A stretch of 64,000 bases of DNA, taken from positions 1-64,000 of the forward strand of contig JABDBM010000005.1 in assembly GCA_013288685.1 (NCBI GenBank). The letters run 5' to 3'. The first letter of the stretch is position 1, and every line of letters starts with the position of its first letter. The notes below the pieces were generated by a model that was not told the DNA's origin, searched no databases, and saw only the letters and a program-made list of their open reading frames with translations. The stretch is from Bacteroidota bacterium. Lineage in GTDB: Bacteria > Bacteroidota > Bacteroidia > Sphingobacteriales > Sphingobacteriaceae. The position numbers were made by a program, and so were the translations under genes. Positions 1 through 64,000 of the stretch are shown in pieces.

Positions 1-31
1 GATTCGCCAATTGGCGGACCGAATTCCGAAA

Positions 32-1720
32 TTATAACAATAGTCTTACCGGTTCTTCCAGCAACGATTTTAACGTTTGCAGGAATGAAGCGCCAGTTGC
101 GCCATCAACCACGCGGTGGTCGCAGCTTAGGGTTACTTTCATTACATTGCCTGGTACTACGGCGCCGTTTTTAACAACAGGCACCTGTTGTATACCGGCT
201 ACAGCCAGGATACATGCATTTGGCGTATTGATAATGGCGGTAAACTCGTCGACACCAAACATACCTAAGTTTGATATGGTGAAAGTTGAACCTTCCATTT
301 CGTTAGGCTGTAATTTTTTCGATTTTGCTTTTCCTGCAAAGTCTTTAACCTCGGCACTGATGCGGCTTAACGATTTGCCATCCGCAAATTTAATAACCGG
401 AACCAGCAAACCTTCGTCAACCGCTACGGCAACGCCAATGTTTACATGCTCGTTAAAACGTATTTTATCGCCCTGGAACGATGAGTTAATAGCCGGGTGC
501 TGTTTTAAGGCAACAGCGCAAGCTTTTAACACAAAATCGTTAAACGATATTTTCACAGGGGCTACTTCGTTAATACGGGTACGGGCAGCAATAGCCTGAT
601 CCATATCAATGCTCATGGTTACATAAAAATGCGGTGCGGTAAACAAGCTTTCGGATAAACGACGGCTGATGGCTTTGCGCATTTGGCTAACCGGTTTCTC
701 GGTAAATTTCTCTTCGCCTGTGTATGGAGGCAGAGGAGCAGGAGCCGGTTTTGCCGGAGCCTGAGGAGCAGCTGTAGTGGTTTCAGCAGGTACGGCCGGA
801 GCAGCAGCAGCTTTCGCAGCCGGAACATATTCCTCAACGTCCTTCTTAATAATACGACCACCTTCGGCGCTACCTTTTATCAGGGTAAGGCTAATACCAC
901 GTTCCTTAGCTATTTTACGGGCAAGCGGCGATGCTTTAATGCGGCTTTCGTCGGCTTCTTCGGTGTCAGTTGCGGCTTCTTCGCTGCTGGTGCTACTTTC
1001 CGCTGCTGCTACTTCAGTACTTTCAGTAGCAGTTGCGACTGGCGCATCGTCATCCAATAACGCAGTAATATCAGTACCGGCTTTACCCACAATGGCAATA
1101 ATGCCGTTAACAGGGGCAGCTTCACCTTCTTTAGGGCCTATATATAAAAGGGTGCCGGCTTCGTAGCCTACCACTTCCATAGTAGCCTTGTCGGTTTCCA
1201 CGTCGGCCAACGAATCGTCTGATTTTACAGTATCGCCTACTTTAAAATTCCATTTATTAATAACACCCTCGGTCATGGTGTCGCTAAGTGCAGGCATACG
1301 TATTACGGTAGCCGGGATGCTTGCTTTATCAACCTTTGGTTTAGCTTCAACTGCTTCCTGAGGTTTTTTATCTTCGGCAACTTTAGCAGTTTTGCCTTTA
1401 GCAGGAACTGTAGTTTCTGCAGCTACAGCCTCCTTAGGTGCCGCAGCTCCACCAGCCGCAATGGCAGCTTTGTAGTCTTCGCCGGCAGCGCCTAAAACGG
1501 CGATGATCGCGTCAACCGGAACGGCCTGGCCTTCTTCAACACCGATATAAAGCAGTGTGCCGTCCTGATAAGATTCAAAATCCATCGTGGCTTTGTCAGT
1601 TTCAATCTCGGCCAGTACATCGCCCGATTTTACCTTGTCGCCCACTTTTTTATGCCACTTTGCCAATACCCCTTCGGTCATGGTATCGCTCATTTTGGGC
1701 ATTTTAACTAATTCGGCCAT
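32..1720 (-). CDS. pdhC: Pyruvate dehydrogenase complex E2, dihydrolipoamide acetyltransferase
   Basis: Transfers the acetyl group from lipoyl-lysine to CoA and forms the core of the pyruvate dehydrogenase complex in the cytoplasm. The 562-residue product has two N-terminal lipoyl domains, each with the ETDKAT motif (first lipoyl Lys is K43, second domain about residues 138-215). Ala/Pro-rich linkers follow, then a peripheral-subunit-binding domain near residues 262-300 (KASPLARKIA) and a catalytic domain ending with DHRVVDG, the CoA-acyltransferase His/Asp motif. It lies 49 bases downstream of the E1-alpha gene on the same strand, so the two are probably co-transcribed. No E1-beta or E3 gene is in the window. 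Two lipoyl domains fit E2 of pyruvate dehydrogenase better than the usual single-domain branched-chain or 2-oxoglutarate E2. Confidence 0.96.
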   Translation of the reverse strand: MAELVKMPKMSDTMTEGVLAKWHKKVGDKVKSGDVLAEIETDKATMDFESYQDGTLLYIGVEEGQAVPVDAIIAVLGAAGEDYKAAIAAGGAAAPKEAVAAETTVPAKGKTAKVAEDKKPQEAVEAKPKVDKASIPATVIRMPALSDTMTEGVINKWNFKVGDTVKSDDSLADVETDKATMEVVGYEAGTLLYIGPKEGEAAPVNGIIAIVGKAGTDITALLDDDAPVATATESTEVAAAESSTSSEEAATDTEEADESRIKASPLARKIAKERGISLTLIKGSAEGGRIIKKDVEEYVPAAKAAAAPAVPAETTTAAPQAPAKPAPAPLPPYTGEEKFTEKPVSQMRKAISRRLSESLFTAPHFYVTMSIDMDQAIAARTRINEVAPVKISFNDFVLKACAVALKQHPAINSSFQGDKIRFNEHVNIGVAVAVDEGLLVPVIKFADGKSLSRISAEVKDFAGKAKSKKLQPNEMEGSTFTISNLGMFGVDEFTAIINTPNACILAVAGIQQVPVVKNGAVVPGNVMKVTLSCDHRVVDGATGASFLQTLKSLLEEPVRLLL

Positions 1721-1769
1721 ATTATGCTTGATGAATAGTTCTTTAAAAATTCAGTATAAATATATATTA

Positions 1770-2765
1770 TTAGTCCCTGATGTAAGGATAATCTTTTTGC
1801 GTATACACATCAGTATATAATTCTGATGCTTCCGGCCATGGCGATTCTTCGGCAAATTTTACCGATGCATCCACTTCAGCCTTCACTTTTGCGTCAATTT
1901 CTTCAAACCATTTGGCATCAGCGTATCCTTCTGTCTCAATGATGTGTTTGGTCCACTCAATTGGGTCTTTGGCTTTATAAGCCTCCAACTCTTCCTTGGT
2001 GCGGTATTTTTGCGGATCGGACATCGAGTGACCTTTGTAACGATAGGTACGCATTTCCAGGAAAGTAGGTCCTTCGCCGGCGCGTGCACGCTGAATGGCT
2101 TCGTCCATTGCTTTGTGTACAGCTGCGGGGTCCATACCGTCAACCGGCGATGAAGGTATCCCATAAGGTAAGCCTAATTTATAAATGTCGGTTTGTACAG
2201 TAGTACGTTCAACCGATGTACCCATGGCGTAACCATTGTTTTCGCAAACAAATATTACAGGTAGTTTCCAAAGGGCGGCCATGTTAAAGGTTTCGGTAAG
2301 TGCGCCCTGCCGTACGGCACCATCACCCATGTAGGCGATGTTTACAAATTCGGTGCCTTTGTATTTTTCGGCGAAGGCAATGCCTGCACCCAATGGCACC
2401 TGGCCGCCAACAATACCGTGACCGCCATAAAAATGGTGCTCTTTGCTAAACATGTGCATCGAGCCGCCTTTTCCTTTGGAGCATCCGGTAGCTTTACCAT
2501 ACAGTTCGGCCATTATTGAGTCTGACGATACGCCTTTGGCAATGGCGTGTGCATGATCACGATATGCAGTTATCATACTGTCTTCGGGTTTCATAACCGA
2601 CATGGCGCCGGCTAAAACAGCTTCCTGTCCTATGTATAAATGGCAAAAGCCCCGTATCTTTTGCTGCCCATATAATTGCCCTGCTTTTTCTTCAAACTTG
2701 CGCATTAAAAGCATCGACTCGTACCACATCAGGTAGGTGTCTTTAGTTATTTCGATTGAACCCAT
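1770..2765 (-). CDS. pdhA: Pyruvate dehydrogenase E1 component, alpha subunit
   Basis: Decarboxylates pyruvate with thiamine diphosphate as the alpha subunit of an alpha2beta2 E1. The 331-residue product shows the TPP-binding motif that starts at GDGAVRQGA and ends at ENN, plus the E1-alpha phosphorylation-loop-like segment YRYKGHSMSDP. The reading frame extends 13 codons upstream, but the ATG at 2765 (MGSIEIT) gives the usual family N terminus and places a TAGATTTG box (2802-2809) about 37 bases ahead. It is first in a pdhA-pdhC pair. The beta subunit, normally required, must be encoded elsewhere. Confidence 0.95.
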   Translation of the reverse strand: MGSIEITKDTYLMWYESMLLMRKFEEKAGQLYGQQKIRGFCHLYIGQEAVLAGAMSVMKPEDSMITAYRDHAHAIAKGVSSDSIMAELYGKATGCSKGKGGSMHMFSKEHHFYGGHGIVGGQVPLGAGIAFAEKYKGTEFVNIAYMGDGAVRQGALTETFNMAALWKLPVIFVCENNGYAMGTSVERTTVQTDIYKLGLPYGIPSSPVDGMDPAAVHKAMDEAIQRARAGEGPTFLEMRTYRYKGHSMSDPQKYRTKEELEAYKAKDPIEWTKHIIETEGYADAKWFEEIDAKVKAEVDASVKFAEESPWPEASELYTDVYTQKDYPYIRD

Positions 2766-2801
2766 GTATTCTTTTAAACAATCAATTTTCTGAGTAAAGC
2801 G

Positions 2802-2809
2802 CAAATCTA
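2802..2809 (-). promoter_or_regulatory. Probable -7 element of pdhA
   Basis: TAGATTTG on the minus strand matches the Bacteroidetes -7 consensus TAnnTTTG. It predicts a start near 2797 and a leader of about 30 bases. I found no convincing -33 TTTG at the expected distance, so this is only a candidate. Confidence 0.4.
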
Positions 2810-3160
2810 ATTATATCCTTGAAATTATCGAAACTGCAACGAATTTGTTGGAAATATTTATTTTTTTTGACGTTACGCCTACTTGGCAAAATCGATAATT
2901 GTTTTTCTGACGGCAAAACTTAAAAAGTATGCGCTGTTTTTGCTGAAATGGACTTTTGTCAGAAAAATCAATGCGAAAATAAATCAGGACGACGCTGGTT
3001 GTCGTAAGAAATGGAGGTGGAATTTTTATTTAAAACGTAAGATTTAAGTTGAAATATAAAGTAAATTAATTAACCATCGCAACAATATGTGTTTCAGCGA
3101 CGTATAAATGTGTGAAACTTTCTATTGATTTAAAATTTTCGAAAAAAAAAGGTCATTTTC
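2810..3160. other. AT-rich divergent intergenic region without a recognised gene
   Basis: This is the space between pdhA (leftward) and the NlpC/P60 gene (rightward). It holds no open frame with family resemblance, no tRNA and no strong repeat. It must contain the divergent promoters. The rightward one is listed separately and the leftward -7 box lies at its left edge. Confidence 0.5.
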
Positions 3161-3190
3161 TTGCAATTTTGAAAATAATCGATAGTTTTG
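3161..3190 (+). promoter_or_regulatory. Probable promoter of the NlpC/P60 gene
   Basis: TTG at 3161-3163 and TAGTTTTG at 3183-3190 are 19 bases apart, matching the Bacteroidetes -33/-7 pattern. The leader would be about 70 bases before the ATG at 3264. Confidence 0.5.
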
Positions 3191-3263
3191 TGTCGAACAA
3201 TAGACATACTGTACTATTTAATAAACAATTTGTTGACCCTAATTACAACAAAACTGCGATTAA

Positions 3264-3836
3264 ATGAAGAAATTAGCGATTGCTATTGCATTACTTTTCA
3301 GCGTTTTAGCCGTTCAGGCTCAAACAAAAATCAGTCCAAATATTTCGGACGATAAACCTGCTGACGAGCAGGAAAGTTTAGCCAAAGATTATTTATCGCA
3401 AATTATGGGTGTAGCCTTATCGGCGACATCGAATATGAAGCTTTTTAATTTTGTTTACGATTGGATAGGCACACCATACCGTTTTGGCGGAAACACCCGT
3501 AAAGGGATTGATTGCTCGGCCTTTACCAAAGAATTATATAGCCAGGTATTTAATATGGATATTGAACGCAGTTCGCGCGATATATTCAGCATGGTTACGC
3601 CCGTTAGGCGCGACGACCTGAAAGAAGGTGATTTGGTTTTCTTTAAAATACACAGCCGCCGTATATCGCACGTTGGTATTTATTTGGGGAATAACCGCTT
3701 TGCACATGCATCAGTAAAAGGTGTAGCCATAGGCAGTTTAGATGATCCTTATTATAAGCGTTACTTTTACAGAGGCGGCCGCATGCTTGAGTCATTTAAA
3801 GCCGAGCTGCAAAAAGGCGATGCCGACAAAAACTAA
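3264..3836 (+). CDS. Secreted NlpC/P60 family cysteine peptidase (cell-wall hydrolase)
   Basis: Probably cleaves peptide stems of peptidoglycan in the periplasm. The 190-residue product has a Sec signal peptide ending near AVQAQ (residue 20). The NlpC/P60 domain covers about residues 60-170, with Cys84 in the DCSAF motif, His136 in SHVGIYL and His148 in FAHAS, the expected Cys-His-His catalytic set. There is no SH3 or LysM anchor, so it is a minimal enzyme. A strong intrinsic terminator follows 17 bases after the stop. Substrate specificity cannot be read from the sequence. Confidence 0.9.
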   Translation: MKKLAIAIALLFSVLAVQAQTKISPNISDDKPADEQESLAKDYLSQIMGVALSATSNMKLFNFVYDWIGTPYRFGGNTRKGIDCSAFTKELYSQVFNMDIERSSRDIFSMVTPVRRDDLKEGDLVFFKIHSRRISHVGIYLGNNRFAHASVKGVAIGSLDDPYYKRYFYRGGRMLESFKAELQKGDADKN

Positions 3837-3852
3837 AAAATATTAAAAAAAG

Positions 3853-3892
3853 AAAAAAAATCCTTTCATTTACGTGAAAGGATTTTTTTTTT
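3853..3892 (+). terminator. Intrinsic terminator of the NlpC/P60 gene
   Basis: TCCTTTCA (3861-3868) pairs perfectly with TGAAAGGA (3875-3882) around a 6-base loop. The stem has an A-run before it and a run of T after it (3884-3892). The next gene starts at 3894, directly after the T-run. Confidence 0.85.
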
Positions 3893-3893
3893 G

Positions 3894-5072
3894 ATGAGAG
3901 CGAGGTTCCTGCCTTTTATTATTGCGATGCTTTTAATGGCCGGATGCGGAAACGATACCGACGACCGGCAGGCGGCTGCTTTAGCGAAAGCTGCTAAACA
4001 AGTAGCAGCAGATGGTAGCATCTCACGAACGGCAGATACTGCTACTGCCAATACTATTGCTAATAGATCTAATCCCGATTCTCTTTCCATCATAGCCGTT
4101 GGCGATATCATGCTTGGTACATCCTATCCCGACAACAAAACCTTACCTCCTGATAGCGCCAAAGGCAGTTTCAAAAATGCCATTAACGAGTTGCATAATG
4201 CCGATATAACCTTTGGTAATTTAGAGGGAACGCTGCTGGACACCGGGGCGCCTGCTTATTTTAAACTACATCAACTGAGTAAATCGTATATGTTTAAATC
4301 GCCTGTTAGCTACGGTGGTGTTTTAAAAGATGCAGGGTTTAAGGTATTAAGTCTTGCCAATAACCATATCGGCGATTTTGGCGACCCTGGTCGCGCCAGC
4401 ACTATACAAACACTGGATAGCCTGGGTATTCAACATGGCGGACAGGTAAGCCATCCTTCATCTATTTTTAAGATTAATGGTATAACCTATGGGTTTTGTG
4501 CTTTTGCACCCAATAGCCAAACGCTATCAATATTTGATTTAAAACATGCCGCCCAAATTATCCGCGATTTAAAGCAGCAATGCAATGTGGTAATAGTATC
4601 GTTTCATGGTGGTGGGGAAGGCGAATTTTACGAACATGTTTCGTGCACCAATGAATCATTCAATAACGAAAAGCGCGGCGATGTACATGCCTTTGCCCGC
4701 AACGCCGTTGATGCAGGGGCAGATTTGGTGTTTGGCAACGGGCCGCATGTTTGCCGGGCCATGGAGTTGTATAAAAACCGGCTGATAGCCTACAGCCTGG
4801 GTAATTTTTGCACTTACAAGTGCGTAAGTGTAGCCGGTATATGTGGCCTGGCGCCGATGCTAAAGGTTTATGTAAACAAAAAGGGCGAATTTTTGAGCGG
4901 CCGCATCATCAGCTTTAAACAAACGCACTACAGCGGCCTGGAAGCCGATACTTTAAACCGCGCCGCCAAACGCATAGCACTGTTAACCCGGCTTGATTTT
5001 GAAGAACCGGGTCTAAGTGTTTTGGATGATGGGGAGATAGTGGCGGTGGATAAAGCGAAAACTATTGAGTAA
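3894..5072 (+). CDS. CapA-like lipoprotein, poly-gamma-glutamate synthesis / metallophosphatase-fold family
   Basis: The 392-residue product belongs to the CapA (PGA_cap) family, which has a calcineurin-like metallophosphoesterase fold. In Bacillus CapA takes part in poly-gamma-glutamate capsule synthesis; elsewhere the role is mostly unknown. A short leader ends in the lipobox LMAGC, predicting lipidation at Cys18. The fold signature follows: AVGDIML, GNLEGTL, SLANNHIGDFG, VSFHGGGE and GNGPHV. No capB or capC neighbour exists, so capsule synthesis is not supported by context. The ATG at 3894 is used rather than the TTG just before it. It lies two bases after a terminator T-run, leaving no room for a promoter or ribosome site of its own. 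Expression may depend on readthrough. Confidence 0.85.
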   Translation: MRARFLPFIIAMLLMAGCGNDTDDRQAAALAKAAKQVAADGSISRTADTATANTIANRSNPDSLSIIAVGDIMLGTSYPDNKTLPPDSAKGSFKNAINELHNADITFGNLEGTLLDTGAPAYFKLHQLSKSYMFKSPVSYGGVLKDAGFKVLSLANNHIGDFGDPGRASTIQTLDSLGIQHGGQVSHPSSIFKINGITYGFCAFAPNSQTLSIFDLKHAAQIIRDLKQQCNVVIVSFHGGGEGEFYEHVSCTNESFNNEKRGDVHAFARNAVDAGADLVFGNGPHVCRAMELYKNRLIAYSLGNFCTYKCVSVAGICGLAPMLKVYVNKKGEFLSGRIISFKQTHYSGLEADTLNRAAKRIALLTRLDFEEPGLSVLDDGEIVAVDKAKTIE

Positions 5073-5096
5073 TTTGGAACGTTATACTTATATTTG
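5065..5096 (+). promoter_or_regulatory. Probable promoter of the toxin-antitoxin-like pair
   Basis: TATATTTG (5089-5096) is an exact TAnnTTTG box with a TTG 21 bases upstream (5065-5067). It sits just across the capA stop codon and predicts a start near 5102, about 12 bases before the ATG at 5114. The pair therefore seems to be its own transcription unit. Confidence 0.5.
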
Positions 5097-5113
5097 AATA
5101 ATTAAAATAGGTT

Positions 5114-5305
5114 ATGACACAGAAAAGTATTGACGAGCAAATTGCAGCTTTGAAGGCGGCCGGAGCAAAGGCGTTAGTATCTAAAGAAGCCGCATTGGCA
5201 TTTTTAAGAAGCGCCGGGATCCCAGATACGCCAGCAATTGACAGCTCTGAATCAGAAATGATAGAATCAGAAAATCTTCAAGAAGAAGTTACCGGGCATG
5301 CCTGA
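5114..5305 (+). CDS. Small protein upstream of a toxin-like gene, candidate antitoxin
   Basis: The 63-residue product has a helical, Ala/Lys-rich N-terminal half (EQIAALKAAGAKAL and KEAALAFLRSAGI) and a very acidic C-terminal tail (SSESEMIESENLQEE). I recognise no named domain and no helix-turn-helix. Its last 8 bases overlap the start of the next gene, so translation is probably coupled. Size, order, overlap and acidic tail fit a type II antitoxin, but this is inference from arrangement. Confidence 0.6.
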   Translation: MTQKSIDEQIAALKAAGAKALVSKEAALAFLRSAGIPDTPAIDSSESEMIESENLQEEVTGHA

Positions 5306-5912
5306 ATATCAAACAGGCTATCTAATTGGTTTTCATAGCTGCGACAGGGAAGTCGGCCTTCGTCTGATAAATGGACGAGATGAAATTAGGCCCAGCAATA
5401 ATAATTGGGATTGGTTAGGGCCAGGCAGTTATTTTTGGGAACAAGATCCTTCAAGGGCACTGCAATATGCAACTGAAAATGCAGCAGGTTTACAAAAAAA
5501 TAAAATCGCCGCAGAAACCCCTTTCGTAATTGGGGCTATTATCGATCCCGGTAATTGTTTGAACCTTGTCGAATTTATATCTCTCGAGATATTAAAAACT
5601 GCTTATTACATCTTAAAGGAAATAAAGGATGCAACTGGTCAAAAAATGCCAGTTAATAATGGCAACAACAGAGCGTTAGATTGCGACGTAATAAAGTATA
5701 TTCATAAATCGAATGCCGACGAAGGAAAAATGCCTTACGATACTATTCGCTGCGCTTTCCCTGAAGGTGAAGAAGCCTATCCCGGTGCTATGATTAGCTC
5801 AAGATTGCATATCCAAATTTGCGTATGTAATCCGGAATGTATAAAAGGCTATTTCCTTCCCAAACCTTTGGATAAATATAATCCTCATCTGTTAGAGATG
5901 ATTGATCGTTAA
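5298..5912 (+). CDS. Putative ADP-ribosyltransferase-fold toxin-like protein
   Basis: The 204-residue product has no signal peptide. Its N terminus resembles ART-fold (PARP or DUF3990-like) proteins: a GFHSCD segment with His13, then WDWLGPGSYFWEQDPSRAL with Tyr45, and an Ala-rich helix. A C-terminal strand HIQICV could supply the third active-site position (Gln173). That H-Y-(E/Q) reading is my inference. The start overlaps the 63-residue gene by 8 bases. The 3' end overlaps the convergent MocR gene by 21 bases. A small upstream partner, its own promoter and an ART-like toxin domain together suggest a toxin-antitoxin module. An orphan effector or a metabolic ART-like protein is also possible. 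Confidence 0.6.
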   Translation: MPEYQTGYLIGFHSCDREVGLRLINGRDEIRPSNNNWDWLGPGSYFWEQDPSRALQYATENAAGLQKNKIAAETPFVIGAIIDPGNCLNLVEFISLEILKTAYYILKEIKDATGQKMPVNNGNNRALDCDVIKYIHKSNADEGKMPYDTIRCAFPEGEEAYPGAMISSRLHIQICVCNPECIKGYFLPKPLDKYNPHLLEMIDR

Positions 5913-7388
5913 TCCCCTCACCTTCTCCACCGCCCTCTTCAAAATCCCAACCCCCTGTTCCAGTTCTTTTAAATTTAACGACGCAAACCCAAGCCTTATA
6001 AAATTGCAATCATCATTACGATAGTAATACCCGCTGCCATCACTTACAGATAAGCCCATTTCCGCAGCTTTGGCAGCAACCAAACGCGCACTCACTCCAT
6101 TTAGATACTGCATCCAAATAGCAAAACCACCATCGGGAACTTTAAAAGATATGCTATCGCCCAGCTGATCGTTCAAAAGTGCGCAAAGGACACCCAGTCG
6201 TTCGTGGTAAATTTTGTTTGTTTTTTTTAGGTGGCGGCTAATGTCGCCGTTTTTAAGCAGGTTGGCCATAGCTTCTTCCAGCAGTTGCTCGCCCTGGCGG
6301 TCAATCATGCGGCGGAGGCGGTTTAGTTGTACCATCAGGTTTGGCGGCGCAGCAACAAAACCAATGCGTATGCCGGGTGCAATGGTTTTACTAAACGACC
6401 CTACATAAATTACACTGCCATAATAATCGGCGCTGGCCAGCGGCAATATGGGGCTGCTGGTGTAATGAAAATCGTAATCATAGTCGTCTTCAATAATGGC
6501 GAACCGGTATTTCATAGCCAGTTCCAATAAGCGCATACGCCGTGCCGAACTTAATGTTACTGCGGTGGGCCGGTGATGATGGGGGATTACATACAGCAGC
6601 TTTACCTTTTTGGTTTTGCAGATGGCCTCAACGGCATCTAAATCAATACCGCACTCATCAACGGGCACGAGGGCTAATTCGGCTCCGGCTTGTTCAAAAG
6701 TATCGTTGGCTGCCGGGTAGCCTGGGTCAGCCGCAATTACAACATCGCCCTTTGATATTAAAACCTGTGCTATTAAATACACGGCCATCTGCACGCCTTT
6801 TGTGATTAAAATATCCGCCGGACTTACCTGTAAGCCCCGTGTTTCGGAAAGGAAACGGGCCAGTTCATTTCTCAGATTTTCGGAACCCTGCTCGGGGCCG
6901 TACAGCAGATATTTGGATGTGAAGTGATAGTTGCCATAACGCCTGTATTCGCGCACCAGTAAATCAACCGGGGCGAGGCGTGTATCGGGGAAACCCTCAT
7001 CAAAAACCAGGTGATGTTCGGGGTTGGGTTTAAACACTTCCGGGTAGGGCACATATTCATCAACTTTGAAAAAGGTTTGGGCTGCAAACCCGGTTACTTT
7101 TTCATTTTTTTGCAAAGGCTTTGGCGTTATATCGGGCAGGTTTTTGGCTACAAAAATGCCTTTACGGGGATACACATCCACCCAGCTTTGGGCATATAAC
7201 TCATCGTACGCGGCAATTACGGTTTTACGGTGAACTTTTAGCGCAGCGGCCAGCGCCCTGCTTCCCGGCAAAGCGCTTTCGGGTTTTAACGTGCCAAGGC
7301 GGATGTGGCCAATGATGCCGTTTGCAATCTGTAAATAAACGGCCACCGGCAACTCTTTGTCGATGGTTAAAAGGCTTTCAATAATCAT
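5892..7388 (-). CDS. MocR/PdxR-type regulator, GntR helix-turn-helix fused to class I aminotransferase domain
   Basis: This is a 498-residue PLP-dependent transcription regulator. A winged helix of GntR type covers about residues 10-80 (ALPGSRALAAALKVHRKTV). A fold-type-I aminotransferase domain covers about residues 130-490, with EDDYDYDF and the PLP-binding Lys334 in SFSKTIAPG. Such regulators bind PLP or PLP-amino acid adducts and often control pyridoxal or amino acid genes. It is divergent from doxX-eamA with 90 bases between, and the gap holds three TGGACTA-type half sites. Control of itself and the DMT exporter is the likely role. Its 3' end overlaps the convergent toxin-like gene. Confidence 0.9.
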   Translation of the reverse strand: MIIESLLTIDKELPVAVYLQIANGIIGHIRLGTLKPESALPGSRALAAALKVHRKTVIAAYDELYAQSWVDVYPRKGIFVAKNLPDITPKPLQKNEKVTGFAAQTFFKVDEYVPYPEVFKPNPEHHLVFDEGFPDTRLAPVDLLVREYRRYGNYHFTSKYLLYGPEQGSENLRNELARFLSETRGLQVSPADILITKGVQMAVYLIAQVLISKGDVVIAADPGYPAANDTFEQAGAELALVPVDECGIDLDAVEAICKTKKVKLLYVIPHHHRPTAVTLSSARRMRLLELAMKYRFAIIEDDYDYDFHYTSSPILPLASADYYGSVIYVGSFSKTIAPGIRIGFVAAPPNLMVQLNRLRRMIDRQGEQLLEEAMANLLKNGDISRHLKKTNKIYHERLGVLCALLNDQLGDSISFKVPDGGFAIWMQYLNGVSARLVAAKAAEMGLSVSDGSGYYYRNDDCNFIRLGFASLNLKELEQGVGILKRAVEKVRGLTINHL

Positions 7389-7394
7389 TCTACC

Positions 7395-7437
7395 TGGACT
7401 ACCTTACTTGTATTTTCTGGACTATAAATATAGTCCA
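7395..7437. promoter_or_regulatory. Probable MocR-type operator
   Basis: TGGACTATA (7418-7426) and TATAGTCCA (7429-7437) form a perfect inverted repeat with a 2-base spacer. A further TGGACTA lies in direct orientation at 7395-7401. One inverted and one direct copy of the same half site is a layout known for MocR/PdxR regulators. The site lies in the divergent gap between the regulator and doxX. A near-consensus TACCTTAG (7447-7454) follows it and could be the doxX -7 box. Confidence 0.55.
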
Positions 7438-7478
7438 TTTACCCCATACCTTAGTACTATAAATTAAAAATAACCGAT

Positions 7479-7967
7479 ATGCAATTCATACAAAACACCA
7501 AACTTCAACAATTATACCTTCGGGCGGCCATTGGCATTGCCTATTTGTGGGAAGTAGCCGACCGCCTGGGTCTGTTGGGCGCCAATGGCCATCCTCACGT
7601 TGGCTGGGGCGACTGGTCACATTTTATGACCTACGCCCGCCAGGTAATGGGCTTTTTGCCGGGTAAAATTATTCCGGTATTTGCTGTCATCGCTACGGTT
7701 GGCGAGGCTCTTTGCGGCCTGCTCATTCTTGCGGGCTTTTTTACCCGCATGGCCGCTATAGGCAGCGGTATACTAAGTTTATGTTTTGCCATCGCCATGG
7801 CTATATCCTTTGGCATCGACTCGCCTATTGGCTACTCTGTTTTTACCCTAAGCGCGGCCAGCTTCGTTTTGGCAGGTTTGCCCAATTATGCCTGGAGTAT
7901 CGACAACTGGGACACCACCAACAGCATCAACAAACAATTGAAAAACTACGTCGCAGAAAATAAATAA
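7479..7967 (+). CDS. DoxX family membrane protein
   Basis: The 162-residue product has about four membrane helices, including FLPGKIIPVFAVIATVGEAL and LCFAIAMAISFG, and the general DoxX/SURF4 layout. The family is linked in places to thiosulfate:quinone oxidoreductase or redox stress, but most members have no known function. It is followed after 47 bases by an EamA transporter, so the two probably form an operon under the divergent MocR regulator. The short gap to eamA contains a degenerate TTACAAC/TTCAAC repeat. Confidence 0.8.
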   Translation: MQFIQNTKLQQLYLRAAIGIAYLWEVADRLGLLGANGHPHVGWGDWSHFMTYARQVMGFLPGKIIPVFAVIATVGEALCGLLILAGFFTRMAAIGSGILSLCFAIAMAISFGIDSPIGYSVFTLSAASFVLAGLPNYAWSIDNWDTTNSINKQLKNYVAENK

Positions 7968-7976
7968 GGCAAAACT

Positions 7977-8008
7977 TTACAACGTTTCAACATTAAAACA
8001 TTACAACA
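7977..8008. repeat. Short degenerate TTACAAC/TTCAAC phrase repeat
   Basis: The doxX-eamA gap repeats a phrase of the type TTACAACGTT-TCAACATT-AAAACATT-ACAAC. The same phrase type forms the arms of larger inverted repeats near 57.1 and 61.9 kb. Here only one arm is present. Confidence 0.5.
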
Positions 8009-8014
8009 CAAAAT

Positions 8015-9013
8015 ATGAAAACAATATCAAACAATAAACCCTCCTTACTTCTATTAGTCATCGCTTTCGCCACCGTTTATATCGTGTGGGGATCAACCTA
8101 TTTTTTTATCGGCATGGCCGTGCATGGTTTCCCGCCAATGCTGATGGGAGCCTTGCGCTATTTTACCGCCGGCATATTATTATTAGGCTGGTGTTACCTT
8201 AAAGGCGATAAAATATGGGTACTCAAAAACATAATAACCTCGGCTGTAAGTGGTTTGCTGATGCTGTTTATAGCTACCGGCCTTATCATGTATGTAGAAA
8301 AAACCTTACCAAGCATCATCGTTGCCATTATGGTATCGGCCAACCCGGTATGGTTTGTGGTGTTAGACAGGGCCAACTGGAAAATTAATCTGAGTAATAA
8401 AAGTACTATTGCGGGTATTGTGCTGGGTTTTGCCGGGGTACTGCTGCTTTTTGGTGAAGCGGTAAGCAAAACTATTTCGGCTGGAATGGGCCATGGGCAA
8501 TTAGCGGGTTTGCTGCTGTTGCTGATCAGTCCTATAGCCTGGTGTGGCGGATCGTTATACTCCAAAAAACGTGGCAGTGATGCACCCGCACGTGTAAATA
8601 CTGCCTGGCAAATGATTATTGCCGGTTTAGCGTTTGTGCCCGCAAGCTTTGTTCGTCAGGAATATGCTTCATTTCATATTAGCCAGGTGCCCGTACAGGC
8701 ATGGATGGCATTGGGCTATTTAATTGTATTTGGCTCCATAGCTGCCTTTAGCGCTTATGTGTGGCTGTTATCGGTAAAACCCGCAACGCAGGTGAGTACA
8801 CACTCTTATATCAATCCGGTTATTGCCGTGTTATTAGGAGTTTTGTTTGGTGGAGAAAGCTTTTCGGGCCTGCAATTTGTAGGGCTGCTGGTTATTTTAT
8901 TGAGTGTGCTGCTGGTTAATATTACCAAATACGCTTTTAAAAAGCCGAAAATAAAGCTGCCGGAATTGAGTATCAATAAACCGGTTTGTTACGAAGCCGG
9001 GGGCAAGTGTTAA
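8015..9013 (+). CDS. EamA/DMT family metabolite exporter
   Basis: The 332-residue inner-membrane transporter has ten predicted helices in two EamA halves. The first half starts with the family-typical YIVWGSTYFFIGMAV; the second ends with GSIAAFSAYVWLL and an INPVIAVLLGVLFGGE segment. Family members export amino acids or other small metabolites (YedA/RhaT-like); the substrate is unknown here. The location next to doxX and a MocR regulator suggests an amine, amino acid or vitamin-B6-related compound. The stop codon overlaps the convergent hypothetical gene by 4 bases. Confidence 0.88.
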   Translation: MKTISNNKPSLLLLVIAFATVYIVWGSTYFFIGMAVHGFPPMLMGALRYFTAGILLLGWCYLKGDKIWVLKNIITSAVSGLLMLFIATGLIMYVEKTLPSIIVAIMVSANPVWFVVLDRANWKINLSNKSTIAGIVLGFAGVLLLFGEAVSKTISAGMGHGQLAGLLLLLISPIAWCGGSLYSKKRGSDAPARVNTAWQMIIAGLAFVPASFVRQEYASFHISQVPVQAWMALGYLIVFGSIAAFSAYVWLLSVKPATQVSTHSYINPVIAVLLGVLFGGESFSGLQFVGLLVILLSVLLVNITKYAFKKPKIKLPELSINKPVCYEAGGKC

Positions 9014-9474
9014 ATCTCGCCGGGCTTTTTAAAAATATTATCTTTCGAAGCACTTATTCCCATGGATGGTATGGTATACACTTTCAGGCGGCTAAATTTT
9101 TCAATTTCACTTAAAATGGTGAAGGCTAATTGGCGGAAAGGCATATACTCATACCACCCATCTTCCTGCAAATGACTATAAATATTTTCGAGGCGATGGC
9201 GGTTCACAGGTTTTATATCCCAGGGCAATTCAAAATTGCGGGCCAGTTCCTTCCACTCCAAAAAAGTTGCGCGGTCGTTTTTTGCGAAAAATGAGATATA
9301 GATATTGAGATCGGGGTTGGAGATATTAAGGGTTAACAAATCTTCCATCAGTTCTATTTGTACCGGCTGTATACTTCCTGCCAATACAACCTCCAAACGG
9401 TTTCTTAGAAAATTAATATCGGCGTTGCTGCCGTCTTCAGTAATTCCCAAAAAAACAAAAAGAGAAGTCCTCAT
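9010..9474 (-). CDS. Conserved-looking hypothetical protein
   Basis: The 154-residue product is soluble, without signal peptide or membrane helix. I do not recognise the family. The frame is complete, codon use resembles the neighbours, and the gene overlaps eamA tail to tail by 4 bases. The sequence has mixed alpha/beta character (IYISFFAKNDRATF, RHRLENIYSHLQEDGWYEY). It is separated by 59 bases from the PIG-L gene, which lies upstream of no shared promoter that I can see. Confidence 0.65.
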   Translation of the reverse strand: MRTSLFVFLGITEDGSNADINFLRNRLEVVLAGSIQPVQIELMEDLLTLNISNPDLNIYISFFAKNDRATFLEWKELARNFELPWDIKPVNRHRLENIYSHLQEDGWYEYMPFRQLAFTILSEIEKFSRLKVYTIPSMGISASKDNIFKKPGEI

Positions 9475-9533
9475 ACTATAAATTAAAAGGCTTAGGATAT
9501 AAATTTACAATTTTTTTAAAGTATAACAGCATT

Positions 9534-10316
9534 TTACAATCCAACAATGGTAGCCCGCACTTGTTCTGTTTTAAAATGAATAAAAGCTTCGGCAGCTTTT
9601 ACACCAGCTTCTAAACCTCTGAATTCTTCCAGCGGCTTAAAGTAATCGTTATACGTATTTATTGGGTCCTGTGTTTTGTGGGCAAACATGGCTGCTTTTT
9701 TTCTTTCGCGCAGGGCGGTAATATCCACATAGTCGGTAGGGACAAAGCCCATAGTCTCCACGCCGGTGTTTACTTCGTAAAAATAGAGGTGAAAAGCGCG
9801 CGCCGATTTCACCCAGGCAGTTAAGGCTAACATACCTGTAACCTGGTGGTCGGGATGCCCGTCAACAGGCCATTGGGCAAATACGATATCGGGGTTTAAC
9901 GCCAATAGCATTTTGCCAATCTTCTCATTTTGTGTTTTGTTCAGTTCGGTGTTTCCATCAATTTGCCCGGCAAATTGTGGCGTGGCGTTTAATATTTTGC
10001 AGGCTGTTTCGGCTTCTTTGGTGCGCGCTGCAGCCATTGCTTCGTAGGTTACTTTTGGGTCGCTGGCCTCGCCGCGGGTAAGGTATAAAAAGGTAACCTG
10101 GTGCCCGGCATCGCTGTATTTGGCCATGGTGCCACCGCAACCAAACTCAGGGTCGCCGGGGTGGGCACCAAGACAAACGATGTGCAGTTTTTTATCAGCT
10201 GCATTTGATTTGGCAGTCTTATGTGCCATTCCGGTCATGGGCGCTATAGCGATGCCGCCTAAAGCCATTGCGGAACGCTTGATAAAATCGCGCCTTGCAG
10301 GTTTCTTTTTTTCCAT
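9534..10316 (-). CDS. Tat-exported PIG-L family deacetylase
   Basis: The 260-residue zinc-dependent N-deacetylase acts on GlcNAc-type substrates. A twin-arginine signal (RRDFIKR) at the N terminus predicts folded export to the periplasm. The metal motif is present as AHPGDPEFGCGG, a variant of AHPDDxE with Gly in place of the first Asp of DD, and HPDH supplies the later ligand. The Gly substitution is unusual because that Asp is the proposed general base; the following DPE still provides acidic residues. A phrase-repeat element separates it from the downstream-oriented serine hydrolase. Confidence 0.85.
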   Translation of the reverse strand: MEKKKPARRDFIKRSAMALGGIAIAPMTGMAHKTAKSNAADKKLHIVCLGAHPGDPEFGCGGTMAKYSDAGHQVTFLYLTRGEASDPKVTYEAMAAARTKEAETACKILNATPQFAGQIDGNTELNKTQNEKIGKMLLALNPDIVFAQWPVDGHPDHQVTGMLALTAWVKSARAFHLYFYEVNTGVETMGFVPTDYVDITALRERKKAAMFAHKTQDPINTYNDYFKPLEEFRGLEAGVKAAEAFIHFKTEQVRATIVGL

Positions 10317-10320
10317 GGAT

Positions 10321-10439
10321 TGAGGCAGTTGATTAAGTTGATTTACTGAGTGGTTGATTGGGTTAAGAAATGGTACCTCACAAACTTAATCAACTTATTC
10401 AACTCAATCAACTTAATCCAACCCAATCAACTCACCTCA
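10321..10439. repeat. Inverted repeat built from an AATCAACTT phrase
   Basis: The gap between the PIG-L and serine hydrolase genes is filled by imperfect repeats of GTTGATTAA on the left arm and TTAATCAAC on the right arm. The outer ends are TGAGG and CCTCA. The right arm reaches into the last codons of the serine hydrolase. The arms can pair into a long imperfect hairpin. Confidence 0.6.
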
Positions 10440-11952
10440 CTCCCAACCGCAACAACGCCTTTTTCCCCTCTTCGTTACCCGGCCATAAAACAATAGACCT
10501 CCGGTACATCGCAATAGCTTCTTCCTTTTTGCCGTTGCGCTCCAGTGCATCCGCATAGCTATCATAAGTGTTACCGCTGTTTGGATAGAGCAATGTGTTT
10601 AGCTTAAAAACTTCAAGTGCGTACGTTTTATATTGCAGCGAGGGGGCAGCAAGCAGATCGAACCCTAAATGGTTCATTTCCATTTCGTCCATATAGTAGT
10701 TTGTGGTATCGCTTTTCAGCTCATTGAATTTGACCGCTGCATAATCTATCCCTTTATTTACCAGCGTTTCGCCATACACCCGCACCAACGATTGCCTTAC
10801 TTCTATCTTTTGCGGTGGCAACCCGTTCAGGATATTGGATATGGAAACCATGGGCTGCAAGGGAGCGTTATCTGTGTTGTCGTAAAAAATGATGGTTTGT
10901 CTTTTCTCGAGGTTACGATGCAGGAAGGTGGTTAACCCTACAATATGCCCGTCGTGAAAGGCAAATTTGGTAAAGGGCTCGGTTTTGTTGTTATAGGTGC
11001 TCCAACCCAACCCGTACGACCTGGTGCTGCTGCCCTGGTGAAAAACTTTGCCATTGTTAAGCGTTACCGGTGTAAACGCTATTTTCATTAAATCGGCATT
11101 GATCAGTTTGCCGGCAGCTAATGTATTGTCGAAATTAAACAGATCCTGTAAAGTGCTTATAACATTGCCCGGTCCGTAAATAGCGCCCAAATTATAATAA
11201 GTATTATATTGGTGATGGTCCAGTGAATCGACATTTTGCCGGGTAGTGGTGTACATTGAAGTGTAGGTATAGCGTATGGTATTAGCCATGTTTGCGGATC
11301 TTAGATAGGTGTGGGGCATGTTAGCCGGCAAAAAAATGTTCTTTTTCAGATAGGCAGCAAACGGCATCTTGCTCACCTTTTCAACCAGCATAGCCAGCAC
11401 CATGTAGTTGGCATTGTTATAACCCCAATTGTCGCCGGGTTGATAGTATAAGGGTAGTTTCAATTGCACCAATTGCGCATAGGCACTTTCATTGCTTACC
11501 GGCTCATCCGGATGTGCTTTAATATAATCAGCTTCGTATCGTTCCAGAACCGGCAGGCCCGAGGTGTGATTTAACAAGTGCTTTATGGTTACTGTGGGGT
11601 ATGGAAAGTCGGGCAGATATTTTGCGCAGACGTCATCCAGTTTTATTTTGCCTTTTTGAACTAACTGCAAAACTGCGATGGCTGTAAACGGCTTTGACAG
11701 CGACGCCAGGTTAAAATGTGTAGTATCTGAATTTGGAATGCGATGGGCCGCATCCAAATAGCCGATGGATTTTTTATAAATGATTCTCCCGTCTTCGGCA
11801 ACCAAAACACTGCCATTAAATAAGTGGTGATTGGCTAAGGTGGTCAACAGGGAATCAATCCGGCTGTTTCTGTTTTGGGCAATAACCGGCTGGTTTATTA
11901 ATAATACAAATAGCAAAAGCGATAGCCTGCCGCAATTAATTTTTCTTTTCAT
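10432..11952 (-). CDS. Secreted class C beta-lactamase-like serine hydrolase with C-terminal TPR-like region
   Basis: The 506-residue product has a signal peptide ending near VIAQ. The beta-lactamase/DD-peptidase fold follows, with Ser84-Leu-Ser-Lys87 (SxxK), a YNN tyrosine motif and an HDG motif in place of KTG. The last 100 residues look like helical repeats (SYADALERNGKKEEAIAMYRRS). Members are esterases, D-peptidases or of unknown substrate; true beta-lactamase activity is not implied. It is divergent from blaI-blaR1 and one of two identical palindromes lies 41 bases ahead of its ATG. Control by the neighbouring BlaI is therefore likely. Confidence 0.85.
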   Translation of the reverse strand: MKRKINCGRLSLLLFVLLINQPVIAQNRNSRIDSLLTTLANHHLFNGSVLVAEDGRIIYKKSIGYLDAAHRIPNSDTTHFNLASLSKPFTAIAVLQLVQKGKIKLDDVCAKYLPDFPYPTVTIKHLLNHTSGLPVLERYEADYIKAHPDEPVSNESAYAQLVQLKLPLYYQPGDNWGYNNANYMVLAMLVEKVSKMPFAAYLKKNIFLPANMPHTYLRSANMANTIRYTYTSMYTTTRQNVDSLDHHQYNTYYNLGAIYGPGNVISTLQDLFNFDNTLAAGKLINADLMKIAFTPVTLNNGKVFHQGSSTRSYGLGWSTYNNKTEPFTKFAFHDGHIVGLTTFLHRNLEKRQTIIFYDNTDNAPLQPMVSISNILNGLPPQKIEVRQSLVRVYGETLVNKGIDYAAVKFNELKSDTTNYYMDEMEMNHLGFDLLAAPSLQYKTYALEVFKLNTLLYPNSGNTYDSYADALERNGKKEEAIAMYRRSIVLWPGNEEGKKALLRLGVR

Positions 11953-11992
11953 GATGATAATTTTTTGAAATAAAATGAGTTTTAAACTTTAA

Positions 11993-12010
11993 ATAAGAAA
12001 TATTTCTTAT
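11993..12010. promoter_or_regulatory. BlaI-type operator, copy 1
   Basis: ATAAGAAATATTTCTTAT is a perfect 18-bp palindrome, identical to a second copy at 12066-12083. It is the copy nearer to the serine hydrolase gene. Both copies continue with GTTT on the plus strand. The two centres are 73 bases apart, about seven helical turns. Confidence 0.75.
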
Positions 12011-12058
12011 GTTTATTGCTTTGTTGACCAGTTAACTGCGGCAATTGTAAATAAAAAA

Positions 12059-12088
12059 TTTGGAGATAAGAAATATTTCTTATGTTTG
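12059..12088 (+). promoter_or_regulatory. blaI promoter with operator copy 2 inside it
   Basis: TTTG (12059-12062) and TATGTTTG (12081-12088) are 18 bases apart and match the -33/-7 consensus. The second 18-bp palindrome (12066-12083) fills the spacer, so repressor binding would block the promoter. The predicted start lies within a few bases of the blaI ATG at 12093, suggesting a leaderless or nearly leaderless message. Confidence 0.7.
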
Positions 12089-12092
12089 TATT

Positions 12093-12494
12093 ATGAAAGT
12101 TAAAAAAGACAAAGGATCGTCCACGGAACCCACCAAATCGGAACTGGAAATATTACAGGTATTGTGGCAGTTCGGCCCGCAGACGGCGCGTTTTATTAAT
12201 GATCACCTGAATAAGGAAAAACGTGAGGTAATCTATATGTCGACCTTAAAGCTAATGCAGATAATGGTGGAAAAAGGTTTCCTGAAAAAGGACGAAAGCC
12301 AGATGGCGCATATTTACCGGGCAGCGGTTGAAGAGGGGAAAACAAAAAGCATGCTGCTGGATAAGGTAGTGGATACGCTGTTTAACGGCTCGGCGGGTAG
12401 CCTGATGATGCAGCTACTGGGTAACAAAAAGCTATCGCCGCAGGAGATGGAAGAATATAAAGAACTGATTAAAAAAATTGACGAAAAACCATAA
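12093..12494 (+). CDS. BlaI/MecI/CopY family transcriptional repressor
   Basis: The 133-residue winged-helix repressor has the family opening TKSELEILQVLWQFGPQTAR and a dimerisation helix after about residue 75. Proteolysis by a partner M56 peptidase inactivates such repressors. The frame is open from a TTG at 12060, but the ATG at 12093 gives the standard N terminus and lies just behind the promoter. The stop is 4 bases before the M56 gene. Operator palindromes on both sides indicate self-control and control of the divergent serine hydrolase. Confidence 0.92.
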   Translation: MKVKKDKGSSTEPTKSELEILQVLWQFGPQTARFINDHLNKEKREVIYMSTLKLMQIMVEKGFLKKDESQMAHIYRAAVEEGKTKSMLLDKVVDTLFNGSAGSLMMQLLGNKKLSPQEMEEYKELIKKIDEKP

Positions 12495-12498
12495 TGCC

Positions 12499-14337
12499 AT
12501 GAATACTTCATTTTTAGCGCCATATATTTCGGACAATACCATTAAAGCCATCAGCTGGACAATGATCCATTCGCTATGGATTGGCTTAGTCATTGCCCTG
12601 TTAACAGGATTGCTGATAACCTTTAGCCGGAAAGCTACCGCCGACTTGCGTTACCGTTTGCTTTGTGGCTTGCTGGTGATTTTTATTATCGCTGTTGGTA
12701 TTACTTTTTATATTGAACTGGGAAAATCAACAGGAGTAAACGAAGGAACAGCAACCACAATTACAAATAACCACCCTGTAAAAGCCATTGTCGCACCGGC
12801 TAATTTTATACCGGCGCAGCAACGCCTCGTGAGCAAGGTTACGGCATTTATTGACCGGCAATTGGATGTGCTGTTTTTAATATGGTTGCTTTTCTTCGCG
12901 ATGAAGAGCTTAAAGATGATGGGCGGATTATGGTATATCCAAAGAATACGACGTCGCAAAATATCGGCTGTTGGCAAAGATATCAAACTTAAGCTCACCC
13001 TATTTGCCGAAAGGATGGGGATAAAGCGAAAAGTGGATTTGCTATATTCTGAATTGGTTAAAGTACCGGTAGCTGTAGGCTGGCTTAAACCGGTGATACT
13101 ATTGCCCGCTGGTATTTTTTTACAGCTAACCCCCGAACAAATTGACAGCGTCTTATTGCACGAACTGGCTCATATCCGCCGCCGCGATTACCTCGTTAAT
13201 ATGCTGCAGGGTTTGGCTGAAGCTGTTTTCTTTTTTAACCCTGCATTGTTGTGGTTGTCGTCGCTCATCCGTGCCGAAAGGGAGGCTTGTTGTGATGATA
13301 TGGTATTGTGCCGCACCAGCCGGAAGGCAAACTACCTGGAGGCCCTGCTGGCTTTCGGGATGATGAATGGCAATCAAACTAACCTGGCGATGAGTTTAGG
13401 CTCGGGAAACGAGTTAAAAAACAGGCTAAAAAGGATGGTGAACCAGGAAAACGAAAAACTAAGCATAACAGAACGGGCAGTTTTAATAACAGGGTTACTG
13501 TTGTTAACAATTTTTACCATACTACCAAAAGCCGATCAGGCAGCAAAGCACATTGCCCGCGGGTTTGTGAACAGCTTTGTGCCCTCAACTAAAAAGGCTG
13601 TTGATGCTGCTTCGGCATCCGAAAACCGAAAAGCTTCTGCGAATCTGCGAAAGCGTAAGGAAGTGGATACCACATCAAAACGGGATACGGTTATCCGATT
13701 TACCAGTGTGCTGTTTAAACAAAACGATGCCGACATAGCCAATGCCGATATGAGCGCAATGGACGATAAAGGAAATATATATCACCTAATTGTTGCTGAT
13801 AATAAGTTAACCAGCCTTGAAATAAACAATATAAAAGTAATAGACAGCCAACTGCCTGGATATGAATACATGGTTAGGCAGATTGACAGAGAACTGGCAA
13901 TGAAAAAGCGCGTAAGAGAGCAGGATAATGCCGGATTAAAAGCAACATCGCCGGCTGCCAAATTTAAGGGCACTGTGCCACCGGCAGACCAGCCTTTTGT
14001 AAAAAAGTGGAGAACTGGCGATCCTGAACCGAAATTTATGATGGCCGGGGCAAAGCCTGTAAAAAAATATCACGATAATACTGAAATAACAGCCGACCAA
14101 CAACGCGCACGCGGTGTAATAGCCGCCCTGGTATCCGAAAAGATTATAGCAAGCCCTGCAGAGCTGCAATGGTTTGGCCTGAGCGACACCGAACTGGTTG
14201 TTAATGGCCAAAAGCAACCAGAAGCGCTGCATCAAAAGCTTAAAGAACAGTATGGTATAAAACCGCAATACGGGCTGTACTATGGGCCGGTTAAAATGTA
14301 TGGGACGGGGGTGTTTTTGGATAGGGGGGATTTGTAA
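12499..14337 (+). CDS. BlaR1-like M56 family membrane metallopeptidase
   Basis: The 612-residue product has four N-terminal membrane helices. The zinc site is His221-Glu-Leu-Ala-His225 (HELAHIRRRD), with a downstream EREACCDDM segment giving the third ligand, and a final helix lies near residue 330. In classical BlaR1 the extracellular C-terminal domain is a penicillin-binding sensor. Here the 280-residue C-terminal part shows no SxxK site or PBP similarity and contains a Lys/Arg-rich stretch, so the signal is probably different. It follows blaI by 4 bases and would cleave that repressor. The ATG at 12499 is chosen over an upstream TTG. Confidence 0.88.
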   Translation: MNTSFLAPYISDNTIKAISWTMIHSLWIGLVIALLTGLLITFSRKATADLRYRLLCGLLVIFIIAVGITFYIELGKSTGVNEGTATTITNNHPVKAIVAPANFIPAQQRLVSKVTAFIDRQLDVLFLIWLLFFAMKSLKMMGGLWYIQRIRRRKISAVGKDIKLKLTLFAERMGIKRKVDLLYSELVKVPVAVGWLKPVILLPAGIFLQLTPEQIDSVLLHELAHIRRRDYLVNMLQGLAEAVFFFNPALLWLSSLIRAEREACCDDMVLCRTSRKANYLEALLAFGMMNGNQTNLAMSLGSGNELKNRLKRMVNQENEKLSITERAVLITGLLLLTIFTILPKADQAAKHIARGFVNSFVPSTKKAVDAASASENRKASANLRKRKEVDTTSKRDTVIRFTSVLFKQNDADIANADMSAMDDKGNIYHLIVADNKLTSLEINNIKVIDSQLPGYEYMVRQIDRELAMKKRVREQDNAGLKATSPAAKFKGTVPPADQPFVKKWRTGDPEPKFMMAGAKPVKKYHDNTEITADQQRARGVIAALVSEKIIASPAELQWFGLSDTELVVNGQKQPEALHQKLKEQYGIKPQYGLYYGPVKMYGTGVFLDRGDL

Positions 14338-14397
14338 AAAGTCCGTAAAATATGCAATCAGCTTTTTTAACAATTATCATAGAAAACAAAATAAAAT

Positions 14398-14856
14398 TTA
14401 AGGATGCACAATAGCCCAGCCGTCATAGTGCCGCAATATAATTTCGCCATTGCCGCTGGGTACATACGATATAAAAGGGAATAAATCGTTTTTGTCGATA
14501 TTCCGTTCGCGCACTGTATTGCTGCATTGGGCCAAAATAACGCCCTTATCCTGCAGGTCTTTTAGTTGTTGTTCAAATATTCCGCTTTTCATATAAACTG
14601 CAACGCCATCACCAAAGCAAATGAGCTCAATATGCAGCTTGTCTTTTAACCGGGGATCATTTAGGGCATTGGCTATATTACGCAGTGTACCTTTTATCTT
14701 TTTTTCATCGCCCGAGTTTATTACATATAAAGCGTCGTAATGGTTCAGTTTAGCCGTTGCTCCGGTAAATGCCGCCGGATCAGTTTGCGCAATGGCGGGT
14801 TTTGCCACGGTCAGCAACGCGAACGCTGTTAAAATAAAGGCGTACTTTTTCATCAT
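14398..14856 (-). CDS. Periplasmic DsrE/DsrF-like family protein
   Basis: The 152-residue product has a signal peptide (AKPAIAQ). The mature part resembles the DsrE-like fold: HIELICFGDGVAVYMK, a helix, then GVILAQCSNTVRERNI. The Cys in AQCSNT is at the position where DsrE proteins carry the sulfur-binding cysteine. Such proteins bind or relay sulfane sulfur. It lies 9 bases downstream of a TsdA-like cytochrome on the same strand, which supports a joint role in periplasmic sulfur chemistry. Confidence 0.8.
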   Translation of the reverse strand: MMKKYAFILTAFALLTVAKPAIAQTDPAAFTGATAKLNHYDALYVINSGDEKKIKGTLRNIANALNDPRLKDKLHIELICFGDGVAVYMKSGIFEQQLKDLQDKGVILAQCSNTVRERNIDKNDLFPFISYVPSGNGEIILRHYDGWAIVHP

Positions 14857-14865
14857 GTTATTATT

Positions 14866-15888
14866 TCAGGATTTTTTAATTGGTTCTTTCTGCGCGTCTT
14901 TTATTGGCTTAAACGGTCCAAATTTATGCTGTTGTTCGCTGAATTTGTCGGCATAGGGGCCGAAAGGAAAATCAATGGGTTTATTTTTCAGGTCTGCCCA
15001 ATCCTGGTGCTGGTCTTTATGCGGACGGGGCTGTGAATTTACAAAAGCGGCTACATTCCAGGCTTCCTCGTTAGTTAAAGCGGGCGACCGGTACGTTGCG
15101 CCAAAGGGCATATTATTTTTTACAAAACCGGCGAAATTACCCAGGCGATATAGCCCAGCGCCGTCGTTATAGCTGTGTTTGCCCCATAGCGGTGGGTAGG
15201 TGTATGATTTTTTATCTGCGGCAAGCAAGCCGCCGCCATCGGCGCCATGGCAGCTTTGGCACTTGGCAACAAAAACCATTTTTCCTTTTGCAGGATCGGC
15301 AGCTACCGGCAAAAAAGGTAATTTTTCGCTTGCATTGCCAAACAGTTTTTGTCCCTTTTTAACATCCTGACCAATCCATTTCATATAGGCCAGCATGGCC
15401 CTTACCTCGCGGCCGTTGGTATCCGGTACGGTTCCGTTTAAACTGCGGTTAAAACATTCGGCAATGCGTTGCGATGCCGGTGAAATATTATTGCTGCGCG
15501 GACTAAACTTTGGGTAAGTACTGATAAAACTGCCGTAATTATTGGCAAAAAGCTTGCTGCCGCCATCCAGGTGGCAGTTTTGACAATTCATGCCGTTAGA
15601 TATTTGGGCAACACTGCCCTTCGGTCCGAAGTAATTGGAGGTATGTGCCAATAATTCGCGGCCGTAACGGATCATGGCGCCAGCTTTTCCGGCGGGAATA
15701 GCGGATGTATCGGGGGCTTTCCAGGCGACCAAAACCGGCTTTGTTTTTGAGGTTGCCGATGATGTTGCGGCTGCGGTACCAGCGTTTGTGTGGGTTGAAC
15801 TTAGAGGTGCATGGCTAAAAAACACGATAACCAGGATTGCTAAACAACCCAGTGCAGCAAGAACAATATATAAAGTATTTCGCGACAT
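14866..15888 (-). CDS. tsdA: Dihaem cytochrome c, thiosulfate dehydrogenase (TsdA) family
   Basis: The 340-residue product has an N-terminal membrane anchor (residues 7-25) and two haem c sites, Cys102-Gln-Asn-Cys-His106 and Cys210-Gln-Ser-Cys-His214. TsdA oxidises two thiosulfates to tetrathionate, or the reverse. The segment AECFNRSLNG (Cys145) matches the region that supplies the unusual Cys ligand of haem 1 in TsdA. A DsrE-like protein is encoded 9 bases downstream. The direction of the reaction cannot be decided from sequence; SoxA-type or other c-type electron carriers are weaker alternatives. Confidence 0.82.
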   Translation of the reverse strand: MSRNTLYIVLAALGCLAILVIVFFSHAPLSSTHTNAGTAAATSSATSKTKPVLVAWKAPDTSAIPAGKAGAMIRYGRELLAHTSNYFGPKGSVAQISNGMNCQNCHLDGGSKLFANNYGSFISTYPKFSPRSNNISPASQRIAECFNRSLNGTVPDTNGREVRAMLAYMKWIGQDVKKGQKLFGNASEKLPFLPVAADPAKGKMVFVAKCQSCHGADGGGLLAADKKSYTYPPLWGKHSYNDGAGLYRLGNFAGFVKNNMPFGATYRSPALTNEEAWNVAAFVNSQPRPHKDQHQDWADLKNKPIDFPFGPYADKFSEQQHKFGPFKPIKDAQKEPIKKS

Positions 15889-16061
15889 TTTGATGAAGGC
15901 ATTATCCCGCCAAGGTTGACCGGTTTAAAAATGTTGGATTAAGGTAGGGATAATTTTCGAAGATTGTAAAGTATTCTCATTTCCCAATCGTCTTCCCCAA
16001 AACAAAAAGCAGCATTCGCGGTAATTAATTTTATAAAAAATAATAAAACCGCCCCCTTGTT

Positions 16062-16077
16062 AATCAATCGATTGATT
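16062..16077. promoter_or_regulatory. TetR-type operator, copy 1
   Basis: AATCAATCGATTGATT is a perfect 16-bp palindrome 70 bases upstream of a close relative at 16132-16147. A half site (AATCAAGCG) lies between them at 16091-16099. Confidence 0.6.
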
Positions 16078-16126
16078 TTTTACTGCAGTAAATCAAGCGG
16101 TTACAGAATATGACAAATGAATTATA

Positions 16127-16154
16127 TTGTCAATCAATCGCTTGATTAACTTTG
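16127..16154 (+). promoter_or_regulatory. Promoter of the efflux operon with TetR-type operator copy 2
   Basis: TTG (16127-16129) and TAACTTTG (16147-16154) are spaced by 17 bases. The palindrome AATCAATCGCTTGATT (16132-16147) fills the spacer, so the bound repressor would block polymerase. The predicted start is about 8-10 bases before the ATG at 16168. Confidence 0.65.
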
Positions 16155-16167
16155 TTCTGTGATAACA

Positions 16168-16815
16168 ATGGAAAAGGAAAAAACAGATAAAAAGGATCAT
16201 ATCCTGGATGTTGCTGAACGGGTGTTTTCAGACCTGGGATTTGACGGCGCCTCCACCCGCATGATTTCGGGTGAAGCCGGCGTGAATATGGCCATGTTAA
16301 ATTATTATTTCGGATCGAAGGAAGGATTATTCCTCGCTATATTTGAGCGTAAAATTTCTTCCTTCCAAACGCTGCTGCAAAATATAGGTAGTGATGAAAG
16401 TATTTCATCATGGGATAAACTGGCCAAATGCATTGACAATTACGTTGAGCGAATCATCGTAAATAACTGCTTTCAAAAATTAATAACGCGGGAAATGTCC
16501 ATGAGCAAACGCTCGGACCTTACGGACAAAATCACCCGGATATTAATGGTAAACATAATTGAAATTAAAAAGATACTGGACGAAGGCGTTAAAACTGGTG
16601 GGTTTTATAAAAATACTGATACCGAATTATTAATAGCTACTATTTTCGGTACCAAAAGCTATATCATCAATTCGCCTCACGTTGCTTCACTTTTGCTGGG
16701 GCACGATATCCGCGACGAAAAGTTTTTGGAAGAAGAACTTAAACCCCGCATCAAAACGTATATGAAACGACTTTTAAAAGCTTACTTAATGAATGACAAT
16801 GACAACACTAAATAA
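16168..16815 (+). CDS. TetR/AcrR family transcriptional repressor
   Basis: The 215-residue product has an N-terminal helix-turn-helix (residues 8-55: VAERVFSDLGFDGAS, then ISGEAGVNMAMLNYYFGSKE) and a helical ligand domain. It heads a four-gene efflux operon and its 3' end overlaps tolC by 23 bases. Two palindromes with a common TCAATCG half site lie upstream, one inside its promoter, so it most likely represses itself and the pump until a toxic ligand binds. The ATG at 16168 is chosen over a GTG nine bases upstream. Confidence 0.92.
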   Translation: MEKEKTDKKDHILDVAERVFSDLGFDGASTRMISGEAGVNMAMLNYYFGSKEGLFLAIFERKISSFQTLLQNIGSDESISSWDKLAKCIDNYVERIIVNNCFQKLITREMSMSKRSDLTDKITRILMVNIIEIKKILDEGVKTGGFYKNTDTELLIATIFGTKSYIINSPHVASLLLGHDIRDEKFLEEELKPRIKTYMKRLLKAYLMNDNDNTK

Positions 16816-18163
16816 AACCATCGACCTCCACTTTTTTAAGAACCTGGCGATAACGGTTAAGCGTTATGCCGTTCCGGTAATCATTATGGCTTCGCTGTCT
16901 GTTAAAACAGCAAGCGCACAGGATAGGGAAATCACTTTAGCCGAAGCCCTTAAACTGGGTGTGGAAAGCAGCAATGTAGTAAAGCTTTCGCACGCCCGTG
17001 TTGACGAAGCCATAAGCGAATACGAACAGGCAAAAGACCGTGTTAACCCAAGCGGTAAAGCAAGCTTTGGTTATACCCGTGCCGAAATTCCTATCAACAC
17101 GCTTGATTTTGGCACCAACAGCATCGGCTTGCCAAAAAACGATAATGCTTACATCGGAACTGCATCAGTAAGTGAAGTGATTTTTGGCGGCAATAAATTA
17201 AAATATGCCCAGCAAAGCACCGAGTTGTTAACCCAGGTGGCCCGCATGAATGCCGTTAACGACAAGGATCAAATTACTTACGATATTATTGCAGCCTATT
17301 ATAACCTGTACAAAGTGCTGCAAAGCCAGAAGGTAGTTAAACAAAACTTAAATACTATTGACGAGCAGATACACCAGGCACAACGCTTTTTTGACCAGGG
17401 TTTGGTCACCAAAAATGATGTATTGCGCTTTCAGTTGCAGCGTTCCAATATCGAGTTAAATGGTATCGACCTGGAAACTAATCGTAAAATTGTAAATTAT
17501 AACCTTGATGTGTTGCTGGGCCTGCCCGAAACTACCCAGTTAAGTATTAAAGATATTGACGAGGCCCAACGGGAAATTGGTCCGCTTACTACTTACGTTG
17601 ATACGGCGCTTGCAGTTCGTGCTGAATTACGGACGCTTGATTTACGCACCCAGGTTGCGGAAACTCAAATAAAAAATGTAAACGCCAATACGCTGCCAAC
17701 GCTGGCCGCATCGGGTGCCGCTTATTATGTGGGTACTAATTTAAACCCTGTTAGGGGAGGTTCGTACATTACGCCAATAACGCTTGGTTTAAACCTTTCG
17801 TGGGATTTTTCGACACTGTGGAACAACAAACACAAAGTTAGCGAAGCTAAAGTGCAACGCGACGAAGTGGAACTGAACAAAGCCATTAAAATAAATGATG
17901 TAAAACGGGAAGTAAATCAAAACTATCAAAGTTATGTAATGGCTTTAGATAAGATAAAGCTTTTACAAACATCAATAGAGCAAGCAGGCGAAAACAATAA
18001 AATCCTCGACTCGAAATATAAAAGCAACATAGCATCGGCTACCGACCGTGCAGATGCCGAGACATTACTTTACCAGGCCCAAATAAACCTTGAGCTGGCA
18101 AAGGCCGATGCAGGGTTGGCTTACTATACTTTAATCAAATCAACCGGAAAACTTAGCAAATAA
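16793..18163 (+). CDS. TolC family outer membrane efflux protein
   Basis: The 456-residue product has a signal peptide ending near TASAQ (after an unusually long 40-residue leader) and two OEP repeats with long coiled-coil helices. Family sequence includes ITLAEALKLG at the mature start. It forms the outer-membrane channel of the tripartite pump encoded with the next two genes. The start lies inside the tetR 3' end; ATGs at 16793 and 16799 are both possible. Confidence 0.92.
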   Translation: MTMTTLNKTIDLHFFKNLAITVKRYAVPVIIMASLSVKTASAQDREITLAEALKLGVESSNVVKLSHARVDEAISEYEQAKDRVNPSGKASFGYTRAEIPINTLDFGTNSIGLPKNDNAYIGTASVSEVIFGGNKLKYAQQSTELLTQVARMNAVNDKDQITYDIIAAYYNLYKVLQSQKVVKQNLNTIDEQIHQAQRFFDQGLVTKNDVLRFQLQRSNIELNGIDLETNRKIVNYNLDVLLGLPETTQLSIKDIDEAQREIGPLTTYVDTALAVRAELRTLDLRTQVAETQIKNVNANTLPTLAASGAAYYVGTNLNPVRGGSYITPITLGLNLSWDFSTLWNNKHKVSEAKVQRDEVELNKAIKINDVKREVNQNYQSYVMALDKIKLLQTSIEQAGENNKILDSKYKSNIASATDRADAETLLYQAQINLELAKADAGLAYYTLIKSTGKLSK

Positions 18164-18206
18164 TCTTCCTAATCAATCATTCACAGATACACTAATTAAA
18201 AATATC

Positions 18207-19265
18207 ATGGCACAAGAAACATCAGAAAATGCAACCAAAAAGAAACCTAACCGGGTATTGCCAATTATATTGGGCATTATATTAATAGCCGGCGTTGCTT
18301 TTGGAATAAAAGAATATATATACTACGGCAAACACATTGATACCGATGATGCTCAAATTGACGGCGACATTAGCCAGGTTGTGGCCCGCGTGGGAGGCTA
18401 TGTTGACAGTATTTATTTCCAGGAAAATACTCACGTAAATAAAGATCAGGAACTGGTGAAAATTGACGACCAGGATTACAAGCTGAAATTAGAGCAGGCA
18501 CAAGCAGCACAAGTTGGCGCAAGTGCCAATATCAACGTTGGCCAATCGCAAATATTTGCCAATGCAGCTAACTCGGCAAGTGCAAAAGCACAGGTTGAAT
18601 CGGCAGCTGCAAGGTTGGAAAAAGTTACCAAAGATTACGCACGTTATGCTAACCTGATAAAAGACGGCTCAATAACACAGCAACAGTTTGATCAGGCTAA
18701 AGCCGATTTAGATGTTGCAAAAGCAACCTACAATGCATCGCAAGATCAATACAAAGCTGCCGAAGAACAAGTTGGAGCTACCAAAAGCCAGTTGAACGTA
18801 ACCAATAAAGGTGTAAGCCAAAAGCAGGTTGATGTTGATTATGCCAAACTGCAATTATCATATACAAATGTAAAATCGCCATCGAGCGGTATTGCATCTA
18901 AAAAGAATGTACAGGTTGGTCAGTTGGTACAGGCCGGGCAAACTCTGTTCTCGATTGTAAACGATAACAGTATTTATATCACTGCTAACTTTAAAGAAAC
19001 GCAGTTAGACAAAATTGCGAACGGCCAGCCGGTAAATATTGAGGTTGATGCTTATCCAGACTTGAAATTAACCGGAACAGTGTTCAATTTTTCGCCTGCA
19101 ACCGGCGCTAAATTCTCCCTGTTGCCACCGGATAATGCTACCGGTAACTTTGTAAAAGTGGTACAACGTATCCCTATCAAAATAAAAATTAACGGCAGCA
19201 AAGAAGACATGGAAAAACTGCGCCCGGGCATGAGCGTGAATGTGAGTGTGATTATAGGGAAATAA
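18207..19265 (+). CDS. HlyD/EmrA family periplasmic adaptor
   Basis: The 352-residue membrane-fusion protein has one N-terminal helix (about residues 18-36). The barrel-sandwich start follows (DTDDAQIDGDISQVVARVGGY split over two strands), then a coiled coil around residues 90-200 and a beta-barrel with SPSSGIASKKNVQVGQLV. It links the EmrB transporter to the TolC channel. It lies 43 bases after tolC. A phrase-repeat element separates it from emrB. Confidence 0.92.
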   Translation: MAQETSENATKKKPNRVLPIILGIILIAGVAFGIKEYIYYGKHIDTDDAQIDGDISQVVARVGGYVDSIYFQENTHVNKDQELVKIDDQDYKLKLEQAQAAQVGASANINVGQSQIFANAANSASAKAQVESAAARLEKVTKDYARYANLIKDGSITQQQFDQAKADLDVAKATYNASQDQYKAAEEQVGATKSQLNVTNKGVSQKQVDVDYAKLQLSYTNVKSPSSGIASKKNVQVGQLVQAGQTLFSIVNDNSIYITANFKETQLDKIANGQPVNIEVDAYPDLKLTGTVFNFSPATGAKFSLLPPDNATGNFVKVVQRIPIKIKINGSKEDMEKLRPGMSVNVSVIIGK

Positions 19266-19267
19266 GA

Positions 19268-19413
19268 GGTTCATAGTTGATGGTTAATAGCCGGAAAGGG
19301 ATTGGTTCATAGTTGATGGTTTATAGTTCATAGCCGGAGGACAGCACAAAAGTGCGCATCTTTTCTACCATGAACTAAAGCGAACCATGAGCTAAAGTGA
19401 ACCATGAACTAAC
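19268..19413. repeat. Intercistronic repeat built from GGTTCATAGTTGATGGTT
   Basis: Two direct copies of GGTTCATAGTTGATGGTT start at 19268 and 19304, each followed by ATAG and a CCGGA. They are followed on the other side by three inverted copies of the phrase AACCATGAACTAA (19369-19413). The arms can pair over most of the gap between emrA and emrB, inside an otherwise tight operon. Confidence 0.65.
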
Positions 19414-19440
19414 AATAAACGAAGTTTAAATAAAAAAACA

Positions 19441-20988
19441 ATGGCTGAAACTGGCTTTAAAAAATGGATCATCACCATTACGGTTATCGTGGCTTCGTTA
19501 CTGGAGCTGATAGATACCACGATAGTGAATGTATCCTTACCGGTTATCCAGGGCAACCTGGGTGCCACATTGGAAGACGTTGCCTGGGTTGTTACCGGGT
19601 ACGCCGTTGCAAACGTAATTATCTTGCCTATGTCGGGCTGGCTGGGCAGCAGGTTCGGTCGCAAACAGTATTTTATAACGTCTATAGTTGTATTTACCAT
19701 CGCATCGTTTTTGTGCGGTAATGCAACCAGCCTGAATGAATTGGTAATATTCAGGATATTGCAGGGCCTTGCCGGTGGCGGTTTAATATCAACGTCGCAG
19801 GCTATATTAATTGAAACCTGGCCCCGCGAACAAATAGGAACCGCAACTGCGCTGTTTGGCTTAGGCGCTGTAGTAGGCCCAACTGTAGGGCCAACCATTG
19901 GCGGCTATATCACCGATCACTCTACATGGCGCTGGATATTTTATGTAAACATACCTGTGGGTGCTGTCGCTGCGTTTTGTGCTTACACTTTTGTGCGCGA
20001 AACCCCGAAGGAGGCCAAGGGAAAACCAATAGATTGGTGGGGCATAGCCCTGCTGGCTGTAGCTGTAGGCAGTTTACAAACCATATTGGAAAAAGGCGAA
20101 TCGGAAGATTGGTTTGCCAAAACATACATTCTGGTGCTTACCATCACCGCTGTATTAGGCGTGTTCCTGTTCATCTGGCGCGAAACGAGTATCGAATTCC
20201 CGATTGTAAACTTTGGCATCCTCCGACATCGAAGTTTCGCGGTGGGTATGTTTACCTCCTTTGTGCTCGGGTTTGGCTTGTATGGGTCAGTGTTCGTGTT
20301 CCCGGTGTTCTGTCAAAATCTGCTCGGCTTTTCATCGCAGCAAACTGGCGAACTATTATTTCCCGGTGGGTTATGTACCATTATAATGATGCCCTTTATT
20401 GGTAAGATGCTAAATAAAGGTATCCCTGCACAGTTTATGGCTACAGGCGGCATGTTTTTGTTCTTTGTGTTTACCACGATGCTCAGCAACTCAACCCTGG
20501 GCACGGGTGAAAAGGATGTACTGGTTCCGTTACTGATAAGAGGCGTAGGTATGGCGCTGTTGTTTGTACCGCTTACCACCCTTGCCATAGCCGATTTAAA
20601 GGGCCCTGAATTAGGGCAGGGTACGGGCTTAAATAACATGATGCGCCAGTTAGGCGGTTCGTTTGGTATTGCCGTATTAACTACTATTATCCATATACGT
20701 GTGGCCAAGCACCGGAGCGACCTGTTAACCAACGTAAACCCGTACAATAATGCCTTTACCGAAAGGCTGAATATGCTGCAACATGCGTTTATGGCCAAAG
20801 GCAAGTCGGCATTGGATGCTTTGCACATGGCCTACATGGCTATTGACGGGGCAGTAACCCGCCAGTCGTTATTGTTAACTTATGATGATGCTTACTGGAT
20901 ATCGGGGTTGGTAATGTTATTCTCTATACCGCTGCTTTACCTGCAGCCGTTTAAAAAGGCAGTTAAACTGCCGGTAGACTCTCACTAA
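19441..20988 (+). CDS. EmrB/QacA (DHA2) family MFS multidrug transporter
   Basis: The 515-residue inner-membrane transporter has 14 predicted helices. The DHA2 features are LLELIDTTIVNVSLPVI in helix 1, WVVTGYAVANVIILP in helix 2, GSRFGRKQYF between helices 2 and 3, and the antiporter motif GAVVGPTVGPTIGGYI in helix 5. It probably exports hydrophobic or cationic drugs by proton antiport with the adaptor and channel encoded upstream. A hairpin follows directly after the stop. Confidence 0.93.
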   Translation: MAETGFKKWIITITVIVASLLELIDTTIVNVSLPVIQGNLGATLEDVAWVVTGYAVANVIILPMSGWLGSRFGRKQYFITSIVVFTIASFLCGNATSLNELVIFRILQGLAGGGLISTSQAILIETWPREQIGTATALFGLGAVVGPTVGPTIGGYITDHSTWRWIFYVNIPVGAVAAFCAYTFVRETPKEAKGKPIDWWGIALLAVAVGSLQTILEKGESEDWFAKTYILVLTITAVLGVFLFIWRETSIEFPIVNFGILRHRSFAVGMFTSFVLGFGLYGSVFVFPVFCQNLLGFSSQQTGELLFPGGLCTIIMMPFIGKMLNKGIPAQFMATGGMFLFFVFTTMLSNSTLGTGEKDVLVPLLIRGVGMALLFVPLTTLAIADLKGPELGQGTGLNNMMRQLGGSFGIAVLTTIIHIRVAKHRSDLLTNVNPYNNAFTERLNMLQHAFMAKGKSALDALHMAYMAIDGAVTRQSLLLTYDDAYWISGLVMLFSIPLLYLQPFKKAVKLPVDSH

Positions 20989-20993
20989 ATAAC

Positions 20994-21023
20994 AAAGCCG
21001 TGTGCCAAAAGGTACACGGCTTT
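20994..21023 (+). terminator. Hairpin at the end of the efflux operon
   Basis: AAAGCCGTGTGCC (20994-21006) pairs with GGTACACGGCTTT (21011-21023) with one G-T pair and an AAAA loop. Only three T follow on the plus strand, so termination may be partial. Confidence 0.65.
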
Positions 21024-21450
21024 GCCAAAAAAAACTTACAATTAAAATTTATCACTCCTCCCGGGAAACAATTTACTTCTCGCGAAAATAATAAGGGATC
21101 CGGGTTTTGTTTAATCTACGCCATAAATGTAGCGCTTTTTGAGTGACAATAGCAAATTTTATTTATTGTAAAACAACAATTTATGAAGAACAGATGAAAA
21201 TTTGTTTTTTAACAGGTTTTTTACAGAGTAGTCAGGGGAGTCCGCAAAGTCAGAGAGTCCCGAAATCCGAAATAAGCTGCAAGGAAGTTGGAAGATGGTA
21301 CCCAACCTAATTTTCGCTGAAATTTTGAACCATTATAGCCCTAAACATGTCTTTATTGGCAAATAAATTACGGCAAAAAAGTTTTTTAGAAGAAAAACTA
21401 ACTGGGTTTAAGCAGGTTAAATGCATATATGGTCTATTTTTCAAAAAATA
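21024..21450. other. Intergenic region before tRNA-Asp
   Basis: There is no credible gene. Around 21224-21270 there is a degenerate GTCAG/AGTCC-type phrase resembling the repeat material elsewhere in the window. A long minus-strand reading frame runs through this region and the tRNA, but it is a tRNA-antisense artefact. Confidence 0.5.
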
Positions 21451-21481
21451 TTTGTGAGAAACAAAATGCTGCGTATATTTG
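21451..21481 (+). promoter_or_regulatory. Promoter of tRNA-Asp
   Basis: TTTG (21451-21454) and TATATTTG (21474-21481) are exactly 19 bases apart, a full match to the Bacteroidetes consensus. The tRNA starts 12 bases after the -7 box. Confidence 0.65.
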
Positions 21482-21492
21482 CACACCCAAAC

Positions 21493-21566
21493 GGAGTGGT
21501 AGTTCAGCTGGTTAGAATACGTGCCTGTCACGCACGGGGTCGCGGGTTCGAGTCCCGTCCATTCCG
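21493..21566 (+). tRNA. tRNA-Asp (GTC)
   Basis: A 74-base cloverleaf with acceptor stem GGAGTGG/CCATTCC (one G-T pair) and discriminator G. The D-arm is GTTCAGCTGGTTAGAAT, the anticodon GTC is at 21527-21529 in loop CTGTCAC, and the T-arm is GGGTTCGAGTCCC. It is very close to the E. coli tRNA-Asp sequence. CCA is not encoded. Confidence 0.96.
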
Positions 21567-21590
21567 CTAAAAAGGACGAAGATCCTTTTA

Positions 21591-21626
21591 AAACGCTTAA
21601 ATCATTTGGTTTAAGCGTTTTTTTTT
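21591..21626 (+). terminator. Intrinsic terminator of tRNA-Asp
   Basis: AAACGCTTAAA (21591-21601) pairs perfectly with TTTAAGCGTTT (21610-21620) around an 8-base loop, followed by a continuous T-run to 21626. A smaller AAAAGGA/TCCTTTT hairpin lies just before it. Confidence 0.88.
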
Positions 21627-21904
21627 GCCCCAAAAAACATTTAGTTACCCATATTTAGGGATCAAGTAAATTAAGCATAGATATTAGCAAGCCTGAAAAG
21701 GAAAAAGTTTTTCATTCGCGATGAAATCGCACTTTTTTGCTTTAGATGTGTCAAACTCCGAAAGAAAAATGCGGTTATCAAACTAACATGGCGGCCGGAT
21801 ATTGTCACAAGACGGACGAGATGAACCAAGCGGCTTCCAGGTTAAATATCATCAAATGATTATTAAAATCTACCTAACTTGTAAAATAAGGGATAATGAA
21901 GTTT
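21627..21904. other. Intergenic region after tRNA-Asp
   Basis: There is no recognisable gene, repeat of the tRNA 3' end, integrase or attachment site. A short hairpin lies near 21710-21732 (TCGCGATGAAATCGC). Confidence 0.45.
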
Positions 21905-21937
21905 AAAAAAGGCGCTCCCATTTTGCCTGAAGCGCCT
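21905..21937 (-). terminator. Intrinsic terminator closing the polysaccharide utilisation locus
   Basis: On the minus strand AGGCGCT (21937-21931) pairs with AGCGCCT (21916-21910) and is followed by six T. It lies about 130 bases after the GH127 stop and is the first strong terminator downstream of that gene. Confidence 0.75.
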
Positions 21938-22065
21938 ATCTAACCAACCAAATAACAGGAGCCCACCTGCTATATTTTTAATTTTTTAAACTAACTATCA
22001 TAATTAAACTAAATCATCCTCCTGCTCAGGATATTCCTAAAAGCTTGTCAACATTTGGGAATAGG

Positions 22066-24041
22066 TCACTTTGCCGCAATATCCACCGGAAACCAAACAG
22101 TCATTTCACCCGGCCCCCTATTTGCCCATGAATAATAAGGTATTGCAGTTAGCGTTACTTTTTTTGTTCCTGTTTGCAAACTATCCTTTCTAACCACTTC
22201 ACCTTTTAAAACTGTTACGCCATTTAACAGGCCCTTTTCATACTGCGGTTTAAAAATTGTTTTATCAGGAATTATTAAGTCGCTCACTTTACCATCATTA
22301 TCTTTCCACTCTGCACTGTACATGATAGGGCCACGTTGTAAGGCAACCTTATTTCTGTCATCCACCAATTCTTTGTTGGCAATAACTTTTTCAACCTCCA
22401 TAGGTAGGTTCAACTGCACCTGGTCGCCCTTTTTCCAAACCCGGCTAATTACAGCGTAGCCGTTTTCCATTTGATATTTAACCGGTTTGCCGTTCACCTT
22501 AATGTCAAATTTTGAAGGGTTAAGTTTTTGTAAGCATACAGATCAGACGGAATAGCCTGTGCACGCACCCATCCGGGGATACGCATGCGCAGGTTGAAAT
22601 TGGTAGCCGATGAAGGATCGATATTAAAGGATAATAAACCATTCCACGGATAATTGTTAACCTGGGTGATTTTTACATTCCTGTCATTCACCTTCATATC
22701 GGCAGTGCCGGCAATAAAAAGGTTTACATAAATGCCATTATCTTTTTGTGCATAAATATATCCGGGCAGCGAAGGCAGAAAACGCACCATATTAGTAGGG
22801 CAGCAGGAACACTCAAACCAACCAGATCTGCCCGGCTCTAACGCAGCGTGGGTAAATCCATTGGTTACCTGCATTGCATTGGTATAAAAAAAAGATTTAC
22901 CATCCAGACCGAGACCAGATATCAAGCCGTTATACAGTACTTTTTCTAAAAGGTCGATGTATTTCGAATAGCCGTGAAGCAGAAACATGCGCTGGTTCCA
23001 AAATACTTCGCCTATTGCCGCGCAAGTTTCATTGTAGGCGGTAGTGTTGGGCAGTTCATAATCTGCGCCAAAACGTTCGCCATTGGGCACTGCGCCAATC
23101 CCTCCTTGCACGTATGTTTTTTTGCTAACCATGTTATTCCAAATCCTGTCAATTGCGGCAATGTATTGTTTATCGCCGGTTAAAGCAGCTACATCCGCAA
23201 TTCCTGAATATAGATACATAGCGCGCACGGCATGGCCCTCGGCCGCGTCCTGATCAACTACCGGTTCATCATCCTGCCAATACATGCCGTTTTTCCATTC
23301 GTCAGCATTCGTTTTATCATAAGTACGGTGACCGCGCTCATCTATAAAAAATTTGGCCAGGTCCAGGTAATCCTTTTTTCCGGTAATGCGGTATAAGCGC
23401 ACCAAACCCATTTCTACAATTTCGTGACCCGGCGCCACATGCCTTTTACCGGGGCCAAAAACGCTTACCAGCAGATCGGCATTTTTTAAGGCGATATTCA
23501 GGAAATTTCTTTCGCCGGTCGCCAGGTAATGAGCACTTGCAGCCTCAAACATGTGGCCCGAATTGTATAACTCGTGGCTCAATTCATTTTCTTTTACCCA
23601 GCGCTCGGGGCCAGACCATTCGTGCGGGTGCAGCGGATCAATTGTACGGGCGGTATATAAATAACCGTCAGGCTCCTGCGCTTTGCCTACTATGGTGATC
23701 AATGAATCGACATAAGCCTGCAGCGTTGGATCTGGATGTACCGCCATGGAATAGGATGCGCCTTCAATAGTTTTATAAATATCCGTATCATCAAAAGGGA
23801 ATTTGGTACAAAACTTTCCTTTTCGCGCCGCAGCCATCTCAAAGTTTTTAACACGACCGGTATTTTCACAACGTGCAAAGGATGCCGGTATGGTTACCGT
23901 GCGGTTGGTCTCAATCCGCGGCAGCCAGAATTTGTCATCCAGCTTCACCCTGGTAAAGGCAACCGGCTGAATAGGGTAATCTTTCACCTGAGCACCAGCT
24001 GTGCCGGCAAACAGGAAACAAGCAATAATTAACTTTCTCAT
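22066..24041 (-). pseudogene. GH127-type beta-L-arabinofuranosidase, frameshifted
   Basis: GH127 enzymes release beta-L-arabinofuranose. A signal peptide (FAGTAGAQ) starts a 515-codon frame holding the (alpha/alpha)6 catalytic part, with HEIVEMGLVRLYR, the metal and nucleophile Cys region FECSCCPTNMVRFLP, and NLRMRIPGWVRAQAIPSDLY. This frame runs off at 22494 in non-family sequence (NLTLQNLTLR). The remaining 143 codons to 22066 are in another frame (NGKPVKYQMENGYAVISRVWKKGD) and restore normal length, about 660. The shift maps to an A-run (plus-strand T-run 22525-22529): one extra A would rejoin the frames through KKLNPSKFDIKV. It may be a true mutation, a slippage site or a sequencing error. 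All catalytic residues precede the break. Confidence 0.82.
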
Positions 24042-24067
24042 TTTTTTAAATTTACTGGTGACCTTTC

Positions 24068-25801
24068 TTAAATATTCCCCTTCTTCAACTCATCTACTGC
24101 AAAGGCTGCCGCCCTTGCCGTCATAGCCATATAAGTTAACGATGGATTTTGGCAGGCACTTGATACCATGGCCGCGCCATCCGTCACAAATACGTTTTGC
24201 GCATCCCAAACCTGGTTGTTCCCATTAAGTACCGACGTTTTTGGGTCCCGGCCCATACGTGCGCTGCCCATTTCGTGGATGCCCTGGCCTATGGCATAGT
24301 TTTTATAATCCCAGGTGGTGATATTTTTCACGCCTACGGCTTCGTACATGGCCACTAACTCCTTCACTATATCTTTGCGCATTTTAAATTCGTTTTCGCG
24401 TAAAACGGCATCCATGGCCAATACCGGCAGTCCCCATTTATCTTTTACTGTTTTATCAAGACTGATTTTATTATCATGGTAAGGCAATATTTCGCCAAAA
24501 CCAGTTGCGCCAATATGCCAGGCACCGGGTTCGGTAATCGTGTCTTTGTAAGCTCCACCTATATTCATTTCGGCCACATCGCGGCTCCAGCCTTCGCGGC
24601 TGGCGCTGCCCTGGTAGCCATAACCCCGCAAAAAGTCGCGTTTATCGCCAAATAGATTGGCAAAACGTGGTATATAAAAACCATTTGCCCGGCGACCAAA
24701 GTAGTATTTATCCTCAAAACCCTCAATAGTACCCTGTGCACCCAACATGTAGTGATGGTCCATAATGTTATGGCCAAGTTCGCCGCTGCTGCTGCCTAAG
24801 CCACCTTCCCAAACATCGGTAGCCGAGTTCATGAGTACCCAGGCGCTATTGAGCGCCGAGGCATTTAGGAACACTATTTTTGAGTTATACACGTAAGTTT
24901 GATTGGTTTCGGCATCCAAAACCTCAACGCCGGTGGCCTTTTTGGTGTCTTTATTGTAGATAATTTTGGTTACGATAGAAAACGGCCTTACCGTTAAATT
25001 ACCCGTTGCCACTGCAGCCGGCAATGTTGATGATTGCGTGCTGAAATACCCGCCAAATGGGCAGCCCTCCCAACACCTGTTGCGGTATTGGCATTGCGTG
25101 CGGGCCTGTAGCGGCGCTGTTAAATTGGCCACCCGCCCTATTATCATGTGGCGCTGCTCTTTATAGGCTGCTTTTATACGCGCGGCTACATCTTTCTCCA
25201 CCACGTTTAACAGCATGGGCGGCAGGTAATGGCCGTCGGGCAGTTGCGGCAAACCTTCGAGGCTACCACTTATGCCGGCAAACTTCTCCACATAATCGTA
25301 CCAGGGCGCCATATCTTTATAACGGATGGGCCAGTCGATGGCTACACCGTCTTTTAAATTGGCTTCAAAATCCAAATCGCTCCAGCGATAGCTTTGCCTG
25401 CCCCATAAGGTTGAACGACCGCCTAATTTGTACGATCTCCACCAGGTAAACGGCTTCACCTCTACATAAGGCGATTCCTTTTCGTTTACCCACAAATTCA
25501 TCAGCGGTTCCTGGGCCGCGGTGCCATACATAGCCCAATCGCGCGATATCACGGGGTTGTCGGTTTTTTGCTTCAACGTAGCCGCGCCGCGGTGTTCAAA
25601 CTCCCATGGGTCTTTGTTAGCGGTTACATAATCCTTAATGTGCTCGTAGTTACGGCCGCGTTCCAGCATTAATACTTTCAAACCCTTTTCGGTGAGCTCT
25701 TTTGCTGCCCAACCGCCGCTAATGCCCGAACCGATGACAATGGCATCGTATGTGTTTTGCTTTACCGCCTTGTTATTTAAATTTGATGAATCAACTGGCA
25801 T
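24068..25801 (-). CDS. GMC family FAD-dependent oxidoreductase
   Basis: The 577-residue product has an FAD-binding Rossmann motif (VIGSGISGGWAA, residues 22-33). The GMC C-terminal region contains GIHEMGSARMGRDPKTSVLN and the active-site region SACQNPSLTYMAMTARAA. It resembles the sugar/gluconate dehydrogenase large subunits found in Bacteroidetes, which usually need a small Tat-exported subunit 3; no such gene lies nearby. It sits between a VCBS protein and GH127 in the PUL, so oxidation of a released sugar or glycoside is plausible. No signal peptide is visible. Confidence 0.88.
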   Translation of the reverse strand: MPVDSSNLNNKAVKQNTYDAIVIGSGISGGWAAKELTEKGLKVLMLERGRNYEHIKDYVTANKDPWEFEHRGAATLKQKTDNPVISRDWAMYGTAAQEPLMNLWVNEKESPYVEVKPFTWWRSYKLGGRSTLWGRQSYRWSDLDFEANLKDGVAIDWPIRYKDMAPWYDYVEKFAGISGSLEGLPQLPDGHYLPPMLLNVVEKDVAARIKAAYKEQRHMIIGRVANLTAPLQARTQCQYRNRCWEGCPFGGYFSTQSSTLPAAVATGNLTVRPFSIVTKIIYNKDTKKATGVEVLDAETNQTYVYNSKIVFLNASALNSAWVLMNSATDVWEGGLGSSSGELGHNIMDHHYMLGAQGTIEGFEDKYYFGRRANGFYIPRFANLFGDKRDFLRGYGYQGSASREGWSRDVAEMNIGGAYKDTITEPGAWHIGATGFGEILPYHDNKISLDKTVKDKWGLPVLAMDAVLRENEFKMRKDIVKELVAMYEAVGVKNITTWDYKNYAIGQGIHEMGSARMGRDPKTSVLNGNNQVWDAQNVFVTDGAAMVSSACQNPSLTYMAMTARAAAFAVDELKKGNI

Positions 25802-25873
25802 ACTCTTTTGGTTTATATATATACTTTCTAATTCCTAAAATATTTCATTATAATCTGTCTATTACATAATCGA

Positions 25874-28800
25874 TCAGTTCTTTGTTATGTTTTGTATCAG
25901 CAATTCCGGCGCTTCGTTGTTTTTGGCGAAAATGAACAGCTTTTTGCCGCCCGCTTTTATCGCTGTAATATCACGTACTGCACCCTTAACTACAACGCCG
26001 CTGCTTTGAGGGCCAAGCGTTTTAAAACCGCCCTTGCCATCGCCCTTTAACAATAGTCCATAGCTGGCATCGTAAATTCCCACCTCCGGCTTTGATTGGT
26101 AAAAATTGCCTCCTAACAGTATATCAGGTTTCCCGTCGCCATCAAAATCTTCTATATTCAGCCCGAAAACGGTAGAGAACTGTGCTTCCACGGGCAATGG
26201 TTTTAGGGTAAACGTGCCATTTTTATTATTCATGATCACGCTGCTGCGCATTTCATAAGCATTCAATTTTAACATACCCTGCAACTTCTGCGTGCCAAAA
26301 ATATCGTTCATCGTTTGCTCTTTATATTGCCCAAATCGCAGGTATTTTTTCTTCAACATCGGGATGCTTCCCACCATATCCTGCCTTAAAACCAATGGAT
26401 ATTGCTTAGCGCCGTTATAGGTGCACACAATTTGCTCAGTGTTCCCATTGTCATCAAAATCGCCCACGTACATGCTCACCGGTTTATCCTTGCTGGCTTT
26501 AAAACGGGAGTTTAACCCGTGATTGCCCGCTACAATATCGGGGTATCCGTCCCCATCTATATCGGCTATTTGCAAGCGGTTCCACCAGCCGTTGGTATTA
26601 TCTAATCCTGCCTCGCGGGTCACCTCCTTTAAGCGCCCGCCCTCATTATGAAAAATCCGGATAGGCATATACTCTCCGCAAATCACCAGGTCAGGTTTCC
26701 CGTCTCTGTCATAGTCAAACCATTTCGCATCGGTAACCATACCCAATTCCTTTAAGCCGGGGGCTACCTTGTCAGTTACATCTGTAAAAATTCCTTTCCC
26801 GTTATTTTGTAAAATGTAACCTTTACAGGGATAACCATACTTGCCGGGCTTTAAGCGAACACCAACAAACAGGTCCTGGTCGCCATCGCCATCAAAGTCA
26901 GCCGCTGTTACGCACGAGCCGCTCTCAAACTGAAAAGAGGGGAGCACCTGTGGTGATTTGGTAAAATGCCCCTTACCATCGTTAATGTATAACCGGCTGA
27001 TGAGTTCGGTAGAATTTTCGGAGTATTGATTGCCGCCGCTGCACACGTAAAGGTCCAGGTCGCCATCACCGTCGGCATCAAAAAAAAGGCAGTCGGTATC
27101 CTCACTTGCTTTATCCTTTTCAAACAATTGTTCGTTACTTCGTTTAAAACGGCCGTCTTTGGTTTGGATGTAAAGCGCCCCCGGCTGGTCTTTTGCCCCG
27201 CAGATGTAGAAATCCTCCAGTCCGTCGCCGTTAACATCGCCTTTGGTTATTCGTGGGCCATCGGTACAGTGCATCTGGAATATCAGTCTTTCCCGGTCAA
27301 AATCGGAGTATTCGGTATTCTTGTGTACAAAGTCAATCCCGTGGTTATCCTTAGTGGCCTCCAGCAAGGTTTTAGCTGGTACAGGCTTGCTAATTATTTT
27401 TTTTGGCCATGCCGATTCACTTTGCTTAACCTTTATCATTTGATTGGGCAATACGCCTTTCAATATTTTCTGTTTACCATCGGGCCAGTTCACCACTACC
27501 GAATCGATAATTTTAACCTTACCTAAACCAAAGTTCAACCGCGTATCCATGCTCGATTCAAATCCACGCGAGGGCATCTCCTCCTGGTAGTTTAGTGTGT
27601 GATTATAGTAAACCGTTACCTGCGTTCCTACGCCAAAACGGTTTTTCCCTTCACCCTGAAGGGCCACTTTGAGGTATTTGTTTTGAGGCATCAGCCTGCG
27701 CCCATTGTTGCGGTAAATAAATGCCGGCATGTTCACGTTATTCACCACCAAATCCAATGCGCCATCGTTATTTAAGTCGCCATAAGCCGAGCCGTTCGAA
27801 AAGCTGGGCTGCCCGAGGCCCCAATCATCTGCCTTATTGGTAAAGGTAAGGTTGCCATTATTATGATAGGCGTAGTTGGGCACCGCCTGCGATGGCATGC
27901 TGTCTATCAGTTTTTTATAATTTAACCCTTTGGCGGTTATGGCGCTGCCCATCACCTCGCGGTTGGATAGGTGTTGAATATAATCCTGGTTGGTGAGATC
28001 CTTATAAATGCCGTTGGCTATAAAAATATCCTTAAACCCATCGTTATCCATATCGGTTATCAGGGCGCCCCAACTCCAGTCGGTAGCGTGTACACCCGCC
28101 AGCCGGCCTATCTCGCTAAAGGTGCCGTTACCGTTGTTAAGCTGCAGCGTGTTTCGCGTAAACTGGTGATAATAGTCGTATTTTAAATCGAGCTGGTATT
28201 TGTCCCAGTTCTCGAAAGTTGTATTTGTTTTGAGGCGAGATTCACTTTCAGGCAACATATCGGTTGTGAAAATATCCGGATGCCCATCGTTGTTGATATC
28301 GGCCAGGTCGGCCCCCATCGAAGCGTTGCTGATGCTCTTCATCTGGTCTTCCAGCTGCTCCTTAAACGTGCCGTTTTTTTGGTTGATATATAGATAATCA
28401 CGCTCAAAAAAATCATTTGACACATAAATATCGTCCCAGCCATCGCCGTTTACATCGCCTACGCTTACTCCTAAACCAAACCCTATAACGCTTCCAAAAA
28501 TACCTGCCTGCTTGCTTACATCGGTAAAATGCCCGCCATCATTCCTGAATAATTTTTGACCGCCCAATGGGTCTCTCACATTCCGTTCATTGGCTTGTAA
28601 ATTAAAGCTGCCTATGGCCTTAAACGAATTACTAAGGATAAAAAGGTCCAAATCGCCATCGTGGTCATAATCAAAAAACACAGCATGTGTTGAATAGCCG
28701 TTTACCCCGATGCCGTATTCCTTAGCCCTTTCGGTAAAAGTAAGATCGCCGTTATTTATGTATAATTCATTCTGTTTATGATCGCCTTTAATATCGCCGC

Positions 28801-29197
28801 TGTTGCAAACATAAATATCCAGCAGACCATCGCCGTTCACATCCGCCATGGTAACGCCGGTTGACCATTTGCCTAATTTATTGATACCCGATTTCTCGGT
28901 AATATCCTCAAACTGAAAGTTGCCCTTGTTGAGATAAAGGCGGCTTGGCACCATATTTCCCACCAAAAAAATATCGGGCAGCCCATCATTATTGATATCC
29001 CCTATGGCTACTCCGCCGCCGTTGTAGAAATTGCGATAAGTAAAAATATTGAAGTCATTATTGTACGATAACTGGTTGATAAAATCAATATTGGTTTTAT
29101 CGGCACTTAACAATTCAAACAGCTTGTTCCCGGCGTCCGGCTTTGGGTGCCGGCAACCGCCTATAACCAATAACAGCAGTACTAAACAATAACGCAT
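25874..29197 (-). CDS. VCBS/FG-GAP repeat lipoprotein with ASPIC/UnbV domain (copy A)
   Basis: The 1107-residue product has a lipobox VIGGC (Cys15), so it is probably surface lipid-anchored. Many FG-GAP/VCBS calcium-type loops (GDINNDGLPDIF, ADVNGDGLLDIYV, ADFDGDGDQDLFVG) form two beta-propeller-like regions, about residues 55-470 and 645-1080. An ASPIC/UnbV domain (about 510-595, NRFGVGTQVTVYYN, LNFGLG, VNWPDGKQ) lies between. The function of such PUL-encoded proteins is unproven; glycan or protein binding is likely. It is highly similar to copy B, also at DNA level. The frame is open to 29527, but the ATG at 29197 starts the lipoprotein signal and the extension lies in a repeat. Confidence 0.88.
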   Translation of the reverse strand: MRYCLVLLLLVIGGCRHPKPDAGNKLFELLSADKTNIDFINQLSYNNDFNIFTYRNFYNGGGVAIGDINNDGLPDIFLVGNMVPSRLYLNKGNFQFEDITEKSGINKLGKWSTGVTMADVNGDGLLDIYVCNSGDIKGDHKQNELYINNGDLTFTERAKEYGIGVNGYSTHAVFFDYDHDGDLDLFILSNSFKAIGSFNLQANERNVRDPLGGQKLFRNDGGHFTDVSKQAGIFGSVIGFGLGVSVGDVNGDGWDDIYVSNDFFERDYLYINQKNGTFKEQLEDQMKSISNASMGADLADINNDGHPDIFTTDMLPESESRLKTNTTFENWDKYQLDLKYDYYHQFTRNTLQLNNGNGTFSEIGRLAGVHATDWSWGALITDMDNDGFKDIFIANGIYKDLTNQDYIQHLSNREVMGSAITAKGLNYKKLIDSMPSQAVPNYAYHNNGNLTFTNKADDWGLGQPSFSNGSAYGDLNNDGALDLVVNNVNMPAFIYRNNGRRLMPQNKYLKVALQGEGKNRFGVGTQVTVYYNHTLNYQEEMPSRGFESSMDTRLNFGLGKVKIIDSVVVNWPDGKQKILKGVLPNQMIKVKQSESAWPKKIISKPVPAKTLLEATKDNHGIDFVHKNTEYSDFDRERLIFQMHCTDGPRITKGDVNGDGLEDFYICGAKDQPGALYIQTKDGRFKRSNEQLFEKDKASEDTDCLFFDADGDGDLDLYVCSGGNQYSENSTELISRLYINDGKGHFTKSPQVLPSFQFESGSCVTAADFDGDGDQDLFVGVRLKPGKYGYPCKGYILQNNGKGIFTDVTDKVAPGLKELGMVTDAKWFDYDRDGKPDLVICGEYMPIRIFHNEGGRLKEVTREAGLDNTNGWWNRLQIADIDGDGYPDIVAGNHGLNSRFKASKDKPVSMYVGDFDDNGNTEQIVCTYNGAKQYPLVLRQDMVGSIPMLKKKYLRFGQYKEQTMNDIFGTQKLQGMLKLNAYEMRSSVIMNNKNGTFTLKPLPVEAQFSTVFGLNIEDFDGDGKPDILLGGNFYQSKPEVGIYDASYGLLLKGDGKGGFKTLGPQSSGVVVKGAVRDITAIKAGGKKLFIFAKNNEAPELLIQNITKN

Positions 29198-29237
29198 TTT
29201 ACCAGCAAGGGAATTGTTCTTAAAAAGACTGATAACT

Positions 29238-29442
29238 GCGAGATAGCTACGGGTTTGAAACTTTGAGTTTCCGAAACCTTGCAAAAAGCGTTGGGATGTG
29301 CGATCCCTTCCCTGGAGAAGGAGGAGGAAGCGGTTCGAAAGTTTGCTAAACCCCACCCTACACCCGCCCAAAGGCGGGAATCGCACGTGCCTCTGTGCTC
29401 GAAAAAGCATGTTTCGGACGCTCGAGGTTTGAAACCTATCGC
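29238..29442. repeat. MITE-like element with imperfect inverted repeats
   Basis: The left end GCGAGATAGCTACGGGTTTG and the complement of the right end (GCGATAGGTTTCAAACCTCG) match, and the match continues inward: CCGAAAC...TGC, AAAAAGCG versus TTTTTCGAG, then GTGCGATCCC versus GTGCGATTCCC. The centre is G/C-rich (CACCCTACACCCGCCCAAAG). No transposase is encoded. It fills the space between the small lipoprotein gene and VCBS copy A inside the PUL. Confidence 0.6.
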
Positions 29443-29483
29443 TATGAAAAAATCTATCATAAATCGCTAAAAGATATCTCATG

Positions 29484-30059
29484 TTATTTAGTCGCCTTAT
29501 CATTTGCCAGCAAATCGGTGTAATCAACCTTTACATGCGCCTCATCGTACTTTCCGATGATAATCCGCCGGTTCCCATCCACCTTTACATAGATGGTTCC
29601 TTTGAGCGAATCCTTCATGGTAATAAAATCGGTTCCCTTATACCATTTTTTAAACAGGCTTAACACGTCCAATTGCAGGCTATCGGCATACAGCCGTTTA
29701 TTCCATGGGGCAAATGCATCATAACCAAACATTGCCCTCATTTTGTATACCTTATCGTGCTGAAATGCAGGGAAGAAATTCATCGACGCCGGATACTTTA
29801 GCTCGTTATTCAGTTTATATAAAACGGTCATGCTATTAGCCCCATCAACAAAGAGCCCTTTTTTATTCATGGCCCAGCAATAGGTATAAAACTCCTTTTG
29901 GGTCATCCCAAACTTTATCCCCATAAATAAACTGTCCTTGTGTACACCGCTCGAAAGTTCATTTTTAACCATCTTATCGTACTTGCTATTATCCGAATTA
30001 CAGGAATATACAGCAGTAATTACTACCACAAAAGTCAACCATTTAAAACATCTCATCAT
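29484..30059 (-). CDS. Small lipoprotein between the two VCBS genes, unknown function
   Basis: The 191-residue product has a lipobox VYSC (Cys20). I do not recognise a family. The mature part is alpha/beta with DSLFMGIKFGMTQKEFYTYC, a segment type seen in other small Bacteroidetes lipoproteins that begin with a GMT-helix, and an LKGTIYVKVDGNRRIIIGKYDE strand pair split over two turns. It begins 10 bases after the VCBS copy B stop, so the two are co-transcribed. The ATG at 30059 is used since the first frame codon is GTG. The role is unknown. Confidence 0.75.
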   Translation of the reverse strand: MMRCFKWLTFVVVITAVYSCNSDNSKYDKMVKNELSSGVHKDSLFMGIKFGMTQKEFYTYCWAMNKKGLFVDGANSMTVLYKLNNELKYPASMNFFPAFQHDKVYKMRAMFGYDAFAPWNKRLYADSLQLDVLSLFKKWYKGTDFITMKDSLKGTIYVKVDGNRRIIIGKYDEAHVKVDYTDLLANDKATK

Positions 30060-30069
30060 TATCACTACC

Positions 30070-33000
30070 CTATTTAAAACTTAATATTTCTGTTTTATCA
30101 TTATTTTTTGCGAAAACCAGCAGCTTCTTTTTGCCCGCCTTAATCTCTGCAATATCGCGCACAGCGCCCTTCACCATTACGCCACTGCCTTGCGGGCTAA
30201 CGGATTTAAAGCCGCCCTTCCCATCGCCTTTAAGCAGCAATCCATAACTGGCATCGTAAATCCCCACTTCGGGTTTCGATTGATAAAAGTTGCCACCAAG
30301 TAGTATATCCGGTTTCCCATCGCCATCAAAATCCCTTATATCCAGGCCAAAAACGGGCGAAAACTGTGCTTCTACCGGCAAGGGTTTTAAGGTAAATTTG
30401 CCGTTGCGGTTGTTCATGATCACACTGCTCCGCATTTCATAGGCATTCAATTTTAACATGCCCTGTAACTTCCCGGCCCCGAAAATATCTTCCATTGTTT
30501 GTTCCTTGTATTGTTCGTAGCGCAGGTATTTCTTTTTCAGGTAGGGAATGCTTGCCACCATATCCTGTCTTAATACCAATGGGTATTGTTTGGCGCCGTT
30601 GTAGGTACATACAATTTGCTCGGTGTTACCGTTTTCATCAAAATCGCCCACGTACATGCTTACCGGTTTATCCAGACTTGCCTTAAACCGGGAGTTTAAC
30701 CCGTGATTGCCGGCTACGATATCCGGATAACCGTCGCCATCAATATCAGCTATCTGCAACCGGTTCCACCAGCCGTTGGTGTTATCCAATCCGGCCTCGT
30801 GGGTTACTTCCTTTAAGCGACCACCCTCGTTATGAAATATCCGGATGGGCATATACTCGCCGCAGATTACTAAATCCGGCTTTCCATCTCTGTCATAATC
30901 AAACCATTTGGCATCGGTTACCATGCCCAGTTCATTTAAGCCAGGGGCCACTTGAGCGGTTACATCTGTAAAAACCCCCTTGCCGTTGTTTTGTAAAATA
31001 TAACCTTTACATGGATAGCCATACTTGCCTGGCTTTAAGCGTACGCCAACAAACAGGTCCTGGTCGCCATCGCCATCAAAATCGGCAGCGGTTACGCACG
31101 AGCTGCTCTCAAACTGAAACGAGGGTAGTACCTGTGGTGATTTGGTAAAATGCCCCTTACCATCGTTGATGTATAAACGGCTGATGAGTTCGGTGGAGTT
31201 TTCGGAATATTGACTGCCGCCGCTGCAAACGTAAAGGTCCAGGTCGCCATCGCCATCGGCATCAAAAAAAAGGCAGTCGGTATCCTCGCTGTCTTTATCC
31301 TTTTCAAACAATTGTTCGTTGCTGCGTTTAAAGCGGCCATCCTTAGTCTGGATGTATAGCGCTCCGGGCTGCCCCTTTGCTCCGCAGATGTAAAAATCCT
31401 CCAGCCCGTCGCCGTTTACATCGCCTTTGGCAATGCGCGGACCATCGGTACAGTGCATCTGGAAGATCAGCCGCTCCCGGTCGAAATCCGAAAAACCATC
31501 ACTCTTATGCTCAAAATCTATCCCGTGATTATCAGCACTCGGTTCAAACAGGGTTTTGTCCGGGGCCCGGACATTGTTCAACTTCTTCGGCAACATGGAT
31601 TCACTTTGCTTTACCGTTATCATTTGATTGGGAAGCACATTTTTCAATATCTTTTGTTTGCCATCGGGCCAGTTTACTATTACCGAATCTATGATCCTGG
31701 TTTTACCGAGACCGAAATTTAAACGGGTATCCACGCTTGACTCAAATCCCCGCGAGGGAATTTGCTCCTGGTAACTTAGGGTATGATTATAGTAAACCGT
31801 TACCTGTGAGCCTACCCCAAAACGATTTTTGCCCTCGCCTACCAAGGCCACTTTAAGGTATTTATTTTGAGGCAATAGTTTCGGGCTGTTGTTACGATAC
31901 ACAAATGCCGGCATGTTCACGTTGTTCACTACCAGGTCGAGCGCACCGTCGTTATTTAAATCGCCATAAGCCGAACCGTTCGAAAAACTGGGTTCGGCCA
32001 AACCCCAGTCTGCTGCTTTGTTGCTAAAGGTGAGGTTACCATTATTGTGAAATGCGTAATTGGACAAAGGCTGCGAAGGCATTTTATCGATCAGCTTACG
32101 GATGACATTTTTTTGAGTACCTATCATTTTTCTAACCTCGGTTGGATTAGCTGTAAACTGGATATAATCCTGGTCGGTTAAATCCTTGTAAATACCGTTA
32201 CTCACAAAAATGTCCTTAAACCCGTCGTTATCCAGGTCGGTAATTAAGGCGCCCCAGCTCCAATCGGTGGCTTGCACACCCGCCATCCGGCCAATCTCGC
32301 TAAAGTTTGTTTGGCCTCCATTGGCATTTTTACCCGGTGCCGCACCCTGGTTCAGTTGCAGAACATTGCGTAAAAACTGTTGGTAATAACCATTTTTAAG
32401 GTCAGATTGATATTTGTCCCAATTTTCAAACGCTGTTTTGGTTTTTACCCTACCCTCCAACTCGGGCAACATATCGGTAACATAAATATCTGGCTTGCCG
32501 TCGTTATTAATGTCGGCGATATCTGCGCCCATCGAGTTTTGGCTTAGTTCGCGGATAGCATCCGGCAGGCATTCTTTAAAAGTTCCGTCTTTATTATTGA
32601 GGTATAAATAATCACGCTCAAAAAAATCATTTGACACATAAATATCGTCCCAGCCATCGCCGTTAACATCGGCAATGGTAACACCAAGCCCAAAACCTAT
32701 TTTACTGCTTAAAATACCGGCTTGCTGTGTTACATCAGTAAAATGTCCGCCATCGTTTCGATACAGTTTGTTTCCGCCAAGCGGATCGGGAGTATTGCGC
32801 TGGTCTTTAATCAAATCATAGTTACCAACCGACCTAAATGAATTATTGAGAAGATAACAGTCCAAATCACCGTCGTGATCGTAATCGAAGAAAACGGCCT
32901 GGGTACATAGGCCCTTATTGTTGAGGCCATATTTTTCGGCCTCCTCGGTAAACGTAAGGTTACCATTATTAATAAACAATTGGTTACTACGGTTTTTGCC

Positions 33001-33468
33001 CGAAAAATCTCCGGATTTGCATATATAAATATCCAGCAGGCCATCGCCATTCACGTCTGCAAAGGTTACCCCTGTTGACCATACGCCGGCCGATGAAAGC
33101 CCCGCCTTTTCTGTGATGTCTTCAAATTGAAAGTTTCCCTTGTTGAGATATAACCTGTTTGATTGCTGGTTACCGCAAAAGAATATATCGGGTAACCCGT
33201 CATTGTTAATATCGCCAATAGCCACACCGCCTCCGTTGTAAAAGTTGCGGTAGGTATAAACGTTCAGTTGTTCGGTATAATCCACATTGTTGGCAAAAGT
33301 TACGCCTGTAGCCGATGCCGGTAATGATGAAAAAAGCAGGTTATCCTGTTTACCTGAGTTTGCCCCTGTTTTACAAGACGTTACCATCATCAGTATGCAA
33401 AAAAGTATGCCTGCGAAATACCTGGTAAAATCAAAAAATAAAAATGCATTGGCGCAGGGGTATCTCAT
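30070..33468 (-). CDS. VCBS/FG-GAP repeat lipoprotein with ASPIC/UnbV domain (copy B)
   Basis: The 1132-residue paralogue of copy A has the same order: lipoprotein signal (VTSC, Cys32), first VCBS propeller region, ASPIC/UnbV domain around residues 535-615, second VCBS region from about 675 to 1105. Long stretches of the C-terminal half are identical to copy A. Differences cluster in the N-terminal propeller, for example a Gly/Asn-rich insertion AAPGKNANGGQ. The ATG at 33468 is chosen because it opens the signal peptide; the frame is open 22 codons further. It is the first gene after susD, separated by a hairpin. Confidence 0.88.
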   Translation of the reverse strand: MRYPCANAFLFFDFTRYFAGILFCILMMVTSCKTGANSGKQDNLLFSSLPASATGVTFANNVDYTEQLNVYTYRNFYNGGGVAIGDINNDGLPDIFFCGNQQSNRLYLNKGNFQFEDITEKAGLSSAGVWSTGVTFADVNGDGLLDIYICKSGDFSGKNRSNQLFINNGNLTFTEEAEKYGLNNKGLCTQAVFFDYDHDGDLDCYLLNNSFRSVGNYDLIKDQRNTPDPLGGNKLYRNDGGHFTDVTQQAGILSSKIGFGLGVTIADVNGDGWDDIYVSNDFFERDYLYLNNKDGTFKECLPDAIRELSQNSMGADIADINNDGKPDIYVTDMLPELEGRVKTKTAFENWDKYQSDLKNGYYQQFLRNVLQLNQGAAPGKNANGGQTNFSEIGRMAGVQATDWSWGALITDLDNDGFKDIFVSNGIYKDLTDQDYIQFTANPTEVRKMIGTQKNVIRKLIDKMPSQPLSNYAFHNNGNLTFSNKAADWGLAEPSFSNGSAYGDLNNDGALDLVVNNVNMPAFVYRNNSPKLLPQNKYLKVALVGEGKNRFGVGSQVTVYYNHTLSYQEQIPSRGFESSVDTRLNFGLGKTRIIDSVIVNWPDGKQKILKNVLPNQMITVKQSESMLPKKLNNVRAPDKTLFEPSADNHGIDFEHKSDGFSDFDRERLIFQMHCTDGPRIAKGDVNGDGLEDFYICGAKGQPGALYIQTKDGRFKRSNEQLFEKDKDSEDTDCLFFDADGDGDLDLYVCSGGSQYSENSTELISRLYINDGKGHFTKSPQVLPSFQFESSSCVTAADFDGDGDQDLFVGVRLKPGKYGYPCKGYILQNNGKGVFTDVTAQVAPGLNELGMVTDAKWFDYDRDGKPDLVICGEYMPIRIFHNEGGRLKEVTHEAGLDNTNGWWNRLQIADIDGDGYPDIVAGNHGLNSRFKASLDKPVSMYVGDFDENGNTEQIVCTYNGAKQYPLVLRQDMVASIPYLKKKYLRYEQYKEQTMEDIFGAGKLQGMLKLNAYEMRSSVIMNNRNGKFTLKPLPVEAQFSPVFGLDIRDFDGDGKPDILLGGNFYQSKPEVGIYDASYGLLLKGDGKGGFKSVSPQGSGVMVKGAVRDIAEIKAGKKKLLVFAKNNDKTEILSFK

Positions 33469-33525
33469 TTTTAGTAGTATCAGTAATTCGGCAGCAAATA
33501 AAATGCGGCGTTGTATAAGTATAAA

Positions 33526-33553
33526 GGAAGGCAAGCAATAAAGCCTGCCTTCC
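33526..33553 (-). terminator. Hairpin between susD and VCBS copy B
   Basis: GGAAGGCAAGC (33526-33536) pairs with GCCTGCCTTCC (33543-33553) with one mismatch and a 6-base loop. On the minus strand it is followed only by TTTAT, so partial termination or mRNA stabilisation after susD is more likely than full termination. Confidence 0.5.
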
Positions 33554-33587
33554 GTAAAATTGGATTCATTAAACCAGGGTTAGTGGC

Positions 33588-35204
33588 TTAATTATACCCC
33601 GGGTTTTGTTTAAGATTTGGATTTGCATTAATTTGAGTGGCCGGTACCGGGAATATATTTACGTGCGTATCCGGATCGGCATCGTGGAAGCGGTATTTAT
33701 CGTTATACACACCAAAGCGTATCATATCCTGCCTTCTGTAACTTTCGGCAAACATTTCTCTGCCGCGTTCGGCTAAGAAAGTTGCTGCAGTTAAACTGGC
33801 AAACGGCGTAACCCCACCATGTACTGTACGTATTTGGTTAACCAATGCCAACGTAACCGGATCGTTCCAATTGCCACTTTTGCGGGCCACTAATTCAGCC
33901 TTCATCAGTAGGATATCGGCGTAGCGGTAAATGGCCAAATCGTTATCAATGGCAGCTTGCATACCCTTGTAAAACTGCCATTTACCAATACGAGCGCCAG
34001 CTTGTCTCCAGGCATTTGGCTGCAGCTCATTAATATATGGCGTAAAGGTAATGGCGGGTCCATCCGGATCGGTAGCATCGGCACCGCCATCAAGCAACGG
34101 GCTTATACCATCAGCACGATATTGAGGGCCAACTAAAAAGTTGTTTAACATCCGTTTATCCAACGTACCTGTAGTTGGTGTGCCCTTAGGGTCAAGACCA
34201 ACAACGGTTCCCTGTGGCCCCGGGTTTTGTGCCGGATCGATATAGGATTGATAAAACTCCTGTACGGAGGCAAAACCATTCCAAGGCTGCGCATTCATTT
34301 GATAAGTATCCTGGCTTTGCAGGTGCAAGGTAGTCATCGGGATATTAAAATTAGCTGCATGCACCGCGTCAAACGGTATGGCCCAGATAGATTCAGTAGA
34401 ACCGATGTTATTACGTGAAAAATTGTCGGCGTAATTTCCCATCAGCGAATATTTGCCCGAGTTGATAATAACATCACAGGCGGCAATAGCTTTATCGTAT
34501 TGCTGTGTACCGGTATAAACCTGGGCATTTAAATACAATTTAGCCAAAGTAGCCTCGGCGACATAATAGGTAACACGACCGTAGTAAGGGCCATCGCCTG
34601 TGCCGATTTTTGGCAATGCCTCTATATTGGCTAATAACTCCTTTTCAACAAAGGCATACACATCGGCACGGTTACTGGTTGCAGGTGGAGCAGTGTTGGA
34701 GAAATCAGTACTCAGCGGTACATTGCCAAACAGATCCAATAACCAGTAGTAATAAATAGCACGTAAACATTTTAACTCCGAAACATAGGCCGCTGCCTTT
34801 GGCGATTTACTGGCAGCCAGCGCAACCAACAGCTTGTTACAGGTAGTAACCCCGTTAAAGCCAAAGTTCCATGCGCCATTTGGCCGGGTATCCTGACTGG
34901 TGGTGGTATGGGTTTTTAACCTAACCCAATGGCCGCCGTCGCCCCAGTCGGCACCGCGTGTTGGCACTACTATCTCGTCGGTAGTTACCTCGTTTAAGTC
35001 AAAGAATGGATTATTTGGCCCGTTATAGTTACTAAAAATGGGTGAGTAGGCTGCACCAACGGCTGCAGCTAACTGCCTGTCGGTTTGGTAAAAATTATCT
35101 TCTGTTACCTGGTCATAAAGTAATGATTTTTCATCAAGCTTGGTGCACGATGCTGTTATTAGCAAAATGCCAAACAGCGTATATTTTTTAAATGATAGTT
35201 TCAT
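33588..35204 (-). CDS. SusD/RagB family outer-membrane glycan-binding lipoprotein
   Basis: The 538-residue product has lipobox LITASC (Cys20). It shows the SusD N-terminal region with TPR helices (AAVGAAYSPIF, YVSELKCLRAIYYYWLLDLFG, LFGNVPLSTDFS) and the C-terminal RagB part ending NPNLKQNPGYN. It forms a lid on the SusC channel encoded 29 bases upstream and captures oligosaccharides. Specificity is not readable, but a downstream GH127 points to arabinose-containing glycans. Confidence 0.95.
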   Translation of the reverse strand: MKLSFKKYTLFGILLITASCTKLDEKSLLYDQVTEDNFYQTDRQLAAAVGAAYSPIFSNYNGPNNPFFDLNEVTTDEIVVPTRGADWGDGGHWVRLKTHTTTSQDTRPNGAWNFGFNGVTTCNKLLVALAASKSPKAAAYVSELKCLRAIYYYWLLDLFGNVPLSTDFSNTAPPATSNRADVYAFVEKELLANIEALPKIGTGDGPYYGRVTYYVAEATLAKLYLNAQVYTGTQQYDKAIAACDVIINSGKYSLMGNYADNFSRNNIGSTESIWAIPFDAVHAANFNIPMTTLHLQSQDTYQMNAQPWNGFASVQEFYQSYIDPAQNPGPQGTVVGLDPKGTPTTGTLDKRMLNNFLVGPQYRADGISPLLDGGADATDPDGPAITFTPYINELQPNAWRQAGARIGKWQFYKGMQAAIDNDLAIYRYADILLMKAELVARKSGNWNDPVTLALVNQIRTVHGGVTPFASLTAATFLAERGREMFAESYRRQDMIRFGVYNDKYRFHDADPDTHVNIFPVPATQINANPNLKQNPGYN

Positions 35205-35233
35205 AATTGAAAGTGTTGCTGTTAAAATTTTAA

Positions 35234-38200
35234 TTAAAATCCGATATTAAGGCCAAGGGTAAATGAGCGGGTATAAACCCAGGTCTCTCTCCTGTCGATA
35301 CCCGGCGCCAGTACGTTGGTGCCATCGGTATACCTTACCTCAGGGTCAACACCTGTGTAACCGGTTATAGTAAATAAATTCTGGCCCGAGATATAAGCCC
35401 TTAAGCTGCTGATCATTCCCGGTTTAGCACTTTTGCCAATTTTAAAGGTGTAGCCTAATGTTGCGTTATCCAATTTCAGGAACGATGCATTTTCAACATC
35501 GTAGCTGCTGTAGGCTGCTCCGTCGGTTACGGTTGGGTTAAAGAATTTGGTATTCACGATATTGTAGCTGGTAGCCACATTCGGGTTTTCATAAAATGCC
35601 CGGTAGGTATTGATCAGGTCGTGACCCATTGATGCCCGCAGGAAGAAGTTAAAATCAAAATTCTTGTATTTAAACCCGTTGGTAATGCCAAACTCATATT
35701 TAGGCAAGCCGTTACCGATAACCTGGTCAACTGCGTTAGCAAACGGAACCTTCCCGCCTTTGCCATCCGAGTAAAGGTATTTGCCATTGGCATCAACACC
35801 TTCATATTTAGGGCCCCAAAGAATACCAATTGCCTGGCCTTCAACCGCGCGGGTTAATTGCGTTTGCTCCTGACCCGGTGTGCCCAAATTGGTCGATCCA
35901 ACATACGATCCCTTTAACGAACTGGCAAGCTCTGCTAAAACAACATGGTAACTTGAAATATTGAAGCCCGGTGTCCAGCTAAAGTTGCTGCTCTTAACAG
36001 CCTCGTAAGTCATGGCTAACTCCACGCCCGAGTTGGTTAACTTGCCGATATTTTCCCAGGTGTTGTTATTTAAAGCAGGTGGCGAAGGCACAATTACGTC
36101 GAAGATCAAATCGGTTGTCTTCCTGTTAAAGTAATCAAACGTACCGTTTAAGCGGCCATTCAGTAAGCTAAAATCTAAACCGATATCCGCTTCCGCTTTC
36201 TTTTCCCATTTCAAACCGGGGTTGGAATTCACAAACGTGCTGTAAGTACTTGCGTAAACACCACCGCCTGCATAATAGGTGCCGGTTGTTGTTAAACGCT
36301 GTAATGATAGGTAAGGGTTAGGTGGCAATGCACCTGTAACACCGTAACTGCCCCTTAATTTAAGGTTGCTTACGGATGGCAGTGTTAATATCTTGGTTAA
36401 ATCCAAACCAGCGCTTACCGAGGGGAATAGTCCCCATTTATCGGCAGCACCAAACTCTGTTGAACCATCCCGACGTAAACTTGCCGAAAGGAAGGCGATG
36501 TTGTCATAATTTAAGTTTACCCGGCCGAAGAACGAGATTAACCGGTTTTCGTTTTTGTAACTGGTTACTGAACCGATACCATTCTGAAAGTCAAGTGCGG
36601 CACTAAAATTTTGTCCGGATGCATCGGTTACAAAATTGCCACCACCTGCACCAAAGCCCTGGTACAAGTAATCCTGGTACGAATAGCCTACTACCGACGA
36701 TAACTCCAGCTTATTAAATGTTTTATCGTATGCCAGGGTATTTTGATAAAGGGTATTTGCACTCTCGTCATCATTTTTAATGGAAAGGCCCGAACGCGAG
36801 AAACCGCTACCTAACGGAAAACCGCGCGAAATAAAGGCATCAATAGGCGAATATTCTGAATGATAGTTGCTTGATGTTTGTTTATAATATTCTGTCGCAA
36901 ACTTTAAGCCCGGCATTATTTCATAAGTAACCGTTCCGCCAATATTGAATTTTTTGATAGTTCCCTCGTTGGTATTCTGTTGCAGCATGGCAACAGGGTT
37001 TGAGTAATCAACAAAGTTCGATTCAAAATAACCGCCGCCGGTAAGGTCATACAACGGATTGGTAGAATGTACAGGTGCGGTAGGGTTAAAAATAGTGGCA
37101 TATTTAAAGGCATCAGGGAAGCCATACTGTGCATTCCTATTGGTTGTATTGATATTGAAATTGAAAACCAACTTATTATTCAGAGCCTTGTGCGTTAAGT
37201 TTATACGCCCGTTTAACTGGTTGAAACCTGTTGTAATGGCAACGCCCTGGGCATTTCTGTAGTTTAATGTGGCTTCGTAGGTTGTACGTTCGTCGCCGCC
37301 CGAAAAGCTGATGTTGTGCACCTGCGATAATGCGGTGCGGGTAATTTCTTTATCCCAATCGGTTGTCGAGCCATAATCAGTGCCTTTGCCCAATGCCTTA
37401 AACTGCGCTGCGGTCATGTGCTGGGTAAACTTGGCGGGAGTTTCGGCAGTACCCGAAACATTGTAAGCAACCTTCGACAGACCTCTTTTTCCAGATTTAG
37501 TGGTGATGATAATAACCCCCGCCGAACCGCGTGTTCCGTAAATAGCAGCGGCAGAACCATCCTTTAATACGTCGATACTTTTAATATCGTTGGGGTCGAT
37601 GGTGTTGATATCAACGTCCACCTGGCCGTCAAGCACAATCAATGGTTGCGTGTTGGCGCCCAAAGTTGAAAGCCCCCTTAAACGGATGGTAAAACCGCCG
37701 TTAGGATCGCCGCCGGGGCGGGCTACTGATAAACCGGCAACCTTACCCTGCAGTAACTGCGCAACATCATTGATATTACCTTTGTTAAATTGCTCGGAAC
37801 TGATGGTGGTAATAGCGCTGGTTACCTCACGTTTTTTCTGGGTACCATAACCTACTACCACAACTTCGTCCAGTTTACTGGTGCTTTCCAGCAAAACAAT
37901 ATTGTTTACGCTTTCCTGTCCGTCACTTAGGCTAATAGTTTTAGTTAATGTTACGAAGCCGACGAAAGTAAAGCTAATGGTGTAATTACCGGCGGGTAAA
38001 TTCGAAAAGCTGAAAGCACCATTAACGTCCGTACCTTTGCTTAATGATACAGCGCCATTCAGTTTTACGGTTACACCAGGCAGCGTTGCGCCCTTTGAAT
38101 CAGATACTGTTCCTTTGATAACCCCGGTTGAGACGGGCACGGCATCGTTCGAAACAGTTGAGACAGCATCGGGGCTATTTGGCTCCTGCCGGATTTTTGT

Positions 38201-38602
38201 AATCAATATTTGGTTATCAATTTGCCTGAAGCGAAGTGTGGTATTTACCAATAATGTCTTCAGCACCAAAGCCACTGATTCATTACTCGCCGTAAGCTGA
38301 AGGTTTTGAATGTACTTAACATCCTCGTTACGATACATAAAGTGAAACGGGCTTTGTGCTTCAATTTTCTTAAATGCCTTTACAAGCGATTCGTTTTTGA
38401 GCGTAAGGTTCACGTCTACCTGGTCCATGGCCTGACCCTTCGCTGAGGTAGCGGAAAAAACTGGAATTGAGGCAACTAAAATAAATATTGAAACTATCCC
38501 TATTCTCATAAATTGTTTAAGATTATTTGAGGTTAGCAGATGAACCTTAAGAGGAAGTTTAATAAAATCCCGTAGGTCTGCAGAAACTATAGAAAAATTC
38601 AT
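35234..38602 (-). CDS. SusC/RagA family TonB-dependent transporter with STN domain
   Basis: The 1122-residue product starts with a long leader, then an STN signalling domain (about residues 66-135, LTLKNESLVKAFKKIEAQ). A carboxypeptidase-regulatory-like domain (about 160-240, IKGTVSDSKGATLPGVTV), the plug (about 248-365, VVVGYGTQKKREVTSAI, DIKSIDVLKDGSAAAIYG) and the 22-strand barrel follow. An STN domain implies signalling to the FecR anti-sigma encoded just upstream, which fits the sigma-fecR-susC order. It imports oligosaccharides with TonB energy. The start at 38602 gives the long N-terminal leader; the ATG at 38509 (MRIGIVSIF) is possible. Confidence 0.95.
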   Translation of the reverse strand: MNFSIVSADLRDFIKLPLKVHLLTSNNLKQFMRIGIVSIFILVASIPVFSATSAKGQAMDQVDVNLTLKNESLVKAFKKIEAQSPFHFMYRNEDVKYIQNLQLTASNESVALVLKTLLVNTTLRFRQIDNQILITKIRQEPNSPDAVSTVSNDAVPVSTGVIKGTVSDSKGATLPGVTVKLNGAVSLSKGTDVNGAFSFSNLPAGNYTISFTFVGFVTLTKTISLSDGQESVNNIVLLESTSKLDEVVVVGYGTQKKREVTSAITTISSEQFNKGNINDVAQLLQGKVAGLSVARPGGDPNGGFTIRLRGLSTLGANTQPLIVLDGQVDVDINTIDPNDIKSIDVLKDGSAAAIYGTRGSAGVIIITTKSGKRGLSKVAYNVSGTAETPAKFTQHMTAAQFKALGKGTDYGSTTDWDKEITRTALSQVHNISFSGGDERTTYEATLNYRNAQGVAITTGFNQLNGRINLTHKALNNKLVFNFNINTTNRNAQYGFPDAFKYATIFNPTAPVHSTNPLYDLTGGGYFESNFVDYSNPVAMLQQNTNEGTIKKFNIGGTVTYEIMPGLKFATEYYKQTSSNYHSEYSPIDAFISRGFPLGSGFSRSGLSIKNDDESANTLYQNTLAYDKTFNKLELSSVVGYSYQDYLYQGFGAGGGNFVTDASGQNFSAALDFQNGIGSVTSYKNENRLISFFGRVNLNYDNIAFLSASLRRDGSTEFGAADKWGLFPSVSAGLDLTKILTLPSVSNLKLRGSYGVTGALPPNPYLSLQRLTTTGTYYAGGGVYASTYSTFVNSNPGLKWEKKAEADIGLDFSLLNGRLNGTFDYFNRKTTDLIFDVIVPSPPALNNNTWENIGKLTNSGVELAMTYEAVKSSNFSWTPGFNISSYHVVLAELASSLKGSYVGSTNLGTPGQEQTQLTRAVEGQAIGILWGPKYEGVDANGKYLYSDGKGGKVPFANAVDQVIGNGLPKYEFGITNGFKYKNFDFNFFLRASMGHDLINTYRAFYENPNVATSYNIVNTKFFNPTVTDGAAYSSYDVENASFLKLDNATLGYTFKIGKSAKPGMISSLRAYISGQNLFTITGYTGVDPEVRYTDGTNVLAPGIDRRETWVYTRSFTLGLNIGF

Positions 38603-38699
38603 AATTTTAATGCGTTTTAATTATTAATGTCGATGAGTTAAATGTTGATTTTTAAAGCAAAAAGCTTATACAATCGATTGCAGTCGAATTGCAAAAGCG

Positions 38700-38747
38700 A
38701 CCCTCTGAGGATAATTTCTGTAAGGAAAAAATTCAGAGGGTTTTTTT
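38700..38747 (+). terminator. Plus-strand intrinsic terminator opposite the susC leader
   Basis: ACCCTCTGA (38700-38708) pairs with TCAGAGGGT (38733-38741), an inner partial stem extends it, and seven T follow (38741-38747). The U-tract is on the plus strand, opposite to fecR and susC, and no plus-strand gene precedes it. It could end an antisense transcript over the susC leader. On the minus strand the hairpin lacks a T-run. Confidence 0.65.
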
Positions 38748-38835
38748 ATGTCGGTGGGCCGTTCAGGTCTTTTTCCGATTCAAATCCGGGAGGGATCGCA
38801 GTGTAGTTTTTCTTCATAATTCTTTGATTTTGAGA

Positions 38836-39828
38836 TTAATTAGTTTGAGGATCGCTGATAATGGTTATAGTAGATTTGTCTTTATCATAAGTATAGCTGG
38901 CTTCGTTAAACTCGCAGATGCTTTTTAAATCCTTATCCAGGCTTGCTGTGTTATCAAATGTTGAGGTAAACCGTTTTGACAGAACAATCTGGTCCTTGAA
39001 AATAATTTTTACCTTAAACCGCTGCTCCAATAATTTGGCAGCTTCTGCTACCGTAACATCTTCAAAATATAAGTTCTCCTGCGATGTCCAGTTGGTAATA
39101 ACTTTGGCGTCTATCTTACTTTGAGTGGCATTAAGTTCGGCTTTGTTATAAATAATTTGCTGATTGGGTATAATTACACCCAATTCTCTCTGTTGATCGC
39201 TAACTTTTACCCGCCCCCTGGTTACTGTTACGGTTATGATTTTATCATCCGGCATGGCTTTGATATTAAAGGCTGTGCCCAGTACGGTAGTTTCAACTTT
39301 ACCGGTATGTACAATAAATGGCTTTGAAGCATCGTGTTTAATATCAAAATAAGCCTGCCCTTCCAGGTAAACTTCGCGCTTGGGCAAACCGGTAAAGGTT
39401 GTTGCATACCTGAGCTTACTACCATAACTAAGGATGACGCTGCTGCCATCAGAAAGGGTAATAAAAAGATTTGACTTCTGCTGACGGACTAAAGCATGTG
39501 CAGCCTGTGGTTTATCGGTGTGACCGCGGAAAAATAAAACACCTGTCGCTAAAAACCCAACAACTACTGCCGCAGCAGCGATTCTTAAAAAAACGGCCTT
39601 AAATGGCAATGTCTTTTTCCCAGGTTCGACATCGTCGTCAATAGCCCGGAATATAGCTGCTTTAATATCGTTTTTTAACTTTTTCCGATGCAGGTCATCC
39701 ATTAATGCAACAACATCGGGTTCGTCCGAAAACAAGTCGTAATACTTTATTAAAAATCGCTCCTCCTCGCCCGTTGCTTTATCATTTAGATATCTATGCA
39801 ACAATTCCAGAAAAATTTGCTTGTCCAT
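38836..39828 (-). CDS. FecR family anti-sigma factor
   Basis: The 330-residue product has an N-terminal cytoplasmic segment, one membrane helix (about residues 80-103), a FecR domain (about 125-225, LSDGSSVILSYGSKLRY, GTAFNIKAMPDD) and a C-terminal DUF4974 domain (about 260-325, FEDVTVAEAAKLLEQRFKVK). It would hold the sigma factor encoded upstream until the STN domain of SusC signals glycan binding. It lies 238 bases after the sigma gene, wider than usual. Confidence 0.94.
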   Translation of the reverse strand: MDKQIFLELLHRYLNDKATGEEERFLIKYYDLFSDEPDVVALMDDLHRKKLKNDIKAAIFRAIDDDVEPGKKTLPFKAVFLRIAAAAVVVGFLATGVLFFRGHTDKPQAAHALVRQQKSNLFITLSDGSSVILSYGSKLRYATTFTGLPKREVYLEGQAYFDIKHDASKPFIVHTGKVETTVLGTAFNIKAMPDDKIITVTVTRGRVKVSDQQRELGVIIPNQQIIYNKAELNATQSKIDAKVITNWTSQENLYFEDVTVAEAAKLLEQRFKVKIIFKDQIVLSKRFTSTFDNTASLDKDLKSICEFNEASYTYDKDKSTITIISDPQTN

Positions 39829-40066
39829 TAAGGTGTTTATTCAATTGGTTATTAACATGACCCCAAATCGAAAGAAAGTCCCACCCGAAGTAAAAATATT
39901 TTTATTTGCAGGATTTTACCGGGGGGCGACACTATTTAATGAAGTTGACCGGACATGTTAAATTTATCCGGGTTCAAATAAATATCATCACCGACCTGGT
40001 GTATATTCTTACCAACAAACTTTAATGAAATGCAGATATTAGATATATTACCCGTAACGCAATAGC

Positions 40067-40645
40067 TTATGCCGATAGCAGCATGGCAACAAAAAGCCAG
40101 ACGGGTAATAAAACAACCTTTAATTTCTCAATTGCCTTACCCAACTGGTTTTGGACAGTTTTACGGGTGATACCCAGTTGCGAAGCAATATCTTTAGTAG
40201 CCAAATCTTCCTGAAAGTGCATACGGAAAATGATTTGTCTCTTGGGGGGTAATGTGTTCAATAGCTCTTCGTACGAAACCAGGAATTCTTTCCAGAGCAA
40301 ATTATCATCGGCATGATAGGTTGCTGGCATGTACTCCAGCATATCAAGAAAGGGGTGGGTCATTTTTTCCCGCTCGACCAGTTTGAACACCTTATTGCGC
40401 ACCGATACATGTAAATAAGCGGGCAAGTTATCAATATGCAGGTATTCGCGCTTTAACCAAATGTGTGTAAAAATCTCCTGCACAATATCCTTCGCCTGGT
40501 CCTCATCGCGCAAACGCCTATAGGCATCTGCGTACGCCTTTTCCCAATACCGGTCGTATAACAATTCAAATGAATTTTTACACCCCTGGCTCATTTTTTG
40601 CAGCAGCACAGCATCATTACTAAATTGTGGCCCGGTTGATTTCAT
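40067..40645 (-). CDS. ECF RNA polymerase sigma factor
   Basis: The 192-residue product has a sigma-70 region 2 (YWEKAYADAYRRLRDEDQAKDI, split by a turn) and region 4 (FQEDLATKDIASQLGITRKT). It ends with an unusual hydrophobic tail, VVLLPVWLFVAMLLS, which could be a membrane segment or a buried helix. It is first in the PUL cluster and should activate susC transcription with FecR as antagonist. The ATG at 40645 is used because the frame's first codon is TTG. Confidence 0.92.
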   Translation of the reverse strand: MKSTGPQFSNDAVLLQKMSQGCKNSFELLYDRYWEKAYADAYRRLRDEDQAKDIVQEIFTHIWLKREYLHIDNLPAYLHVSVRNKVFKLVEREKMTHPFLDMLEYMPATYHADDNLLWKEFLVSYEELLNTLPPKRQIIFRMHFQEDLATKDIASQLGITRKTVQNQLGKAIEKLKVVLLPVWLFVAMLLSA

Positions 40646-41493
40646 CAATAAATTTCCCTTATAAGTTAACTAAAGTATTCGTTCCGGCTGGGCAAAAAGC
40701 CTTACAACGAAACAACAACAAAAATTAAACAGCAGACTATAATTGGCCTTTGTTTGCAATATATTAAGGGACCGGGAGTGACAGCAACCCTATTCCTTGA
40801 TTAAATGGATATATACTAAAAGGTTAGCGTTTATAATTATTGTTGAAATAACAATTATTTTTTTAGAAAATGAAATAATTGTAATAAAATAATTACAAAG
40901 CAATATAACTGGTTCATTATCAATAGCAAAAACGTAGTTTACCAAATACATGAACGGTATTTTTTTACCGGAAATACGCCGCAGCTTTAAATTGCTTGTC
41001 CAATTATAGTAATTATCCTGCTGCGGTTATTCCAGAAAACCAAACAATAATAAGGAACAATTTACTCCATTATACTCGTTTTACTGACAGATTGTACCCA
41101 ATTCGTACAACAGTCAACCGGTAAACGGGTTGAAGTAATCAGGCACTGTTGCCGATACAAATATTGTTGCCTTTGTTGCAGCTTTATAATACATTTTTAA
41201 CAAAACTTTTAGAACCTGTTTAAAAATAGATGAATAAAATTGTTATGTATTTAAAAGTGAGTAAAAAGGAGATTACTAATCGGTCAAATAAATATTAATT
41301 GTGAATAACGACAATATGGCAATTGATTTATTACTTCTGTAAGAAATGACCTGACATGGTTGATTATTTGCTACTTACATTTTAAATTGCCCAAAATAGG
41401 GCAAAGTTAGTACCCATTAAACAAGCAACGTCCCTAAATAAATTAAACTATTTGCCGTATTAACTGTCTACCCTTTACACAATTTAATTTATT
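40646..41493. other. Long AT-rich divergent intergenic region
   Basis: About 850 bases between the sigma gene and the His-rich gene. I see no gene, tRNA or long repeat. CCGCAGC and GCTGCGG near 40979 and 41022 could form a hairpin with a large loop. Both divergent promoters must lie here, but I find no exact TTTG-TAnnTTTG pair. Confidence 0.5.
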
Positions 41494-42054
41494 ATGAAAA
41501 AGTTAATTTTTATGGCATCTGTATTACTTGCCAGTTTTGCGTTTAAAACGGCTGATGCACAGTTGCACGTTCGTGTAGGATTAAACATTGGCAGCCAGCC
41601 CGAATGGGGGCCGGTTGGATATGACCATGCCGACTATTATTATATGCCCGATATTGATGCTTATTACGACGTTCCCGCCCATCAATACGTATATTATAAC
41701 AACAATACCTGGATTCACGGCGCTGTTTTACCAGCCCGCTATGGCAACTTCGACAGATACCACAGCTATAAGGTTGTAGTTAACCAGCGTAATCCATGGG
41801 AGCATCATGCGGATATTAGAAACCGTTATGCCAATTTCAGGGGCCGTCATGACCAAACTGTTATCCGCGATAGCCGCGATGAACATTACCGCAACCACTG
41901 GAGAGAAGACGGGCGCGGCCGCGGGGACGATCATCATGACAGAGGCGATGACCACCATGACAGAGGGAACGATCATCACGACCGAGGGAATGATCACCAC
42001 GACAATGGGCATGATCATCATGACAGGGGGAATGACCACCACGACAAGCATTAA
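41494..42054 (+). CDS. Secreted His/Asp-rich heptad-repeat protein
   Basis: The 186-residue product has a signal peptide (TADAQ). The mature N-terminal part is Tyr/His-rich (DHADYYYMPDIDAYYD, HQYVYYNNNTWIHG). The C terminus has six tandem 7-residue repeats of the type G-N/D-D-H-H-D-R, ending DKH. Dense His/Asp suggests metal binding (zinc, nickel or copper) in the periplasm or at the surface, which is inference. The N-terminal part resembles proteins in Bacteroidetes that carry a YxYY/WxxG pattern, of unknown role. A terminator follows. Confidence 0.8.
   Translation: MKKLIFMASVLLASFAFKTADAQLHVRVGLNIGSQPEWGPVGYDHADYYYMPDIDAYYDVPAHQYVYYNNNTWIHGAVLPARYGNFDRYHSYKVVVNQRNPWEHHADIRNRYANFRGRHDQTVIRDSRDEHYRNHWREDGRGRGDDHHDRGDDHHDRGNDHHDRGNDHHDNGHDHHDRGNDHHDKH
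41926..42051 (+). repeat. 21-bp coding tandem repeat, six units
   Basis: Six units of about 21 bases each encode G(D/N/H)DHHD(R/N/K). Synonymous changes (CATCAT, CACCAT, CATCAC, CACCAC) show that the units have diverged in DNA while the protein pattern was kept. Confidence 0.8.
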
Positions 42055-42080
42055 TTTGTATTAAATACGCAATTACAACG

Positions 42081-42115
42081 CAGCCCTGCTTAACAGCGGG
42101 GCTGTTTGTTTTTTG
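42081..42115 (+). terminator. Intrinsic terminator of the His-rich gene
   Basis: CAGCCCTGCT (42081-42090) pairs with AGCGGGGCTG (42095-42104), a 10-bp stem with one G-T pair, followed by TTTGTTTTTT. Confidence 0.85.
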
Positions 42116-42139
42116 AAGATTGGGGGAGCATCCATCAGC

Positions 42140-42727
42140 TCAACTATCCACCCTTCTTCTGCACCGCTCACACAAAAAACACGCCTGCTCCTCGTCTACC
42201 ACTTTAATAGTTCCGTTCGCATCATTCATCATACACCGTTTATCGCCGCTGGTGCAATGTTTTAAACCAAGATTGTGGCCAATTTCATGTAAACATACTT
42301 TTATCAACCGTTGATGAAAAAGTTGTTCGGCCGCATTTCGTTTCAGCCGGAAAGTGGATATTACGCAGGTTGTGCCGGGCTCATACCCCAAACCGAATAC
42401 GCCCCATTCTTTAACATGCCGAGCCAAATTTTGGCAGGCAATATCCCTTTCCGTTAAAATAAGCAGATTTTGTTTCGAATTGTATTTGGATAAAATCCGG
42501 CTTGCCTCGTAGCGGGTTTTACTATCAGCCAAAATATCCGGTGATAAACCAATAACAGGTTTAATTAAACATGTAATATGATAAAAGCTTTCCACTGATG
42601 ATTTAATCAGCCTCAGATTTACACTATCAATACTTCCGAGCGGCTGAATATATACAACTTTGGGTTTAGGCCGATTACACGACAATACAGTTATCGCCAC
42701 AAAAAATAACACGAGCCAACATTTCAT
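42140..42727 (-). CDS. Archaemetzincin-like zinc peptidase, lipoprotein
   Basis: The 195-residue product has a lipobox VLSC (Cys17). The zinc motif HEIGHNLGLKHC (from His147) with a following Cys-Met-Met-Asn and a CFLCERC pair near residues 183-189 matches archaemetzincins, which carry a catalytic zinc in HExxHxxGxxH and a second zinc in Cys residues. The family is usually cytoplasmic in archaea and vertebrates, so a predicted lipoprotein is unusual. Substrate is unknown. The ATG at 42727 is used rather than a TTG two codons upstream. It diverges from the O-acyltransferase operon. Confidence 0.85.
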   Translation of the reverse strand: MKCWLVLFFVAITVLSCNRPKPKVVYIQPLGSIDSVNLRLIKSSVESFYHITCLIKPVIGLSPDILADSKTRYEASRILSKYNSKQNLLILTERDIACQNLARHVKEWGVFGLGYEPGTTCVISTFRLKRNAAEQLFHQRLIKVCLHEIGHNLGLKHCTSGDKRCMMNDANGTIKVVDEEQACFLCERCRRRVDS

Positions 42728-42906
42728 CCACAAAAGGTAGTAACAATTTTAGCGACCGCAAATATGTTGCTATTTTTTACGCAACTTTGGATTATGAAAC
42801 CATTCAATAACAAAACTTTAACTATCGTATAATCCACGTCATTTAATGTAAAAGCAACCCCAATTACTAAAATCCCGTATGGTTAAATATACTTCGGCAT
42901 ACCCCA

Positions 42907-44361
42907 ATGTTTTTTAACTCCTTAACATTCGCGCTATTTTTTGCCCTGTTTTTTCTGTTGTACTGGTTTCTTTTTAACCGGACAGTTAAACTGCAAAACC
43001 TGTTTCTACTATTTGGGAGCTATGTGTTTTACGGATGGTGGGACTGGCGCTTTCTTTTTTTACTGGCCGGTAGTTCCCTGTTAAATTATTATTTGGGTAT
43101 TTTAATTGCCGGCGCCAAGAGCGAAAAACGCCGAAATTTTTTAATCTGGACGGGCTTACTGCAAGGTTTAGGTAGTCTGCTGTTTTTTAAATATTTCAAT
43201 TTCTTTATCGCTTCCCTAACTGCTGCGTTATTAAAATTTAATATCCGGCTTGATGTTTACACCCTTAACATCATTTTGCCGCTGGGCATAAGTTTTTACA
43301 CTTTTAAAACCATTAGCTATTTGCTGGATATTAAAAAAGGCAAAATTGAGCCTTCAAGAGACTGGGTTGTATTTTTCGGATATGTGGCATTTTTCCCAAC
43401 CGTAACCTCCGGGCCTATTGACCGTCCGGGGGCATTAATCCCCCAACTAAAAAAACAAAGGGTGTTTAACTACAGCCAGGCATCGGATGGTATGCGGCAA
43501 ATTTTATTGGGACTGTTTAAAAAAATAGTTATTGCCGATAATTGCGCCGCATTTACAACGGAGATATTTAGCAACTATAAAACCCTGCCCGCAAGCTCGC
43601 TGTTATTCGGCGCGTTTTTGTTTACCATGCAGATTTATACCGATTTCTCGGGATATTCGGATATTGCCATTGGCATATCTAACCTGCTTGGCTTTAAAGT
43701 TACCCGCAATTTCGATTCGCCTTTTTTTGCCCAAAACATTGCCGACTTTTGGCGCCGCTGGCATATCACCTTAACCACCTGGCTTACCGATTATGTATTT
43801 ACGCCCCTCTCAATTTATTTCAGGAATTATGGTAAGATGGGGACAATACTCGCTATACTGATAAACTTTACGCTAATAGGTATTTGGCACGGCGCAAACT
43901 TTACTTTCTTACTTTTTGGCTTTTTGCATGGTTGCTATTATATCCCCTTGATACTGCGCGGTACTTTCGGCAAAAAAAAGAAAGTTATTGCCGGTACAGG
44001 GAGCAAGTTTTCGATCGGAGAAATCATCAATGTGATATTGACCTTTTTGCTGGTGATGTTTACGTTTGTCATTTTCAGGGCCGACACCCTTACGCAGGCT
44101 TTTGATTATTACCGAAGGCTTTTTTCCGTCACCATATTTACAATGCCGGTGATAACCGAGACGGTAAATACCGCGGTTGTTTTGCTGGCAGTTATATTGC
44201 TATTTTGGGCCGAATGGCAACAGCGCGGTAAACAGCATATTTTACAGATTGATTTTATAAAAGCGTTCCCGGTGAGGGCTTTAATTTACTTTGGGCTTAT
44301 CCTGCTTATTCTAAGCTTTAGCGCCACCAAAAATGCCGACTTTATTTACTTTAAGTTTTAG
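42907..44361 (+). CDS. MBOAT family O-acyltransferase (AlgI/DltB-like)
   Basis: The 484-residue integral membrane protein has about 11 helices. The catalytic His328 lies in GIWHGANFTFLLFGFLHG, and WRRWHITLTTWLTDYVF and FFGYVAFFPTVTSGPIDRP are typical of the AlgI type. It transfers acyl groups across the inner membrane to an extracellular polysaccharide or other acceptor. It pairs with an SGNH-type protein encoded 2 bases downstream, as AlgI pairs with AlgJ/AlgX or DltB with DltD. The acceptor is unknown. Confidence 0.92.
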   Translation: MFFNSLTFALFFALFFLLYWFLFNRTVKLQNLFLLFGSYVFYGWWDWRFLFLLAGSSLLNYYLGILIAGAKSEKRRNFLIWTGLLQGLGSLLFFKYFNFFIASLTAALLKFNIRLDVYTLNIILPLGISFYTFKTISYLLDIKKGKIEPSRDWVVFFGYVAFFPTVTSGPIDRPGALIPQLKKQRVFNYSQASDGMRQILLGLFKKIVIADNCAAFTTEIFSNYKTLPASSLLFGAFLFTMQIYTDFSGYSDIAIGISNLLGFKVTRNFDSPFFAQNIADFWRRWHITLTTWLTDYVFTPLSIYFRNYGKMGTILAILINFTLIGIWHGANFTFLLFGFLHGCYYIPLILRGTFGKKKKVIAGTGSKFSIGEIINVILTFLLVMFTFVIFRADTLTQAFDYYRRLFSVTIFTMPVITETVNTAVVLLAVILLFWAEWQQRGKQHILQIDFIKAFPVRALIYFGLILLILSFSATKNADFIYFKF

Positions 44362-44363
44362 CC

Positions 44364-45272
44364 ATGAAAAGCCCGTTTAAAATATTCTTCAGTAAACTTC
44401 TGCTTTTCATCATTCCGGTGTTGATCCTGTTCGAGGTTTTGTTCCGGCTGGGATTTTATCCGATTATCACTAACTCCACCCTTTTTGATACCAAAATGCT
44501 GGCGATACAACGGCAGCATATTAAAAAAATTGATTTATTATCGATAGGTTCATCTATTACCTTGTACGATTTGAATTCGGATATCATCGTAAAAAATTTT
44601 AACAAGCCCTATTACAACCTTGGCTCCTGGGGTTTACAGATTACTGATATGCGGGCATTGCTCCAAAGCTTTGTTAAGGAATATCATCCCAAGTACGTTA
44701 TCCTTTGTTCGTCGTTTACAGATTTTATTTCGCCGTCAAATGATACTTATGCCAATTATATCAATACCGATTTTTGGGTGAAGAATAATTTCCCTGAAGC
44801 TTTTTACTTTAAGGATTACCATTCCATCCACCAGATTGTACGCCGGAAATATAAGGCATATCCCCTCAATTTCGATAAATGGGGTGGGGCGGCATTAAAA
44901 TTTACGCTTAAAGATATTGTATGGAATAAATGGAACGAGCATGGCATTTTCCCCACCAAATACAGCAACTGCAACTATAGTGATCTGGATAGTTTAAGCA
45001 CCTTTTTGCACCAACAGCATATCAAATTTATTTTTATACAGGCGCCCATCAAAAAATCGTATGCTAATACAGTGCTGTCCAAACAGATCATCCAGTCGCA
45101 TTTTGATAAATGCCGGTCGATAACCGAAAGCCATGGCGGTACCTATTTAAGCTATTATAAAACTGACGTTTTTACCGATAATTACTTTATTGACCAGTAC
45201 CATTTGCAGGGAACCGGAGCGGAGGTATTAACCCGGTTGGTTGTTGAGGATTTGAAAAAGATTATATTTTGA
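44364..45272 (+). CDS. Membrane-anchored SGNH-hydrolase-like protein, MBOAT partner
   Basis: The 302-residue product has an N-terminal membrane helix (residues 10-30). An SGNH-like block I is IGSSIT (Ser64 as likely nucleophile), and Asp277 and His280 in FIDQYHLQG fit the catalytic Asp-x-x-His. It starts 2 bases after the MBOAT stop, so the two form an operon. The usual role of such partners is the second acyl transfer to the final acceptor outside the cell (DltD/AlgJ-like). Sequence similarity to named members is low. Confidence 0.8.
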   Translation: MKSPFKIFFSKLLLFIIPVLILFEVLFRLGFYPIITNSTLFDTKMLAIQRQHIKKIDLLSIGSSITLYDLNSDIIVKNFNKPYYNLGSWGLQITDMRALLQSFVKEYHPKYVILCSSFTDFISPSNDTYANYINTDFWVKNNFPEAFYFKDYHSIHQIVRRKYKAYPLNFDKWGGAALKFTLKDIVWNKWNEHGIFPTKYSNCNYSDLDSLSTFLHQQHIKFIFIQAPIKKSYANTVLSKQIIQSHFDKCRSITESHGGTYLSYYKTDVFTDNYFIDQYHLQGTGAEVLTRLVVEDLKKIIF

Positions 45273-45308
45273 TTTTGGATTTCGGAATTTCGATTTCGGA
45301 TTTATTTG

Positions 45309-45471
45309 TCTGAACCATGATTCGTAGGATTTAAGGATTAAACGAATTTACAATCCTTCTGTCGCTTCATCACGATGGGCGTTGCCCGTCGCTGACAGAT
45401 TTCGCCCTTTCAGGGCTTTTCAGTTTAACCAAAATCCTTCTATCTTTTAATCCTATTAATCGTGGTTCAGA
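45309..45471. repeat. Nested palindromic repeat with TCTGAACCA ends
   Basis: TCTGAACCA (45309-45317) and TGGTTCAGA (45463-45471) bound the element. Both arms continue with degenerate ATGATTCGTAGGATTTAAGG-type phrases. The centre holds two compact hairpins, GATGGGC-GTT-GCCCGTC (45374-45390) and GCCCT-TTC-AGGGC (45404-45416). It fills most of the 307-base gap between the SGNH gene and the first DUF4349 gene. Confidence 0.7.
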
Positions 45472-45579
45472 AAAATGCGTCAGAATAGTAGCGGATACCG
45501 GCCAACGCCCAAAACTCTTGCCCAAGGGTTACCTTTAGCCATAATCTGGTATCAATACCAAACCAAGCACCTCAACATC

Positions 45580-46428
45580 ATGAAGACAAAATTGATAATT
45601 CCGCTAATAGCGGGCCTGGGATTGCTATGTGCATGTTCCGGCATGAAAAAGGAGTCATCAGCCGACTCGATAAGTACCGAAAGCGTTCAAAAAAAGACTA
45701 TAACGGCCAAACCTGACACCTCACTAAATAATCCAAAACTAATAAAAAGGGCCGAAATACATTTTAAAGTTAAAGACGTTAGGCAAACCAGCGAAAAGAT
45801 AAGTGCCTTAACGGCAAGCTATAATGGCATGGTAATACACCATGTGCTCAGTTCGGGCGCGCAGCGCAGCCAGGACATCCGCATCAGCGATGATTCCATT
45901 ATGCGCGTTACCGCCTATAATACCACCGCCGATATGATTGTGAAAATACCGCCCGGCAAAATGGAAGATTTTATCACCCAAATTGACCTGATGGGCTTGC
46001 ATATCGATAGTATCCGGATGAATATTGAAGATAAAACGCTGGATTACCTAACAGCCCGCCTCAAGCTGAAAAACCGCTCATTAAATGTAATTCAGCAAGC
46101 GCCGAACGATGGCTCGGTGAATGCCAAAGACGATTTGGTTGACCGGCAAATGAATAACCGGAGGATTGAAGATTCGGTTAAAAACAGCATCGTGAGCCTG
46201 CGTTTTTATGAAGGCGTGGTGGTTAACAAGGAACGGCTGGCTAACGATGATCTGTCGTCATACAACGTCTCTGTTTTTAAACAGCTGGGCAATGCTTTGA
46301 AAAACGGATGGCATGTATCTATACAAATATTAATTGCCCTGGCTAACTTTTGGGCGCTTTTGCCCATTGGCCTTACCATTTGGTTGCTGGTGAAGTATTA
46401 CAAAAAAAGGGTTTTGGTTAAGAATTGA
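45580..46428 (+). CDS. DUF4349 family lipoprotein (copy 1)
   Basis: The 282-residue product has a lipobox CAC (Cys19). The DUF4349 region runs from about residue 45 to the end, including KRAEIHFKVKDVRQTSEKI, MVIHHVLSSG, a coiled-coil-prone helix and a C-terminal membrane helix (near 250-272). The family is of unknown function and is often membrane-attached at both ends. The frame extends 35 codons upstream, but the ATG at 45580 opens the signal. It is followed 20 bases later by a paralogue. Confidence 0.85.
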   Translation: MKTKLIIPLIAGLGLLCACSGMKKESSADSISTESVQKKTITAKPDTSLNNPKLIKRAEIHFKVKDVRQTSEKISALTASYNGMVIHHVLSSGAQRSQDIRISDDSIMRVTAYNTTADMIVKIPPGKMEDFITQIDLMGLHIDSIRMNIEDKTLDYLTARLKLKNRSLNVIQQAPNDGSVNAKDDLVDRQMNNRRIEDSVKNSIVSLRFYEGVVVNKERLANDDLSSYNVSVFKQLGNALKNGWHVSIQILIALANFWALLPIGLTIWLLVKYYKKRVLVKN

Positions 46429-46448
46429 TTATAGAGAATATAAAGATC

Positions 46449-47309
46449 ATGAAAGCAAAAATATTAATACTGCTGGCAGGTATTGCCTTACTTGCAGCAT
46501 GCGGAAGGTCGCACAAATCAGAATACGACATTGTAAACAATAGCAGCTCTGCGGACTCGGCGGCTAAAGTAGATACGGCTATAATTGCAAACCCTAAACT
46601 GGTAAAAACCGCGGGCATCCGTTTTAAAGTGAAAAGTGTACAACAAACCGGCGATAGCGTTGCCGCAATTACATCCCGCTATGGCGGGATGGTGATACAT
46701 CACGAAATGGGGTCAACTGCCGAGAGCAGCCATGATGTGCGGATAAGCGACGATTCGATAATGCGTGTTACCGCTTTTAGTACAACGGCTGATATCACGG
46801 TAAAAATACCCTCAGAAAAACTGAATGAATTTATGAGCCAGGTGGGCCGGATGGGTATTTATATAAACGACCGGAAAATGGATATCACGGATAAGTCGTT
46901 AGATTACCTTTCGACACAGCTAAAACTTAAAAGCCGCGCAGAGTTGGTGAGTCAGCAAAAAAGGGGAAAGATTGTGATAAAAAACCCCGGAGATGTATTG
47001 GGGCTAAAAGACGAAATGACTGACCAGCAAATTGGCAATCGCCAAATTGACGATGCTGTTAAAAACAGTATAGTTACCCTAAACTTTTACGAAAGCAATA
47101 CCATTAAAAAGGAGGTTGTAGCCAACGATAATCCATCGGCCTATCAATTGCCATTTTTTAAACGTATGGGAATGGCCATTGCAAACGGCGTTGACATATT
47201 TGCGGATGTACTTGTAGGAATTGCTAACCTGTGGTTGTTTGTATTGGTAGGGATAGCAGCCTGGATTGCGATAAAGTATTACCGGGGAAAGGCGCTGGTT
47301 AAGGGTTGA
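46449..47309 (+). CDS. DUF4349 family lipoprotein (copy 2)
   Basis: The 286-residue paralogue of the preceding gene has lipobox LLAAC (Cys18), KTAGIRFKVKSVQQTGDSV, MVIHHEMGST, RISDDSIMRVTAF and a C-terminal membrane helix. Order and spacing are the same as in copy 1, indicating tandem duplication. It is followed by a palindromic repeat that separates it from a convergent serine hydrolase gene. The ATG at 46449 is chosen at the signal peptide. Confidence 0.85.
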   Translation: MKAKILILLAGIALLAACGRSHKSEYDIVNNSSSADSAAKVDTAIIANPKLVKTAGIRFKVKSVQQTGDSVAAITSRYGGMVIHHEMGSTAESSHDVRISDDSIMRVTAFSTTADITVKIPSEKLNEFMSQVGRMGIYINDRKMDITDKSLDYLSTQLKLKSRAELVSQQKRGKIVIKNPGDVLGLKDEMTDQQIGNRQIDDAVKNSIVTLNFYESNTIKKEVVANDNPSAYQLPFFKRMGMAIANGVDIFADVLVGIANLWLFVLVGIAAWIAIKYYRGKALVKG

Positions 47310-47326
47310 CGGTAGGTGGCCGAACC

Positions 47327-47436
47327 CTCATCTCACTTCGCAGTGAGACACCTTTACATAGATGCATAAACGCCATGCATAGTCAGTTATGCATGGCGTT
47401 TAAGATTTCTCGCTGCGCCCGAAATGACATCGGGGA
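47327..47436. repeat. Palindromic repeat, member 1, between convergent genes
   Basis: The core stem TAAACGCCATGCATA (47367-47381) pairs with TATGCATGGCGTTTA (47388-47402), 15 bp with a GTCAGT loop. It is flanked on the right by AGATTTCTCGCTGCGC and CGAAATGAC. The same core occurs at 51495-51534. It is likely to act as a bidirectional terminator. Confidence 0.7.
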
Positions 47437-47519
47437 TTTTGGGGGAAAACCGCAATCAACCTTCCGCGTTTCGCAATCAAATAATTCCGCTATCACTCCC
47501 CCTTCAGGGGGCTGGGGGG

Positions 47520-49052
47520 TTACTGCACTTTCTTAAACTCGTACGGGTTCACCTCCACAAAATCAGCCACCTTAACTCGCACGCCGGTTACTTTGCCGTT
47601 AAAGGTGTAAAACGGAAAAACTGCTTTCCCCAACACCGGATCGCTAAAGGTTACATAAAATTTGTTACCACCTAAGGGTTGCAGCGCAGCAACCATATTA
47701 GGGTGGTGTTCAAACCGCATTTCAAGGTTGTTACCGGTACCCTGGGTAACCGTCATGTTACCATAAAGGCTATTAATATATTTACCGGTATAGCTTGCAG
47801 CCGGTAATGCCGGCTTAGGGTTAGTGGCAACGCTGTCGCGCAGCTTTTTGTCTTTGGCATCTTCTGCGGCTTCCTGCGCCTTAAACCTGGCCAGGCGTAC
47901 CTCGCTATAGCCGCGGTACTGCTTGTTAAAATAAGCATCCATAATTTCCCAGCGCATGGCGTCAAAAAAACTATTCTGATCGGTATTCGTCAGTACAATA
48001 ATACCCAGGTTTTGATCGGGCACCAACGTTACCGATGTGACATAACCATTTACCCCGCCATCGTGCATCACCAAACGGTGGCCCGCGTAGTCCTGTATAA
48101 ACCAACCCAAGCCATACAGTTCGTAATTGGTTTCACCATCAAGGTGATGTATGCTGCCAACAATATCCTGTGCTTCGCGGGTGGCGTTGATCGCAGCCAC
48201 AGGTATCACCTGTTTATCACCCACCTTACCGTTATTTAGCAACGCTGTTACCCATTTACTCAAATCATTTACGGATGAACTGATGGAGCCGCAAGGTGCA
48301 AGCCCGTCAATCTGGCAATAAGGTATGGCTATCATCTTTCCGTCTTTAAGGGTATGCGGCACGGTACGGTTAAATGATTTGGGCATATCGGCCGATAAGG
48401 CCAGCGTATTTGACATCCCCAGCGGCGCAAAAATATTTTCTTTCAGAAAGGTTTCCCATGGCTTGCCGGTAACCACCGGGATAATTTGCCCGGCTGTTAA
48501 AAATGCCGAATTGGTATATCCCCATTTAGCACGAAACGGATAAGTGGCTTTCACTATGCCCAGCTTTTCAATAACCTGGTCGCGGGTAAGGTTGGTGTTA
48601 TAAAAAGTAAAGTCGCCCTGAAATGTTTGCAGGCCCAAACGGTGGCAAAGCAAATCGCGCACGGTGGCTAATTCGCCGGCCTGTTTATTTTCCAGCTTAA
48701 ACTGGGGCAGATATTTGGTAACCTTATCATCCAGCGAAAGCTTTTTATCGGCTTGTAACATAGCCATTGCCGTGGCGGTAAACGCTTTCGTGTTACTGCC
48801 GATCATAAACAACGTATTTTCATCAACTTTGGCAGGTTTGCCTAACTCTTTAACGCCATAAGCTTTCATGACAACTACTTTGCCATCTTTGATAATACAC
48901 ACGGCTGCGCCGGGAATTTGCCAGTTGGTTAAGGCCTGGTTTACATAATTGTCCAGACTGTCTTTAACAAATTTGCTCCTGTCGATATGTTGTGCAATGG
49001 AGAGGGTGACGAAAGCGAGGAACGCGCCCGTGAGCAGAAGTATTTTTTTCAT
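47520..49052 (-). CDS. Secreted class C beta-lactamase-like serine hydrolase with DUF3471-type C terminus
   Basis: The 510-residue product has a signal peptide (LSIAQ), Ser86-Asn-Thr-Lys89 (SxxK), YTN for the tyrosine motif and HDGGVNGY in place of KTG. The C-terminal 110 residues (LPAASYTGKYINSLYGNMTVTQ) match the DUF3471-type lipocalin-like extension. It is probably an esterase or D-aminopeptidase. It is divergent from a DPP-IV-like peptidase with a small palindrome between them. Its 3' end faces the DUF4349 genes. Confidence 0.88.
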   Translation of the reverse strand: MKKILLLTGAFLAFVTLSIAQHIDRSKFVKDSLDNYVNQALTNWQIPGAAVCIIKDGKVVVMKAYGVKELGKPAKVDENTLFMIGSNTKAFTATAMAMLQADKKLSLDDKVTKYLPQFKLENKQAGELATVRDLLCHRLGLQTFQGDFTFYNTNLTRDQVIEKLGIVKATYPFRAKWGYTNSAFLTAGQIIPVVTGKPWETFLKENIFAPLGMSNTLALSADMPKSFNRTVPHTLKDGKMIAIPYCQIDGLAPCGSISSSVNDLSKWVTALLNNGKVGDKQVIPVAAINATREAQDIVGSIHHLDGETNYELYGLGWFIQDYAGHRLVMHDGGVNGYVTSVTLVPDQNLGIIVLTNTDQNSFFDAMRWEIMDAYFNKQYRGYSEVRLARFKAQEAAEDAKDKKLRDSVATNPKPALPAASYTGKYINSLYGNMTVTQGTGNNLEMRFEHHPNMVAALQPLGGNKFYVTFSDPVLGKAVFPFYTFNGKVTGVRVKVADFVEVNPYEFKKVQ

Positions 49053-49110
49053 TACAGTGAATTTTCAGATGGTTTAAAGTGCTAATTTAACGCAAAATTT
49101 ACAGTGGGGA

Positions 49111-49128
49111 TATTTTATTGATAAAATA
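49111..49128. promoter_or_regulatory. Operator-like palindrome between divergent peptidase genes
   Basis: TATTTTAT (49111-49118) and ATAAAATA (49121-49128) form a perfect inverted repeat with a TG spacer in the gap between the serine hydrolase and the DPP-IV-like gene. It may be an operator or only AT-rich chance. Confidence 0.35.
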
Positions 49129-49131
49129 TTA

Positions 49132-49219
49132 GAATCAGGAATTAGAAGCAAGATGGCAAGAATAAAGAATCAAGAGGAAAAGGTTAATTGAATCTTCAGT
49201 TCTTGTATCTTGCCTCTTT
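49132..49219. repeat. Degenerate AAGAATCAAGA-type inverted phrase repeat
   Basis: The left part repeats GAATCAGGAATTAGAAGCAA-like phrases and the right part carries the complement (TTCTTGTATCTTGCCTCTTT). It ends just before the DPP-IV-like gene. Confidence 0.5.
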
Positions 49220-49232
49220 AAATGCAAATAAT

Positions 49233-51419
49233 ATGAATATTAACTTTTACCGTTGGTGCATTACCGGCGCCACTTTTTTACTGATGCTGGCATCCCAGCA
49301 AACAGCCACCGCTCAGCGCCAAAAAACGCATTGGGCAGCTGATGGTTATCAATACTATCGCGCCAAAGGAGACTCCATTTTAGAATTGGACACCCGCGAT
49401 GCATCAAAAAAATCATTATTGCTAAATACCAGTGCACTTTCCCCGGCCGGGCATGTGCCAATAACTGTGGCCAACTTCTATATTTCGGATGACGGACAAA
49501 AAGTGCTCATTTTTACCAATACCAAAAAAGTATGGCGCTACAACACCCGCGGCGATTATTGGGTGTATACCATTGCCACCAAAACTTTAAAACAAATTGG
49601 CGCCCGACGGCCGGCAGCATCGCTGATGTTTGCCAAGCTAAGTCCCGATGGTAGCAAAGCTGCTTATGTAAGCGAGCACAATATTTATGTGGAAGATTTG
49701 GCAACCGGTAAAGTAAAACAACTCACGTTTGATGGATCGACAAAATTGATTAATGGCACATTCGACTGGGCTTATGAAGAAGAATTTGCTTGCCGCGATG
49801 GTTTCCGCTGGTCGCCTGATAGCCGGGCAATAGCTTATTGGCAAATTGACGCGCGGAAAATTAAGAATTACCTGATGCTGAATACCACTGATTCTATTTA
49901 CCCCTTTGTAAAACCTGTGGAGTATCCCGTGGCGGGCGAAGACCCAAGCTCATGTAAAATTGGCGTGGTTGATATTAGCACTGCTAAAACCAACTGGATG
50001 AATATCCCCGGCGATGCGGTGCAGCATTATATCCCACGTATGGAGTGGACCACCAGCCCGAATCAAATTATTGTGGAGCAATTGAACCGTGCGCAAAATG
50101 ATAGCCGCATATTTGTAGCAAATGTATCGAACGGAACAGCTGCGCTGATACACGAAGAAACCGACAAAGCCTGGATTGACGGCAAAGAACGCTGGGGCGG
50201 CGACCCAATGGGTTGGGAATGGATAAACAAGGGCAAGGATTTTTTATGGATCAGCGAAAAAGACGGCTGGCGCCATATCTCCAAAATTGACCGTGACGGT
50301 AAAGAAACTTTGCTAACCAAAGGCGCTTATGACGTTATAACGCTAAGTTTAATCGACGAGGCAAACGGTTACATCTACTTTATTGCATCGCCTGATAATG
50401 CTACTCAAAAATATTTGTACCGCATAAAATTGAGCGGCGGCGATGCCGAGCGCGTAACCCCGGCCGACGAACAAGGCACCAACAGTTATGAAATATCGCC
50501 CAACGGAAAATTGGCTTTGCATAACTTCTCTAATATTTACACACCCAATCAAAGCGAAGTAATCAGCCTGCCCGATCATAAGCATTTGAGCGGCGCAGAG
50601 ATAAAACTGAACAAGGATGCTAAAAACAAACCCGAGTTTTTTAAGGTAAAAACAGTGGATGGTGTTGAAATGGATGGCTGGATGGTAAAACCCACGAATT
50701 TTGATCCTGCTAAAAAATATCCTATTGTATTTTATGTGTACAGCGAACCTGCCGGAGCAAATGTTACCGACTCATACGGTGCAGGCCGCAACGGCGAATA
50801 TGTGGGCAGTATGGCCGATGACGGGTATTTGTATGTATCTATTGATAACCGTGGTACCCCAACCCCCAAAGGCCGCGAATGGCGCAAATCCATTTACAAA
50901 AACATTGGTATTGTAAATATTCAAGACCAGGCCATGGGCGCCAAAGAAATATTAAAATGGCCCTTTGTTGATTCTACCCGCGTAGCTGTTTGGGGCTGGA
51001 GCGGCGGTGGATCGTGTACGTTAAACCTTATGTTTCAACATCCCGAAATATATAAAACCGGTATTGCCATAGCGGCGGTAGGCTGGCAGCTTACTTACGA
51101 TAACATTTACCAGGAACGTTATATGAGTGTACCAACGGATAGTGCAGGAAGGGGGGTATTTATAAAAGGATCGCCCATTACTTACGCCAAAAACCTGCGG
51201 GGTAATTTGTTATACATACACGGCACCGGCGACGATAACGTGCACTACAAAAATGCTGAAATGCTGATAGATGAACTTGTGAAATACAACCGGCAATTTC
51301 AGCTGATGTCGTTTCCTAACCGTACCCATGCTATTAGCGAAGGGCCGGGGACATCGTTATTTTTGAGAACTTTGTACACGCAATATTTAAAAGATCATTG
51401 CCCGCCGGGAGGGAGGTAA
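49233..51419 (+). CDS. Secreted S9B dipeptidyl peptidase IV-like serine peptidase
   Basis: The 728-residue product has a signal peptide (TATAQ). An N-terminal eight-bladed beta-propeller (DPPIV_N) includes the Glu motif DWAYEEEF that binds the substrate N terminus. The alpha/beta hydrolase domain carries Ser590 (GWSGGGS), Asp668 (GTGDDNVH) and His699 (NRTHAIS). It cleaves dipeptides, typically X-Pro, from the N terminus in the periplasm. The frame is open from a TTG at 49188, but the ATG at 49233 starts the signal peptide. A palindromic repeat follows. Confidence 0.93.
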   Translation: MNINFYRWCITGATFLLMLASQQTATAQRQKTHWAADGYQYYRAKGDSILELDTRDASKKSLLLNTSALSPAGHVPITVANFYISDDGQKVLIFTNTKKVWRYNTRGDYWVYTIATKTLKQIGARRPAASLMFAKLSPDGSKAAYVSEHNIYVEDLATGKVKQLTFDGSTKLINGTFDWAYEEEFACRDGFRWSPDSRAIAYWQIDARKIKNYLMLNTTDSIYPFVKPVEYPVAGEDPSSCKIGVVDISTAKTNWMNIPGDAVQHYIPRMEWTTSPNQIIVEQLNRAQNDSRIFVANVSNGTAALIHEETDKAWIDGKERWGGDPMGWEWINKGKDFLWISEKDGWRHISKIDRDGKETLLTKGAYDVITLSLIDEANGYIYFIASPDNATQKYLYRIKLSGGDAERVTPADEQGTNSYEISPNGKLALHNFSNIYTPNQSEVISLPDHKHLSGAEIKLNKDAKNKPEFFKVKTVDGVEMDGWMVKPTNFDPAKKYPIVFYVYSEPAGANVTDSYGAGRNGEYVGSMADDGYLYVSIDNRGTPTPKGREWRKSIYKNIGIVNIQDQAMGAKEILKWPFVDSTRVAVWGWSGGGSCTLNLMFQHPEIYKTGIAIAAVGWQLTYDNIYQERYMSVPTDSAGRGVFIKGSPITYAKNLRGNLLYIHGTGDDNVHYKNAEMLIDELVKYNRQFQLMSFPNRTHAISEGPGTSLFLRTLYTQYLKDHCPPGGR

Positions 51420-51437
51420 ACTAACATCTTTTAACAC

Positions 51438-51573
51438 AATGTCATTTCGACTGAGGCAAGAAGGAGAAACTACCTCTTGAGCGAAGCGAAAAATCTTAAA
51501 CGCCCTGTATAGTCAACTATGCAGGGCGTTTAAGTATTTCCGTAAAGTTTTCTCAATCGTTTGAAATAACATT
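51438..51573. repeat. Palindromic repeat, member 2, between convergent genes
   Basis: The core stem CTTAAACGCCCTGTATA (51495-51511) pairs with TATGCAGGGCGTTTAAG (51518-51534), 17 bp with one G-T pair and loop GTCAAC. Outer arms AATGTCATTTCGACTGA and TCAATCGTTTGAAATAACATT also pair loosely. It shares core and GTCA loop with the element at 47367-47402. Confidence 0.72.
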
Positions 51574-51695
51574 TGGGAAATTTTGCCTACGGGAAATCTA
51601 AGATCCCCGGCAATGGTGTCTTTTCGATATTTTTTAAATACTAACTTAATATTATCCGATATTTTTTAAATAGCATTTTAAAATTATCGAAAAAA

Positions 51696-53162
51696 TCAGC
51701 AACAATCCTCTTTTAGCTTTGCAACTAAATCGGCCAGGTTAACTTCTGCAAATGCGGTTGACGAATCTGAAACGCCATAAGGGATAATAAGCTTGCCATT
51801 GTGCACCAGCGATCCGCAGGAGTATAACACGTTGGGTACATAACCCTCGCGTTCATCGCTATTGGGTATTAATAACGGTTCTTTCAGGCGGCCAATTTCA
51901 ATGGTGGGGTCGTCCAGTTTTAGTAAACTTGCGCCCAGCACATACCTGCGCATCGGGCCTACGCCGTGGGTAATTACAATCCATCCGTCTTCGGTTTCAA
52001 TGGGCGAACCGCAGTTACCTATCTGGATAAATTCCCAGGTAAATTTGGGCTGCTGCAATAATATTGGCTTTTCCCATATATTGATCTTATCCGAATACAT
52101 GATGTAATTGTTGCAGCCATCAATGCGCGATATCATCACAAATTTACCGTTTACCTTGCGTGGGAACAGTGCCAGGTTTTTGTTCTGTGCGCCATCGCCG
52201 TAAAGGGGCATTATTTTAAAATTGTAAAAATCATTGGTTTGCAGCAGTTTCGGCATTATGAGCGACCCATCGTATGCCGTGTAAGTTGCGTAATAAATTA
52301 AACTGCCATGCTCGTCCTTAAATTGTACAAAGCGGGCGTCCTCAATGCCTTTGCGTTCGTATTCAGATATGGGGAATATCACCCTGTCGGAGATATCCGT
52401 ATCCAGTGAAAAAACAATTTCATAATACGAATCGGCCAGCCATAGCACCTTATCGTACTCCAGCTTTTTCATATCGCTTTCCTGCAGCTTTTGCGAATCG
52501 ATAATAATTCGGCGGAGGTTTGAGTATTCAAAATGATGATCGAGTTTCCCCTCAAGCTCTTTCAGTACATCAATATTGATTTGGGTAACGGTAGCTTTTT
52601 CAAAAAACAGTTTCTTGTTATAAACTGCGTTGCGCACTATTTCGGCTTCGTCTATATAGCTGCCGGCGGGTAAAACGGTGATGTTATTGTCCTGATCAAT
52701 TAATGCGCGGCGGAACGTGATCGATGAGATATGCCCCTCGCCTACCGCCCTAAAACTGATAATTACCCGGCGGTTGCCGTCTTCCAGTTCAGTTTGATCG
52801 GGATCTTCAACAATCGACGGGTTAAAAAAAGCTGCCGATTCAATAGAATATTCGTGGGTGAAATAGGACCCAATCAGCAGTTTACGGTATACTGTTAGCG
52901 TATCATAGTCGATGTTTAACTCGGCAAAAAGCGGCTTCAGTTTACTGCAATGGCGGTTTAACACACGGGTAATGTTTCGGTGTCTCCGCGAATACTCCTG
53001 CAACAAGGGCGAAATGATGCCAAACGCAGTGTCTTCATCAATGCTCATTACACGCTGTATTACTTCTTTGGCACGGTCGTTCCCATTAAAAAAAAATCGG
53101 GCTATAACACGTTTCGGATCGGGGTTAATTCTTATCGGCTTGCGTTCTATGGATAATCTCAT
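51696..53162 (-). CDS. GH130 family glycoside phosphorylase/hydrolase-like protein
   Basis: The 488-residue product is cytoplasmic. The N-terminal helical region (about 1-120) is followed by a five-bladed beta-propeller with GH130 features: FFNPSIVEDPDQ, GEGHISSITFRRALID, YERKGIEDARFVQF (catalytic Asp region) and IGNCGSPIETEDGW. GH130 enzymes act on beta-mannosides, with phosphate as acceptor in the phosphorylases. The frame is open 47 codons further upstream, but the ATG at 53162 (MRLSIERKPIRIN) gives a family-like start. It is downstream of a 501-residue conserved gene on the same strand, which is separated by a 13-bp hairpin. Confidence 0.85.
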   Translation of the reverse strand: MRLSIERKPIRINPDPKRVIARFFFNGNDRAKEVIQRVMSIDEDTAFGIISPLLQEYSRRHRNITRVLNRHCSKLKPLFAELNIDYDTLTVYRKLLIGSYFTHEYSIESAAFFNPSIVEDPDQTELEDGNRRVIISFRAVGEGHISSITFRRALIDQDNNITVLPAGSYIDEAEIVRNAVYNKKLFFEKATVTQINIDVLKELEGKLDHHFEYSNLRRIIIDSQKLQESDMKKLEYDKVLWLADSYYEIVFSLDTDISDRVIFPISEYERKGIEDARFVQFKDEHGSLIYYATYTAYDGSLIMPKLLQTNDFYNFKIMPLYGDGAQNKNLALFPRKVNGKFVMISRIDGCNNYIMYSDKINIWEKPILLQQPKFTWEFIQIGNCGSPIETEDGWIVITHGVGPMRRYVLGASLLKLDDPTIEIGRLKEPLLIPNSDEREGYVPNVLYSCGSLVHNGKLIIPYGVSDSSTAFAEVNLADLVAKLKEDCC

Positions 53163-53267
53163 ATTGTAAAAAGCGTATTTACTTATTAACACAAAGCCGG
53201 CCGAATTGATTGCAGCAATTTTACAAACTGAAATTTTAATGATAAATTGGTGTGCCAGGTATAAAAT

Positions 53268-53306
53268 AGGGTGAAAACACGGGATAAAAGACAGTGTTTT
53301 CACCCT
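53268..53306 (-). terminator. 13-bp perfect hairpin between the 501-residue gene and the GH130 gene
   Basis: AGGGTGAAAACAC (53268-53280) pairs perfectly with GTGTTTTCACCCT (53294-53306) around a 13-base loop. On the minus strand it is followed by ATTTTATACC, only moderately T-rich. It may be a weak terminator or an mRNA processing element. Confidence 0.55.
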
Positions 53307-53428
53307 CTGATTTCCAAACTCAAACTGTTAATATTGACCTGATCGTTTCCAACCAAAAAAATCCTAAACCTTATTTTGCTTCTCATTTTCCCAACCGTTC
53401 CTGTTTAACAGCCAGGCAACATTAACAG

Positions 53429-54934
53429 TTACTTTTTTACTGGGGTATCTGCTACTTCCGCCACCGAATCCTCATTGTTTGCCGTTACCGTTTCCGGACC
53501 TGTGCTCACCGGACAGTGATAACCAAACAAGCACCTTTCTTTTATCATAGCAGCTACTTCGGCGGGCACATATTGCTCCCAGCCTTCTACACCCTGCTTT
53601 ATTAGTTGCAAAACAATATCGGTTTGTACATGCAGGTTATTTTCGTTGTAATGCCTGATGTCCTCTATTTTATTATTGGCAATAAGGTAACGATAAAGAT
53701 CAATGAGGTGCGATGGCGGATTAAATTTCAAACAATTATATATCACTCCATCGCGCAGCGTTGGATAAATAAACAGTTTTACCTTACGGCTAAACAATGT
53801 GGCGAACGATTCCAAAATACCGCCCGGAAGGTCCTGGTAATGCTCTTCCGAAAAAATGTATTCCAGGTTAGGGTAACCCAACACTACGCCCATTTTTAAT
53901 TTGGTAATTTTTGACAGGTACGAAACCAGTTTATAATATTCGTGAAAGTTGGAGATTAATACGGTTTGCCCCAATGAACAAAGAATATCCACACGGTCCA
54001 AAAAATCCTTTTCGTCAATCTCGGCGGTTTCGGTGGCATTGCGTTCTTTTAACGATTGCAGCGTAAGTTCGGTGGCTACCACAACCTGTGTTTTATCAAC
54101 ATCCGGCTCCTGCATAAATTGCTTAACACCGGTGCTAAGCATATCTAAGTGCACATTAATAATGGGCCGGAAGCGGCCACGGATCACCACAATATGCTTT
54201 TTATACAATACTTCCGATGGTTGCAGATTTTTGCCATCTGGCCCGAATACTGCCACATCCGAAAAACCGTGTTTAACCAGCATCAAACTCATCAACCGAT
54301 TATCCACTTTAGTGAAATTAGGTCCTTCAAAGCGGATCATATCTATCTGGATACGGTCTTTTGATAGTTCATCCATCAGCGAAAGCAAAAATACCGCCGG
54401 GTTATCATGATAATAAAAACAAGCATAAATAAGGTTAACGCCCAAAACGCCCACAGCTTGTTGCTGTAAATTATTATCGTTATCCAATAACTTTACGTGC
54501 AATACTACATCATTAAATACCCCGTTGGGGTCCAGTTGAAAGCGTACGCCCATCCAGCCATGGCCTTCGTTTGTTTTTTGATAATTAAGAGCCGATACCG
54601 TATCGGCGAAAGCAAAAAAGGTAGTTGTACTGCCACGCTGAACGGCTAAACGTTCAATCAACAGGCCATATTCATGATCGAGCATGGATATCAGCCGCTG
54701 CTCACTTACGTAACGGCGTACCTGCTGTACCCCATAAATAGCATCAGAAAATGTCATGTCATAAGCCGACATGGTTTTGGCAATAGTGCCCGATGAACCG
54801 CCTGCCTTAAAAAAATTTGCCGCTACATCCTGACCTGCACCAATTTCGGCAAACGAGCCGTAAACCGGTGGGTCCAGATTAATAGCTAATGCTTTTTGTT
54901 TTGTTCCAATATCTGTATGCTGAGGGGCGATCAT
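53429..54934 (-). CDS. Conserved protein of unknown function, about 500 residues
   Basis: The 501-residue product is soluble, without signal peptide or membrane helix. I recognise it as a recurrent Bacteroidetes protein but not its function; any label as a TonB-dependent receptor would be wrong, since no plug or barrel is present. The N-terminal part has SFAEIGAGQDVAANFFKAGG and TIAKTMSAYDMTFSDAIYGV; the middle has repeated alpha/beta units such as HIVVIRGRFRPIINVHLDML and KTQVVVATELTLQSL. It has no catalytic motif that I can name. It lies upstream of the GH130 gene. The ATG at 54934 is chosen at MIAPQHTDIG. Confidence 0.75.
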   Translation of the reverse strand: MIAPQHTDIGTKQKALAINLDPPVYGSFAEIGAGQDVAANFFKAGGSSGTIAKTMSAYDMTFSDAIYGVQQVRRYVSEQRLISMLDHEYGLLIERLAVQRGSTTTFFAFADTVSALNYQKTNEGHGWMGVRFQLDPNGVFNDVVLHVKLLDNDNNLQQQAVGVLGVNLIYACFYYHDNPAVFLLSLMDELSKDRIQIDMIRFEGPNFTKVDNRLMSLMLVKHGFSDVAVFGPDGKNLQPSEVLYKKHIVVIRGRFRPIINVHLDMLSTGVKQFMQEPDVDKTQVVVATELTLQSLKERNATETAEIDEKDFLDRVDILCSLGQTVLISNFHEYYKLVSYLSKITKLKMGVVLGYPNLEYIFSEEHYQDLPGGILESFATLFSRKVKLFIYPTLRDGVIYNCLKFNPPSHLIDLYRYLIANNKIEDIRHYNENNLHVQTDIVLQLIKQGVEGWEQYVPAEVAAMIKERCLFGYHCPVSTGPETVTANNEDSVAEVADTPVKK

Positions 54935-55097
54935 AAGCTTAATTATTTTCGATAAATACTGCCTCAATTATCCAACACTAAGGCGTTTTAAAAATACAAC
55001 TTTTTAAAGAATGGGACACAGAAGATTAAAAAAAGACAAGACTTTGATACCTGCAGTAAAAACAAAGGGCTGTATAACGTTTTAGTGGGTGAAATTA

Positions 55098-55210
55098 ACC
55101 ACAGAACGGAGAGCAACCGCAGAGAACGACAGAGACCAGGAGAGGCCGGATAGAAAACGATTGGCATTAGCAATTAAAACTCCGTCTCCTCTGCGCCCTC
55201 TACGGTAAAA
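55098..55210. repeat. Degenerate ACCACAGAG/CTCCGTCTC inverted phrase repeat
   Basis: The left arm ACCACAGAACGGAGAGCAAC and related phrases face a right arm CTCCGTCTCCTCTGCGCCC ending CTACGGT. The type (ACCACAGAG...CTCTGTGGT) is seen in many bacterial genomes. It lies in the gap between the 501-residue gene and the MBL gene; the rest of that 327-base gap shows no gene. Confidence 0.6.
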
Positions 55211-55261
55211 ATTTTAAACTATACTTTGTTTTATACTAACAATTGCCATTATAGCACCAGT

Positions 55262-56662
55262 TTAAAGTTCAATTTTTTGATGCTGATAGGGTATTTCAAC
55301 CGCAGGAAATCCCTTATTCAATATTTTTTGTCTAAAGTGTTGCTGCACTTCGTACTCGCCATGTACCAGGAATATCTTTTTTACTTTTTGTGGCTGCTGC
55401 CCCGCTATAAAATGCAACAGATCGTCATAATCGCCATGTGCGCTCATTGATTTTATAGATTCAACACCCGATTTTACTTCGTATTTTTCTCCGAAAATAA
55501 ATACGTCCTTGTCTCCCCTTAACAAATGGCCACCGAGCGAATTGGGTTCGCAGTAGCCCACCATTAATATGGTGCAGTTAGGGTTGCCAATATTATTTTT
55601 AATGTGATGCTTTACGCGCCCGGCTTCGGCCATTCCTGATGAGGAAATGATAACGCATGGTGTTGCATCGTCATTCAGCGCTTTCGATTCATCGGTTGTT
55701 TGCACAAATCTTAACCCTTTAAATCCAAACGGATTGGCATCAATTTTTAAAACATCGCTAACTTCTTTATTATATACTTCGGGATGTCCCATTAGTACAC
55801 GCGTAGCTTTTTCGGATAGTGGGCTATCTACATAGTAATGCAAATCGGGCAAAATGCCTTTTAACTCCAGCGAATTAAGCGCATATAATAACTCCTGTGT
55901 GCGGCCAACACTAAAGGCAGGGATAATTAACTTTCCTTTTTGATCAAGGCAGGTGCGTTTTATTACCTCCAGCAATTTATCTTCAATGGCGCCAATATCC
56001 TTATGGAGCGAATCGCCATAAGTCGATTCCAACAAAATATAATCAGCTTGCGGAAAAGGCTCAGGGTTCTTTAGCAGGATATCGCCATAACGGCCTACAT
56101 CGCCGCTAAAAGTAATATGGGTTTGCCGCGCGCTTTCGGTTATGGTTAAATGCATAGCAGCACTGCCCACCAAATGCCCTGCATCGGTAAACATAAATTT
56201 TATGGATGGCGTTATGGCAAATTCCTGGTGATAATCAACTGTTTTAAATAGTAAGAGGGCGGCGGTTACATCGTCCTCGGTATACAAAGCAGTTAATAAA
56301 GGCAGGTTCTTTTTGATGCGATGCTTGTTGCTATAAGCCGTATCCTGCTCTTGTATCCTGGCCGAGTCCGTCAGTAATATTTTCACCAGGTCGAATGTTG
56401 GCGGCGTGCAAAATATTTGCCCTTTAAAGCCTTCGGTAACCAGGCGGGGAATTAACCCGCAATGGTCAATATGAGCGTGCGATAATATCAGGTGGTCAAC
56501 TTTTTCGGGATTAAAGCCAAAGTGTTCATTCAAATCTTCGGTATGCTCGCCCATACCCTGAAACATGCCGCAATCCAATAAAATGCGGGTGCCATCGTTA
56601 AGTTGCAATAAATGCTTGCTGCCGGTAACTGTGCGGGCAGCGCCATGAAAAGTTATTGTCAT
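55262..56662 (-). CDS. MBL-fold RNA-processing-type metallohydrolase with beta-CASP domain
   Basis: The 466-residue cytoplasmic protein shows the zinc motif His62-Ala-His64-Ile-Asp66-His67 (SHAHIDHCGL), then STYGDSLH, the beta-CASP insert (PAFSVGRTQELLYALN) and C-terminal MSAHGDYDDL and LVHGEYEVQ. It belongs to the Ysh1/CPSF73-like bacterial RNase group, which cleave RNA. The N-terminal KH domains of archaeal members are absent. It diverges from the second blaI across a long hairpin. Confidence 0.9.
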   Translation of the reverse strand: MTITFHGAARTVTGSKHLLQLNDGTRILLDCGMFQGMGEHTEDLNEHFGFNPEKVDHLILSHAHIDHCGLIPRLVTEGFKGQIFCTPPTFDLVKILLTDSARIQEQDTAYSNKHRIKKNLPLLTALYTEDDVTAALLLFKTVDYHQEFAITPSIKFMFTDAGHLVGSAAMHLTITESARQTHITFSGDVGRYGDILLKNPEPFPQADYILLESTYGDSLHKDIGAIEDKLLEVIKRTCLDQKGKLIIPAFSVGRTQELLYALNSLELKGILPDLHYYVDSPLSEKATRVLMGHPEVYNKEVSDVLKIDANPFGFKGLRFVQTTDESKALNDDATPCVIISSSGMAEAGRVKHHIKNNIGNPNCTILMVGYCEPNSLGGHLLRGDKDVFIFGEKYEVKSGVESIKSMSAHGDYDDLLHFIAGQQPQKVKKIFLVHGEYEVQQHFRQKILNKGFPAVEIPYQHQKIEL

Positions 56663-56744
56663 TATATGGGTTTATGAATTGGGTAAGCTACAAAAACAGG
56701 CGTTAAATTTCCAATTAGAAACTGTTTAAAATGTTAAAATATCT

Positions 56745-56865
56745 ATTCGCGAATTGTGAAAGAACACTAATTTTCACGAATTGCCCGAATTTCACGAATT
56801 AAATTAAATCGAATTTTTAAAATTCGTGAAATTCGGGCAATTTGTTACCATTCGTGTTTATTTAC
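56745..56865. repeat. Long inverted repeat with AATTCGTGAAATTCGGGC phrase
   Basis: AATTGCCCGAATTTCACGAA (start 56779, arm to 56800) and its exact complement (56821-56842) form a 22-bp perfect stem with a 20-base loop. Both flanks carry further ATTCGTG/CACGAAT phrases. It lies between the divergent MBL and blaI promoters. Confidence 0.8.
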
Positions 56866-56910
56866 CTTAAAAACATATAGTAAGTTAGCTCAAGCATCTC
56901 CTTAAAATAA

Positions 56911-56926
56911 AACTAAGTACTTAGTT
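56911..56926. promoter_or_regulatory. BlaI-type operator of the second blaI
   Basis: AACTAAGTACTTAGTT is a perfect 16-bp palindrome that overlaps the -33 TTG of the downstream promoter. It differs from the ATAAGAAAT operator of the first blaI, so the two repressors are probably insulated. Confidence 0.65.
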
Positions 56927-56955
56927 GTTATTTTGCTTTTTATCAGTTAGCTTTG
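56925..56955 (+). promoter_or_regulatory. Promoter of the second blaI operon
   Basis: TTG (56925-56927) and TAGCTTTG (56948-56955) are 20 bases apart. The predicted start near 56962 leaves a leader of about 170 bases that contains a phrase repeat. Confidence 0.6.
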
Positions 56956-56984
56956 AAGTTGTAGCCGTTGAAAAAACGTTTTAA

Positions 56985-57118
56985 AGGTTTAAAAAAGTTG
57001 TAAATATTGTAATGGTTAAAGTTTGTTATAAAAGGTCTGCGCTGCAAACCAAATTTACAAATCGTACAACTTCTTCAACCTTTACAACCTCTTCAAAACC
57101 CTTACAACTTTTTCCAAC
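56985..57118. repeat. Phrase repeat in the leader of the second blaI operon
   Basis: Left arm phrases AAAGTTGTAAATATTGTAA and GGTTAAAG face right-arm phrases ACAACTTCTTCAACC, TTTACAACCTC and CTTACAACTTTTTCCAAC. The imperfect pairing would fold most of the 5' leader of the mRNA. Confidence 0.55.
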
Positions 57119-57135
57119 ATAACCCCGCACAAAAA

Positions 57136-57507
57136 ATGGAAATTAAAGAATTAACCCGCGCCGAAGAGCAAATAATGCAGATACTGTGGCAGTTGCAAAA
57201 AGGCTATGTAAAAGAGGTGATAGATATTTTACCCGAGCCCAAGCCCGCTTATAATACCGTATCAACCATTATAAGGATACTGGAAACCAAGGGCTTTGTA
57301 CGGCATACAGCCTATGGCAAAAGCCACGAATATTATCCGGTTGTAAGCAAAGATCAATATCAAAACTTTGCTACTGATAAACTGATGAACGGTTATTTTG
57401 ATAACTCGGTAAAGCGTATGTTCTCGTACTTTGTGAAGAAGGAGAAGATTGACCTTAAAGAGGCCGATGAGATTATGAAACTGATTGAGAAACTAAAAGA
57501 AAAATAA
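57136..57507 (+). CDS. BlaI/MecI/CopY family transcriptional repressor
   Basis: The 123-residue winged-helix protein has LTRAEEQIMQILWQLQKGYV and a C-terminal dimer helix ending LIEKLKEK. It starts an operon with an M56 peptidase that begins 2 bases after its stop. A perfect palindrome overlaps its promoter, pointing to self-repression relieved by cleavage. It is only distantly similar to the first BlaI in the window. Confidence 0.92.
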   Translation: MEIKELTRAEEQIMQILWQLQKGYVKEVIDILPEPKPAYNTVSTIIRILETKGFVRHTAYGKSHEYYPVVSKDQYQNFATDKLMNGYFDNSVKRMFSYFVKKEKIDLKEADEIMKLIEKLKEK

Positions 57508-57509
57508 TC

Positions 57510-59186
57510 ATGACCTGGTGGCAATATCTACTGCTGGTAAACATTTACCTGGTGCTGTTTTACTGCTTTTATGTTTTACTGCTGCGCAGGGAAACATTTT
57601 TTCAACTCAATCGCATTTACCTGGTATCGGCAGCATTGTTGTCATTTTTTATCCCGCTAATACAATCCGACTGGGTGAAAAATTTATTTATTACCCAACA
57701 GGTAAAATATACAATTTACGGCAGCCCGGTAATGCTGTACCAATTCCGTCCTATCAGCAATACGCATATAACCATAGGCCAGGTATTGGTGGTTGTTTAC
57801 CTTACGGGCATTGTTTTTTTAATGGCAAGGCTTGCCTGGCAATTAATTAGCATAAACCGCCAAATAGAAAAGCCCGAACCGCAGGCAGCCTATTCTTTTT
57901 TTAAAAAAGTAAAGCTTGGCGAAGATGTGGAAAATAACGAGGTAATAGCCGCTCACGAACACGTACATGCTCAGCAATGGCATTCGGCCGACGTGCTGAT
58001 GGTGGAGGCGGTAATGATCATCAACTGGTTTAACCCGGTGGTATACTTTTATCGTTTTGCCATCAAACACATCCACGAGTTTATTGCCGACCAGCAAGCC
58101 GTTAAAGCTGGCACCAACAAAGCAGATTATGCTTTACTATTGTTAAGCCAAACATTTAACGCCCCTGCGCATCAGCTGGCAAATCCGTTTTTTAATCATA
58201 GCCTGCTAAAACAGCGTATAATGATGTTGCAAAAAAACAAATCGCACCGCATAGCTTTGGTTAAATACGGTTTATCGGCGCCGCTGTTTATACTGATGCT
58301 CATCTTATCATCGGCTACTATTAATAACAGCAAAACCATTCGCATCATTAACAAAAAAGCGCAGTATATTTTTCTTAGTTCTGCACTAAGCGATAAAGGG
58401 AGCGCAAGCAACGGCAGGCAGGTTACCCAGGTAACTTTTGAAACCACCATAGATAAAACATCGGGCAGGGCCGATACCTTAAAAAAAGAGCGCGTTAAAT
58501 CAAGAAAGGCTGTGCCTGAACCTATAACGATAGACGAGCCACTTTTTACGTCGGTTGAAAATCCGCCTGAATTTCCCGGAGGTATTGATGCTTTTTATAA
58601 TTTTCTGGCCAAAAACATAAAATATCCGGCAGACAGCCGCGAAAAAGGGATACAGGGTAAAGTGATTATCCAATTTATTGTGGAGCAGGACGGAACATTG
58701 AGCGCTTTAAAGGTAGTGCGCGGCGTTGCAACCGATATAGACCAGGAAGCGTTACGTGTTTTGCAAACGTCGCCTAAATGGACACCTGGCGTTCAGAACG
58801 GTAGAGCGGTTAGGGTGCAATATAATGTTCCGATTTCGTTTACGATGACTGATGGCAAACAACCCGCATCAACGCAAAGTAAAACTGGCGCTGTAATTGA
58901 AGATAAAGCGCGCAAGTCGTTATTTCTTACTTTAACTACTGATAGTAAACTCAAAAACGATACCGGAAAAAATATTGTGATTCGCTGCGTAACAACCGAC
59001 CCTTTGGCGGGACATCCGCTTTATATTGTTGACGGCACTGAACGTTCTGATTTAACAACGCTCAACCCTGCTGATATTGAAAGTGTCGATGTGCTTAAAA
59101 ACCAACCGCCTGCGTTGTATGGAAACAAGGGCATCAATGGAGTTATCCGCATCACAACAAAAAAGATCAAGCAGGCAGGGCATTAA
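57510..59186 (+). CDS. M56 peptidase fused to TonB C-terminal and plug-like domains
   Basis: The 558-residue product has N-terminal membrane helices (about residues 3-30, 34-50, 87-115). The M56 zinc motif is His149-Glu-His-Val-His153 with a later HEFIADQQA (Glu ligand), and one helix lies near 255-275. A TonB C-terminal domain follows (about 352-447: PPEFPGGIDAFYNFLAKNI, GKVIIQFIVEQDGTL). It ends with a plug-like segment (about 488-552: LYIVDG, NPADIESVDVLKNQPPALYG, GVIRITTKK), close to the plug signature of SusC in this window. It would cleave BlaI and may sense or energise an outer-membrane partner. The last part is unusual. Confidence 0.85.
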   Translation: MTWWQYLLLVNIYLVLFYCFYVLLLRRETFFQLNRIYLVSAALLSFFIPLIQSDWVKNLFITQQVKYTIYGSPVMLYQFRPISNTHITIGQVLVVVYLTGIVFLMARLAWQLISINRQIEKPEPQAAYSFFKKVKLGEDVENNEVIAAHEHVHAQQWHSADVLMVEAVMIINWFNPVVYFYRFAIKHIHEFIADQQAVKAGTNKADYALLLLSQTFNAPAHQLANPFFNHSLLKQRIMMLQKNKSHRIALVKYGLSAPLFILMLILSSATINNSKTIRIINKKAQYIFLSSALSDKGSASNGRQVTQVTFETTIDKTSGRADTLKKERVKSRKAVPEPITIDEPLFTSVENPPEFPGGIDAFYNFLAKNIKYPADSREKGIQGKVIIQFIVEQDGTLSALKVVRGVATDIDQEALRVLQTSPKWTPGVQNGRAVRVQYNVPISFTMTDGKQPASTQSKTGAVIEDKARKSLFLTLTTDSKLKNDTGKNIVIRCVTTDPLAGHPLYIVDGTERSDLTTLNPADIESVDVLKNQPPALYGNKGINGVIRITTKKIKQAGH

Positions 59187-59250
59187 TTGATGCGTTAACC
59201 AATTTTGTTTTCCCCGATTTTTTTCTACATTTATATAAAAACCTAATTAT

Positions 59251-59643
59251 ATGAACTGGAAAATTATCTTTCAATTATCAGTTTTCGGATTGATAATGGC
59301 TTTCGCCACGGTATCGCTTATCCCTCAAATTATCGAACCTGCTTTTTGGTTCCTGATATTTGTTTTTTGTGCTATTGTTATTGCAAAGGTTTGCACAGAA
59401 AAGTACTTTTTAAACGGCTTTTGTGTTAGCCTGGTCAATTGCGTTTGGATAGTAGCGGTTCATATTATTTTCGCCAAAAGTTACGTAAGTCATCACCTTG
59501 ATATGGCAATGAAAATGCCAGGAGCGCTTGCAATACATCCGCGGTTGGGTATGCTAATTACTGGCCCGGTTGTGGGTATAATTAGCGGGGTTGTATTGGG
59601 CCTATTTTCATTAATAGCCTCAAAGTTTGTAAAAAAGGGCTAA
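59251..59643 (+). CDS. Small multi-pass membrane protein, unknown function
   Basis: The 130-residue product has about four predicted helices (FQLSVFGLIMAFATVSLIPQ, FWFLIFVFCAIVIAKV and two more, the last GPVVGIISGVVLGLFSLIA). I do not recognise the family. It follows the M56 gene by 64 bases, with a near-consensus TACATTTA (59226-59233) and TTTG 18 bases before it, so it may be separately transcribed. Confidence 0.65.
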   Translation: MNWKIIFQLSVFGLIMAFATVSLIPQIIEPAFWFLIFVFCAIVIAKVCTEKYFLNGFCVSLVNCVWIVAVHIIFAKSYVSHHLDMAMKMPGALAIHPRLGMLITGPVVGIISGVVLGLFSLIASKFVKKG

Positions 59644-59729
59644 TCGGCTTTCATCACCGAAGTCTTAAAATAACGGTTAAGTAAAATCTAAACGCGTTAA
59701 ACTAAGGCTTCGGATTTAAAAAAAATAAA

Positions 59730-60050
59730 CTAACGATGCATTTTGGGATTAAAAGCAATTAAATGCGTTAAGTTTTTATGCCTGGCCGAATTAACGTCAA
59801 ACCCATGTTCGATGGTGCTTAGGGGCAGCAATAGCTTCATTTTTACCAGTTTCAGCATTTCAAATAGCATTTCCTTTGCGGGATGTGCCGAAACAGTAGG
59901 ATAATAATCCTTTTCCATTTTCGTTTTCTCAACGTCTGTAACCAAATTAAACTCCCAGCCCTCAAGTGTATTTTGGCCAAATTCGCTGGCACAGTTTTTC
60001 AGGTCGTAAACATATTCTCTCGCTTGCGACTCTATCGACTTGTTTATCAT
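59730..60050 (-). CDS. Small protein, unknown function
   Basis: The 106-residue soluble product is alpha/beta with no known domain that I can name. It starts with IESQAREYVYDLKNCASEF and has a Lys-rich LKLVKMKLLLPLSTIEHGF stretch. Its ATG shares one base with the stop of a 45-residue Lys-rich gene (TAATG), so they are translationally coupled. Confidence 0.6.
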   Translation of the reverse strand: MINKSIESQAREYVYDLKNCASEFGQNTLEGWEFNLVTDVEKTKMEKDYYPTVSAHPAKEMLFEMLKLVKMKLLLPLSTIEHGFDVNSARHKNLTHLIAFNPKMHR

Positions 60051-60187
60051 TATTTCTTTTTCTTGGCCGCTTCCATTATCGGCTTTACCACATTGGACTT
60101 GCCCGATTGATAATCGGATGGCGCTTTTTTGCCCCCTGGGCTTGCCGGCTTTTTTTTCTCTTTTACGGCTTGTCTGTCTTTGCTCAT
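60050..60187 (-). CDS. 45-residue Lys-rich protein, too short for usual gene finders
   Basis: The product starts MSKDRQAVKEKKKPASPGGK and ends EAAKKKK, with a central SDYQSGKS. It is highly basic and probably disordered, as with small nucleic-acid-associated proteins. The stop TAA and the next ATG share an A, which supports real translation. I find no family. The start at 60187 is the only ATG in frame. Confidence 0.6.
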   Translation of the reverse strand: MSKDRQAVKEKKKPASPGGKKAPSDYQSGKSNVVKPIMEAAKKKK

Positions 60188-60442
60188 GGTATTTTTAGTT
60201 TAATGTAAGTTTGTTTGCCCGCTGCTGTCTATTGTTCAGCAGATGCAGATCGACCGGGCATAAATGTTAGCAGAAAATGGTGGTCTATTTACTTAAACGC
60301 AAACTCATAACGAATTTGTATAGGCAAGTTGTTAAAGATACATTTTTATTTGGCATGATAAGGAGCATTTTAGATACCTGTGTAAGTTTTACATCGTATT
60401 TAACAGATTATTGTTGATTTGCGAATATTTATTGCCAAACCG
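60188..60442. other. Intergenic region without a recognised gene
   Basis: The divergent gap between the Lys-rich gene and the SPW gene. No repeat or RNA gene is visible; the rightward promoter lies at its right edge. Confidence 0.45.
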
Positions 60443-60473
60443 TTTACAGATAATTGCAAAATTTATACCTTTG
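60443..60473 (+). promoter_or_regulatory. Probable promoter of the SPW-repeat gene
   Basis: TACCTTTG (60466-60473) is an exact TAnnTTTG. TTTA at 60443-60446 is a one-mismatch -33 box, 19 bases upstream. The leader would be about 55 bases. Confidence 0.45.
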
Positions 60474-60532
60474 AAAAAAATTCCTTAAAAGGCGTTTTTA
60501 AATAAAAAGATCAAATTACTAATTCGCAAAAA

Positions 60533-60946
60533 ATGAAACCATTCATTTCAACAGCATTTTTCGGAGTGTTAACTTATATAGTGGCTCTTACGCTTATCGC
60601 TTCACCCTGGCTATTCGGCTTGGTTAATGTTTCGAGCGCAGCTTTGTTTCTTCCAATATACTTTGGCTGGTTACAATTAATTATGGCTATATTCTCTAAC
60701 AACAGCACCGGCTTTTTGAAACAATTGCCTATTTATACCCATCAGCTATTGTTAACCGTAATGGGCTTTGTATTATTGGTGTCACCATGGTTATACACCT
60801 TTTCGGACAGAGCATTTTGGCCTGAGTTAGTGTTTGGCCTGCTTTTAATGATTATGGGTATTTTCACACAAAAATCACCTTTTACTGATGCTTCACACCG
60901 GGCAAACCGTTCAACACGCGAAGGCCAGTTAACTTCGGCTGACTAA
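60533..60946 (+). CDS. SPW repeat family membrane protein
   Basis: The 137-residue product has four predicted helices in two similar halves. Each half carries a SPW-type motif (ASPWLFGL near residue 23 and VSPWLYTF near residue 83). The family is of unknown function and often linked to stress-response gene sets. The gene is monocistronic, with its own promoter and a strong terminator. Confidence 0.85.
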   Translation: MKPFISTAFFGVLTYIVALTLIASPWLFGLVNVSSAALFLPIYFGWLQLIMAIFSNNSTGFLKQLPIYTHQLLLTVMGFVLLVSPWLYTFSDRAFWPELVFGLLLMIMGIFTQKSPFTDASHRANRSTREGQLTSAD

Positions 60947-60973
60947 TTAGGCACCTGGTTAAAATATTTAAGT

Positions 60974-61011
60974 AAAAAGGGACAGCACGAAATCGTGTTG
61001 TCCCTTTTTTT
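60974..61011 (+). terminator. Intrinsic terminator of the SPW gene
   Basis: AAAAAGGGACAGCACGA and CGTGTTGTCCCTTTTT pair over about 15 bp (one G-T pair) around a short AAT loop, and T continues to 61011. Confidence 0.88.
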
Positions 61012-61183
61012 GCTTTGACAACGCTACACGTAGCTAACATAAGATTTTATTACAGCTGCTATTAGTGACGAGCACAAAGACACGGAGGTTTAGGGAAACA
61101 AATGTAAATTGGCATTGCATCCTATTCGATTGTTGCAAACCCGGACCTTTGCCGCTCCCATGAAATACGATCCATGAACTAAC

Positions 61184-61831
61184 TCAAAACAGCCTATCCT
61201 TCATCACCAAAGTTCCTGCCAGCATATCGTGCAAACACTGTTGCTGTTTATTAAAAAAGCTAAACAGGTAACCCACAAAAAACGTCATCACCGGGAATAT
61301 TTTGGCAATGTTGCGCCATAACGAGCGGCCAAAACTAATTTGATTGCCCTGCATATCGCAAACTTTTATCCGCAGTATTTGCTTTCCATAGGTGGCCCGT
61401 TTGGCGGTACATTCCATTATAATGTGGTAAATAAGTTTTACGATGGGGATAATTGCCAGCAAACTAAAAGCAACCGCTATGCGTGCTTCTTTCTCGCTAA
61501 TAAACAATACAGCCATGAAGGCGATAAGGATGCAAACGCCCGAAACAAAAAACCAGTCGAGCGCGGAAGCCATCAACCGTTGGTCAAAACCGGCAAAGTA
61601 TTGGGGGATTGCCGGTGGTTTACTAAAACCAAAAAGCTCGCGGAGTTCTGCAACTTCGCGGGCCTCTTTGTAATCGTCCATAGCTGCGGTCTTTACAAAA
61701 TCGCCGGGTTTTATGTTGTATGCTTTTAATTCATCAATACTAAATGGCCCTTCGGGTTTACCTTTTATAACGAGGATGTAGAGTGGAGAATTGTTGGAAC
61801 GTTGTAACGTTGAAAAGTTGGAATGTTCCAT
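61184..61831 (-). CDS. RDD family membrane protein with N-terminal GYF_2 domain
   Basis: The 215-residue product has an N-terminal GYF_2-like domain (about residues 17-66: YILVIKGKPEGPFSIDELK). An RDD domain follows (about 80-212: FDQRLMASALDWFFVSG, then helices) with the trailing GTLVMKDR. The family is of unknown function, proposed as transport or channel-like. The first 14 residues (MEHSNFSTLQRSNN) are encoded by a phrase-repeat arm, so either the gene recruited the repeat as its start, or translation begins at a non-ATG codon near SPLYILV. Confidence 0.85.
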   Translation of the reverse strand: MEHSNFSTLQRSNNSPLYILVIKGKPEGPFSIDELKAYNIKPGDFVKTAAMDDYKEAREVAELRELFGFSKPPAIPQYFAGFDQRLMASALDWFFVSGVCILIAFMAVLFISEKEARIAVAFSLLAIIPIVKLIYHIIMECTAKRATYGKQILRIKVCDMQGNQISFGRSLWRNIAKIFPVMTFFVGYLFSFFNKQQQCLHDMLAGTLVMKDRLF

Positions 61832-61925
61832 GGTATGTTATAAAGTTGAAATGTTGTAGCGTTATCGAAAGCCAAATTTAACATTTCATCCTTACAACGT
61901 TGCAACATTCCAACCTTCAAACAAC
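61793..61925. repeat. Inverted phrase repeat (GTTGTAACGTTG / CAACGTTGCAAC)
   Basis: The left arm GTTGGAACGTTGTAACGTTG and following phrases (61793-61858) face the right arm CTTACAACGTTGCAACATTC and CAACCTTCAAACAAC (61891-61925). It separates the RDD gene from the LiaF-like gene and overlaps the RDD start codon. Confidence 0.65.
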
Positions 61926-62912
61926 TTAATACCTTGTTACATGAAAACCAGACATCCCACCACTGATGTGGATATGTATTTTATTTTTGGCACTGTCAAA
62001 GCCGGAAGTTTCATAATTGTTATCGTCGGTTTTATTAAAACCTTCAAATTGATTATCGGACAAGGCCGAATCGCTTTCGATACTACAAGCTGCGTTTTGC
62101 GGAATTTTGATGTCAACACCGGCCATACCGGTCGAAATATCAACATCAGTAAGCGATAGTGGCGCGCCTAATTTTACATTAAATGATGCTGCACCACCCG
62201 CTAATTTTAATTCACGTACTTTAAATTTCGACAGATCAAAATTAAGACTTGCTGCGCCGGTAGCCACATGTATTTCCCATTCAGGATTTGGATTTAAGCG
62301 AAAATCAACCTTGTTTTTATCCGAATCGAAATTAAAGCCGTGTTTGTTTTTCATCTTAAATTCGAGTACGTAGGTTGAATCGTCCATGCTGTTCCAAAGG
62401 CCATAGTGGTTGTTGTTATTGCCAGTCACTTTAGCATTAAACAACTGGTTGGTAGTATCCGACAGATTGAAAACCGTGGCCGCGCCGGTAATTTCAAGTC
62501 GGGCTGTTTTGGCGCCGGCTTTGTAAGGCTCGTTAAAAACACCATCACCGGTCATCTTCACACTGGTTCCGTTAGCGCTGGTATCACTATCATCCATACC
62601 ATCGTTATCATTATCATTATTGTCATTATAGTTATAATTGTAATGCATTCCTGGCCAAAAGTTATACCGGTTGCCAAAATTGCCAAACAATACCAGTCCC
62701 AGGCCTAAAACCACAACGGCTATTTTTAAACCAGTGGCCCAGGGCGATTTATTGTGCGCAAATACCAGGTTTATACCGGCGATAACCAAAAATATTGGCC
62801 ACAAACGCAATATGTTCCACAAATGTACATGCACATATCCGTAGTTATGAAGCAGGATGGCTGCGCCTATCAGCACCAGCACCACTCCCGGAATTAATTT
62901 ATCGTTTTTCAT
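61926..62912 (-). CDS. LiaF-like membrane protein with DUF5668-type N terminus
   Basis: The 328-residue product has three N-terminal membrane helices (PGVVLVLIGAAILLHN, LWPIFLVIAGINLVF and GLKIAVVVLGLGLVLFG) typical of LiaI/LiaF-type proteins. A low-complexity Asn/Asp linker follows (YNYNDNNDNDNDG, residues about 91-105), then a beta-helical C-terminal domain with alternating DISTGMAGVDIKIP-like strands. It follows a PspC gene, as in envelope-stress operons. In Firmicutes LiaF restrains a sensor kinase; no such kinase is here. Confidence 0.82.
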   Translation of the reverse strand: MKNDKLIPGVVLVLIGAAILLHNYGYVHVHLWNILRLWPIFLVIAGINLVFAHNKSPWATGLKIAVVVLGLGLVLFGNFGNRYNFWPGMHYNYNYNDNNDNDNDGMDDSDTSANGTSVKMTGDGVFNEPYKAGAKTARLEITGAATVFNLSDTTNQLFNAKVTGNNNNHYGLWNSMDDSTYVLEFKMKNKHGFNFDSDKNKVDFRLNPNPEWEIHVATGAASLNFDLSKFKVRELKLAGGAASFNVKLGAPLSLTDVDISTGMAGVDIKIPQNAACSIESDSALSDNQFEGFNKTDDNNYETSGFDSAKNKIHIHISGGMSGFHVTRY

Positions 62913-62928
62913 GATTATATATATTGAT

Positions 62929-62943
62929 CCCGGATATACCGGG
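62929..62943 (-). promoter_or_regulatory. Small hairpin in the leader of the LiaF-like gene
   Basis: CCCGG-ATATA-CCGGG forms a 5-bp stem in the 43-base gap between the PspC and LiaF-like genes. It lies about 17 bases ahead of the ATG and could limit translation. Confidence 0.35.
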
Positions 62944-62955
62944 AGGGTTTAATAA

Positions 62956-63579
62956 TTATACAGTTGTAGCGTTATCAGTTTCCGGTTCGCTGTTATCAGT
63001 TAACGGCGCGTCGTTTTTTGCGTCGTTTTTTACATCGTTATAGTGCCATATCTGGTTCCGCTGTCCCGATGCGATGAGGGCGCCGCCTACCAGTACCAAT
63101 ACAGCCGGCCATATTCTTTCAAAGTCAAAATCGGGAAGTAAGTCGTAATTGTCTATTAAAATGGCTGCGCCTATAAAAATGAGTACCGCGCCTATAATTA
63201 CACCCGCATGTGAGCGCTGTTTTGGCACCGTGTTGTCAATAGGGTTGCTATACGGATTCCCACCGAATGGATTGCCGCCAAACTGATTGCCGCCAAAAGG
63301 ATTACTCCCTTGCTGCCCGGCATTAAAATTACCTGTTGGCTGTTGTGGTGGCACCGTGTAATCAACCGTTGGATTGTTAAAGTTGGGATAAGGATATCCC
63401 TTGCGGGGCAACACTATCCATAAAATAATGTAAGTACCAAAACCTACGCCCATTACAAAAAATGTAAATGCAAATAACAGGCGTACAATGGTTACATCGA
63501 TGTCGAAATATTGGGCCAGGCCCGAACAAACACCGCCAAATACCTTGTTGTGTTCGTCGCGATATAGTTTTTTGTTCAT
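62956..63579 (-). CDS. PspC domain protein with LiaI-type C-terminal membrane segment
   Basis: The 207-residue product has an N-terminal PspC domain (residues 1-62: KLYRDEHNKVFGGVCSGLAQ, LWIVLPRKG). A Gly/Asn/Pro linker with GGNPFGGNPYSNP repeats follows, then two helices (about 128-146 and 155-172). PspC members sense envelope damage. It is co-directional with the LiaF-like gene and is 26 bases from the SDR gene. Confidence 0.88.
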   Translation of the reverse strand: MNKKLYRDEHNKVFGGVCSGLAQYFDIDVTIVRLLFAFTFFVMGVGFGTYIILWIVLPRKGYPYPNFNNPTVDYTVPPQQPTGNFNAGQQGSNPFGGNQFGGNPFGGNPYSNPIDNTVPKQRSHAGVIIGAVLIFIGAAILIDNYDLLPDFDFERIWPAVLVLVGGALIASGQRNQIWHYNDVKNDAKNDAPLTDNSEPETDNATTV

Positions 63580-63605
63580 AATTGTATTGCTTTAATTGTG
63601 TAAGT

Positions 63606-64000
63606 TTATATTTGTCCGTAAACGGGTTTAATTATTATTTCATCTGTATTGGCCCCTGCGCTCATTTTCCAGGCGCATATAATAGCCTGCGCAATATCTT
63701 CGGGCAAAACCATTTTATCTTTATCAACGTCTATCCCTTTCCACGAGTCGGTTAATGTAGAACCGGGAATAATAGCGGTTACCTTTACCCCATGCGGCTG
63801 CATTTCGGTACGCATAACTTTGTTAAGACCAAGCAGCGCATATTTTGTTACGCTATACGTACCAGCCTCGGGGATAGGCCTTAACGACGCAACGGAACAT
63901 ATCGTAAAAATGTGCCCCCAGCGGGCGGCCCTCATGGTTTTACCAAAATATCGATATAGCTCGTAAGCCGGCATCAGGTTGGTATTTACATGTTTGTCAA
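63606..64000 (-). CDS. Short-chain dehydrogenase/reductase, C-terminal part
   Basis: The frame is open to the window edge. The visible 131 codons begin in the helix before the active site (VNTNLMPAYELYRYF) and contain SVASLRPIPEAGTYSVTKYAL with the catalytic Tyr-x-x-x-Lys. The later PGSTLTDSW and Asn/Ile-rich tail are typical. NADP/NAD-binding residues lie outside the window. The substrate is unknown. Confidence 0.88.
   Translation of the reverse strand, partial: DKHVNTNLMPAYELYRYFGKTMRAARWGHIFTICSVASLRPIPEAGTYSVTKYALLGLNKVMRTEMQPHGVKVTAIIPGSTLTDSWKGIDVDKDKMVLPEDIAQAIICAWKMSAGANTDEIIIKPVYGQI

Follow-up and report, generated by a model that had tools for sequence, protein, structure and literature searches.

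The window, i.e. the whole stretch of 64,000 nucleotides that was analysed (contig JABDBM010000005.1 of a Bacteroidota bacterium, family Sphingobacteriaceae), carries a blaI-type repressor gene and, after a gap of 2 nt between its stop and the next start, a gene for an M56-type protein. The features of the locus, given as coordinates, strand and description, are:

55262-56662, minus strand: divergent metallo-hydrolase gene, on the other side of the predicted operator from blaI
56912..56925, no strand: predicted BlaI operator ACTAAGTACTTAGT, ACTAA-N4-TTAGT, a perfect palindrome between blaI and the divergent metallo-hydrolase gene
57136..57507, plus strand: blaI-type repressor gene, 123 aa (Penicillinase_R, 106.9 bits)
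57510-59186, plus strand: ORF of the M56 protein, 558 aa
57510..58379, plus strand: M56 zinc protease and membrane part, residues 1-290 (Pfam Peptidase_M56)
57954-57968, plus strand: HEHVH, residues 149-153, within the M56 part
58077-58079, plus strand: codon of E190, M56 part
58545..58847, plus strand: TonB C-terminal domain (TonB_C), residues 346-446 (Pfam TonB_C, solved TonB match, model)
58848..59009, plus strand: variable linker, residues 447-500 (mean pairwise identity 0.17, pLDDT <50)
59010..59168, plus strand: predicted half-plug, residues 501-553 (Pfam Plug and SusC models, predicted fold, conservation, selection)

A first-pass annotation of this DNA had described a peptidase (HEHVH), a TonB C-terminal domain and a plug-like tail in one protein, and this is confirmed by Pfam matches above the curated cut-offs for Peptidase_M56 (residues 141-240; 42.9 bits, cut-off 31), TonB_C (residues 369-445; 67.6 bits, cut-off 24.6) and Plug (residues 450-545; 36.9 bits, cut-off 23.9), and by the motifs, those of the tail being present letter for letter. 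The first part has the HExxH motif, a downstream glutamate and a score above cut-off that define the M56 family; H149, E150, H153 and E190, the last of which we take to be the third zinc ligand, are unchanged throughout 35 aligned orthologs, and the closest solved relative is BlaR1 (E 0.0048). The middle part matches a solved TonB (E 2.8e-5), keeps the usual TonB_C motifs in the same alignment and is confidently folded in the full-length predicted model. M56, TonB_C and Plug are the sole Pfam matches at E up to 1, hence neither a penicillin-binding sensor domain nor an STN signalling domain was matched at that threshold.

At its N-terminus, where TonB has its ExbB-contacting anchor, the protein has the M56 membrane region, for which the low-confidence full-length model gives helices at residues 3-24, 31-52, 89-120 and 246-273. 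This model (mean pLDDT 62.4) is poor over the membrane part and was left unused for domain contacts, so that the topology rests on homology; charge counts point to neither orientation. By analogy with BlaR1, TonB_C and the half-plug are likely located on the periplasmic side. Judged by sequence, the two genes form a predicted Bacteroidota signalling system of BlaR1/BlaI type, in which the M56 protein carries TonB_C and a half-plug.

The tail has SusC/RagA chains as its closest solved relatives (best E 9.2e-7), and NCBIfam SusC/RagA models match residues 486-554 with scores short of their own cut-offs, which were chosen with complete receptors in view. In a separate model of residues 479-558 (mean pLDDT 73.2) disorder covers the first 20 residues, and the remainder, mostly at pLDDT 79-92 by block, has the order strand-strand-strand-helix-strand. 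A Foldseek search of this model against the PDB returned TonB-dependent receptors in all of the first 45 rows, with SusC chains leading (best 8aa4, rmsd 1.8 over 53 columns, E 0.0063; no row at E <=0.001); VIA-align on these matches reached a low Z of 5.2 at best, and two of 21 rows were unrelated folds. BtuB (1nqe) was aligned with the tail by VIA-align from BtuB residue 70 onward, for which reason we speak of a second half. The structural likeness to receptor plugs that the first-pass annotation had proposed is therefore borne out for the predicted fold of a second half, at Foldseek significance that stays short of E 0.001, and the sequence support for plug identity is stronger than the fold support. 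By both lines, residues 501-553 are the predicted second half of a SusC-type plug.

A reading of the tail as a whole plug is not supported, on account of residues 447-500, which are unconserved and of low model confidence, and of the start of the BtuB alignment at residue 70. A decayed first half in this stretch is possible, since the Pfam Plug match spans the linker too (profile positions 4-107) and a T/I-GAV motif, similar to one of SusC plugs, occurs in 11 of 79 ortholog linkers (mean of shuffled linkers 0.27). For a TonB-box-like motif the linker of the window protein gave no match to the search pattern; six of the 79 ortholog linkers did (shuffled linkers, mean 0.05 and at most 2), with LDEVVVIG in L073 as the clearest, by a pattern that was composed after the linkers had been read and with the matches in L031/L032 and L072/L073 coming from near relatives. 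We take this motif, where it occurs, as a putative vestige of an ancestral SusC-type receptor. For the window protein, in which only the second half of a plug is conserved and a TonB-box-like motif is absent, the earlier suggestion that the protein imitates the plug in order to sense TonB engagement loses weight; those six orthologs do have such a motif.

Orthologs were defined as proteins that scored >330 bits to the M56 part of the window protein, which gave 79 (the source genome's own and 78 others), the nearest named ones being from Mucilaginibacter, to which genus the source genome probably belongs; the M56 protein was matched in 98 of 149 related genomes at 1e-30, and in 120 of 151 genomes of the order at 1e-60. 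A BlaI-type ORF lies upstream of the M56 gene in all 68 named orthologs (68/68). TonB_C is present in one copy in 45 orthologs, in two copies in 31 and in three copies in three. The conservation of the tail had been set beforehand as one of two points, next to structural likeness to plugs, on which its reading would stand or fall, and the tail is conserved: a search with nothing but the window tail as query detected it in 66 of 79 orthologs, and an iterated profile in 76 (all except L064, L083 and L090), the latter count being partly circular as the profile was trained on ortholog tails, and the former not. Among the 35 orthologs with one TonB_C and a tail each (L095 left out), the M56 part had a mean pairwise identity of 0.63, TonB_C 0.55, residues 501-553 0.47 and each linker 0.17, i.e. 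among the three domains the tail has the lowest conservation; two of its positions, I523 and G538, never vary, and D508, G509, Y537, G544, V545 and K551 hardly do. A further alignment comprised 64 tails (two left out). In eight close ortholog pairs, not all of them independent, dN/dS of the tail was 0.03-0.29. These values mark the tail as a maintained domain that is, by its substitution pattern, under purifying selection.

The domain search in other genomes that had been proposed for M56-TonB proteins with and without the plug tail found both forms across the phylum. It covered 104 M56 genes in 57 genomes (104 of the 111 listed rows above the Pfam cut-off and outside the source genome; one of the seven rows omitted is an ortholog), all 104 of which have HExxH, and 99 of which have a BlaI-type ORF just upstream. 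Our own profiles detect TonB_C alone in 39, only the half-plug in 11, both in five and neither in 49; the tail thus recurs in 16 of 104, in varied order, and of the five with both, three have the plug ahead of TonB_C, one has it behind TonB_C and one has a mixed order. Pfam matches on the 104 C-terminal parts (E up to 0.01) comprise TonB_C (44), Plug (8), CarbopepD_reg_2 (7), ExbD (2) and POTRA (1). The 49 genes with neither module, together with the three of 79 orthologs that lack the tail, show that the sensor parts are exchangeable, and the domain combination of the window protein is, on these profile matches, one member of a modular set. The domain observation of the first-pass annotation is therefore right, and wider than its reader could see.

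Further M56 and plug-bearing proteins were observed along the way. The window holds another blaI-M56 pair of a different type (11995-14337) with no TonB_C or plug match, and the palindrome AAGAAATATTTCTT occurs twice near its blaI start, at 11995 and 12068. In the source genome, a BlaI-M56 paralog on contig C14 (L099, 1700-4277) has its M56 frame split into two ORFs and, by eye, two plug-like segments, one of which was matched by the tail search; no ACTA-type site was found there, and a search for TACGA-N6-TCGTA sites found none, while two TACGA-N5-TCGTA repeats are seen by eye before its blaI. On contig C10 (L098, 3163-3224), ACTATAAAAATAGT occurs three times ahead of a BlaI gene with two consecutive M56 genes behind it; on contig C104 (L100, 3206-7660), a 941-aa M56 protein has C-terminal repeats of about 30 residues, a long run by eye, and is followed by a 535-aa protein with repeats of the same kind. 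The source genome (incomplete) gave 52 plug matches, and those in L366, L368 and L369 lie inside barrel-less proteins that are A2M-like by eye.

The predicted operator ACTAAGTACTTAGT is the sole ACTAA-N4-TTAGT in the window. For the named orthologs, 68 of 72 loci entered the operator test (L172, L176, L177 and L178 dropped): the core ACTA-N6-TAGT lies between 800 and 340 nt upstream of the M56 gene in 60/68 (elsewhere, 0.010 per 460 nt) and is absent from the tested stretch in 8/68, and the longer form ACTAA-N4-TTAGT lies before blaI in 59/68. In an open search for spaced palindromes at 99 blaI-M56 operons of the phylum, ACTA-N6-TAGT ranks first (48/99; 0.13 expected), and TACA-N2-TGTA, which is quoted as the operator of CopY, BlaI and MecI in an excerpt of PMC7253601, comes further down (17/99). 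In Clostridium thermocellum, paired GTCTAT/GACTAT half-sites are bound by two BlaI proteins, according to an excerpt of PMC8457756. Single sites in the source genome are at chance frequency, both as exact ACTAA-N4-TTAGT (8, reversed control 12) and with two mismatches (11, control 20), and we therefore relied on sites that are kept across genomes or stand in tandem. Tandem ACTAA-N4-TTAGT, i.e. two sites <=30 nt apart, is found in 60 of 100 genomes of the genus, and the reversed pattern in none (0/100).

The genes beside the tandem sites were surveyed at 50 loci with 51 site clusters, out of a longer list that is itself smaller than the full set of tandem sites: a TPR gene at 14 clusters, a second blaI-M56 operon at 10, a MacB/FtsX permease at 9, a GLPGLI gene at 7, the window-type blaI-M56 operon at 5, receptor-like outer-membrane genes at 3, and at one each a TonB gene, a gene for a TonB_C-half-plug protein without M56, and a DUF4249 gene. 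Since the families were named from the same 51 clusters, it is in part circular that no others appear, and completely so for the four singletons TonB, TonB_C-half-plug, DUF4249 and SusC. About twenty listed tandem sites lie outside the survey, most of which were assigned by their spacer to the second blaI-M56 operon. In representatives, curated models back GLPGLI (172 bits), DUF4249, OMP_b-brl_3, TonB_C and MacB_PCD/FtsX. Behind six of the seven GLPGLI genes lie members of a single gene family, in one of which a carboxypeptidase-regulatory domain scores just above the Pfam cut-off and the part read gave no barrel match; we infer that it encodes an outer-membrane protein. The protein without M56 (L342, 847-1482, minus strand; 212 aa, signal-peptide-like start by eye) is encoded about 20 nt from its tandem operator. 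At L319, L349 and other TPR loci, only a few nt separate the tandem operator from the start codon of the conserved TPR gene; the small gene on the opposite side (about 95 aa, no Pfam match) is conserved too.

Within the source genome, tandem sites are found upstream of the second blaI-M56 operon and of a permease (L311, L314), and single sites precede the window operon, a TPR gene (L310) that resembles the tandem-site TPR genes by eye, and an OMP/plug gene (L313, 74 nt). As two different blaI-M56 operons share the operator, the candidate regulon is not creditable to the window pair alone. The link that the first-pass annotation drew between BlaI control and outer-membrane transport finds support in the predicted operators before GLPGLI, receptor-like and TonB genes, and is qualified by the commonest targets, i.e. 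the TPR gene, the second blaI-M56 operon and MacB-like permeases.

The architecture, its conservation, the predicted plug fold and, by sequence statistics, the operator with its gene neighbours are established here, and the following account may be built on them. BlaI on ACTAA-N4-TTAGT operators would repress a small envelope regulon in addition to its own operon. By analogy with BlaR1, the M56 protein would span the inner membrane, with the zinc protease in the cytosol and TonB_C, a flexible linker and the half-plug as its periplasmic part. The trigger would be an altered TonB/receptor state of the envelope; most likely, TonB_C would contact outer-membrane receptors at their TonB box or at a surface of their plug, and the half-plug would be a putative built-in competitor or partner. 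TonB_C would most likely report receptor contact or compete with the half-plug. The homology to BlaR1, which cleaves BlaI once its outer sensor is triggered (as described in an excerpt of PMC7593790), argues that the activated M56 protease should likewise cut the neighbouring BlaI, and this would free the MacB-like permeases, the GLPGLI operons, the TPR gene and at times TonB. A BlaR1/BlaI-type pair that senses the TonB/receptor state via TonB_C and half-plug is the account we favour, tentatively and at a little under an even chance; the mechanism of the first-pass annotation, for its part, is possible and partly supported. Against the favoured account count the lack of a TonB-box-like motif in the window protein, the exchangeable sensor parts, the operator common to two blaI-M56 operons, the eight named loci with no ACTA-N6-TAGT in the tested stretch and the chance-level frequency of single sites; among the points in its favour is L342, in which TonB_C and half-plug occur beside a tandem operator in a protein with no M56 part.

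A general envelope-stress signal would also be compatible with the MacB-like and TPR targets, and the pair might be of BlaR1 type with TonB_C and half-plug as only general periplasmic binding modules, with envelope damage or an antimicrobial as signal and MacB-like export as response. The permeases and the TPR gene at the tandem sites would fit this, as would the half-plug-like segments in other barrel-less proteins of the source genome and the widely varying C-terminal parts of M56 proteins; it is, however, somewhat unlikely in view of the receptor-like, GLPGLI and TonB genes among the targets, the TonB-box-like motif kept in some orthologs and the usual motifs kept by TonB_C. A competition of TonB_C with TonB, in which the M56 protein would tether receptors or take their TonB boxes and the half-plug would have no sensing role, draws on the well-conserved TonB_C in its one to three copies and on the 39 phylum genes that have TonB_C without half-plug. 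We consider it improbable, since the half-plug is kept in most orthologs under purifying selection and occurs without TonB_C in 11 of the 104 phylum genes. That the tail is a functionless relic of recombination with a SusC gene could be argued from its lower conservation and its absence in three orthologs, but its dN/dS and its recurrence across the phylum, in varied order, disfavour this, and we regard it as very improbable.

Beyond the sensing of the TonB/receptor state by the window pair, a wider reading, to our mind unlikely, would be a phylum-wide BlaI-M56 surveillance family with sensors made from import-machinery parts (TonB_C, SusC half-plug with or without TonB box, carboxypeptidase-like receptor extension, ExbD, POTRA) that read how well receptors, TonB and motor engage; cleavage of BlaI would release exporters, receptor-like proteins and TonB in an envelope stress response by repressor proteolysis.

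Bacteroidota have dozens of TonB-dependent receptors per cell. The gene pair offers a direct handle on how they notice that import is working or failing, with its putative sensor, repressor, predicted operator and predicted gene set, and if the sensing reading is true, it suggests that bacteria may monitor the import machinery with recycled parts thereof. A label of 'TonB-dependent receptor plug' on a barrel-less protein can mark a non-receptor.

Among the papers listed from the searched literature, which leaves most subscription journals outside, none was seen on an M56 protein with TonB or plug parts, and no paper has GLPGLI together with BlaI; domain databases may well list the M56-TonB_C-Plug architecture. 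'Peptidase M56' and TonB occur together in one listed paper, a survey of another organism. Other hits were set aside on their excerpts: 'M56' is a reagent code in that of PMC12578637, which has no passage on BlaI, those of PMC10470040 and PMC12915585 are table annotations and not relevant, and M56 is absent from that of PMC12204202. An M56 protease with BlaI is a known kind; a sensor of TonB-system parts together with an operator-defined regulon, as predicted here, appears in none of the papers listed.

The pair resembles the BlaR1/MecR1-BlaI/MecI systems of beta-lactam sensing in its M56 zinc protease with an extra C-terminal part, the adjacent BlaI-type repressor gene and the palindromic sites before it, and differs in having TonB_C and the predicted half-plug as sensor in place of a penicillin-binding domain, and a core operator ACTA-N6-TAGT, in the genus mostly ACTAA-N4-TTAGT. 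With TonB it shares the C-terminal domain, which in the M56 proteins is carried by a protease and in up to three copies. It has the predicted second half of the plug in common with SusC/RagA receptors, and in a few orthologs a TonB-box-like motif, whereas the window protein has no barrel, conserved first plug half or TonB-box-like motif, and has a predicted inner-membrane protease attached. Like FecA-FecR-sigma signalling, as outlined in an excerpt of PMC7593790, it would report on outer-membrane receptors via periplasmic contact and regulated proteolysis, here with a repressor instead of an anti-sigma factor and with an M56 protein that has no STN match.
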